A DNA stretch of 64,000 bases. Origin: Pegea sp. RAD2-039. Lineage: Eukaryota; Chordata; Thaliacea; Salpida; Salpidae. The notes below the pieces were generated by a model. That model worked only from the letters and a program-made list of their open reading frames with translations. It made no database searches and was not told the origin of the DNA. Shown piece after piece: positions 1 to 64,000 of this stretch; position 1 is the first letter of the stretch; each line of letters begins with the position of its first letter. Both the position numbers and the translations under genes were made by a program. Location of the stretch: the NCBI GenBank assembly GCA_034620365.1, contig JAQGEQ010000084.1, positions 2,666,001-2,730,000 of the forward strand. Reading direction: 5' to 3'.

Positions 1-451
1 CTCTATCAAGAACTCGCATAGTACAAAGAATTCTTCGCTCATTTTTCTTTACTAAAAGTAAATCTATATTCTGAACTATATGAAACTTAAAAACTACTTA
101 GCTAGATTATATAGAATATCTTCAAGATTTGATTCTGCTAGAAGTTCAACTATCAATATATGGGCTTAATTAGTTTTTCACTAAATGTTTTTTTTTATAT
201 TTAACTACTTGATAAGTTAAGCGGTTAGTATTTAGACGAACTACTATTACGGTGCTTATAAATTCTAATGCTGAATATTTATTCAATCAGTTTGTAATCT
301 AGTTAGGGCCGTTTTGATAAAGTTTGAAGATAAAAATATAACTTAAAAAATAGAAAGAAGTTTAACTTCTTCCTCAACGTAAAATACACAAAATTGTGAA
401 AGTTTGAAAATATAATTTTAATAATTTTTTGTTGTTGTTATTTTTTAGATA
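1..451. other. AT-rich sequence without a recognised gene
   Basis: I see no open frame, repeat or RNA-like structure that I can support here. It leads into the A-rich tail of a minus-strand SINE. Confidence 0.5.
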
Positions 452-769
452 TATATTTTTTGGTCCGCTTCGGCCACGAACGGTCATGCATATATGTGCC
501 AGGGTAGAAATTATAAACTAGTCGTTGCCAGAAGGTTACGCGGGTTAACCCCTGTTGGTGTCGCAGGAACTGCCAGAAAGTGACGAACTGCTTATGAGGT
601 TCCAACTCCGGCTTTAGATTCGGAGTTTTGCTCCTAAAAATGTTGTCATTAACCAGACTTATGGGGCCCTTTTACCTGGGTTCTTATATAGACTTTTCCT
701 AGTCGAAAACATCTGTCCACCTGAGATTGAACCCGGACCAAATGAAACCGCTATACTACACAAATGGAC
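452..769 (-). mobile_element. tRNA-derived SINE, minus strand
   Basis: On the minus strand this begins with a tRNA-like head (769 down to about 714). The 5' GTCCA can pair with TGGAC at the head's 3' end, and a box-A-like GTGTAGTATAGCGGTT and a box-B-like GGGTTCAATC are visible. The anticodon arm is deleted. The body ends with GTTCGTGGCCGAAGCGGACC followed by an A-rich tail. The copy at 61,524-61,730 shares the head, the stretch just after it, and this end, which defines a family. This copy is longer because of extra sequence in the middle. It is noticeably richer in G+C than its flanks. The family name is unknown to me. Confidence 0.75.
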
Positions 770-1752
770 AGTTCTTAGATATAAATCCTTATCTTTTATG
801 TATAGGGTCTTTAATAATTGTTCTCATTTTTGAGCACTTGACAGTAATTTTGTAATCTAGATTACGGTTTTCAATTTCGTTTAGGATACTAAAATTGATT
901 AACTAGAATTTGAAAGATTTTACCAAGTTCATGATACAATTATAAGTTTTTAAAATTGTAAAAAGTGTTTTTAATGTGTTAATACAATATTGAACTTTGA
1001 AATTTAATAATTAAGTAATCTTTGTCCTTGTAAATAAGAATAAATAACAAGAAATGTTTAACGTTTGATTTAACAAAATTTTAGGAAGCAAGTGACGAAG
1101 TCATAGTGTAAATTTGCTTAAAAGGAGAAAATAAAAATGATGAAAAATGTTATGCTGCCACTATAAAGTTTATCTTTTGAAATAGAAAAGGTGAATAAGA
1201 ACTCATGATTTAAATATTTGTTTAGCAGTTTGACCTTGAACACTAAAAAAGATGAAATTTCTAATTGATAAATTTTTTTTTGTCATTTTGTGAATAATAG
1301 TAAAACAGAACAAAATAAAATTACGCAAACTTATTAGATAAACTGGTTTCAAATTAAATATTGACTTTCTTTATTTAACATTTCGTTTAAACATTTACAG
1401 GTTTCCTTTATAAGTTTTAAATATATTTTGGACCAAAACAGTTTCAAATAACTAGTTTAATAGTTAGAGACATTCATTATGACAATGTTTTTCAATACAG
1501 ATATTTTTTTGAATTTCTTATTTCTTTCAAAATTCAGTATTTTGGTTTTCTAGTTTCCGTATTGAATGTCCTAAGGCTTTATTTTAATATTTTTTAAGCA
1601 CCCAGTCTTTTAAAATAGGAAGTATTAAAAAGCAACCATAGAATAGGCATATACTGGGATTGCAGTTGTACTATAAAATAATTTTGAATAATACAGCAAC
1701 TACGTTTGCTCGACAGCTTACAACTTATCTTTAGTAGTAAGAAGTGTACACT
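770..1752. other. Upstream region of the FABP-like gene
   Basis: Mostly AT-rich non-coding sequence. The only feature I can point to is a splice-acceptor-like ttatctttag ending about 18 nt before the ATG at 1753, which could be the end of a 5'-UTR intron or a trans-splice site. Confidence 0.4.
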
Positions 1753-2494
1753 ATGGTAAACGATATTTCAGAAAAATATGTTGGAGTATGGAAGCGATAC
1801 GATGTTGGAAATGAAGAAGCTATTTTTCAATTATTGGGTAAATACCTTTTAATATTTTACAAAACAGCATTCAAAAATACTTATAAAATATTTACTGAAT
1901 ATTCAAAATACTTTATTCGAAGCTTTTGAATGTTTATTTGTTAAACTGAAATCGTTTCATAAAACTATTTTTTATGACTTTATAGGGTAATCTGTTTTAC
2001 AATTTTTAACTTCATTCATTTTTTTGGATAAATTTCTACAGCCTGTGTTTACTTATCAATAATCTTCTTTCAAAGTATTTATAAAATGTTGAAGAAATTT
2101 AAACAATAAACTACTGAAAGATATATTTAAGCTACAAGTATAATGTAAACTCTAATTTGTATCTATCAGGTTATGGTGAGTATTATCAACAAGTAAAAGA
2201 TTTGGAGGTAACAATGACTATAGAACAAAAGGAAGGTTTTTTGCTGCAAACTTTAACAAGAGGAAGTTATAAAATGTCATCAGAACACCGAAAGGACGGA
2301 TGCTTGGTAGACATGGGAGATGGAACGCCACCTTTTCTGGTAATTGTTTATTCTCAACTTAATCAGAAATTGCTATAATTTTAATGATGTTTCAGTTGAC
2401 GAACAGAGATGGGTTTATTCACAAAGGAGTTCATAGGAAGCATGTTCAAGACTTCATCAGTGAAACTGAAATGAGAACAGTCAGAAGCTTATAA
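1753..2494 (+). CDS. Fatty-acid-binding-protein-like (intracellular lipid-binding) protein, 3 exons
   Basis: Exons 1753-1837, 2170-2339 and 2396-2494 join in frame to 117 aa. Proteins of this family are cytosolic beta-barrels that carry fatty acids or retinoids. The N-terminus has the family pattern Y-V-G-V-W-K (F-x-G-x-W-K). Exon 1 ends after one base of the Gly codon at residue 29, matching the conserved phase-1 first intron of FABP genes, which falls after about codon 24. Exon 2 is 170 nt, against about 173 nt in vertebrate FABPs, and contains a family-like stretch, EGFLLQTLTRGSYK. The third exon is short and ends in T-V-R-S-L, so the usual last strands and the family's fourth exon are missing or very divergent (typical length 130-135 aa). 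The start is the first ATG in the frame. The assignment rests on intron position and exon size as much as on residues. I am fairly but not fully sure. Confidence 0.6.
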
Positions 2495-3498
2495 AATATT
2501 TTAACAACTAGAAACATATTGACGAATATTTAAGATTAGATTTATGTTTAAAATATACATATGGTTGACTTATGCTTGAAAGTTAATATCTTTATAGTTC
2601 TTAATGAAAATGTTAAAGTTTAATTACATATTTTATATAAATCTCAATTTATTTGAGGCATTATTTTAATCTAGATTTTCAGTTTGATATACATTAAATG
2701 ATTTTGATGAAAAATAGTAACTTCATTTTTTGAAATAATTTAATTCATTTGAAATATGAAAATATTCTTTACAGACTGATGAATTTGATCATGGAAAAGT
2801 TTTATCATATCAATGTTACAGAAAAGTAGCATAAGTAGAATCCTGCTCATGCAATTAATCGTGACTAAAACTTACTATCTAATCCTGCTTTAATTAAATA
2901 TCAATTTCTAATATAATAAAATTTACAATTCTCAGAAGTTGTAATTGTTTTAAAGATCAAATTATTAGTTAGATTACTAGCGATTAGGAGTCATATGAAA
3001 GCTTGCTTGGTTAAAAAGACAAACAAAATTGATAACTAAATAGTTGTTTGGTATATCTAAGTTCAAACTTTAGCAGAATTAAAGAATAATTTTAGACATA
3101 AATAAGGTTATGTTAGTAAAAACCAGGGTCTTATTGGGAGTTGTAGAAACCATCACAGCAACCCTAGGTGGCTTGAAGAATATTCGCACATCACATTTCA
3201 GTTCTAAAGTTTTATAAGATTTCGAAACATATCTACCCAATGTAACAACCAAATAAATGTAAACACACAATAAAAATAAAGAAAACAGGAAAGATGGGAA
3301 ATATTTTGGAAATTCATGCCGAATATTTTCAACACCAGAAAAATAAATGGCAAAAAAGATAAACTTATCAAACTATTTAAATATTGCTAAGAAACTATCA
3401 AAGTGTTTAATGTTTAGTTGATTATATCTTCAAAAATACTCTTAAAAGAGCACGAAAAACCAAAACTATACGAAAGTGGATAAAAGAACCGAAAGTGA
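2495..3498. other. Intergenic region between FABP-like gene and SEC13
   Basis: Contains the 3' flanks of two converging genes. A short plus-strand ORF of 35 codons starts at 3111 with a hydrophobic N-terminus, and a 63-codon minus-strand ORF overlaps it. Neither resembles a family I know, and both may be chance frames in SEC13's 3' UTR. Confidence 0.4.
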
Positions 3499-5611
3499 TT
3501 AAGCAGCGGCAATATCACTACCAGCGTTTAGGCCGTGAGTGACGTCACTAATACGAGACCAGGTACCATCAATTCCTTCTTTCCATAAACTTACCTAGTT
3601 CAAAAATAACAAATTAGTGATTGAAATATTTGAACAATTCAAATTGTAACAGTTGCAACAATATGAAAAAGATATCAATTGAAAAAGTAAACCAATTTGG
3701 CTATAAAAAGTAAGATGGCATCGAAACCTACTTTGTTATTTCCACCAGATACAGCCAATATATCTCCAGTTAGAGACCAGCTTACATGCCAAACTACATC
3801 ATCAAATTTGTGTAAAATCGTAGAAGACCATTGTGAGCCAGGAGTGCCATTATTTGACCAAATAATCACTCGACCATCCTATAAAAATAAGTTATATGAA
3901 AAGCAGGCAGTAGAAGAAACAGTGACAACAAACCTGGGAGCAGCTTGCAATCTTACTTCCTGGAATTCCTATAGAAGGTGCCCAAGCACAGTCTCGAACC
4001 CAGTCACTATGACTTTCTAATTTGTGTTCCTCAACCCATTTGCCATCAACTTCACTGTTTGAATATTTCAAAAATTCGTCTTTTGATCTGTTATTATAGA
4101 AATTACCTCCAGATTTTTAATAGTTTATCACATCCAGCAGATACTATCATCTTTGGAAATGTTGTTGTTCTTGTTGCTGGTGAAGTTTCGATTAAAGATC
4201 CAGGTATCACAGCAGGAGCCCAACTAACTGCATTGCAACCAACCTGAATGATAATTTATCTAATTTATAAAATATCTTTTTATTATTTGTTTTGATTTAG
4301 AAAAGATGGGAAATCCTTCGGAGGTTGCTTACACTGTACCCTTAAAGTGCTTGGTTGTGGGTCTTCTAAGCACTCTCGGGTGTCAAGATTTGTTTGTAAG
4401 ACAAGTTTAGTTGAAGGTACACTACTAGAAATTCGAACTTATTTTATCTACTCTATAAATAATTGTTCTATATCTGGCTGTCAGACAAATATAGATAAGA
4501 TTGAAATATTACAATTGACAGAATTTTGCTAAGATGTGAGAATATCATTGAATAAACCTACATACCCATGATTACTTACATTATGAGCATTTGGAATTTT
4601 ACAAGATTCCCAATCATTTTCACCTTTATGAGTGAGTATAGAAATAGAACCATCAGACGAAGCACATGCCAACATCAAGCCCAGTTCATGTGGAGCCCAG
4701 CATACAGAGTTTACTGAAATAGTTTAAAGAATAATTAAAATCAATTAGATGAAAGATTTATTTTTTTAAATTTTATAAATAATACTTTTTAGAACTTAAA
4801 GTTTACCAGATGAATCATGTTGACAATGTTCATAAATTTTAGACCATTCTCCAGTTTTGCTGTTTTGTTCTTTCCAAATGATCACTTTTTTGTCATATGA
4901 ACATGAAGCTAAGATGCGTTCATACTTTGGGTGAGCCCAACAAACTTGCCACACTGGACCTTCATGCCTAAAAATTGTGAAAAATATTGGAATAAGTATT
5001 TGAGTTTATATTAAAATTATATAATAAGAATCTTCTATTTAACAAATGGAAAAGTATCTACCCCTGCAAAGTTGACACGTGTTTTTGTGAACCATTTTTT
5101 ACTTCAAAAATTTTTATTGTTCTATCAGAAGAGCAAGTAGCAAGCTGAATTCCATAATAATCCATTTGTGCATCATGCTGGTGAAAACAGAATTGAGATT
5201 ATGAGTCTGATGAAACCAGATAGCTGAGTTATTTTAATATGATTCATAAGAAATTTCAAGAAAACATACTTATATTTTGAATATATAATAAATAATTCAA
5301 ATTTTTAAAATACTAAAAAACAAAAAAATATTTTTAAAATCGAACAATTACTTGCATAAAAACAAATTTAAATATTTAGCTTATATCTGATGAAAATATT
5401 TTTAACTTTACCTGTAAAAATCAAACAAAGTACTTACGATCATATCTTCATGAGTTGTGTCAACCGAATGTAATACAGAGGTCTAACAAATATAACAGAA
5501 GTTCATTTACATATAATTATTGAGCATTAAAAGAAAAACATTAAAATTATTGTAGAAATTAAAGTAGATCTCCCCTTTTTTATTAAATTTAAAGATTGAA
5601 AAACTCACCAT
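3499..5611 (-). CDS. SEC13: SEC13 homologue (COPII coat and nuclear-pore WD40 protein), 9 exons
   Basis: Exons on the minus strand are 5609-5611, 5438-5482, 5062-5177, 4807-4967, 4580-4713, 4107-4243, 3934-4054, 3732-3878 and 3499-3594. They total 960 nt and give 319 aa, against 322 in human. SEC13 pairs with SEC31 in the outer COPII cage for ER export, and is also part of the Nup107-160 Y-complex. Diagnostic stretches include [64 protein letters not shown] and [21 protein letters not shown], forming the six WD40 blades in order. The first coding exon is just the ATG, as in vertebrate SEC13, and the following junction after H-E-D-M-I also matches, so the intron positions are ancient. Every junction is GT/AG and in phase. 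Expected to be constitutive. No defects seen. Confidence 0.97.
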
Positions 5612-6335
5612 TTTAACAGTTCGTCAGTGTCCAGGATAAGTCAAATATTAAATTACAATATTCTAAATATGACCTATAAAAAAAGTAATTAAATAGTTTA
5701 TAAACTTTGCTTTAAAGGTAAGAGAGTACACAAATTTTAATACTTCTTCTTTTTAACATCATCTATTAATTCTAATACATATATTATATACCCTATATGT
5801 GTTACTCTGAAAACATGGAATTTATAAAACTGTTGTTATATATAAAATGAATACTTTATTTCAAAACAGACTAAAGCCTATTTTTAAATAAATTAGTCAT
5901 TAACAAAAATATAATTGATTTTAAAATGCTATTTTTAACATTAACTCTAATATGAAGAAAAACTATGTTATTTTAAAATGATGTATATAAGTATATATAC
6001 GTATAAAATGATATACTTGAGACTTAAATGATTAAAAATAATTGACAAAATATATAGCAAATCTAGTACCATGATTTTTAATGGAATTTAGGTAGAATTA
6101 TACTTAAAGACATGGATAAGAAATTACTAAATTTAGTCAATAATTATTATGTGGAAAGAAACAAAACCACTTAATGAAATAAAATTTGTCAAAAAATCAT
6201 AACCAAATAAAAATTATCTCATAAATTTTACTGCATATATCAAAAATTCAGTAAAAATATTATCCTTTAAGACATTACTAGAAAAAACAGCAAAAAACTG
6301 CTTGGTAATCTGAAGAAGCTTATAAATACTTCATC
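5612..6335. other. Intergenic region between SEC13 and RBM7
   Basis: AT-rich, with alternating TA-rich stretches near 5985-6015. No coding signal. It must hold the SEC13 5' UTR and promoter and the RBM7 3' UTR. Confidence 0.5.
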
Positions 6336-7154
6336 TTATCTATTAAATCTTTGCTGATATGGATGATATCTTGAATTTGGACTAAATGATTTGGGTTCTT
6401 GGCGGATTCCATGAAATCTAGCATTAGGAGGCTGCAAAAGATGATTTTCAAATCGTTGCCAATTAGGACTAACATGTCTAGGGGTATTATTAACATTAGG
6501 CCAAAGTTGTTGACCTCCAGTTTGTTGAGCAAATCTAGAATCATTAAATAAGATATTACTTTTAGCTATTTGCGGATTTGGTGATTGATAAAAAGGATGC
6601 CGCATATTCATTTTTATATGATTATCATCAGGACATATTTGATTATAGCCATTTATACTACTGTTAAAAGAATTGTTATTCAATTTCTTATCATTCTTTG
6701 AATAGCTGTTCTGCTCCAAATTATTCATCACATTATTATCAGATCTTTTTTGTGTAGCTGTCATACTTCTTGATGGGGAATTCATAGAACTTTTATGTTG
6801 TGATGTTCTTTCATTGAAAGAACCATTTTTTTCAGAGTAAGAATTATTCTGTCTAACACTTTCATTGCCCTTCATAGATGAATCAGATTTATCATGCCTC
6901 TTTTTTATAACTAAGGATTTATCAAAAAGCTTAATTCCAGAAAGTAGGTTTATAGAATATTCGACAGACACTTCATGTTTAAATGTTACAAATGCAAAAT
7001 TTCGCCTTCCACCAGTCTTAAAGTCTTTAGGAATTGAAACATTTTTTAAAGGTCCTGTTTGTAAAAACAGCTCAAACAAAAGTTCTTCAGTAACTTTTTC
7101 ATCAATATTTCCGACAAATACTGTCAATCTATCATTATTTAAATGAGAAGACAT
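6336..7154 (-). CDS. RBM7: RBM7-like RNA-binding protein (NEXT complex subunit)
   Basis: A single coding exon of 272 aa. One RRM occupies about residues 8-85, with RNP2 as VFVGNI and RNP1 as RRNFAFVTF, plus KVTEELLFELFLQTGP and FKHEVSVEYSINLLSGIKL. These closely follow human RBM7 (KVTEELLFELFHQAGP; FKHEVSVPYAMNLLNGIKL). In humans RBM7 joins ZCCHC8 and the helicase MTR4 to send promoter-upstream and intronic RNAs to the nuclear exosome. The rest is a low-complexity tail rich in Ser, Asn and Gln, similar in character to the human tail. The start is the ATG at 7154, because an acceptor (ttgttttag) ends two bases upstream. A donor on the minus strand at 7632 (atag/gtaagt) suggests a 5'-UTR intron 7156-7632. 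Confidence 0.93.
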   Translation of the reverse strand: MSSHLNNDRLTVFVGNIDEKVTEELLFELFLQTGPLKNVSIPKDFKTGGRRNFAFVTFKHEVSVEYSINLLSGIKLFDKSLVIKKRHDKSDSSMKGNESVRQNNSYSEKNGSFNERTSQHKSSMNSPSRSMTATQKRSDNNVMNNLEQNSYSKNDKKLNNNSFNSSINGYNQICPDDNHIKMNMRHPFYQSPNPQIAKSNILFNDSRFAQQTGGQQLWPNVNNTPRHVSPNWQRFENHLLQPPNARFHGIRQEPKSFSPNSRYHPYQQRFNR

Positions 7155-8469
7155 ACTAAAACAAGGACTTATCAAATGTAACAAATTTAAGAGAGTAAAA
7201 AATCACAATATTTCTGATGAAAAATATTAGCAAATCTATAAATACATAAAAAATAACTTTAACTGATAACATATATTTATATAAATAAATTTCTGCTTTT
7301 ACAGCAAAAATTATAAAGTAGAGTTAAATCTTTAATTACAAGTTGAAGCTTTAGATTTATGAAAAACAAATCATTACATTCTTAACAAATTAATTAAAAA
7401 AGCACATCATCAGAAACTTTATAATAATTAAAATTAAATATTAAAAAAATTTAAAAATAACTACATGTTAAAACATAAACTGATTCAAAGAAACTAATAT
7501 AAAATACAAAAAATAAGAATATAATTAAGAAAATATATAAAAACTAGAATGTGCAGTAAAAAAACTAAAAACACTTTATGATATTATTTTAAGAAATCAA
7601 ATCAGTACTGAACTTAATAAATTGAAACTTACCTATCTTAAATTATAATAGTAAAAACTGTATGAAGGCCCCAGACGCTTAAACATAGAAAGCTACGTCA
7701 TTAAAATATCAAATAATACTAAATGCACCCTATGCGGCTTTCTTAAATCATCAAAACTTATTGGTCAAGCTATATGATTTATGAAATCGTTCAAAACGAT
7801 AAAAAATTAACACTCATCTAGTCAACTTTTTCATGAATATCTTAATAAATTATTTGCTAATCCTAAGCTTTTAATGTATACCAGTAGTTTTACTTATTTT
7901 AGAAACCCAAAGATTCAAAAGTAAGATTCTTAAACTTTGCAGTCTGCTTGTTAAAAACAGTACAGTATATTAGATAAAGAAATAAAAATACAGGCGATGA
8001 CTTTACCAAAATTTTAACGACCAAACCACAATAAGTGTGAAATAAATGGTTCAAGCTAACTTTATTTGTACCAAGCTTAATGATGAATGTATAGATTCTG
8101 AATGATATCATTATATTTCTGTGAACAAAAATCATATATGGATTAATAAAAAGCTGTATCTTTAGTTGCAAAATTCTTCTTAGTGTTTTAGGTTTTTTGT
8201 GGGCCAAATACTTGACAGCTCTTGTTGAGTAAGAAGTAATCGTTATAGTCTTTCATAGTCAGTATATAAATCTTTCATGGTCAGAAATTATCTTTAATAA
8301 ATATTTTGAAGTAGCTCTGTAATATTTAAACTAAGTTTGTAGTATAAAACTAATTAGATCTCACTTCTATTAGTTTCTGGCAAAAATATTCTTTTCTTCT
8401 ATTATACATTATATTTATTTATGACAAAACATATTATTTTCTTTCATAAAAATGAATGGTGAAATGATC
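7155..8469. other. RBM7 5' flank and AT-rich intergenic DNA
   Basis: 7156-7632 is probably a 5'-UTR intron of RBM7, with a non-coding first exon just above 7633. Beyond that I see only AT-rich sequence. The 102-codon minus-strand frame at 7899-8207 has no family resemblance, and I do not call it a gene. Confidence 0.4.
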
Positions 8470-10560
8470 ATAACTATGTGACAGCGCCTTGTTGCATTAA
8501 AAACTGAGCACAATGATAACGATAGCACAACAGGTAGCAATAATAATGCAATAAAATCAGTTCTTTTAAAGGTAATTCAAGGCCCTATTTCGAAAAAAAA
8601 TTTATGCGTGCTCTAATGAACTGAACTGCTCTAACTTATGCAGTAGGATAATCTTTTGTTTATCCAAGCAAATTATTACCCTCTCCCCACCAGGTAATTG
8701 GGTCATCATCATGAACTAAAGTTGCTATAATCTAAATCTTGATGCATAAATCTGGCCCTCACATAATAGCACATTCGATAGACCCCAGTCAACACAAAGT
8801 TTGTTGTAGCATTCTTAGACTTGAATCTTGTTGTTGTCGATATGACTCCATAACATACACTCAAGAGTGCACCCGGCTCCATATTCTGCCCTACCGTATG
8901 ATATACAAAAAAGGTGGTAGAAAAATCATCCTGTTCATAGTTTTGTTATTCTTGATTTTTGATTCCATTTTCGAGTCTAACATAAGCACCTTTGATGCGT
9001 TATCAGAAAGAAATGTTATCCTAAAGCTTGTGGCCTCCCCCAAACTAATTGAATGATAGCATTTGGGTCCTTTTCAATTGTTGGGTATAAAACCTCCAAT
9101 CCCTTTAACGCTTTTAACATGAAGGTAATGTGTGTTTTAGTTAATTGTGGCTGCTGCAGCAACATAATTTTCATATCCTTTTATCATGAATAGAAATGTT
9201 TTATCACTTTATTATTACCTCTAATGTTGGTTGGGTGATGTCCCTTTCGAATTCTTTAAATCTTTCTTTATATGAAATTAACAGATAATTTTTATTTGTT
9301 TAATTTTATCTGTAAACAAAAAAAGAAAGCCCAAGAAAGATAAAGGTTTATATATACCCCTTTTCTATCACTCTTTTTTGTTGTGACATACATACTTCCT
9401 TTTATTTTATGATTATCTACAAGCCTTCGAAACACTGTTCATAAAAAAATCTTATTAAAAAAATAAAAAAATCCATCTTAAGTAGAAAGCAAAAAGTCCA
9501 TCGTTATGTGCATCAACTTGTTATTTATTGGAGACCGAAGTTTCATAAGAGCTGCCAATCATTCCGAGTCAGGCTTAATTTGATTTTCTCGCACACAATA
9601 ATCAACATGTTACTCTATATACTGTTTTTGATCCGTTTAAATTCATTTTTGTCTTTTATTAACTTTGAAAAACTCTAAGAGTGTAATTGTATTTCATTCA
9701 TAGAGTTGCCTCCATCAAAAACTTCATCAAAACACACTAAAGTATTTTTAAGCCAATCATGTTTTAGTATTTTCTTTGAAAAACTGACCTTCCATGTGCT
9801 ACCGCAAATGTAATCACATTAAATTCCCCGCAGCCTTAAACTTCTTCTCTCGCTAGAGAATGTTTTTGGCAAGCCAGAGGAAACAAAAAATCTAAATTTA
9901 GTCAACTCATTTACCATGTCTTCAACAAATATTTTTCCGTAAATAGTTTTATTGTTGGATTTTAACCAAAGTTTCCACCATTTTTTATTTTTAACAACTA
10001 CACATTAATTCCTTCATGAACTATTGCTGAGCCTCACTGTTTTAGTCTTTTTCCATTTATTAACCGCCCCTCGAATGTAACCTCCCATTATCTTGTCTAG
10101 ATTCTGTGGTTTACAGGCTTCAACCAAGTTGGTTAGGTTTATTGCAAATAATAAATTAATATTATTAGCTATGCCCACTGTATAAGCTTGTTTATAGCAT
10201 GCTATTAAGTCAAATACCACCTTGTTATGAATTTTGAGAAAATTTTACTTCAGCAACACCTTTAAGTAAAATTGTTTGATGACAAACAGCTTTATACTTT
10301 TGCATTGCTTCTTTAATAGTTGGAGGCCAAATGTGCAAAAATAACTTACTTTATAAACACTAAACGATTGAGTCATTTCTAACTTAAGTTGACTTCGAGT
10401 TTTATGAATGTTTAACTTTTGAGCAAATTTTGATCTATAAATCTTTTTGAATATCCATTATAAGCAATTATTAACAAACTCCTTTATTGACTGCTAGGTT
10501 ATTTCTTCCTAATCCTCTTCATCCTTAAATTCCAATGAAGCTTCACCTACAGTTTTGCCA
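8470..10560 (-). pseudogene. Degraded coding relic, family unrecognised (probably mobile-element derived)
   Basis: This stretch has less extreme base composition than its surroundings. On the minus strand it shows several open segments broken by stops and frame changes. One (10,014-10,220) contains NLVEACKPQNLDKIMGGYIR. Another (about 8,700-9,030) contains FVLTGVYRMCYYVRARFM and runs to a D-P-I-T-W-W segment near 8,725 that is loosely like the C-terminal part of hAT transposases. No intact gene, terminal repeats or target duplication could be seen. I do not recognise the family. It could also be remains of a host gene. Confidence 0.3.
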
Positions 10561-12593
10561 TGAATGCATCTACATGATGTGAATATTAGCATTCAGAAAT
10601 TTTGTAAAATGTATGAACTACAACTAAACTGTATACATCTCGCTTAACTTTTCATAGTTTTCATCATTAGACACAAGTAGTAATGAAAATTTTTAATAGT
10701 TTTCTGAGCTATAAAAATTTTTTATTATGAAAATTATTTGAAACTTATTTATCTGAATATATTTTTTTGAAGTTATCTATTGTTTTCATCAAACAAAATT
10801 TTTACTTCCTTGAAAATTTATATTTTTATAAATCAGGAAATTCCAAGCACGTTTCAAAGTAAAAAATTCAGCCTATAAAATGATAAAAAGCTTCAAAATA
10901 GATGCCGAATATTTTACTTTTTTTGAACTTTGCATCTATTTTTAAATGCTCAGTTGTTATTGAAGAAACCAATGTAGTAAACGCAAAACACATTCTGAAG
11001 GTTGTTTTGTAAACAATGAATTAGCTGTTTTTAAAAAAGATACAGAGAGATTTTGTGGTGGTATTAATAAAGTACTCCTAATCGATAGACAAAAGTAGTA
11101 GAAAATGAGTGTTTTAAGCACAAATACTTACAAGGAGATAGGTATGTGCTATATTCAACTCTAAGTCCAAGGCTTACTAAGGGCAGATTTAAAAAGTACT
11201 ATAAAACTGATATGATATTTTACTTAATAAATCGTCAATTAAGAAACTGTTAATGAAATTTAGACATAACCAAGCTATTACAATAAAAAACTAATTGAGT
11301 TAATCATATCTCATTTCTGACAAATTGTTTGAAAAAAGAACAATATGATTATATGTACATCCTTGTATTAAAAGTATATTCTTATTTATTTTCTTGGTAT
11401 AAGTTAAATTGTGAATAACTCAACGCTAGATAATAGATTAGCTCTAAAATAGTATATTAAAATGATCCGATACAAGGATATAAATGTTGTGGCAAACACC
11501 ACATCATCAAATATTAATCTTAAAATTTGAATAAACTGTTTAGAATAAAAGAACACCAGAAACCAAAAATAAGTTAAAACGAAATACAAGTATAAATTTC
11601 ACTTGCAGACTCATTACTAATTACAATCAAACAATTGTTATTCACTTTATATATGCAGCAGAAAGCTATTAGTTGATAGCAGCCACATGACAAATACAGA
11701 AAAATTTGCTGTAAAAATGAATATCTCTACAAAATAATTTCAATCAGCTTAATTAGCATCTTATATATTAGTAATTATTTTGGTAGAATTAACTTGTTAG
11801 AAAATGATAATCTATAAGAACGATAATATCTTATAATTTTAAAGAACTATTTTATCTCATTCTTTATCAAATTTAAGCAGTTAAAATGAAAAAGAGAGAA
11901 AAGCACACGAATGGAATGAAATTATTTAATAAAATTACATTATAAAAACTACACAGAATTTCAAAAACATGGAGAACTGTTTTAGGATGTAGGTGGAATA
12001 AACTCAATGTTTTGACTAATTTAAATCTAATTAAATGGTTAGAGGTTAGACTGTAAAACTAAATAAAGTCTAAAATCGTTTTCTGTGACAACAAATATTA
12101 CTGAAAGTAAAAAGCTTTGAAAATGTTACACAATTTTATTTTTACACTGTATAACAGACCAACAAACTATATTCAAAACGGTAGTCAAACTAAATAAGTT
12201 TGCTGTATACAGAATAAAATTGGGACAGCAAATTATAATAACAATTATTAAATTTACAAGACTTATCTACAAGATCTGATAAAAAGAACGCTTGTAGCTA
12301 ATGATTACAAATTAAAAATAAGCCTGATTAGTAGAACTACAGAAAAACAACTTAATATTTTACTTTTAACATAACGACGATAATTTTGTAAAGATTATAC
12401 AGCAAAGCTAGCAATATAAGTATGAGAATAAATTAGAAAAATTAAATTTTAATGTAACTAACCTATTACATATTTACATTAATTTTTTTAAATGATTATA
12501 TTTATCAAAACTAGAATAGTAAGAATAATATAAGGTTTTTTTTATAAACTTGATGTTAAGTCTTTATTTTCTTAATAATTTGATTAATGAGAT
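10561..12593. other. AT-rich region downstream of unkempt
   Basis: I looked specifically for a Cys/His-rich RING exon on the minus strand that could continue unkempt and found none. No other gene is visible. The beginning of this region holds the unkempt 3' UTR. Confidence 0.45.
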
Positions 12594-15439
12594 TCAGTTA
12601 TTCCATAAGGACCCCCACATTTGCTTTTCGACTTGTTGAAGATTTGCCCGTAAGTTTTCAGCTATAGTCTTTAGCTGGTCTCTTGATTTATCTCTAAAGT
12701 CCAAATGATCAAATTGTTGGAACATTAAAGACTCATCAGAAGATATACTTTTGCTTTGTATTAACCGTTTAATTTGACTTTCAGCTTCTCGTAGTCTTTC
12801 TCTAACATCTTTTTCATGTTTCTCAGCTAGTTTAGCACGATTAGTAGCATCATTTGCTTCTTTTCTCCATGCTTCACAAGCGTTCTTTGCTTGATTCCAT
12901 GAATTTTCCCACTGTCTACATTTTTCTTGCATTGATTTGTATTCACCTAGGGTCACCATACCATTATTATCACTATTTAAAAGATTATCTCCTATAGGTG
13001 GAAGAGAAGATGGCATTATTGAAGAGTTCATACCTCGCAAAGCAGATGGTAACGAACTACCACCTGAGTTAAAACTGTCTCTAGTGTAGTGATCAAATGG
13101 TATAGTTAATGGATCCGTTTTGGGAAATAATGAATTATCATTGACCAATTGAACAGAACTTGTTATTGTTGATTCATTATTCCAAATTCGTTGAATTTGT
13201 TTTTGATCTACACTAGCGCTACAAATACTATCACTAAAAACATTTTCGATTCCTGCCTCCACATGGCTCTTAGATGTATAAAATGAATCATTAGAATATG
13301 GTGGAACTGATTTAGAAATGTCTGAAGGAGATATACTCGAATAAACTGAATTTAGAGCAGTGATTCGATTTGAATTACTTCTTGGCCAAAGATCCACTGA
13401 GCTACCAACGCTCCCATAATTAGTGATTTGATTATTTTCAGCCATAAATCTTTCAGAACCAATAGCTTTTGAGTAAGATGCCACTACATCATTTCTGGGT
13501 GCTGCAATGGGAGATTCAAGTTTAGAAGTCGGAGATTGAATTTGTGAATTGAAATTTCTGTTTAGTAAACTTTCATTTCCATCAAAGAAATTAATACCAA
13601 GTGTCGAAGGTGGTTCGATAACACCAACATCGTTGCCTAAACTTGAAATAATACTTTTTTTACTTTCTGTTTCGATTGCCAATGTACTTTCTTCATCATT
13701 TGCAGCAATATCAGTTTCATCTTCTTCATCTAAGACTCGTATCTCTTGCTCAACGTGAGCAAACGCACAAAATGGACCACGAGGACAATATCCAGTCTGA
13801 CTCATATCATGGCATTTAGAGCTTTTATAAATTTCTGGATGGAACTGTTGTTCTGTTCTAGTGTGACAAAAGCTACATCCATCTCCCTTTTCACATGATG
13901 ATGGGTCTTTCCAATCATCTCCTTGCTTCACATTTGGACAAGGAGTTGATCTAATAAAGATAAAAGGCAACCAATTAGGGGTGGTGAAAATAACATTTAC
14001 TCATTTAATCTATTTAAGGAGTTAGTCTCAAAGTAGTTGCTTAGAAGATGAGTTTTTAGGACTTTCGACCACCGAAGTCAAGCTTTGTCTGTAAAGCAAG
14101 TTTTCTTTGTTTGGTTTATATTGTGAGAAAAGATATAAAAAAAGGAACTTAATTTATCAAAATCATCATGCGAGTATTTGTCAGATTAATTAGAATAAAA
14201 TTATCAGGAAAATATTGGAATATAAACTTTGGACCAGAGACTTCACAATGCTATCCACCGTCAACCACCGAGCTGAAAACTTGCTTGTGAGTGCTGAAAG
14301 GTTTTTTTGGTGGAGATGTCTTACAGGTCAAGCTATATTTTTAAACACGAACTCAAACTAAATTCAGCTAGATGAGATTCAAGCTGGATTCAAGCTATTC
14401 AATGATTGATTCTGAAGTATAAATAATAAAGTCGGTTTACCTATATTTAAATTTCTTCGGGTTGCGTCTTCTGTCTTTTGGATTATGATATTGAGGACAA
14501 GCATACCCTTGTCGACAGAGACGAGGTGGTCTCTTACAAATATCAGTTTTATAATTAGAAAGTACATAACCAGAATCCAACCACTTAGGGTCTTCATTGA
14601 CTATCTTCTCAGCTAAATTTACAACATCAGATCTAGGTATATGATCACCAGTACCATCTTGACAAGATTCATTATTTTGCTGTTCACGGACATCATATAC
14701 AGGGGGTCTCAGGTCGTCACTACCATGAGCAAACGCACAATGTGGTCCATTCTTTACACAATTACCTCTCGATTCAGTTTCATGTATACATGTTCCAGTT
14801 TTGTAATATCTCAAATGATATCTTCTTTCTGTGTCACCAGTGTTTCTAGTAAAAGTTGTTTTTATTCAATAAAGATATGAACATTTGCTTGGCAAATAAT
14901 TTGGGTATTATAAAATTACACCACAAATATTCAAACGATTTTCATTTTATAATTAGATGAACTAACAAAGCCATTAAAAATTGTCAGTGTTAAAATTCAT
15001 CTCAACTTATTAAGAGACTTGATGTTATTTATATATCAAACTCAACAAAACTGGTACCTAAATTTTATTAAGTGAAAAAATAGTGAAAACATAATAATCC
15101 ATCAATACAATAATGGCCTGCTGTGGTTGACGAAAGTAACAAAAATATAATAATTTACCTATGAATATAAGGACAATCGTCTCCAATAGGGCAAATACCA
15201 GTTGTTTCATCATATTTAGTACAATATGAATCAGCACTATAATTAAATGTCCCATCTCTTTTTCTTATTGGTCTACGACGTCTTTGATTAGAAAAATGCC
15301 AATAAAAACATGTAAAAGGTCTGTGTTGAGTACACTTATGTTGTAAAAATAATGGACATTGATTAACTCTAAACTCTTTTAAATAAGTGTAATGAGATGG
15401 TTTTTCAGTTTGATGAGGTGGGGGCGTTATAGACATCAT
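12594..15439 (-). CDS. unk: Unkempt-family CCCH zinc-finger RNA-binding protein, 3 coding exons, no RING
   Basis: Exons 15159-15439, 14441-14845 and 12594-13950 (minus strand) total 2043 nt and encode 680 aa. Unkempt binds UAG- and U-rich mRNA motifs and represses translation; in animals it acts mostly in neurons. The first 300 residues hold six CCCH fingers, including HYTYLKEFRVNQCPLFLQHK, QRRRRPIRKRDGTFNYS, YKTDICKRPPRLCRQGYACP and EQQFHPEIYKS, nearly identical to vertebrate and insect forms. A long Ser/Asn-rich middle follows, then a conserved coiled coil (EYKSMQEKCRQWENSW onward). The reading frame stops directly after L-Q-Q-V-E-K-Q-M-W, where other Unkempts continue into a RING domain. 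So the RING is lost, or sits in an exon I cannot see joined by a weak donor near 12,617. The start is the upstream ATG of two adjacent ones; an in-frame TTG precedes it. Confidence 0.93.
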
Positions 15440-18400
15440 CAAAATGAATTCTTGATAACAAAAAATAACTTATAAATCTATAAAAGGATGCCAAAAACCT
15501 TGAGCCTAAAATAAATGAAAAAAACCTACAATTTTGTTATTTTAACTGAAAATATGATTGGTCTAGATAAAGTTTTAACAAATTTTATTAGTGAAGATAG
15601 AAAAGTTTTTAGTTCAGTTTTTTCTAATTTATTGGTTCTTAACTCTCCTTGGTGCTATTGTGACATAAATACCGATGTAAAAAAATTAGTAACCTATTTC
15701 ACTGGACTAAATAAGAAAACAAATCTTTATATATTGTTACTCTTCTAAAACTTGATCTTTGAAAAAGTCAAGAATCATTGGCCTAACTATTTAAGCTACA
15801 AAATATTATTTAATTTAGTAAAATTAAAATCACCACAAAGATTTATCCCAATTAAAACTTTTAAGAATACTCAGCAAACTAACAGCTTTTTGAATAAGTT
15901 TTTTTAATAAAGTGACCACAGCTTGGAATCTTCATCTCAACCCCATCACTAAAACAAATCATATCTTTAAAATTTAAGTTTAAAAAGTAAGATTTGAGTA
16001 ATTTTGTTGGCAAGTGATACTATGCAGCCATTTTCTTGATTTTTATCTCCTATAGTTTCTCTCTTCTTAAATTTGTTATATTAATGCCTTTGTAGTGTTT
16101 CTATATTTTCACATCACCGATGGTAAATTGATGATTTACTTTCAAACTTTAGTGTAAAAAGAAGATAAATTACGAGTTTAAATAACTTTAAGATAAAATT
16201 CTATGATATATGTCTGGATAAGCATAATAGATATAAAAGTACATAAGAAAAACAAGCAAAATATGATATAAATTAAGTATATACTAATAGAACATAAATA
16301 ATTCAAAAAAATTTGAAAATAACAAACAAGTTTTAAACTCCGATAACTACTAAACAAGGTTTTTGTAGAAACACTGTACAATATTGTGACCAAATAAGGC
16401 AATATTCCTAAAACTGTGAAATACTCAACTATAAATAAAAATAAATAAAAACTTTGTAATATAAATTCCTTCAGCTGTATATTCTTATGATACAACTACT
16501 TTCTTTTCCTTTTAATAATATAAAAATTAAGTTTATACCTTCATATTCATATGGTAAATTTTATAAATATTTTGTTTAACTTTATTACACTAAACAAAAC
16601 ATTATCTTTAAAGATATTTATCAAATTATAATTTAAAGAATATTTAAAAAATTTGCTGACCATAAAACATATTTCAAAGAAATGAAAAGTTAAATAATAT
16701 AAAACAAAAATGTTTGGACTAATCTACATAAAACTAATATCACACCGAAAAAAAAAAAAACTACAACTCAAGGAAATATCTATAAAAGGCTAGTGCAAAA
16801 CTTAGGAAATATCTATAAAAGGCTAGTGCAAAACTTAGAAAAGCATATTTCAAAACAAAACTTAACTCCAAGAAGCAAAAGCTTTTGAAAAAAAAGAAGG
16901 TAAAATTAAAATAATTGTTTAAAACTTAAAACGCTAATATATATACTTACAAAAAGCTTGTTTAAGTTCTTTAAGTAACTGTATAATAATTTTAAACATT
17001 AAATTCTAAGAGTTTAAACACATATAGAAGAAATTAACTTTCACTGGCAAAATCAATGCTCATTATAAGCTATATAGCTAAATATTGGTCTTATAAAACC
17101 ATTTCAAAAATTAAATCATTAGAAAAAATGTGAAAGCTAAACATGAAGCATAACTTTTTTGTAGATAATGTATATAACCCATTAAAAATTATATAAAGTA
17201 AAAATGTCAAAACTATTTTAAGCTTGTTTAAATAAAAGCTTAAAAAGGGATAAATGAAATACTAAAGTTATATAAAAATTAATACATTATTTCAAAAAGT
17301 AAGAGTAATATTATTGTTTTTAATAGTATATTTATTAGGTAAAGGAAATATATTACATAAACATAATTTTCATTCTAAAAGAGATAAAAAATTCACCCAG
17401 TTTTCTTCTTAAACTTTTTAATTTATAAATATATAAATTCAAATTCTTTACAAAAATTTAACCAAAAACATAATAGTGCATATTGAAAAAATGGCCACTT
17501 ATTTCGGCCATAAAATTATGAAAAATATTACATAAAATATATTACATAAAATAAATTATAACTAAAAGTTGATAAAATTCAATAAAATTGCCATTTATCG
17601 CTATAAATTTCAGCTTTACTTTTAACTACAACAAACAGTTTTAATCATGATTATAAAACTTAAGAAGGGAACAAAATACTAATATAATAAAAATGTTATA
17701 TGAAACATTTCATCATTTATTTTTAAACTGAACTTTTCTAAGAATCAAAAAGAAGAGTTTTATATTCAACTATTAGGACAAAAGTAGGTCAATTTAAATT
17801 ATGGCTTAAATATATACAAAAAACTAAATAAACTATACAAGTATATAAATAATAAGTCATATTAAAAAATATGAGCAACCATTAAAGAAACTAAAAGGCT
17901 TACAAAAGTTTTTAAAAAATGTTACATCTAAAAAGTTTAGAAACACAATATTTCAATAATTAAAGAAAATTCAAAACTTTAAAAACATTTTCACAGCATC
18001 TAACAACGAATTTCAGTTTTACAAGAAAATATACTATCTATTCAGACAGGTTACTTTTATAATTAAAATGTTTTATTACAAATGATTTATTTCAATGTAA
18101 TCCACAAAAGTAAAGATTAAACAATTTAATAGAAAAGCCATAAAAATCAGTAAATGTAATACATGTTAAATAAATAAACATAAAATATAATCTAGTGTTT
18201 AATCTATCTGTAATATGTTTTACTTTTATTAAAATTTGTAATATTACTAAAATAAATGATAAATGTAATTAATGCAGAGAACAAAAAACTATTTTATTTG
18301 AACACGTTTTCAATATTATACTTTAGCAAAAACTTTCAATGAAATAAATATCATTCATAATCATTATTAGTGATGAGAGATAAAAGATTACATATAAAGT

Positions 18401-19039
18401 ATAATTTTGTGCTATTAATAAAGACAAAATCAAGCAAATGGTTCTTAAACTTCACAGGAAAAAAATAAACACAAACCAGCTAGGTAGTATAGGCGTAATT
18501 CTCTTCTGGTACCCCCTTACGTATAGCGCGCTTGACTAATAGACCGTACAATTCAAGAAAACATTAATTTATAATTTTGTATGCTTTTTATTATAAGTTG
18601 TATATATACACTTAAAGTTGCAATGTTACTTATATGTAATATGTGTTTCATAATGTAAAAATAAATTAGAAGAATGTTAATAATGATTAAACTTCTTTAA
18701 AAAAATTCAACAATTAAAGTATTACAAATTTTAGAACTATTCAACAAAAATTATATTTGAATAAGATTTTCAGGTTGTAAGTTATATTCTATCAAATAGT
18801 CCTTATAAGTTTTAAAAAAATTATCATTAAGTTATATGTATATTACTTGTGATACATCATTCTACTTGGATAAGAAATCGATTCAACCTTTTTTGGTTTT
18901 GTTACACTAAACATCATTGATGAAAGTAAAGACTATGGTGTACCCAAATAAAAGTGGCAAGAACCTACATTCTAGTACACAAAATGTTAAGTCTATTTCT
19001 GATAAACCAATTTCATCAAAACAAGCTTGCGGGGGTGAT
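15440..19039. other. Gene-free AT-rich region upstream of unkempt
   Basis: Very AT-rich with A-runs (for example near 16,748). It holds one small tandem repeat, listed separately. A short GC-richer patch at about 18,470-18,550 with unique sequence is not explained. The 77-codon (15,515) and 105-codon (16,178, minus) frames have low-complexity translations and no family signal. Confidence 0.45.
16771..16836. repeat. Two-unit direct tandem repeat, 33 bp per unit
   Basis: Positions 16771-16803 and 16804-16836 are identical 33-base units starting aggaaatatctataaaagg and ending gcaaaactt. They abut exactly, as expected from a recent slippage or duplication event. No function is implied. Confidence 0.9.
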
Positions 19040-21005
19040 TACTAATCGTCTAACAAAATTTTCTCTCGTGTGGTTCCGGCAATAAGAGTATTAAATGTCC
19101 CTTCTGATTTCATTTCGCTTGTAGTGATGTGAGCAAGAAAATTTATGATAAATATGATAAGAACCAGATGAAGCAAATAGGGTTTAAAAGGTTCTGCATT
19201 AAATGTAGAACCATTAACATAACATCTACCTCCTCCAATTCCAATTCAAATCTATTAACAAATCCAACATCAACAAATAGATAGCTGCTGATTTGGCCAA
19301 ATCTAAATCTGACATTGGCAATGATGTTGACAGACTGTATGATAGAGGCGGCGGTGTTTGCGTCATTTACAAAACATCGTTTGCACCCAAGATCTTCAGA
19401 ATTAAGATCGATGCCATTAATTTTCCAAGATTGGAGATCATTGCTTTCGATTTTCATTACTCAAAGTCCAAGTTTTCTCGTTTTATATGTACTTACCACC
19501 CTCTAAAATTAATGACGGGTTTACTATTAAGGCCTTGTTGAAGGTTTTGAAGATTGTTGTGTGTCTTGAGTTAAATATTTTGGGGGATTTTAATTTTAGT
19601 AAAATTGATTGGAATAACCCGAATTCAGCATTTATAGGAAAATCGTTTAACTTGGATAGCGACAATACTAATTCAGCCATTTTAAATCATGCCTTTGTAA
19701 GCTTCCTCGATGCCAATAACCTATCTCAGATGGTCACTTTTCCAATCCAAGTTAGTGGTAACACTTTGGATCTTCTTATCACATCAAACCCTCAGAACAT
19801 TATCTACGTTGATCAAACAGAACCTTTTGCTCCGACATGCGACCACAACATGATAGAATTCAAGCTTCATCAAACTTTTTCTATGAACGTTAAAACTCCA
19901 AGTAAACGGAATTTTTACTGTGGAAGTTATGATGGTATTAATGAATTTCTATCAGGTGTGGACTGGGTTTTTTTTTGAACTCTACCGAAGACATCAACAC
20001 TATTTACTCAAGGTTTACTAACATCGTTAAAGAGTCAATTGACACATTCATTCCTTTTATCGAGTCAGCAAAAAACACATTTACCCAAACATTAAATGTA
20101 TTTACAACATTTAAAACGCCTCTTATACAAGCAAACTAAAGCAGACTCTTCCATCAAATCTCTGTACAAAGATATCTGTATAGTTTACTAAAAATATATT
20201 TCTAATTTCTACTTAGGGAGCTGCAGTTTTATCTTCACCCAGCAAGAAAACGTTTTTTCGGACTAATAAACCACAAGCTTAGGGCGAGATTTCAAATACC
20301 TCCCTTGCTTGATAACAAAAACCAGCTTATGATGGAACCGGAGAATAAAGCTGAATTGCAAAACAGTCAACTTAATAGTGTTTTCATAACCGATGATGGT
20401 AATACTTCTTCTCTTTTCTACTCTGATATTCTCACAAAATATTTAAGGCTGTTCTTCTTTAAAATCATCAGTTTCCAACTTTGGAAATTCATTTTTTCGA
20501 AATTCGACGGATTAAATATGACTTACTTTTTATTTTTGAAATTATTCACAATTTAGTTGACCTTAAATTCGATACTTTTTTTTCCATTAGTTCTTTCCTC
20601 AACTTATATCAACTCAGACAACACACATAACACCTTAATAAGCCCATACCACGTGGTACTGGCTTGAATATTTGTATTTGAGTAAATTTTTTCTTATACC
20701 GCGCAATTAATACTTAGAACCAGCTGCCAGCAGACATTGTCATGTCAGAATCACTCGTAATGTTTAATATTGCCATGATTGCCATTTCCAAACTGTGATT
20801 CTCTTTCTCTTTTTTATATTACTAACATTCTATGTAATTGTTCACTGTTATATGTTTTGGGGAATACTGAAATGCCATGTGTTACATCTTTTTCCTTCTA
20901 TATTTCCAACTTAGTTATATATAATAGGTATTATTTGTTGAATGTGTGTTAGCAAGTGGTGCTCTTTTCATGCACTCTCCTTCACATTTTTTGTAATAAA
21001 TAAAT
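19040..21005 (+). mobile_element. Decayed CR1-like non-LTR retrotransposon (LINE), internally deleted
   Basis: Plus-strand fragments, with frame changes between them, follow the order of a CR1-like LINE. There is a Cys/His stretch at about 19,070-19,220 like the zinc finger before the endonuclease. An apurinic-type endonuclease domain runs 19,300-19,960, including R-G-G-G-V, LEIIAFDF, NILGDFNFSKIDWN, NTLDLLITSNP and CDHNMIEFKL. The spacer ahead of the polymerase lies at 20,250-20,420 (FFGLINHKLRARFQIPPLLD, FITDDGN). Only a trace of the reverse transcriptase start follows (near 20,490), so most of that domain is deleted. The end at about 20,990-21,005 has a taataaataaatga-type repeat typical of a LINE 3' terminus. 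It cannot be active. Confidence 0.8.
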
Positions 21006-22995
21006 GAACATAAGAGAGCCTTTTTAATCTTGAAAAAAGAACCTAGATGCTGAATTGATGTATTAGTCTACAAGAGTGATAGACATCAAGTAAGCGTCCA
21101 AATGTTTGATTAGTACTAAAACTACATATTGACCATAATGATATCAAAGTAAAATGATACTAAAGTCTTCACTTAAAAGACATCAAGACTACTTATCTAT
21201 ACTTAAGTTCACATTCCATTGCCTTGAGAAAATTGTTCTTTTGAGTATACTTTAACACTTGTGATATCAAGCAGCTAAGATCAACAAATCTTTAGTCTTT
21301 GATTTATGAGAGTCACAATAAAATATCATTTGGAAAATTTGAAAAGTATGTGCAAGATTTTTCCAGGGTGACCTACAACAAGAATTCTAATGTGTTTGAT
21401 GTATTTGATCTAAAAACCGATTATTGAACAAAGTTTTAAAATAAAACTTCGAGTAAATACACAACAAATTAGAAAACTCAGTTTTGAAACAAATAGTTCA
21501 AATCACTCCTAAAGTTATTTTCCTAAGAGAATTTGTTGAATTTTTCAAGTTTGTAAATTTATTAATGTCTAAAGTAAAATTCAAACAATTTGAAATTAAG
21601 TAAAGGTTAGAAAAATTAACAATATAAAGATAAAAAAGTGCTATAAAAAAGAATAAAACGGATATTTTTGTATGAAACCATCAACTACTTGGAAATCATT
21701 TTTGAAATAAGATTAAAAAAACTTAAATTTAAACAAAAACACTAACTATTAATATTGGGCTACATCAGAAAGTCCTTTCATTATGACACAAACCCAAATT
21801 CCTAAAACTAATTTTGACCTAAAATTATGAAAACATTGCTTTGTTTGATGTTTATCTTTTTCTAAAATTAGGATTAACTAAAGAGTTCTTCAAAAGTTAT
21901 TGACTGTTATCTTAAGACTTAGAACTTAAAACATATTTATCTTATTCCAAAATTAATATATTTTTTAGTTGCAGACTAAATACTAATTAGTCAACACTGA
22001 AGTAGACAAGAAGCATAGACGTTTTTGCTTTGCTAAAAAAATCATTAGCTTTAATCCACAACTTGATTTTCTTTCGAGCTTAAGTATAACTTGCAAATTA
22101 ATCTTGACGAAGTAAAAATTAACTACTATGGAATACTTGCTGCTCGATTATATATGAAACTGCTAATTATTACTATTAATTTTTACGCTGGAAACTTATC
22201 AATTTTATAATATAGTTTTAATTTTTTTAAGATTCGTTATTAAAAGCTTTCTTTATAAACTCTTAAGTTACAAATGTTCTATTTTAAGAAAATTTAATAT
22301 ACTTCGAAAAAGTATACGAACATTTATCTTTATTTGATCGAAAATTCGATTATTATTTTATCTAGTATTTATTTTAAGTATTTTTAATGATAATAACTTT
22401 TGACAACTCAATAAGCTTAGTTTATACCAGAAACATATCATTGGATTTACATATTATTTTTTGGGGAGTGTATACCAAGAGTAATGAGTGTTGGTGAACT
22501 AAACTACATTTTCATTCATCAAGTAAAAAGTCAAATTTTAATAATATATTATTTGAAAAGTAGTCTATACAGAAGTTACTTTAAAGTCAATTTTAAATAA
22601 TTTTCAACAAACAATAGTCGGGTCAATCACTCTTCTAGATGATTTGCAATCAGTTATATCATCTTTGAAAAATTTCAAAATTCAATAATACGACTATGCC
22701 TAATTGTTTAGCATACTTAATGATTTAACTAATACTTACTGATTATATACTTTTACAGCGATTATAAAAAGGCTGCAAGCTGTTATATCATAAAAAGCAT
22801 CTGGAAGAATTGAAACCAGAATCAAAATAAGAGTTAAAAAAATCGTCAGTTACTAATTTACAATAGTTTTATTTCAATGCAGTACTGGGTGACATCAATA
22901 GTTATACATTTTTACTGATGATAATCTAATTATACATTTTACAATGACTTTACGATATAGAGTATCAAACAAAAATCCATTAAGAGATCAAATGA
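21006..22995. other. AT-rich gene desert
   Basis: No exon-like segment could be supported here on either strand. It would contain the 3' UTR of the peptide gene at 22,996. Confidence 0.45.
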
Positions 22996-23825
22996 TTATA
23001 TTTTTGGAACTATATTGCGCATATACAGAAGAAGCCATAATTTCCTCATAGCATTAATCTTGTCTTTCATTACCGCAGTATTGATTCGAATATCAGATAC
23101 TGCATCTGCTCGCCTAAAAAAGCATTTGTAAAAGTATTAGTTTAAGTATAGAATTTAAGAAAAATAATTTAAACTAAAAGGCACTATCTTAAATACCAAT
23201 GGTCTTCTAAAAAACAGGTAAGACATTCATTGTTTTATAACGTTATTTTAACTAAATAGAAAGAATATTCTTAAAAACGTTAACTGAATTAATTAGTTGA
23301 ATTATTTAAAAGAACAAATTATTTAACAGATTTATTTTTTTAAAACTCATTAAAAATTAATTTTTTTTCTTCAAATCAAAGTACCCTCAAAACACGAAGG
23401 ACTTCTATTAACAATTTGTTATTTCCATTTATTTGAAAAATATATTTTTACTTCTGACTCGTGCATATTAAATAAATCCAAAGAAACTGTCAAGTTTTCT
23501 TGTAATTTAGCATGTGTAGAACATTAACTATATTTATAAAAATATTTATGATAAATTACTGTTTTTCCTTTTTCTAAGTATTTGATTTCGACTTTAACAT
23601 TATTACAGAATGATAAAAAATACATAAAAAATAATCAAATAGCATATTTAGGTTAATATGGATTAATTTTAGTAAAATCTACGTGATTTACGCATCATAC
23701 TTTTGAGTTTCTTTCCGTGTAGATTGATCGCGACCAGGAATCTGGTAAGGTGCACATTGAATACTGTCAATAATAACCATTGTAAGACAAAACAAAAAAC
23801 TTGTATAAACTAATTTGTAAGCCAT
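22996..23825 (-). CDS. Putative PTH-like secreted peptide precursor A, 2 exons
   Basis: Exons 23692-23825 and 22996-23113 (minus strand) join at phase 2 to an 83-aa protein. The intron has donor gc/gtaaat and acceptor ttttttag. Residues 1-24 look like a signal peptide (MAYKLVYTSFLFCLTMVIID, then S-I-Q-C before A-P-Y). A short propeptide with a dibasic R38-K39 follows. The remainder fits the parathyroid hormone pattern without gaps when Ala49 is set to position 1: A1 V2 S3 D4 I5 R6 I7, R20, L22, W23, L24, M28. Vertebrate PTH has V2 S3 E4 I5 Q6 L7, R20, W23, L24 and L28, and PTHrP begins A-V-S-E. In vertebrates such ligands act on a class B1 receptor: the first residues activate it and R20, W23, L24 and L28 dock on its ectodomain. 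The ATG lies directly after an acceptor (ggttttcag). The gene model is convincing. The family assignment is inference, supported by the paralogue at 33,643. An alternative is another class B1 ligand family. Confidence 0.6.
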
Positions 23826-26777
23826 CTGAAAACCTGGAAAATTCACTGTAATTTTTGTTAACTTTTAAAACCAGATTTCTACATTTTTATATGAAACATG
23901 CGTGGGGAAATATTTGAAAATAACTTTCTTCTAATAAATGAATTCAGAGTTTAATAAAGTAACTTCACTTGAAAAGGTATCATTTAAACATACCTTTTTA
24001 GAAAATATGATACTATGCATCTAGCTTTATAAAATTATTTTATAATTATTATGTTAGTTTATTTATACCTATATCAAGTTACAGTTGTGAAAATTTGTTA
24101 TAAATACATCGTCATCTCAAATCAAAAATAGAAGATAGACTATGAGGCAATGATTTATAGTAATCCAAATGATCTGTCTAAACTCATTAAAAGATGTTTT
24201 AATTGTAGCTTAAAAATAAGTTCATTTTTTATAATTAGCTTAAAAATGTCTCATTTAAAAAACATCTAATAAATTAAAAAGCTATCATTTTACAAATTAT
24301 ATCTTACAAGAAAAATTATCTCAAATTAAATGAGATACCTTCTTCCTGATCATGCTTTTACTAATGATGTACAAAACTCTGAAATGTTTTTATATTGTCA
24401 CTGGTGAAAACATGAAAGTGAATGGAAAAATGTTCTGTTATATTTTTTGTAGAATTTTTTTTGTCCGTTGACTTTTTAAAGATTTTCTTCAAAGGTAGGA
24501 TTTGGTGGCTTTGAAACTTTGAAATTAATATTCAAAAAGGGCAAGACAAAGTAAGAGATTGTGAATGATATGACCTTTTTATAAATAAATAATCTTTTCA
24601 ATAATAAAACTACTTTGGCATTAGTTGATAGCTGATAATATTTTAAAAGTAATTAACAAAATAATAACTTTTACTGAGCTTCAATAATCAACATGTTTTA
24701 ATATATAAGTTTCAATAAATTGTAAAATGTCTTTATAATTGATTACTTTATTAGGCGTATTACTTCAATAGAAAAATATGCTTTAACGTTTTATTAGCAG
24801 TGTTTACAGAGACTTTATATATTTTTTGGCGCATAATTTACTGTTATTATTGTAAGCATGAAATGCTTCATCAATAACAGACTTATAAAAAGAAAGATAA
24901 TTATTTTCAAAATAATTGAAATTGAATTTTTGTATACAACTAAAATTTTTAACCTTTAGCATCTAGTCTGTTTCTATTCATTTTTTTGAAACAAAATAAT
25001 CAGACATTGCGTTATAATTATAACACCATACTAATCTTTAATCTAATATTATCTTTATAAGATAATAAGCAAGATTATAGTTGTGATATCATTTCAAGAA
25101 GCTTTGTAAGTATATCAAAAAACATTTTTCATTAAATTCCCTCTGGATGATATAAATGTCAAAACTCTTGTCAACTTTTAATACGATTCTGATGTCTTTA
25201 GATGTATATTGATCCTTTTTCCTTGCAGATTTTATAACATGAAAAGCTTATGAGATGTACTAAAGAAATCATATTTAAAATCAAATATTCTTAAATTATA
25301 TTCTTGCATTTAGAAAAGCATGTTCATAAAATAAACAAAATTTATATTTGATTGATGTTGTTGAAGTCTACAGAATTCACTTTAAGAGGAAACTCTTAAA
25401 AACAAATTATTTTGAAATGGAATTGAAATCGTAAATCAATATTGTTTGCTTTCTTAACAGGTGGTTTGCTGATAAATTGAGCCATCTTATTTAGTTCTGT
25501 ATGAATCTAAAGCAGAATAAATTAACTTGTTTATACTGATTGCAAATGACAACCTATAATACATCCAATAAAACTATACAAATTATTGTTCAATAAAGCT
25601 ATCATTAAAATGTCTTTTTTGATTTATCCTAAAATCATTTAGTGAATGTTTTGTTTATTGTAAATATTTTCTAAGTTTTTTACTTAAACAAATCAGTGAT
25701 ATTTTAAATACATTTTTAGATCAACCGATCAAAAATTATCTTCTATTAAATGAAAATATATTTATACTTTTTTAAAATCACTTTTTTTATATTTGGGATG
25801 CTGAATCTAATTAATTAGTAATTTTATATAAATTCATTAGGCTAAAAATTATTACATTTGATTTTTTACCGTTGGACTAACAGTATTTAGACAAGGTAAT
25901 AAAACTTGCTTAAAATTACTCATACAATATTTATGAAAATGATTAGGTTTCTTGTAGTTTATAGATTTTCTTGTACAAGTTTGTTTACTTGAAATTAATA
26001 TAAGGTCAAGAAATATTTTTAAATTAACAAAATTAAAGAAACTATTTATACATTTCTTATAAAATAATAATGAATAATACTTAATTAATATTTAATTGAT
26101 ATAAAGATAATAGTAACTGAAGAAAATACTTTTAATAATCTAAGAATTGACTTTCGCATGTAAAAACTACTTTTGTTTCCTTTATATTTAGTACATATCA
26201 CTTTATATAAATACGATTATTATTACTATTGTAGATAAACATATAGTTGAAAAAATTAATCTACAAACTAGGCATTATTTCAATATTTTTTAAATCAATC
26301 TAAGACAACTTTTATTTGAAAACCTTTTACGAATAACCAATTTTTCATTTTTAAAGTATTTTAAAACAGTAATTCTTAAGTTATAGATACATTTAAGCGA
26401 ATACTTGATAGAAGAAGCAAACAGTTTATTCTCACTCAAGATTTTTCATTATTAACACGGCTAGACTTTTTACTTTAATGTATACCACATCTTTAAAACT
26501 GCAACTTAAAAAACTACTTACTGATAACTTGAAGTTTAATATTTAATCTTTGGCTATTCATACAATAAAGCTAAATGTAATCTTTCTAGAAAAAACACGA
26601 CTTTTATTATTTCACTTTAAAAGTGTTCTCAAGTATCTCTGAGTCTTTTTTAAATAACTAAAGCCTCACATTTTAACCACAACAATTCTTATTACTTACT
26701 GCTCTAATGTTTTTTCTGTAATAAGGTCATGTATATTTTTTAAAAATAGTTCTGTTACATGACAAACCAGTTATAAG

Positions 26778-26856
26778 ACATATGTAGGTGAGACTGGTAC
26801 CGACATTTCCACAACCAACAAAAGACTACACTGTATTACTGGGGTAGCTGATTATT
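26778..26856 (+). pseudogene. Possible GIY-YIG endonuclease scrap (Penelope-like element?)
   Basis: A short open segment reads T-Y-V-G-E-T-G-T-D-I-S-T-T-N-K-R-L-H and then stops. Penelope-like and some other retroelements carry a GIY-YIG endonuclease with Y-[IV]-G-[EQK]-T-[GK] followed by a Ser/Thr/Arg-rich stretch. The segment is only about 25 codons and nothing else of such an element was seen nearby, so this is a weak call. Confidence 0.25.
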
Positions 26857-27773
26857 GAATATTTCCAAGTTTTTGTCGTCTACAGTACTTCCAAATGGCT
26901 TTTTAAGCATATTTATACAAAAAGACGATCATTATCTTCTTATATGAGCTACTTAATTATTCAACAATTTTTAATTTTTGTGCAGCGACAAGAAACACAA
27001 GATATTAATTTTGTTTATCGTAAAAGTATAAATAATAAATGGAAATTTTGCTACGAGTATTTCGTTTCTTTGTTTTTATATAACTTGAAAATTTGAATAA
27101 TTTTGAGAGTAATCAATGTGTTGCTGGTATTTTGTTTGTATAAATATTTAAAGTTGGGTACAACTCACTAGCAACAATAATTGATCTGTTATTATATTTC
27201 AAGCTGAAAATATTTAAAATTATATGACATATGAAATAATCTATAAGTAATATGAAATAATATTTTCAAAGGATCGTTTTTATTAATCACGTTTCAACAG
27301 TAATCTCGTAAACACTACCTCGTTACTAGAAAATCAATTTCATTTTCAGGTGCTGGCATGTGTTTAAAGAATGCAAGTTTGAAAAAGTGTTTCAATAAAC
27401 GATTGATAAAAAGTGTGTTTTGATCGTTTATCTGCCAACAGCAAAACTTATTAGTTTTTTGTATATTCCATTTTTTCATCAAATCAAAATATAAAATCTT
27501 GATAGAAAGTTTACTTTTCTACATTCAAAACATCCTTGTCAGCTTAAATGAGCTTTTATTAATTTTCAGCATATGAAACCAGATGTTTTAACTCACCACT
27601 ATTAGAATTGAACAAATTTAGTTAAAGTTTTGAAGGTAGACGCAAACTGAGAAAGAAATGAAAAAGTAATTGGTCGCCAGTAAACTAAAGCAAATGTGAA
27701 AAATGCAGAAGAAAAATGAACAATCAAAATGTTTATCATCTTTCTATAATTTCTTTTTTACTAATTTGTCATC

Positions 27774-27947
27774 TCAGATCCTTTGGTCTAAACAGAATAT
27801 AGGCTCTAAAAGTCTTGAAACTGAGATATCATCAATATTCATCATATTATCATAACTAAACTTAATTTTTGAAGCACTTTTACCAGGTAGTGTGATAGAA
27901 GTTGATTTTTGAACCAGAAATACTGAATCGAATCCAGTTTGAGAAGC
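27774..27947 (-). other. Exon-like ORF, product unrecognised
   Basis: An open stretch of 57 codons ending in TGA, preceded by an acceptor-like tttttattaag. Its composition is mixed and protein-like, unlike the Lys/Asn/Phe-rich chance frames around it; it includes TLPGKSASKIKFSYDNMM and DDISVSRLLEPIFCLDQ. No partner exon or family was identified. It may be a terminal exon or a transposon relic. Confidence 0.25.
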
Positions 27948-29233
27948 TTAATAAAAAACCAGCAAGGTTGTTAAACAATTTGACCTGCAAAAAAGCTTTA
28001 CATTAGAAGAACTTATCCTCAAATAAATTATACACTTGGTTGCCGAAGGTTAGAGACTTCAAGCACTTGTAGAAAAACACTTAATAAAATTTGAATGATA
28101 TGAATAAAATGGTAAAGTTAACCTATAGGTGCTTTGAAACTATATTTAGTAGGACAAAAAATTATTATATCGAAATATTTTATTCTACTGAATTAGGAAA
28201 AACCTTTATTGCAAAACTTTGACTACAAACTTAAGTCTGGCCGCAAGATGGAGCTCCTCATCATATCTTCTACAGTTGCGATAAATCTATAAGTTTAAAA
28301 ATTTTTTTTTATCACTCTGGTAGTGAATTGCCAATGAGAGTGTTAAGGCTTGACGTTTTTTCAGGTACACAAGCTTTTGGGTAAAATATGTTCAACTAAA
28401 CCTCAGAATATCTAAAAGTTATATATACATAATCTTTAAAACTGTTACAGCTTAAAATGATAATTAGATATATCAAGAAGTACCGACAGTTTTAAATACT
28501 TTAAAAATGAAAAGATAGAATTCATACTATGAAGAAAAACATAAGTTGTAGATTAGTATTAGAAAGCTCTTACAGAAAAGAGTAAAAAATTAAACATTTA
28601 GCTAATTCAATACAAAAACTAAATACTTGATTAGTAAAACTGAGAAAGCTAAATAGAAAAGAATGAGATAGAAAACCAATTGTTTCTTGGCTTACATTTT
28701 TGAGATCTTTTTACTCGTTTCTCCTCTTTTAATTACTTTTTTACAACAGATAAATAAAATTACTGCCTAATCTATTTAAGCTTATCAACCTTTGCTTTCA
28801 CAATTCTATCTTTTTACATGATGTAAACGTTTTCACAGAGCTTATGTGGAAAACTAGCCACAGACTAAACAGGATAAAGATGATGAAGACTATCTAGTTA
28901 ACCTTCAAAATATTTCTGAGTTTTAGTTTAAATGTACTGACCATTGTCAAGATAAATTATTGCATATTACTCGGTTCATACTTATGTTCATCATCATGAT
29001 AATTGGTATACATTGGTTCAGAGATTTTTAAAAATCTATCTATCTAAATGTTTTGTCAAATCATTTGTTCTATGAGAGAATCAAGCTAGAGATGCTGAAC
29101 CCATAAGCCCATAATTCATTATCTAATTCACAAAAAAGCTTGCAACATTATTAATCGATTCATCATTCTTTTATATAAATAATCTCTATATTTAAAACTT
29201 ATATATGTTCATTAGGACACATATTTCTTGTGA

Positions 29234-29413
29234 ATGGAGGTTAGTAAAGCTAATCAATTCATAATCTTGCCAACATTACTTCATTCAGTGACACTGATAC
29301 TTAGCAGTTTGACAGCAACAGGGTGTTTTGATTCCAAAAAAATGATGATATCCAGTTTAGTATATTTAGAAAGAGAAATTTTCTTTTTCTTAAGAAAAAC
29401 CACAAAGTCTTAG
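29234..29413 (+). other. Small ORF with hydrophobic N-terminus, unassigned
   Basis: ATG to TAG, 59 codons. The first 32 residues are hydrophobic and signal-peptide-like (ILPTLLHSVTLILSSLTATG), followed by a short Lys-containing tail. There is no clear acceptor before the ATG and no homologous family. It could be chance. Confidence 0.2.
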
Positions 29414-32400
29414 AGATTTTGAGATAATATTTTAAATGCAAGACTACATCAACGCGCAAAACAAAATTAAGCAGAGTATACGTCAAGAGAAAGTACTAAA
29501 TTCAAGATACCAATACCATGAACGATATAACAAACGACAGCCGTGTACCAGATCATAAATTAGAGTAATAAAACTTCTCTTTAACTAACCTATTTACAAA
29601 AGCTAGTATATTGAGAAAAAAACAAAGGTAATAAAAATGAAAGCAATTTCTTGCAACGAGTTACAATTTCTTTACAGATGACCATCTAATGTAAACATGT
29701 TTTCATAAATGTTTTATTGATTTTTGTAGTCGAAAAGATGAATATGATGGATGCAAGCAATATTTGTTACACAATTTAATTTACATAATATTTCTATTAC
29801 TATCAAACTCAGTAAACAACTAATTACAAAATATCAATAGTTTAATTTAATAGCTCTGCTAACAATGTAACTAGTTCTCAACTTGTCATCATTCTGTGTT
29901 ATCAGCTATTTCCCAACTAAATTTACATTAACACATTTAAGATATTCATCAGCTAGTACATAAGTCACCTCTTTGTAATAATAGTTTCAAAGTTTATTTT
30001 TCTAGGGTTTACTCAACAAAATAAAGACATCAGATATTTTTGTTGGGAAGCAACGTATAAATAATAAATGTTTATACTACAAGAGACTTTTCAAACCAAT
30101 TAAATGCAGTTTGTAAATAACGATTATAACCTTGATATAGTGCTTAATTTTGATGTTCATTATTATAAATGTTTATCTTTTTTCATGTGGCTTTACTTAA
30201 AGATAGATTTTATCTTTTTATCTTACAGGCATTTAATTAAGATAATATTGCAATTCCTTGTTCAACAAGAGTAAATATAAATATTAAAGCAATATTCTTT
30301 TACATAGATTAAATTAGATTTAATTTATATTTATTTAAAAAGAACTTTGTATTTATCTCATGTTTTATACGTTGTCAGGGGAACCATAAAAACTTAATCA
30401 AAAAGAAATTATTATTTTAATGACTTTCAGAAAAATCTTGTTTTCGAAAGATAAATTTATATAGTAGATCTTTAAAGAATTAAAATCTTTATTAGCGTAC
30501 ACAACATAAAAGTTTTATACAAGTATCTGATCAAACTAAATCAAAGTTTGATTTTATGGTCATTACGGTTTATACTTTTAATTATTTAAGAATTTATTTT
30601 GAATAATTATTGAAGATAAAAGATAAATTGTAATGCCGATAAAGATTTTATCCGATTTACTTTAATCCGATTTATTTTAAATAAATCTACATTTTAAACA
30701 ACAATGAAAAAGTGTTTTTAAACTGTAACTTCAACTTATCTGTTTATCAGCTTTTTTTACGCTTATTTAAGAAGAGTTTTGAAATAAAAAGAAATACTTT
30801 GACGTTACTTTTATTACAAACTGTCAAACAAGTTTCTATAAATAATAAATATTTTATACAAAATAAATGAAGCAATAATATACTGGTGACAACTTTCTTT
30901 AATAAATGTACCTGACAAATATTTTAAGAAATCTTTTCTTGAGAGTTATTGAAATGTTAAAATGCGTTTATTTATATTAAAATTCTTATCGATTAAAAAA
31001 CAATAAATATATTAAAAGCAGTTAAGTATATGAATTTTTTCATGTTTATACATAAAATTAATGTAGAATATTTTATTGAGATATTATTTGAATAACAGCT
31101 TTAGAGCAACTTCAGTTTTCATAAGTAACATAAATAAAATGTTATATAGTTTTTGTGCTATATCATATAAATAAACAAAATACACTCATACTTATGATAA
31201 GATATTATTAGCTCAAAGATTTCTTTAAAATTAATGTGTGTGACGTTTAAAATTTAACTAAAAGCATAAAAGAAATGGGCTTAATATCTAGCGTAAATAA
31301 AGAATTAAATATTATTGATTTATGGAATATATCAACTGAATAGTAAACTATATATCTTGGTAATGTACAAGTAATTGTTAAATTTAAAAAAAATGCATGA
31401 AAATGATCAAATATAATTAAGTATTTTAGTAAATAACACATTAAAATAATTTTTGATTGATAATAAGCATAAAGCTGGGTTGCTAAATTAGATTTTTACA
31501 GATATAGATTCTAATTAAAAACGTAATAATCAAAAACATTAAAGACACAAAATAATTACTCAATAATAATGATAAGTTGTAATTACTTGAAATAAAATAG
31601 TTAGAAAAACACCTTTTGAATTTTCTCATACAAGTTGTGTAAACTGTTTTTTAGTTAAATCAAAAGTAGCATATAAAACTATTGAGGGTTTGTAACAGAA
31701 AGAATATTTATTCAAAATATTAAAATGTTTTTCTGATATGTTACAAAATAATCACATATTCATTTCTAAAATGAGTAATTATTTTTTCATTTGGTTCAAC
31801 ATGTTTAACGTGCCTAAATTTGTGATTAAAAAAAAAACTATTTAAAAAAGATTATAATTTATATATAATAAGTATTATCTATTATCTAAATACTTATGCT
31901 AAAAAAATGTTATTCTTCTAGTTCAATAGGTAAGTTAGTTACAAAAAACTTATTTCATTTTTTCATCGAAAGCTTTAAAAACAATAAACATCAAAATGAA
32001 CAAGTTATTTTGGCATCTGCCAAGCATTTACATAAAAGAGTTACTCAGTATTTGATTGTGATCACAAGATATTTGTAAAGAGCTCTACAAATAATCAATT
32101 CAAATCTAAATTACAGCTAATTAAAGAAAAGTCTTTTAAGAATCTGAAAAAGTGTTTTATAAAAAGCGTATCAAGTTTCAATGATTTAGATTAAACATAA
32201 ATAAGAGCTTTTTAATCCTAAATGTGAATGTAACACAGATATCACATGTGCTAATTTGTACAAATTAAAAAATCAATATTTGTGTCAAAGATTTTGTGAA
32301 ATGTTGTTCAAAAAAACTGTAAGCTCTAGTTACAGTAAGTGTAGACTTGACCTATGCTGTAAATACCTGTTTTTTAAGAATATATTATATAATAATACAA

Positions 32401-33002
32401 TAATATATATAATTTTATTGTAAAAACAAATTTCTACTTATATTTTTTCAATCACAAGACTGGGATTTAATAAACTTATTTTATAGCACAATATCAGTTT
32501 TTAAATAATAAATAAAATAAATAAAGTTTAAAAAATAGTTTTCAGGACCTTCTACTATCTTATTTGTTCTTTTTAGTTGTTTGTCAGGTTTCTTAATCAA
32601 GACATCGTAATTAACACGGATTATTTGCTTTTTAATGAATCATCAATAGTATCTCTATGTAAAGGTTAATAGATAAATAATTTTTCTAAAATGTTTAAGA
32701 AACACTACTTTTTTGAATTTTCTAATTCAAATCTTGTTGATAAACTTCCAAAGTATAATTTTCATTCATTACCTTTTTTCGAATTTGAAAATAATTTTAT
32801 AAGCAAAGCCAGCAACGTTTGAATTTAAGATAAGAATATAAAAATATAATAATAAAGTTTCTATACCAACAAAGTGTCATTTAATTTTTTGTATGCTTTC
32901 AAAAACCTTGAAAAATGTTATCTTTAAAATTGAATTATTAAATCTTTTTCAATATGTATACTATGAGTCAAATCTTTATCGAACTATTTATGACTTAGTA
33001 TA

Positions 33003-33214
33003 AAGATGTAAGCAGTAAATTGTTTCCACCTCATCAATACCCACGAACACTAAAGCCAGAGTTGACTTTCATAAATTTGAAAATAAGCTCTCAGTTTGTT
33101 CCAAAGTCTTATAAAAAAATTATCAAAAACCGAGAGATTGAAAAGAATAAAATGAAAGTATTTTTATTGCCGTATAATCCGAGGCACATGATACGATATT
33201 CAAATTACGATTAG
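33003..33214 (+). other. Exon-like ORF, possibly the last exon of a small gene
   Basis: The frame is open from just after a TAG and ends with TAG at 33,212. An acceptor-like gtaagcag ends at 33,016. The translation has unusual, protein-like content for this desert (LFPPHQYPRTLKPELTF, VFLLPYNPRHMIRYSNYD). I found no upstream exon on the plus strand whose phase fits, and I do not recognise the product. Confidence 0.25.
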
Positions 33215-33642
33215 TACAATTGTACACAATAACAAATAACTAGGACATAAAAACAATAAATAAATAAATAATCAAGGCTGATTACAGACAGTTTACTTGA
33301 ACGAATTACTTTCAACTTGATAAAGTTTTGTCTTAAAAGATACTTATATAACAATAATAAGTTGAATCTTATTTTTATTAAGTGTTTGTTATGCGATAAG
33401 CTTAATTTAGTATTGACAGTATAAAAATAATGCAGTTAGTCACATTGCTTATGAATTATTTATAGATATTTGAACCGCATTCATACAAAAAAGAGCGTAT
33501 TAACGTATAAAGCAAATTGAACTTTTAAGAAAACAATAATTAGAGATTTAAACATAAATTGGTTAAGAAGTGATCAAGTCAAGATTTCATCAATGGATTC
33601 CAGCTGCCGTCGTCAAATCATTTTCTCTTTACTGGTAACTTT

Positions 33643-34388
33643 TTAATCTGAGTATTTTTCCTCTGAGTGAGCTTGGCTTGGGTTCTTATCAACAAGTTGA
33701 AGAAAAGCTTGCATGACGTTAGCAGGAATCGTTTCAAAATCATCTTCTAAATATTTCAAGGATAATTTTTACGATAATATCTTTAACGTTAACATTAAAA
33801 TGATCTTGGAAAGATGTATAAATTTAAAATTGAAACGAATTAATTTATGTTGAATTATAATATCAAATTCGATGAAAGTATTTTAATTTTGAACCTTGAT
33901 TTGATAAATCTCTTTTCATGTTTGTAAAACTCATTTCACCATCTAAGTTGTAATCCAAAAGCGCTGAAGACATAAAAAGATGAACTTTAGTTTTATTATG
34001 CAAAAGACTCATCTAAATTGTCAAGTTTGTTACAAGAAGAGCAGTTCAAATGATTTCAGGAAACATCTCACGTTGTTCAGTTCTTTTTGTAGCAGATAAC
34101 TGCCTCATTCTTTCAACAAGGTAAAGTTGCCGTAATAGATTCCTAATCTGTTGTTGCCTACGGTTCCCTACCTCAATTTCAGCTATTGTAAACGCTCTGC
34201 GACTAGTATACATCAAAAATATTAAAAAAACTTTTAATTAAAGATATAAAATCAAATTACGATCTTGAGTAGATTCCAGAATTGTTAATGTCGCTTTCAC
34301 TCATCCCACCCAATGATCTAGACTCAACAGAATTGAAAATGATCAAAAAGCAAAGTATAGTTGTAGAAAGAATAGTTGTTGGCTTCAT
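33643..34388 (-). CDS. Putative PTH-like secreted peptide precursor B, 3 exons
   Basis: Exons 34261-34388, 34072-34202 and 33643-33746 (minus strand) total 363 nt and give 120 aa; junction phases are 2 and 1. Residues 1-23 form a signal peptide (I-L-C-F-L-I-I-F core, then V-E-S before R-S-L). A furin-type R-S-R-R site (residues 42-45) precedes the peptide, and K82-R83 follows it, predicting a mature peptide of about 36 residues (46-81). With Thr48 as position 1 it matches precursor A and PTH in register: T1 I2 A3 E4 I5 E6 V7, R20, L22, Y23, L24, M28, R29. The third exon encodes an acidic tail ending K-Y-S-D. If the second intron were not spliced, exon 2 would end eight codons later at a TGA, a plausible shorter isoform. 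An acceptor-like cgacag lies two bases before the ATG. Secretory precursor architecture is clear. The PTH label is inference. Confidence 0.62.
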
Positions 34389-37300
34389 TTCTGTCGTAAA
34401 ATATAAATTTCAATTTTCTTCATCTAGAAGCAACTTGATTATAACTGAGTAGACATGAAGAAATTTATCAGAAAATTGAACAAAGTTACTGAAAAAACTA
34501 AAAAACTTAAAAAGTATTTTTATGAATTTACAGAAAATTCGAATAGAAAAGTAAACTTGAAAAACTGTCAAGTTAAAGCTGAATTCAGTTTATCATTCTA
34601 GTATTTATTCTTTATTTATTTCTTTACAAACTTATAAACTATTGCAGATAAAATCTACAATTTGTTAATAATCTAGATAACCACAATACAGTTAGTAAGC
34701 CTAGGAACGATAATACTTTAAGTTTTAATTCAAAACTACATGCTATTATTGCTTGAATTTTACCTTTAGCTTGAGACTTTTATAGACAAGAGTTGATTCA
34801 GTGGAAGATAATATTTCTTTGAAAGATTTCTCTTGGATGACCATGAACACATTTTTTCCAATATTTATAGTGAACAGGAAAAAATTAAACTAAATAAGAC
34901 GTCACCTAGTGGTTGAGTTTTAAATAAAACTAAGGCTAAACAATAAACTTGAAATTACAAATAAAATGTCATTTGATGCGAATGTTTTCCTAAACTAAGG
35001 AGAAAAAATCATTAAAAATGACATAAAAATGTTTCAAAAACTCAGAACAATAATATTTAGTCTAATACCCCGACAACCTAGGAACTAAAGAAGCTTGTGG
35101 TAATAAGAGCCCATTAAAAGTCAGATATTTTTCTGCAAAACACAATTTTTCAAAAATTTGGTAGAATGGTTTTTTAAAACTTAATTAACAGACATTTTTT
35201 TCATATATCTTTAGATGTTATTTGCCAAGTTTTATCCGATTTAACTAATATAAAAAATGGTTTTTATTTGTTATAGTTTTCCAATTAAAGTTGATATATT
35301 TTCCCAAATATTGACTCTAAATTATCTTTAAGATAATGTTTTGATGATGAACAACAAGAAGGTCAACTCTTACTAGCTTTGACCACTAACTCAAAAAACA
35401 TCTAGCATTTTTAAATTGGTTTTTACAATTTTGACACCAAATCAACCTTATCTAAACTTGTCAGAACTATTTTTAAATTAACATCTTTCGATTTTTTATA
35501 TAAAATCGCTTATAAAGTAAACGAATTATAAAACAACTTTGGTAAGCTTTAAACAATTTAAAAATATTTGGACTATAAACTACTTTTTAAATTATTGTGG
35601 TTTATATTTATTTGAATTTAACATAAATAATTTAAAAATATGGTACCACTTAGAGCTTTAAATGAAAAAAGTTTATGAATTTTATACTTTATATTGAAAG
35701 TAGTCTCAGTTATAATTTTCATGATGAATATTCAGAATATTCCTAAATATTTAAAGATAATTTTTGCTAACTAAAAATCAGAATCATATAATTTGACAGT
35801 TTGTAGCTTCTACCATAAAGTCAAAGTACTTTCTTCGTCGCATGCACTTACTTAGTCTGGATTTTATTGTAAAGCAAGTTTTGTTGAAGTCAAATTTTGA
35901 AAGCTTTTTTGTTTCAAGTCTTTTTTAATTTAAGTCATAAGACAAGTTAAAAATTTTATTGCACTACTAGAGAGATAGAATTCTGTCCGAAGATTTTATT
36001 ATATTATTAATATATTCAAACAAAAAAAAATTAATATTTTTTCATTTGAAAAATATTCTATATTTTCCATCAGCAAACTACTGATTGACATTTAGAGACT
36101 AGAACTTTGAAAATGTGGTTTAAATTCACCGTACAGCAATTTTAATTACTTTATTAAAAAATATTTCGTCAGCTTTTAATAATAATTAATTTTTTTTCTA
36201 CTTAATTTCAATAGAATTAATATTCGTTGAAATCTTATTAATATTTAATTCAAAAAATTTATGAGTCAAAATTTAGTTTGAAAATATTGATTTTGAGAAT
36301 AGAAAGAAACTTTTTTAAAAGTTTTGATTAATTCTTTTATTACTATTTTTTAAGTTTAAACAATTTATGAAAAGTGAGTTCCATAAAAAAATACCATAAA
36401 AACAATAGATAATGTTTAAATTCTTTATTTAAATTTGTGCAAGAACCGTTTTCTTTATTTTCTAAGTAAAACTCTTTGGCATAAAAAACATTTTTTTTAT
36501 CTGCACAAAGTTTTTCTTCCAAAATCTATCTAATTTTTTATGATAAGCAGAGAAGAAAATAAAAGAATATTACCCAACTGAACTTTTAAAAGTAATCTTT
36601 TTAATATTCAGAATAAGGTTATCAAAAAAGACATCTTAAATTTATCTGGTAAATAAGAAAATAAAAAAAACTTGCCAAAATGGTTTATTAATTTTTCTTA
36701 GATGTTTAATAAAACATTTATGACAAGTTATTTTACCCTTCAAATGTATTGTTTCGCGTATTTAGACAGCATAAGTAAAGGCACATTTTAGAAAACTTTT
36801 AGTTTAAAAAAATGACTCATTTTTAAAGATTAGCTGAAAATACTGAAAACTTGTACGTAATACAACAGTCAATCACTTATTTTTATGCGTAACTATTTTG
36901 AATTTTTAAAAAAATGCAATGTGGTAAATTATCTAAAATAAGCTGCTAATAACTTTGAGAAAGTTAAAAGAAGTTTAAAAACAAAGTAAAAAGATTTTAG
37001 TAACTTAATTGAAATTATAAAAGATATTACTCAAATCTTCTTTAATGGAAGATTTTATAACTTTAAATTATTAATTACAACTGAGAAAAACCATTTATTA
37101 CTAAATAAGAAATATAATTCAAAAATTATATGTAAAAATAACTTAAACCAAATATTTGTTCGTATCAATTGAACGAAAGAAAAGTTATATATCTATTTAA
37201 TTCTAAAATAATTCATTTTAGTAATTTAGAATATTGAACAAACTTTCAACACCAGATAATTTTGTAATCTATGATGTTCAAGCTGGAATTTTCAGTTTGA

Positions 37301-39274
37301 TAACTTTCTGTAACATTTCGTGTCACAATTACTTTATCAATATAATAATTTAGAAAATCGATAGTCTTCAGTTTCATAAAACTAAATGCCGTGTAGTCAA
37401 TTACTTGTAGCAAAGATCCCCCCTTTGTATAAACGAAGTCACTAATATACCAGAGCTGTCAGTTTCAATCTCAAGTCTTTACTAAGCACCGAATAATGAC
37501 GTAATTTAACAATGGCGTTAAAAAGCAACGTCAAGAGCGATAAAGCTTTTGATATTTCTGCCAAAATCACAGACAGCAGCAAGATGATGCCGAAAATAAC
37601 TGATTTTGGCTTATGAGAGCGACATCATTTAACAGCTTTATTTTAAAAATCAGTAATACTGAATCAATGAAAAACAGAATGATCAATAAAATCGGAAGGT
37701 GAATAAATGGTGTTGGTTTCTTTATAACCAACCTTGTTTTGACATTTGTGCAGCTTATATTTTTGGATTATGACGTTTTTGGCTTCTTAGAGCAAATGGC
37801 CGACATATTTGAATAGAAGCAAAATACCTTGCTCTAATCGTTAAAAAGGATGTTTAGTGTATTCATGAAAAAGGTTATTATAACATTACTGTCATCTCGT
37901 ATTCTTTCCAATCACATGAAGCGTTTCTGTCATCAGAAGTAAAACCATTTTATGATTCATTTAATTGACAATCATACAATAAATTCAACCTTTTAGCAAT
38001 TCGGCTGTAACAGTTTTTCGATTTTATATTGTCATCATGTGTTGATTGTGGATGGAAAACAAATTTTGAGGCATGTGAATAAATTACTTATGAAATTCTC
38101 CTTTCTCAAGCCAAAAATAAGATTCATTTACTGACAGTATATATGATACAAGACTATTTGCACTTTCAAACTTCCTTAAATTATTACATAAAGCAAAATA
38201 GCTTGAGAACATTTGCTTTTATACATGGTTAACGTTTCTTTATTATTATTTCAAATATTTATTTCGAAACCGATAAAGTTTAATCTTTCTATAATTGATT
38301 ATTTAATTATTATGTAAATAAATTTGAACCCTGTTTTAATAATTTTTTTTGGGTTTCTTATTAACAGCAATCAGCTGAGATTTTGACTGACTCTTTTAAA
38401 ATTTAAGTTTCTAAACAGTTTGGTTTGATTAAAATTAATAAAACTGATTTTTACTTTTGATTAATAATAGTTTTTCTACTTATTAATTTTAAAGAATGTT
38501 TTTTCACAAAGTTTACAATTGAGTAAACAGAATTTAAAAAAGCGTTTGTATTATTCCAAAAATCGGCGGTTTAAAACCTAAGACACTTGTGACATGATTT
38601 GAATAAAACTAAAGAGCAAAGATAATTTGCTATAATTTGTGGAAATACATAGTGTTGATAAACTACAAATATGTTTGTAATGCAAGCAGGAACTAATTAG
38701 AAAACTACTTTGTCTAGTATAAATATCATAATAGTAAAGAAAATCAATTAGTAAGATACCACGAGAACACTGTATATCCTTCAAATACCGTTTAGTAACT
38801 TAATGAATATCTTTTAAACCGTTTGAAGTAGTTGGAAACTGTAGTTTTATTACTCTTGAGGCTTAAAAATATAAAAACAGAATCACTCATTTTGTAAACG
38901 TAATTATCAAATATCAATAATTTCATCAGCGACTCAAAATTGGAAATCCCTTGGTGGGATTTCGAAATGTATCTTGATGTTTGAAAGACAATATTTGAAT
39001 TATTTACATATGGTATATCTACATTATTCATGAGTTTGTACAAAGTATTTGCCACCAAGTACATGCTAAATTGCTAAGATAATTTACAAATCAATTAAAA
39101 GTCGATTCATATCAAATTTAATTACAAATTAATTAGCATGATGTTGAGAGGGTTTTATTGGATGAGAAATATTGTGGCTGTTGATAGATCTTGCAAAAGA
39201 GCTACGCTGTTGCTAAAAGCATTAAATAATTGCTGCAAAGATTTCATATATATAAGTTCACCCGGTGTTTACAG
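34389..39274. other. AT-rich intergenic region
   Basis: No recognised gene. A GC-richer island at about 37,380-37,620 holds a 34-codon ORF, listed separately. A 14-codon exon-like stretch on the minus strand near 35,850 reads C-M-R-R-R-K-Y-F-D-F-M between acceptor- and donor-like sites. A 90-codon minus ORF ends at 38,792. None has family support. Confidence 0.4.
37512..37616 (+). other. 34-codon ORF in a GC-richer island, unassigned
   Basis: ATG to TGA, including MALKSNVKSDKAFDIS and a lysine-rich remainder. It lies just after tgacgtaat, a sequence like a CRE half-site region, in an island with markedly less A+T than its flanks. It could be a first exon, a promoter-associated uORF, or part of a mobile element. 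No homologue is recognised. Confidence 0.2.
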
Positions 39275-39283
39275 CATCACAAG

Positions 39284-39605
39284 ATGAAATTTGAAAAACT
39301 TATTTCATATAGAAAACTAGTTTTGTTTCTAGTTTTAGTTGCTGCTGCTAATAAACAAACTTTTAAGTTTTATAATATTTGCAAATACATAAATTCAAGT
39401 ATATTTTATCGGTAATGTTTCAAGGTTTGAATATATTTTGAACCTAAGGATTCTCACTAGCATGGGTTGTAAAACTGAATTGAAATCTTTGTAAATGTCT
39501 TTATAGGTGATATTAGTAGCTAGTTACTTGCTGAGGAACATCGCCTTTAGTGGAGACAGGACAACGGTTGATCACTTCGGAAGAAATCTAAAGGACTATT
39601 CATAA
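39284..39605 (+). CDS. Candidate small secreted protein gene C, 2 exons (splice junction uncertain)
   Basis: An acceptor tgtttacag ends 9 nt before the ATG. The protein starts with a convincing signal peptide (MKFEKLISYRKLVLFLVLVA, then A-A-N-K). A second open segment at about 39,507-39,605 ends at TAA and has a peptide-like content (VILVASYLLRNIAFS, then GDRTTVDHFGRNLKDYS). A donor tatcg/gtaatg at 39,412 pairs in frame (phase 2) with the acceptor gctag ending at 39,523. The stronger acceptor ttatag at 39,506 would need phase 0, which I cannot supply. The predicted product is about 70 aa, with G-R-N and G-D-R sites. It does not match the PTH-like pattern. Family unknown. Confidence 0.4.
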
Positions 39606-41079
39606 AGTGTACTTTTTTGAAGAAGATGTAAAATTCCTTACGAACTAATTGATTCGAAGATTCTACAAAAGACTCTTGAAAGTGAAATTGGTCGATAGCT
39701 TAATGGCTTATATGTATGTTATTTCTATTGAACTTGGATAATGATAGATATCTTCCAATGAAGTAGTTGATAAGTAATAACAAATAATTAAAGACGTGTA
39801 ATACAAGTTATATATAGAAAAGAGTGATTCACAAAATCATAAGGAATATGTTCAGGTAGAAGGTATATTGTGAGCGATAGTGAAAATGTCAAGATCAGTG
39901 ATTAGAAAATTAATAATAAGATTTAATTTCATGGCTTTAGAAATAATATTTATAAAATCTTGCCGTTGATGAAAGACCTTTTGAAAGTCAAGATTGAAAT
40001 GTTCAGGTTTTTCAAGATTATTAAATTATATATTTCGATTTTCATCAACAATAAGTAGTATGAATGAGTAGGAGTTCAATTTTGGTTTTACAAATTTAAA
40101 GAATTTGCTTGATAAAACGTCGCAATTTTTAATTTTCTGGAATCATACCACCAATCAACTTCAACTTCATATTTCTTACACTCAAACTTATTTTGCTTCA
40201 TGAAAACTTTCAATTTTTGTAAAAGAGATACTTTTCATTCAACAGGCGTTTGATGTGGAGTTTTAATACGATTGCGGTGAAAGAGAGTTTTGATGAAATT
40301 ATCATAGAATGACTACAAGGATAGCTCTTTATCATTCATACATTTCCAGTTAGAGGAGGATAAAAGTAGGCCCTAAAAAATGACATAATAGTCGCAGGTG
40401 GAAGAAAAAGAAAAATTGACTGAACTGATTGTAATATAAAAGATATATTTGGAAAACGAGAAAGAATCTGTTGAGCTTTAAGTCACTTTTAGAGAGTTAA
40501 CAAGGACTACTTTCCTCTGGTGTCACTTCATTCATATCTAATGATATCATAGTCAGGAGAACAGACCGTTAGATTCAACATTTTATAAGATAACCAGGAC
40601 TCAGGTTGGTCTAGTTGGGGTCAGTGTAATGGGACACAAGGTCCATCTTATTTGCCATAGATCTGATGTTACAATAATTAATTGACAAATGAAAAAGAGT
40701 TGATAGTATAAGTATCAAAAATATTAGTCTACTTTAGGAAAACTGGGTGTCGGCATGAAGGCGTTGTGTCATTGATAACATCAAATTTATCAACATTCTT
40801 ACTCACTTGGGCAGCTTCTCATTTTTCAGGTAGTTTTTTTTTAGTTTTCTATAAAGTTCTTGTAACTTTGGGGCTCAGCTCAGATAATTTAGTCAGAACA
40901 ATCAATGCTGAGGTTTTGGAGTTTCAGTTTTTAATTTCTGGATAATTGATCAAATCAAACTTCAATGCAAGAGTAGATGTTAATTATCATTCCTTGGTGG
41001 TGACAAGATGAACTTTGATTGATAACGCTTTCTTGATCTTTATCACTCGCAAAATCTGTATGTTATCAACAATCTTTTC
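39606..41079. other. Intergenic region before the second LINE relic
   Basis: Somewhat less AT-rich than the desert. It has broken reading segments on both strands (for example plus strand near 40,130-40,330) that may belong to older mobile-element debris, possibly the upstream part of the LINE that follows. I could not identify any segment. Confidence 0.35.
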
Positions 41080-42852
41080 ATGACCAAACCACAGCAAAAA
41101 GTTCCCTGGGGACACTTCCGCTCTAATCATTGGTACCAGTTCGATCTCACCAAACGGGGCCTTTTAGGCAATGTGCTTTTAACAAGATTATACCATAGAG
41201 CTGATGGTAACAGCGATTACTCTCTAGTATGCTACAAATTGCGTCTTTTAGTTAAGATAAAATACAAAACAAAAACAGCACATAAACTGCTCTTACTCAT
41301 CATCATCACCATCGCGTTCTGAAAAATTTGTACAATTCTCAACTTTAATGGATAAGTTGGCATCCTCAACGGATACCACCGCCTCCTTGACTTGGTCTAA
41401 AATAAAGGTTAAGATGCACGATAGTCCACTAGAAGCTTTCGGAAAGCAAACTCATAATAGCGAGGACTGGTTAGAAAAAAACACAGACACGTTACTCCTC
41501 CTTGTTAAGCAGAAACGTCAATCGCATGTAAAAAACCAACATTTATGTAGTCCAAAGACTCTCAGTAATTTCCGTAAAGCTAGAAAGACATTTCGCAGAG
41601 CTGCAAGAATATGTGATAATGAGTTTGGGCTTTCTAAAAGCGCAACTACCTAAACTGCAGCAGCAAGGGGTAATACCAAATCAGATGGTATAGGGACGCA
41701 GCCGGGCCCACAAAACTTCTAACCGCTCCTTTACAATCAGCTACAATTATAGAGATCTTGTTTAATAGAGATGAACAACTAGGGAGAGGTGGGTCGAGCA
41801 TTATTTGCTTCCTACTCCAAACACAACACTGTGATGAGTACTGCACTGGATAAAAAGAGAAGAAATCACCAAAGCCAGTTCAGCTATGGGTTCTGGAAAA
41901 GTACTAGGTAGCGACGGTATACCAACTTACTCACTAAAACATCGTAAAATTGATGTTGTGCCCTTTCCCCACAGTATTTTGATCAAATGCTGGAGAGAAA
42001 AAGAACCACAAAACAACCAAGGACATGATTTTTTTCAGTTTGTCAACTACAAGAAAACCCAAAGAAAAGCCTTTCTAGATTGCGTTATTATTCAATGCAT
42101 CCATAACCTGCTTTATGCTGATGATGTCGTAATTGTTGCACATTCAGCAAAAGACCTACTGATGCTGATCAACCAATTTTCATTAGCCTGTACAGAGTTT
42201 GAAATTAAAACTAGCCAAGAAAATACAAAAGTTATCAACCAAGGTGTTAACGTTCTACAGCCAATCAATATCAATGACTGTGACGTTGAGGCTGTAGATA
42301 GCTTTTCGGCTCAAAAATTACAGCATCCGCAGCAAATGAAGGGGAGATTAACATCCGCATCAGTAAAGCACCGGGTAACTTTGCACGGTTTACTTTCAGG
42401 GTCTGGGATAATCCATCACAACTAATCTGTAAGGAATTGTGTATAGTAAGCTGTTGTACGCCCGCTTTGTCAAAAGCTAATGAAAATAAACTCAACGCCT
42501 CTCATTTATGTCGTATATTTGGGTGTCAGCAAAAGACCTCAGACAATAAAGTCTTAGAGTGCACTGGTCTGACAACAATATACAGTCTGCTAGGCAAAGG
42601 CTTTGCTGGCTCGGATACGTCCGTCGGATGGAAGATCTGTATTATAGGGAATTATCAAAAGGCAAACGCAACATCAACCGTCCTTGTTTTCGCTTTAAGG
42701 ATACTTGCAAGCGCGATATGAAATCGCTTAAGATCAATACTAGCAGCTGGGAAGATATTGCAGCAGATCACTCTGAATGGCGCTCTCTGCTCAGTAAACA
42801 ACTGAAGAACAGAAAAGAAAATCTAACATCAAAGAAAAGGAAGAAACCTTAA
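41080..42852 (+). mobile_element. Decayed non-LTR retrotransposon with internal deletion of the RT domain
   Basis: Ordered plus-strand fragments of one LINE polyprotein. The end of the endonuclease is at 41,080-41,280 (K-P-Q-Q-K-V-P-W, then HRADGNSDYSLVCYKLRL). The spacer is at 41,350-41,650, and the start of the reverse transcriptase is at 41,886-42,005 (GSGKVLGSDGIP, I-K-C-W). There is then a jump directly to the catalytic block LLYADDVVIVAHSAKDL at 42,106-42,160. The C-terminal region is at 42,570-42,850 (L-C-W-L-G-Y-V-R-R-M, then K-R-D-M-K-S). About 150 or more residues between the RT start and Y-A-D-D are missing, and the frame shifts several times. The style matches LINEs whose fragments are often annotated as craniofacial-development-protein-2-like. 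Dead copy. Confidence 0.88.
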
Positions 42853-44976
42853 GAACTTTTAGTTCTTATGCATTTCACTATGTTTTGCTTTGACAACACC
42901 TCTTGAGTATAACCAGCATGGTCGTATCCGGCGGATACGGGCTTTTGTTAACATAATCATTGATTGATTAGAGAGCTTTTCGATATTTGATAAGTTTATT
43001 AGAAGATCTTCAAACGATTTGATAAAAAGCCTGCACGACGTCTTTCCCCAAATATACTTTATCCTCCACTGACTTAGGAGAGTTTGAAAGTTTTGCTCTG
43101 TATTGAGAGTTGGATTATCCGTAACAGACTCTCGCATATTGAAAATGCATACGTTTAGAGATTTGAAGTTTTTTGCTGAAATTTCAGCTTGGAATAGTTG
43201 AAGTAAAGATTGAGAAAACTGCCGTTAAGTCGTTTTTTATAAAATAAATTTGATAATCTGTTTGATTTGAATCTGAGAGATTTTTTAGATACGTCAGTAT
43301 ATGAGAGCTTCTGAGCTTGCATCTCATTTATCGGTTCTTCTTTAATCTATCTTTCAAATTAAGCTTTTAATCTCAATATGAATCTTAGTACTTTAAAAAA
43401 CGAAATTACTTCGACTTGGTTTAATGACATGTTTATCATTGACGCCATTTAAGCATACGTCTCAGGTGGGAGCTGCATTGGCACCTTTCTTTAATAGATT
43501 CATGTCCCAAGAAAAAATTAACATTTTTACAAAAAATCAGTTTTTAAACACTTAGAAGCCTCGTTCAAACTAAATATAACCTTTGACCTAATTTAAATAG
43601 AATATCTATTTACTTACTTCAGGATATTTAGAAAGTGATTTTTAAATCTAATTTTATATGATGCTTGATAGTCAACTATAAGAAATAAAACCAGGGTTCA
43701 ACAATTTTATCTTGAAGTTATATACCAATGCATGTATCAGTTTTAGTACATTCTAAGAGTTGGGGTTCTAACCCACAAGCGCAAAGCAAAATTAATTAGC
43801 AACGATTCGATTTTTTATACTAAGATATTAAAAACTAAAAAGACTTATATGTTAGGAATTAAGTTAGTATGTTATATCAAAATGTTTATATTCAGTATTA
43901 AAGTTCAAACTCATCTATGAAAGCTTTTAAAACGCATCAAATGTTTTTTGATAAAACAATCAAGTTCAATTAGTAGTCTATCAGAACTAATCTTGTTTAA
44001 TGTCTTAGCATGGTTTAGAAGATTAACCTTTCACAATCTTTAAAGTAAATATAAACTTACTTTCAATTTAAAATTAATGGAAATTTTGTAAATATATAAA
44101 AACACTTTTTTGTAACATTCTGTAAGTTAGAAAATTATTATTTTTTGGAACAACTTCGACTAAGAAATAAAATTTTTAGTAAACTTAAGTAATGACTTTT
44201 AACAATAACGAAGAACAATAGAGTTAGGGAGTGACACACCTTAAAAACAAACAAAAATAGTTTTATAAATTGTAAAAAACTTTATGAATTAAACAGTTAA
44301 TTTTAAATATCAAATTAATTTTTCTAAACAAGATTTGTTTCAAATTTGAAAATTGTTTCAAATAGAATGGAAACTAACAATCTTGTTCTTTTTAAGATGT
44401 AATCTATAACTATTTTTAAAGTTAGGTTGCTCGGCTACCTTTCAACAATTTTCTAAATAAATAATAATTTGTTTTATTGAAGTTTTTAGATTAGATTTTA
44501 GATATCTTCAACATCAGTGAAACATCTAGAGCGTTTTCTAAAAGCGATGAAGTCTTATTTCAATTCTTCATATTTATTCTATCTTATAAAATATGTGAAA
44601 GAGTTTTGTAGATTTCTTTTGTTTTTTGTTCAACTAAATCTTGGATCCTGGCTATATTCAAAAATAAACAAATCACAAAGTTAATGAAACTTGAATTTTT
44701 CATTTTCACTCAAAAACAAATTTATTGTTAGCAACTTAAGAAGTCGGGGATTTATTTGTGTATTATTCTGAATCAGGTAAATCCAACATTTCTACAAAAT
44801 GATACAAAAAATCTAACTATAAAAAAGAAAATAATTCTAATGCTGAAACAAATACAGATGTTGCAAATCGAATAATTTTAACTAAGATATATTTGAAAAT
44901 ATTTAGGATATAAGAAATAAATTAAGAAGACTTGTTAGTGATGAAAATGTCTGAGTTTAGAGGCAGTAAAAAGAAA
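42853..44976. other. Intergenic region, 3' of the ABC transporter
   Basis: The first 200-300 bases may be the 3' tail of the LINE relic. The rest is AT-rich without exon-like frames, and contains the transporter's 3' UTR. Confidence 0.4.
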
Positions 44977-53365
<8,389 letters not shown>

Positions 53366-56180
53366 TAATGAAAGTCACAAACTTAATATGATATATTTCA
53401 ACAAACTTTTTACCAGAAACTTAAGGGAAAGATACTGTAAACACATTCAAAATAAATAAACAAAGATTGTTTTTATAATGTGTAAAAATAATAATATATA
53501 AATAATATACAAACATTAAATTAACTTTCTATTGCTTTTTAGCCAAATCATAAGACTAAATGCTGAAAAATTTGCATATATATTAATCATTTTATAAATT
53601 GAAACATATTTTAAATTAAGCCATCAAACTATTTCAAATATAGCTATACTTATTAGTGGTTTGCCTGATTTTTGGCTATATAACATTTGTATAAAAATAT
53701 CAAGATAAAAACGAATTTTCTTATCACATCATTTACATAAAACTAAAAGTTTCTTAAAGTTCTGATGTTGTAAACAAAATTAAAAAAAAATATTGTTCTC
53801 TATTCAAAACAATTAGTTTATCTTAAAAATTGTTTATTTAGTTATCATATATGGTTTTAGTCAAAAGTTTTGCCGGAAAGAAAATAAAAATACTTAAATA
53901 ACACGTGCAACAAGTAAAACAAAACGTTAAGTCACTTTTCAGTTAGTTCAAATAAAGCCATGTAATTAAATATTTCAAGAGAAATTTTTAAAGCTGTAAA
54001 TATAAGAACGCAGCAAATTTTACCGGAAGAAAGTTTAAAAATACTGAAAAAAATAACTTGAAGGTTTGAAAAATTTCTAACTTCTAGTCAATATTTTTGA
54101 AAATAAATATAACATCTACTTATATAAAAAGCAAATAATATTGGGGTCCTGCTTTGGCCGAGAACTGCTATGCAGGATGAGTTTTTAGTGATGGAATTGA
54201 AAATAAAGTAAGATAGAGTGAGATACAAAAAAAAGTTTTTAGATTTCTTTTAAAGCTGGTTTTTAAAAAGCAAAGAAAATACAAATAAATTGCTTCAAAC
54301 TCTCTGCAGTTTGTTTAATACATTTGTACTAAAACTATCTTATTATCTAAAACATTATCTGGATTAAATTGTCTTAAACTTAACATAAATAAAAGTTTTG
54401 AAAAAAGTGAATTATATATATACTGAGCAACTCATTAAAATGCTGAAACATTCTTACAATAATTGCGTCATCCACTTCAACTTTTGTATTTTCATCATTT
54501 AAAATAATTACTAAATGTTATCATGTGATTTTAATTTTAAATAAATTAGCAAAAGCAAAGCATTCAACTATGGATATCAAATTCAGTTGCATTAAATATT
54601 ATTCAATAAAAAAAAGATCCAAACCATAATACCAAGTGAAATCTCGCCAAAAAGTATATTATTTTAATCTGAAAGTCAGTTATCGGCCTAAAAACTTGTT
54701 GGTATAAATAATTCAGACAAATTTAACAAAAAATAAAAAATATCATGTACAGCAAAGTATATGCACAGTCATACTTCAAGTACATCATTTTTGAGAGAAG
54801 CGAGTTTCTTATCTTAAAAAAAATCCCCTAAGGCGTACACATATTTTATGATATAAATTTTTACCGATTTTCAAATATTTTTTTCACCGATATCACAGCG
54901 GTTTTTCTATTTATTTTTAATTACAATTTCTTTTAGTCTAGTTTCGTACTTATCTCTTCCGCGAGAGTGGTTATAAAAGTATATTTGAGATAACTCAGTA
55001 AATAAGTTTTAAAAGTGATAGTCTAACAAAAACAAACTTTGAACTTTTTAAGAAAGATTTTTTAATAAGCATCTGCCGTAATACACCGACCTGTTTTAGC
55101 TGTAAATGCTCGATATTATTGTACAATTTTAATAATACAGATAATTTCTTGATATAGGTAGTTTATTGTTAAAGATTACTCAGAATGCTTGGTATTAGGA
55201 ATTGTTTTTTTTCACAATCAATATTTTTGACTGAACTTTAGAAGAAAACTGCCTTCTCATTTTCCACAATCACCGAATCTCATGACACTCTCGTAAAATT
55301 GCGACCGGCAGTGTATTTTGCTTATTGGCTTATTTAGTAAAAAAACTGCCTGAAAAAATAACAATAAATTGTATTCACATCTCTAAACTGTCTTTCGGTC
55401 ACTTTTTCAAGTGTATTAAATAATTAAAATAAAACTGTTGTAATCATGTATTTTTATTCTGTTAGATCTTTAGCTGTGCATGTAATAGTATAAAAGTCTA
55501 TACAGTAAAAACTAATCATTATTGGACAAAATGGCTTATGAGTTATTAAATTAAAGTTTACATTCACAATTACCTAAAAAAAACTTGTCAACATTATTGC
55601 TCTGAAAACTACAATATCAGTATTAACATAGACAGTGCATTTAAACTTATTAAAAGTCATCTTAAGAAATAATTTTCTCTGATAAGTTTGCCTATAAGAA
55701 CTTGCATCCTGATAATACATAAATCAAAAATAAATAGTTTAGAGTAAACTAAACTATTTATACCCAGGTTATTAAGGATATTTATACTGCTCCTTGCCCA
55801 CACAAATTATTTGACAAATAACAAAAAATATATAAAGTATTTGTTTCAAAAAATAATTTAAATATAAAACGTTTTATAGATAGTTTAAGCTTTTTTAAAT
55901 TATGCAAGTAGTTCGATTTATATAAAAAATTAAATTTTTTCTTAATCATAGTTCTAGAGATCACTATTGACAAATAAGTCTTTTGAAATATAAAAAGAAT
56001 ATTTGAAGTTGGTTTTGGAACAACAAATTTATTATTAGGCCAACAACTTGAACTACCAATTTTGGCAATATTTTTCTAATATCTTTTTTAAACAAATCGT
56101 AATCCTCAGTTAAAACTCAAAAAATACTTAGAGGTTTGATGAAAAATCGATTTATTTCTCTTTAGATCTATTGTAGAAAG
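53366..56180. other. Intergenic region between the ABC transporter and BOLA2
   Basis: Divergent promoters must lie here. A GC-richer patch with CpGs at about 55,250-55,320 and a ttataaaag-like box at 54,972 are candidate promoter elements only. A SINE end fragment sits at 54,141. No coding exon was found. Confidence 0.4.
54141..54180 (-). mobile_element. 3'-end fragment of the tRNA-derived SINE
   Basis: Read on the minus strand this has GCAGTTCTCGGCCAAAGCAG followed by G-A-C and a C/A-rich end. It matches the terminal segment shared by the SINEs at 452-769 and 61,524-61,730. Only about 40 bp are recognisable. Confidence 0.55.
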
Positions 56181-56444
56181 ATGGAAATTACCGAAAGCTT
56201 TTTGAAAAATAAAATTGAACAAAGCATGAAGACTGCTGAAGTTCAAATTACTGATATTTCACCCGGCTTTTGCGGAACTAGTTATAGTGCTGTAGTTGTC
56301 TCTGAGGAATTTGAGGGAAAATCTCGAATTCAGCAACATCGTCAAGTCCAAAATATCTTATCTGAAGAATTGAAGAGTATTCATGCTTTTACTATCAAAA
56401 CTTATACGCCAGAAAAGTGGGAAAAACAAAAAGAAACTAATTAA
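56181..56444 (+). CDS. BOLA2: BolA-like protein 2, copy 1
   Basis: Uninterrupted CDS of 87 aa, against 86 in human BOLA2. BOLA2 and the monothiol glutaredoxin GLRX3 form a [2Fe-2S]-bridged complex that delivers clusters in the cytosolic iron-sulfur pathway. Cys31 and His68 fall at the human cluster-ligand positions. Motifs include EEFEGKSRIQQHR, E-E-L-K-S-I-H-A-F and KTYTPEKW. A splice acceptor (tctctttag) ends 15 nt before the ATG, indicating a 5'-UTR intron or a trans-splice site. Its last 150 or so coding bases and 3' flank are almost identical to copy 2 downstream, whereas the first 35 residues differ. Confidence 0.93.
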   Translation: MEITESFLKNKIEQSMKTAEVQITDISPGFCGTSYSAVVVSEEFEGKSRIQQHRQVQNILSEELKSIHAFTIKTYTPEKWEKQKETN

Positions 56445-56474
56445 ATTGGTTTTTAGATGAAAAGCAGTAATCTT
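56288..56474 (+). repeat. 187-bp duplicated block, unit 1 (3' half of BOLA2 copy 1)
   Basis: Matches 57,400-57,586 base for base with a single difference (gga versus ggt in the Gly codon of F-E-G-K). The block starts inside the coding frame and ends 30 bases after the stop codon, so it covers the 3' UTR start as well. Sequence on both sides is unrelated. Confidence 0.95.
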
Positions 56475-57295
56475 TACAATTCTATTTAAGAAAAACGTTA
56501 AAACTATAGTTACCTAATTTAAGAATCTGCAGTGTTTGAAATTGTGATGTTCAATATTTAATTTATTTTTGTTAAAATGGGTTAATTTGAATTTAATAAT
56601 ACAATGACGTTGAAATTGTTTGATTTTATTACTTTATTGAAGTTAAAATATAGATATTTTAAGTTTATGGTTATAATAATTAAATAGCTCTTTAAAGTGA
56701 AAGATATGGGATTTTATTTATGTAGATGTTTTTCTAGTTTCAAAATAGTTATAAATTGGACAACGTTTTCTAGTTAAGGTTTTAAGTAATTAAAAATTCT
56801 AGTCAGATAAAAAAGAATTGCTTCTACACAGCTTAGCTTGAAGAAATTATCAAAATATTTATTTTCTTATAGAATAGACAGTGTTCAAAGGTTTTATAGG
56901 GTTTTGTTTTCTCTTGGTTTAAATTGAGTAATTAATAAATTACTTTTAAGTTGTAAATTATATATTAAAGTAGAAAGAAACCAAATATTTAGATTATTTT
57001 TTATATTTATAAGAATTATATATTTTATTTGTTTTGTTATAAAAAACTTCAGTAATAATAAACTCTATATAACTAAAATATATTGATGTATTTATAAATC
57101 TTTTAGAAAATGTTATATTATTTTTAATAAGACTTAATCTTACTATAAACTTTATTTTTATAAACTTTTTTATAAGTTTTTTGTATTAACTGTTAAATTG
57201 ATTAATTTTAAATGTTTGCCAAAAAATTAATAAATGTTTTTTTTTTGTCTTCTGAATATTTATGTAGTTGGTTAAGAAAAATCTGTAGCATTATA
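56475..57295. other. AT-rich spacer between the two BOLA2 copies
   Basis: Strongly AT-rich with no exon-like sequence. The 28 codons open upstream of the copy 2 ATG (from 57,212) are Phe/Lys/Leu-rich and lack BolA similarity, so I exclude them. Confidence 0.5.
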
Positions 57296-57556
57296 ATGTC
57301 TTTATCAGCAAACTTGTTAAAAGCCAAAATTGATGCAAATATGAAAACTGATTTTTGTGAAATTACTGAAATTTTTGGTTTATGTGATATAAGTTTTGAT
57401 GCTGTAGTTGTCTCTGAGGAATTTGAGGGTAAATCTCGAATTCAGCAACATCGTCAAGTCCAAAATATCTTATCTGAAGAATTGAAGAGTATTCATGCTT
57501 TTACTATCAAAACTTATACGCCAGAAAAGTGGGAAAAACAAAAAGAAACTAATTAA
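57296..57556 (+). CDS. BOLA2: BolA-like protein 2, copy 2
   Basis: 86 aa from the ATG at 57,296. This start gives the same length and alignment as copy 1, and an acceptor-like aaatctgtag ends 7 nt before it. The N-terminal half (MSLSANLLKAKIDANMK, then T-D-F-C) diverges clearly from copy 1, while the C-terminal half is identical in protein sequence. The cluster-ligand residues are kept as Cys30 and His67, with an extra Cys21. An intact frame in both copies argues that both are functional. Confidence 0.88.
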   Translation: MSLSANLLKAKIDANMKTDFCEITEIFGLCDISFDAVVVSEEFEGKSRIQQHRQVQNILSEELKSIHAFTIKTYTPEKWEKQKETN

Positions 57557-57586
57557 ATTGGTTTTTAGATGAAAAGCAGTAATCTT
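57400..57586 (+). repeat. 187-bp duplicated block, unit 2 (3' half of BOLA2 copy 2)
   Basis: Partner of 56,288-56,474, with 186 of 187 positions the same by direct reading. The distance between the units is 1,112 bp. Confidence 0.95.
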
Positions 57587-57941
57587 GGTGAATCGCCTTT
57601 TTTAGTGCAATTATAAAGTTTTGTAACATAATTTAATCAGCTATTCAAAAAAATATTATTACTTATGCAAAATGATAATATTTAAACAATAATAAAAAAT
57701 ATTTTACATTTATTTTAATCATTTAAAGAAAAACTGTTTTAATATCCTAAAATTTTACTTATCAATTTCTTTTTGTATGTATATTATAATATTATTATTT
57801 GCTTATCTTTTTCTGGTGATTTTTATTTGGTCTTATACATCCTTTACAAGTTTTCTATTATTTACTCTAAACAATGTTAATATTGAAGGTAACTTTTTTA
57901 TAATAATACTTTTGTGTTTAAAAGACTTCATCTAATCAAAT

Positions 57942-59192
57942 ATGGATACCATTCAGCTTAATGAGGAAAGTATATGTTTTTCTTTGAAAAATAAAGCCCC
58001 TTTTATCAGCAAAAAAAATTTTGAAAAGTTAAAAAAACTGGAACTAAGCCGAGCAGTATTTATTTCTTCTGTTTCTTATTTGTTCAAAGACTCATATTGT
58101 AAAATGAAAATTCTTGATGGTTTTGGTGGGTTCGGACTTGCTTCAACACAATTATTACAAACGTTTGGTGGACAGATTGATGTAACTCTTAATGTAAACA
58201 ATCTTATTCTAGAAGCTTTAAATTCTGATTCCAATCATAAAAAAATTATTAACACATATAATGTAATAAGTGAAGATTTAAATGTCATTATGCATCAACA
58301 AAAATATGATTTAATTTATTTAGAATCTACTGGTTCTGTTCTTTTGTACTTAGAAGCTGCTTTAAGATCTATAAATGATAACGGATTTCTTATTTTAACC
58401 TCATGTGACATACTCTCACTATTAAATAAGAATCCTACCACAACTCAAAGGCTTTATGGAGCTAAACTTTATAAGACGCCATATTTAAAAGAAATGAGCA
58501 TAAGAGTAATTATTTCTAATGTTGTCAGAGCGGCATCTAAATGGAATAAAGGCATAAATGTGAAAACATGTGCTGTCACTAAGGATAGCTTCACTATTGT
58601 TTGTCAAGTATCTTCAAGTTTGAAGTTGGCAGAATCAAACAGCAAATTAATTAGGTTTTTGGGCCATTGTCTCCAATGTGAAGAAAAAGGATTTCTCAAC
58701 AATGGATTATATATAACTAATTTTATAACCCCAAAGTCTTGTAAATGTGAAGTAAGCAATCTTAATCCTGTACTAATTCTTGGTGCTATGTGGGCAGGTA
58801 AAATATTTGATGCTAACTTCACGGGTAGACTGTGGCAGGTCTCTTTATCATTTGATTTTAAAAGTAGCACTGCTAAATACTTTAAATCTGCATGCTTAGA
58901 AAGTCACTGTTTCAGTAAAATGTCAGGTGAAATTGAATATTTATCAAATGTGTCTGATGAAGAATCACCAATCAAACAAATTACTGCTGATAGTAAACAA
59001 GATGAAGTTGATAGGCTTGCATTTTATTTTGATATAAAAAAGCATTTTAAAAGTAGCTTGACTCCAACAATTGACTCTGTGATTACAAAATTAAGAAATA
59101 ATAACTTCAGAGCAAGCCGCTCTCATTTTGGTGATAATTGCATCAGAACATCTGCAAGTATAAACCAAATAAAATTGAGTATTTTGTCTTAG
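57942..59192 (+). CDS. TRMT1L: TRMT1L-like tRNA guanine N2,N2-dimethyltransferase family protein
   Basis: One uninterrupted exon of 416 aa. TRMT1 dimethylates G26 of tRNAs, and its paralogue TRMT1L has been linked to G27 of tRNA-Tyr. TRMT1L-type features are the SAM-pocket loop ILDGFGGFG (57-65, human D-A-F-G-A-T-G), RLYGAKLYKTPYLKEMSIRV, VRAASKWNKGI, a zinc-type H-C-x2-C followed by C-x-C (about 243-270), and a C-terminal block (SRSHFGDNCIRTSASINQ) close to the human S-R-T-H-F-D-x3-V-R-T-D-A. The usual D-P-[FY]-G catalytic motif is replaced by L-E-S-T-G-S at 127-132, so activity is doubtful. The protein is shorter than human TRMT1L because the N-terminal zinc-finger region is absent. The next gene, YARS2, begins 100 nt after the stop. 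Confidence 0.85.
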   Translation: MDTIQLNEESICFSLKNKAPFISKKNFEKLKKLELSRAVFISSVSYLFKDSYCKMKILDGFGGFGLASTQLLQTFGGQIDVTLNVNNLILEALNSDSNHKKIINTYNVISEDLNVIMHQQKYDLIYLESTGSVLLYLEAALRSINDNGFLILTSCDILSLLNKNPTTTQRLYGAKLYKTPYLKEMSIRVIISNVVRAASKWNKGINVKTCAVTKDSFTIVCQVSSSLKLAESNSKLIRFLGHCLQCEEKGFLNNGLYITNFITPKSCKCEVSNLNPVLILGAMWAGKIFDANFTGRLWQVSLSFDFKSSTAKYFKSACLESHCFSKMSGEIEYLSNVSDEESPIKQITADSKQDEVDRLAFYFDIKKHFKSSLTPTIDSVITKLRNNNFRASRSHFGDNCIRTSASINQIKLSILS

Positions 59193-59263
59193 ATTGAAGA
59201 AAAAATAATTACAGAAGACTTCATAGTGAACAATTTCCTATTTTATTCAACTGTTTATATTAA

Positions 59264-59281
59264 TTAATATTTATTTTTTAG
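59264..59281 (+). other. Splice acceptor just upstream of the YARS2 start
   Basis: A T-rich tract ending in ttttttag stops 11 nt before the YARS2 ATG and 89 nt after the TRMT1L stop codon. No room is left for an obvious promoter plus a cis 5'-UTR exon, so a trans-splice site is the simplest reading. Inference only. Confidence 0.45.
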
Positions 59282-59292
59282 GTTTATTTATA

Positions 59293-62200
59293 ATGTTTTT
59301 GAAAGTAGCTCCTAGGAAATTGTTAATTTCAAATCATGCTCGAATAACGTCCTCCTTACGAATCTTTCACCATTCATCACAAAAAAACTCTAATAAAGAG
59401 ATAAAACCAAGGAGCATTTTACATTTAAAGGATCGTGGTCTTTTATATGATCTTTATCCTGATCCTCGCCAAGATCTTACAAAAATCTTTAAAAAAAAAC
59501 AATGTTTTTATTGTGGGTTTGATCCTACTGCTGAAAGTCTACACGTTGGAAACCTTCTTTCGATCATGATGTTACTACATTGTCAACAAGCAGGTAATCA
59601 ACTCGTACCTACTGTAATCTCTACTCACTTCTTTAACTATCATAGGTCATGATGTGATTGCCCTGGTTGGATCTGCCACAGCAAAATGTGGGGACCCTTC
59701 AGGTCGTTTTACTGATAGGGATCAACTGGAAGCTGACGTGTTAGATAGAAATATAAAAGGAATTAGTAATTGTATTCGTTATGTTTTTAACAATTATGAA
59801 AGTGATTCGTATCCGGGAAGACTTCAAGCCAGTTTACCTCCTTTAAAAGTACTTTATAATGGTGATTGGTATAAAAATATCAATGTCATTGATTTCATTA
59901 CAAATGTATTCAAGAACTTCAGATTAGCCAATCTTTTGGGTGAGTTTGCTTCAATTTTTTTTGAAATTTTGTTTGATTCATCACATCTTTACTGATATAA
60001 ACATTTGGTGATGATTGAAGATGATAATTTGTCACTTCTACAAAAGATTACATTTCTTATTAAGGAGCTTTCTCACCACACAATTAAATATATGTTTAAA
60101 TAAATTATGATAATCTAAAGTCTGATGAACATATATCAGAATCAGACATCTATCTCCAACTCTGAAATCTTTTCTGGGATTTAGTAAAATTGACGCGGAT
60201 TTGTTCTATAAGCGTTAAAGTTTGAAAACTTCTTTTATTCACGGGGCACCTTTCGGTGTACGATCAAATATATTCCCCAAAGGAACAATTTGTAGTCTGG
60301 GTCAGGGGAATTCCCAAGCTGGAGCATTACCCAATAGCTTGGTGTTGACAACTGGTCCTGATCTGTCGTCATTAGACCTTTTAGCTGCTTTGATTGCAAC
60401 CTCTGCCGGACCGTTAGATCTTGGGTAGTCTGCTGATGATAATCTATAGACAGCGTCCCATTTTCTTAAAAAGGGAGTTTTGTTAGATGTATGACAATAT
60501 ACAACTCAGACAATATACTTGTTAGTAATTTAGATGTTTAAAAAATGTAATCAAGCACAAAAAATTTTTTTTAATTTCATCAAAAAAATTTCAAATAATT
60601 TTCTTTCTATTTTTAAATAAAAATATCGATTTAGAGAACAAATACTGAAAATATTTGATGTAAAATTCTGTTTTTAGCTATGAAATCGATCCGAAACCGT
60701 TCAACAACTAGCAGTAGTGACAGCATGTTGCTATCTGAGTTTGTTTATCAAGTTTTTCAATCATATGATTGGCTTCATCTTTATGATCAGTATAACTGCT
60801 TCTTCCAAGTTGGTGGGATCGATCAACTTTGTAATGTTCAATCCGGTGTCAAGCTACTTAAAAGGTTTTTATTTTCAGTAAAGAATTAAAAGACTAAGTT
60901 CTCCTCTAGAAATGTGATAAAATCTCTGATTTATAATCCAATAAAAGTAAAAAATATTAAAATTTAGTTTCTTGATTCATAAAAACTCTTTGAACAACAA
61001 AACCAAGCCAAAAAATTTTAGACGAATTTTGAGCTAATTGGCCAAATCAATCGACTTTATATATTTGATCAAACAATTTTTCAGAAGTCGAAATGCAGAT
61101 GGAGTGTTTGGTTTGTTTACACCTTTATTAACTACGCCAAAAGGCGAGAAGCTCGGAAAATCACTTAACAACACCGTTTGGTTGAATCCAGAGAAAACAT
61201 CTCCATTCGAATTTTATCAATATTTTTTTCGTCAACCTGATTCAGTTGTTGAAGAGTCAGTTTCAGCTGAATCAATTATTTCTTCTCTTATTTGTTATTT
61301 GCAGATATTTGAAATATTTCACTTTCATACAATTAAATGAAATTGAAAGTATTATGATGAAGCACAACAAAAGTCCCCACCTTCGAAACGCTCAGTTGAT
61401 TCTTGCAAAAAATGTCACTAAGATTGTACATGGAGCAGAAGGCCTAAAATCAGCTGAAAGGTAATAAATCCTAGAAACAATCTATTAAATAGGCAATACA
61501 GGTCCCCCATTTGTATGTTTGTGGTCCGCCTGTGTGGTATAGTGGTTATCACGCCCACCTACCAGGCGGGATGTTTTGGGTTCGAGCCCAGGCGGACACA
61601 TGTTGCGACAAGAAAAAGTCCATAAAAAACGAAGAAAAAGGGTAAAATCCTGCTGCATGTGCATCAACTGGATCTTCATAATTTATGCCCTAGTACATAT
61701 GGCTGTTCTCGGCCGAAGCAGGATAAAAAATGCTAATGGTAGTTCAATAAAAGTTCAGTTGAATCAATTAAGCACCCTGACATGCTCCCACCAAGCAACT
61801 TGTCCTACAGACTAATCTTAATGATCTTATTTTCTTGTAGAAGCAAATCACTTTGTATTCTTTTAAAGTAAATGTGAAAAAATTCTTTGAAAATTCAATA
61901 ATTTCTTTTTCTAACTTGAATAAAAGTATAATGTAGAAATTTCAAACATTCAGAAAATAACACTGTCTGTATTTAGATGTACACGAGCGTTGTTTTATGG
62001 AGCAGTTGAAGATTTAGAGCGCTTAACTCAAGATGAAATTGCAATCACTTTTTCTAACACAACTATTATAGACGCTGTTCTTGAACCTGATACGACAATT
62101 TTAGATGCTTTACTCATGACGAAGGTTCATCTTTGGCTTTAGAATCTTTCTTTAATTAACAAATCACGGTTGAATAAAAAGTTAAAGAAATTGGTTTATT

Positions 62201-62525
62201 AATCTAGAAAACTTATTTTTAATTCGTGTGTTTTTCTAAAATATTTATTAATAATTAAGCTTTTATTTTCTTTTCTTTTTATTAGATGCTTCAATCAAGT
62301 GAGAATGCAGAAAACTTGATTAAGAGTAAAGCTGTTCGAATTAATGGACAAGTAACAACCTCTAGTCATCAAGTATTACTGTCAGATGTTCATGTTTTGA
62401 TCAACAACATTACTCTTGTTACTATCGGCAAAAAACGTCATTGTTTACTAAGGTGGTCTCTACCAAGAATATCTCATAAAGAAGATGATTTTAAAGAAGA
62501 TCAATTTGAGACTTATCCTCATTAA
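59293..62525 (+). CDS. YARS2: Mitochondrial tyrosyl-tRNA synthetase, 7 exons
   Basis: Exons 59293-59593, 59646-59939, 60678-60864, 61085-61255, 61305-61460, 61977-62124 and 62286-62525 total 1497 nt and give 498 aa; human YARS2 has 477. It attaches tyrosine to mitochondrial tRNA-Tyr in the matrix. The basic, acid-poor N-terminus is a likely targeting peptide. Class I motifs are YCGFDPTAESLHVGN (HIGH-type, His84-Asn87) and GEKLGKS (KMSKS-type). Others are HDVIALVGSATAKCGDPSGR, FVYQVFQSYDW and SPFEFYQYFFRQPD. The S4-like RNA-binding end contains KSKAVRINGQVTTSSHQVLL. The Q-x-G-G-S-D-Q tyrosine-site motif reads Q-V-G-G-I-D-Q here, an unusual Ser to Ile change. Intron 2 contains a Gypsy integrase scrap and intron 5 a SINE. 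All junctions keep phase. Confidence 0.95.
60240..60476 (-). mobile_element. Ty3/Gypsy-type integrase fragment inside YARS2 intron 2
   Basis: On the minus strand the translation reads F-L-R-K-W, then R-L-S-S-A-D-Y-P-R-S-N-G-P-A-E-V-A-I-K-A-A-K-R. This matches the end of the retroviral-type integrase core (W-G...SSxYxPxSNGxAExxVKxxKR). A shorter echo of the following L-S-P-A-Q-region (IVPLGNIFDRTPKGAP) comes after it, with a stop in between. It is GC-richer than the intron. No LTRs or other pol domains are visible, so it is a truncated remnant. It lies antisense to YARS2. Confidence 0.75.
61524..61730 (+). mobile_element. tRNA-derived SINE in YARS2 intron 5
   Basis: The tRNA-like head 61,524-61,597 has a seven-base acceptor-type pairing (GTCCGCC with GGCGGAC), a box A (TGTGGTATAGTGGTTATC) and a box B (GGGTTCGAGCCC). 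The T stem overlaps the acceptor stem, and the anticodon region does not fold as a normal tRNA, so this is not a working tRNA gene. The head most resembles tRNA-Val-type D arms. The body and terminal GTTCTCGGCCGAAGCAGGA plus A-tail match the SINE at 452-769. Same orientation as the host gene. Confidence 0.8.
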
Positions 62526-63300
62526 TATTCGTTAAACTTTATAATTATTTTTTTGTATTTGTGAAGAATATTTGAAATTAATCTCACTATAGACTTGTCT
62601 ACAAGTCAAATATTTTTTTAAATTGAAACAGTTTGTTAGGCTGAGTTTCTTAAACATTTGAAGCTCTAAGCCCGCAATTCAGGGCCGTAGATTTTTTACA
62701 CTAAAAATACTAAAAGTTCAATCAATTTACTGATAGGCGAACTTTCATATAAGTTCTTTAGCTTTATACAAGTCGAAAGTTCAAATAAAGTAGTTTCGAT
62801 ATTTACTTTTAACTTTAATGACTACCAATTGAATTAGATCATGGGAGCAGTTTCACAGTTTACAGAAACCATGTTCATTAGTCAATAGGTTGCCGTTTCC
62901 TAAAATCATTTTATTGAAAAAAAAGGTTCACAAATATTAAACAAAATGCACAAGTAGTTTTTAAAGTATTTCCTATCAAGTTAAGTTCCTCGTAAACTTC
63001 AGATCAAAGACCCAGTACAATTTTACATTAAGCTCTTCAACTAAAGATATGTTTAAGATCAGGGATTGTAGACACTATCTTCATAAAAGTGACAAATAAT
63101 TTCATTAATTGCAAAAAGAATCCATTTTATCTATATGACGTTTAAACAAATTTTTAGTAAGCGTTTAATGTCTTACAAGATGTCAGTAGGTTTAATGAAG
63201 TTGGAACATATTTTGAATTTTTACTAGCAAGCTGTGTTTTCACAAGTTTTTATAAATAAAAGCAGATATCATGCTTGTGGTTATTTTTCTTATTTAAGGA
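62526..63300. other. 3' flank of YARS2 and intergenic DNA
   Basis: AT-rich and without recognised elements. Confidence 0.45.
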
Positions 63301-63543
63301 GTTATTAGAGAGAAAGCATGTATGTAGATCAAAAGTTATCTTCAGCCTAAGAAATCTCCAAAAACATGACTCACCGGTTTGGCTTTGTAAGTCAGTAGCA
63401 GTACTTTTACAAAAATTTTTGAGCAAAAGAAAAAATGATGATAGTATAAAGAGTAGTACAATGTACGAAGTTAGACGACCGGTTGAAAAATATTTTAACG
63501 TTTCTTTGAGGGATCTTGCCAGATGTTTTAATGCCATTTAATA
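63301..63543 (+). other. Open frame of about 80 codons after an acceptor-like site, unassigned
   Basis: Opens after ttatttaag at 63,299 and ends at a TAA near 63,541. The translation includes HDSPVWLCKSVAVLLQKFLS and MYEVRRPVEKYFNVSLRDLA, which looks more protein-like than nearby frames. It could be an exon of the gene that continues to the right, but its stop precedes the next exon and I see no donor that would rescue the frame. Confidence 0.3.
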
Positions 63544-63577
63544 AGATTTTGATGCTTTTATCTCACAGAATAACAAT

Positions 63578-63780
63578 ATGGATAGCCTCCAATCTACTAC
63601 ACCAAGCAATCGGATTGACAGTCCTGAAGATAAGATAGTGAGGGAAAGAAGAAGCTGTTTGGTTGATAAATCTAACAAACCTGTATCCGATAATGAAAGA
63701 GCTAAAAGCGTTGTTGGTTCAGATACTAAAGTTTGGGACGTTTATCTGGAGAACAAGGGAAGCAACAACGCGGAGTCTTG
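63578..63780 (+). CDS. First exon of an unidentified gene, incomplete in this window
   Basis: A strong acceptor (ttttatctcacag) ends nine bases before the ATG, and the frame runs 67 codons plus two bases to a donor (gtcttg/gtgatt). The product begins MDSLQSTTPSNRIDSPEDK, is polar and Ser/Lys/Arg-rich, and ends DTKVWDVYLENKGSNNAES. Nearby acceptors all start with A, which after the two-base phase would make TGA, so the next exon probably lies beyond position 64,000. Family not recognised. Confidence 0.4.
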
Positions 63781-64000
63781 GTGATTCACCTGATCTATCA
63801 TTTTGTTTCATGGCCTTTTGTTATTTTGATTTAAAAATTTTTAATTATAGACAACATGAAGAGTAGTGACGGTCTAACTATTTGGTGTTAAGGAGTGTGC
63901 TGGGAAACAGAAAATTAAAATCAAAACTAGATCACATAAGTAAATGCTGAATTAAGAGTAACACATCTAGACTGATTTCAGAATGAGGACTTCCGATTAT
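63781..64000. other. Probable intron sequence at the window edge
   Basis: AT-rich and compatible with the first intron of the preceding partial gene. No other feature seen. Confidence 0.35.

Follow-up and report, generated by a model that had tools for sequence, protein, structure and literature searches.

Does a short, split open frame in the genome of a salp encode a ligand of the parathyroid hormone (PTH) family? The window analysed here, a 64,000-nucleotide stretch of Pegea sp. DNA, carries on its minus strand (23825-22996) a two-exon open frame whose spliced coding sequence of 252 nt translates into 83 amino acids. We conclude that the locus is probably a genuine but unannotated tunicate gene for a secreted peptide, most likely a ligand of the PTH/PTHrP/TIP39 family. 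Support for the PTH reading comes from the coding signature of both exons, a gene layout like that of PTH genes, the family preference of the peptide, and PTH-type receptors in the same genome. The preliminary description of this DNA had proposed a PTH-type core and pointed out that such ligands are best known from chordates. That core is still the best-supported reading, with PTH-type receptors present, but any phylogenetic surprise is smaller than implied because the host is a tunicate and thus a chordate.

The gene model holds as first described, with both exons, the spliced length and product, and a GT..AG intron whose donor (GTAAAT, following a C) lies at 23691 and whose acceptor, CTTTTTTAG, ends at 23114. 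The same GTAAAT donor hexamer occurs at the first modelled intron of R1, a receptor gene discussed below. Base composition sets the exons apart: GC content is 0.343 in exon 1 and 0.357 in exon 2 (without the stop codon), compared to 0.206 in the intron and to 0.233 and 0.247 in the 1-kb flanks, and such exon values are reached by about 5% and 4% of same-length windows between 20.6 and 40.6 kb. By codon position, GC content of the coding sequence is 0.43/0.35/0.27. An acceptor-like TTTTCAG immediately precedes the ATG, and the candidate TATA box TATAAATA together with the upstream GTATGT donor leave room for a 5'-UTR exon without proving one. That there is no gene at all, only two chance open stretches joined by chance splice signals, is very improbable: the exons are short, the DNA is AT-rich and the protein database search returned no homologue, but the exons are GC-rich against intron and flanks and asymmetric by codon position, with an ATG right behind an acceptor-like site and an AATAAA downstream.

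The precursor is single-copy, as a search of the whole assembly (105.7 Mb in 387 contigs) at E<=10 recovered only its own two exons. In a separate count, TTAGGG telomere repeats gave 92 forward and 11 reverse matches, compared to 0 and 2 for the control.

Table 1. Features of the candidate peptide gene (window coordinates) and of class B1 receptor genes in the same genome; a slash within a sequence marks a splice point.
Feature	Position	Strand	Description
Coding exon 1	23692..23825	-	ATG, signal peptide, most of propeptide (residues 1-44 and two bases of codon 45); open frame, GT donor
Intron	23114..23691	-	578 bp, phase 2, GTAAAT...CTTTTTTAG
Coding exon 2	22996..23113	-	End of codon 45, Arg46, C-terminal peptide, TAA stop
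Signal peptide MAYKLVYTSFLFCLTMVIIDSIQC	23754..23825	-	Residues 1-24, read directly; hydrophobic core; cleavage after C24 by eye
Predicted mature peptide ADAVSDIRINTAVMKDKINAMRKLWLLLYMRNIVPKI	22999..23109	-	Residues 47-83; starts ADAVSDIRI; PTH-like core from AVSD (23103)
AATAAA, candidate polyadenylation signal	22868..22873	-	About 120 nt 3' of stop; consensus match only
Candidate 5'-UTR intron	23826..23993	-	AAAAG/GTATGT at 23994/23993 to TTTTCAG/ATG; sequence match only
TATAAATA, candidate TATA box	24060..24067	-	Consensus match only; AT-rich DNA could yield it by chance
R1	C258 ~1765.1-1772.5 kb		PTH-type class B1 receptor
R2	C258 ~1782.2-1779.0 kb	-	PTH-type class B1 receptor
R3	C258 ~1742.8-1736.2 kb	-	PTH-type, placed by tree and by eye only
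Glucagon/GLP-1/GIP-receptor-like class B1 receptor	C21:2340892-2341739		Placed by PDB matches

The 83-residue product reads as MAYKLVYTSFLFCLTMVIIDSIQC / APYQIPGRDQSTRKETQKYDAR / ADAVSDIRINTAVMKDKINAMRKLWLLLYMRNIVPKI, with slashes at cleavage points set by eye, in keeping with the signal peptide, short propeptide and C-terminal peptide proposed earlier. If these points are right, the arrangement would be the one expected of PTH/PTHrP/TIP39 precursors, in which a signal peptide and a propeptide come before some 34-39 mature residues. Processing is the weak point of the PTH reading as judged from the precursor: directly before the core there is no dibasic site, only a lone Arg (KYDAR/AD), and the nearest dibasic pair is RK at residues 37-38. 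The precursor ends in VPKI and a stop, and lacks the Gly plus basic residues that would signal C-terminal amidation; vertebrate PTHs are not known to be amidated either. A helix is predicted at positions 2-34 of the fragment 46-82 with a mean pLDDT of 86.3 (single-sequence input, no control). The hydrophobic moment was uninformative, since the peptide, human PTH and human TIP39 were all inseparable from shuffles.

How closely does this peptide resemble PTH? MAFFT aligned the core with human TIP39, PTH and PTHrP free of gaps, and eight positions chosen after seeing that alignment agree with the three hormones: V2, S3, D4, R20, W23, L24, M28 and I31. Position 15 is Lys in the peptide and hydrophobic in all three. 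The gapless coincidence with PTH/PTHrP claimed at the outset needs correcting at L22, which differs from both hormones (E22 in human PTH, F22 in PTHrP). In register-free gapless matching, the best score fell on the PTH core with AVSD over AVSE, and with 3000 shuffles the PTH family reached p=0.015. Register-optimised shuffles gave 0.14 for the glucagon family, 0.41 for CRF and 0.71 for calcitonin, the other families of class B1 hormones compared. A known member put through the register-optimised test, TIP39 against PTH/PTHrP, reached p=0.005, so a true distant member scores somewhat better than the peptide. Taken singly, two PTH sequences pick the AVSD register (p=0.024 and 0.0047), while PTHrP (p=0.008) and TIP39 (p=0.19) match the peptide best in other registers. 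A TIP39-specific kinship, hinted at by Y29-M30 in the MAFFT register, was not borne out by that register test.

A motif met by human PTH, PTHrP and TIP39 and written after the alignment was seen, [VIL][SAT][DE]x15Rxx[WF]L, occurs once in the six-frame window, at the peptide. Two occurrences were found in total among 60 block-shuffled windows (mean 0.03), and none in 137,691 bases of other loci of the same genome, a set trimmed of 12 overlapping loci and of L046 onward. A looser form showed no enrichment, with 3 occurrences in the window and a shuffled mean of 1.9.

In the genome, the Pfam PTH profile (PF01279; 2 candidates scored, none at E<=0.001) and the TIP39 profile (PF14980; 1 candidate scored, a C12 match at E=5.06) did not find the peptide gene. 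Human TIP39, a true member, is likewise missed by PF01279. We also scored the peptide with fixed-register PSSMs. They were built from one PTHrP and from 22 unique cores each of PTH and TIP39, supplied by 48 and 72, respectively, of the best 120 proteins of the mixed-profile search described below. Its scores were 1.6 bits (combined), 1.9 (PTH+PTHrP), 3.0 (TIP39) and 4.2 (PTH), values reached by 21, 34, 37 and 15 of 20,000 shuffles, respectively. The peptide nevertheless falls below the cross-model scores of true members (5.5-11.9 between TIP39 and PTH/PTHrP): human TIP39 obtains 11.9 bits on the PTH+PTHrP model, and PTH and PTHrP obtain 5.5 and 6.0 on the TIP39 model. On each of the four models, at least 6 of 48,306 windows of the same genome, a set that includes overlapping loci, outscore it; some of these top windows are low-complexity. 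As far as the PSSM sources are named, they are mammalian, which may have made the models too specialised. The preliminary description would have given up its reading had a profile search put the peptide clearly in another family, or given no signal while shuffled controls scored as well. The outcome is mixed: PF01279 and PF14980 miss the peptide, yet few shuffles score as well.

With the 83-residue precursor as query, no protein in the database shared three 5-residue words. We also searched with a mixed profile that combined the peptide with TIP39, PTH and PTHrP. Of 195 candidates, 175 proteins scored at E<=10; each of the best 120 among them carries PF01279 or PF14980, and those with a species name are mammalian. 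Because this profile draws its search words largely from the human peptides, it could overlook tunicate relatives.

A ligand of this kind would need a receptor, and the PTHR-like class B1 receptor anticipated earlier is indeed present, as three PTH-type genes. A profile search returned 49 7tm_2 matches in the genome, of which we read 13 loci and assembled four receptors. R1 matches PTH1R (E=2.8e-124) and PTH2R (9.5e-114) in the PDB ahead of the secretin receptor (4.2e-86). R2 likewise prefers PTH1R (1.4e-87) and PTH2R (4.1e-84), with the glucagon receptor as the next non-PTH match (1.9e-61). Among the best 120 of 3246 matches, R1 is 88% identical to an environmental sequence and its best named matches are tunicate (Ciona 56-57%, Phallusia 55%, Clavelina 58%, Styela 56% identity), the ascidian proteins being "PTH2R-like" (55-58%). 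Environmental matches of this kind might point to a pelagic host, though only as a guess. We built a 24-row tree from 20 of these 120 proteins and four sequences of this genome, with a glucagon-receptor-like row as outgroup. R1, R2 and R3 cluster there with the five named tunicate proteins, 13 rows in all (99/95), on a branch separate from the ascidians (91/92); R2, R3 and the outgroup are long branches whose positions the program flags as unsure. All three genes lie on contig C258, inside a stretch of about 45 kb (1736-1782 kb).

PTH receptors are already known from Ciona, where PMC3483286 and PMC2396169 report two, compared to the three clustered genes found here. Elsewhere in the salp genome, a series of similar 7tm_2 matches at 445-548 kb of C26 suggests a tandem receptor expansion. 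Beside adhesion-receptor-like exons, a long frame of Val-Val-Asp-Asp repeats (L010:2064-3245) is probably an intronic tandem repeat.

The fourth receptor raises the possibility that the peptide is real and secreted but belongs to another class B1 ligand group, glucagon/PACAP-like, and acts on this glucagon-receptor-like gene. The gene at C21:2340892 matches the glucagon receptor best in the PDB (6.1e-67) and stands closest to glucagon, GLP-1 and GIP receptors, and VIP is the best single glucagon-family match to the peptide (p=0.043). We consider this assignment quite improbable, as the glucagon family overall reaches only p=0.14. Glucagon, PACAP and secretin peptides typically begin with an N-terminal [HY][SA][DEQ]GxF motif. 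The salp peptide has no such start, and hmmscan of the precursor gave no Pfam family at E<=10, Hormone_2 included. A Hormone_2 match at C1:1329064-1329132 (L049; 23.1 bits, E=0.0128, just over the cut-off) is surrounded by stops and is probably due to chance. On tunicate receptors of this type, PMC7251081 gives no tunicate homologue of the PACAP/GCGR-like gene, and PMC2396169 gives three GLPR-like receptors in Ciona.

The alternative with the strongest case is that the gene is a genuine lineage-specific secreted peptide whose likeness to PTH is accidental. The peptide was picked from the whole window by the reader who described it, so similarity alone is not decisive; taken by themselves, the sequence comparisons are suggestive, not conclusive. 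Their significance, only p of about 0.015 to 0.001, was drawn from a large search space, no profile matches, PTHrP and TIP39 favour other registers, and the processing site is weak. We still regard an accidental likeness as unlikely, because the PTH register, the family positions, the gene layout and the PTH-type receptors all concur.

According to the gene descriptions in PMC3009671 and PMC4354418, one exon of a PTH gene carries the prepro region and the exon after it the mature peptide. The salp locus matches this order, with its intron inside the codon before the putative Arg cleavage site. The peptide shares the start AVS[DE]-I-[QR]-[IL] with vertebrate PTH, and K13, R20, W23 (F in PTHrP), L24, a hydrophobic residue at 28 and the lack of amidation with vertebrate PTH/PTHrP. 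It differs from them in lacking Lys-Arg before the core, in Lys at 15, in lacking a long C-terminal tail and in escaping PF01279, and from PTHrP also in that the latter's own best match lies in another register. With TIP39, in the MAFFT register, the peptide would share a two-residue extension ahead of the PTH start, if the mature form begins at ADAVSD, as well as identical A3, D6, R22, W25, L26, Y29 and M30 (TIP39 numbering), and both peptides end their precursors. Against TIP39, free gapless matching favours another register without significance (p=0.19), and PF14980 misses the peptide.

The functional counterpart in protostomes is iPTH/PXXXamide, strictly amidated according to PMC7224569, PMC8557429 and PMC8398477; the first of these also describes a C-terminal GXX signal for amidation/cleavage that is strictly conserved in iPTH and, for Tribolium, a KR site. 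Compared by description, the salp peptide resembles iPTH/PXXXamide/QSGamide in a Ser-Asp near the N-terminus and a Pro near the C-terminus, and differs from iPTH in lacking both the GXX signal and the KR site. One could imagine a surviving intermediate, combining AVS[DE] and R20-W23-L24 of vertebrate PTH with a Ser-Asp start and a Pro-Lys-Ile end that recall protostome PXXXamide/iPTH (such as PYKIamide and PIKIamide of the oyster), which would make vertebrate PTH and protostome iPTH one ancient hormone family. Vertebrate PTH and protostome iPTH are described as having no sequence homology, and we judge such an intermediate distinctly unlikely.

On the PTH reading, the peptide is probably a new member of the chordate PTH family, in a group to which reviews already credit PTH-like peptides. 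Two reviews (PMC4354418, PMC5640766) attribute PTH-like peptides in tunicates and amphioxus to the bioinformatic survey of Mirabeau & Joly 2013; compared through these citing reviews, host group and expected receptor type match ours. PMC3483286 discusses the seeming lack of PTH/PTHrP-type ligands among invertebrates and reports that a TIP39 gene was not found in Ciona or amphioxus. Our searches of open-licence papers turned up no tunicate PTH sequence.

If the PTH reading is correct, the signal peptide would direct the precursor into the secretory pathway, and removal of the propeptide before ADAVSD would release a helical peptide of 35-37 residues. By analogy with PTH biology, its C-terminal half (R20-W23-L24-M28) would engage the ectodomain of a PTH-type class B1 receptor, and the N-terminal AVSD would enter the 7TM core and raise cAMP. 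Its partner would be one or more of the PTH-type receptors R1-R3 of the C258 cluster. Beyond the gene model, these steps of expression, processing and binding are our inference. A single-copy candidate ligand with three clustered receptors would form a concrete tunicate ligand-receptor set. With it, the part that PTH signalling played before vertebrates could be tested in an animal that has neither bone nor a parathyroid. The peptide may be an invertebrate cousin of the hormone that controls calcium in the human body.

The rest of the window holds several other recognisable features. On the minus strand lie CCCH zinc-finger exons of an Unkempt-like protein (12594-15469) and an ABC-transporter nucleotide-binding exon (49438-49740), and on the plus strand reverse-transcriptase-like fragments (41261-42852; RVT_1 match under the cut-off). 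A TRM-type tRNA dimethylguanosine methyltransferase frame of 418 codons (57936-59192, +) is followed by a tyrosyl-tRNA-synthetase-like gene (59230-61340, +). In human, YARS2 and PTHLH presumably both lie on 12p11.
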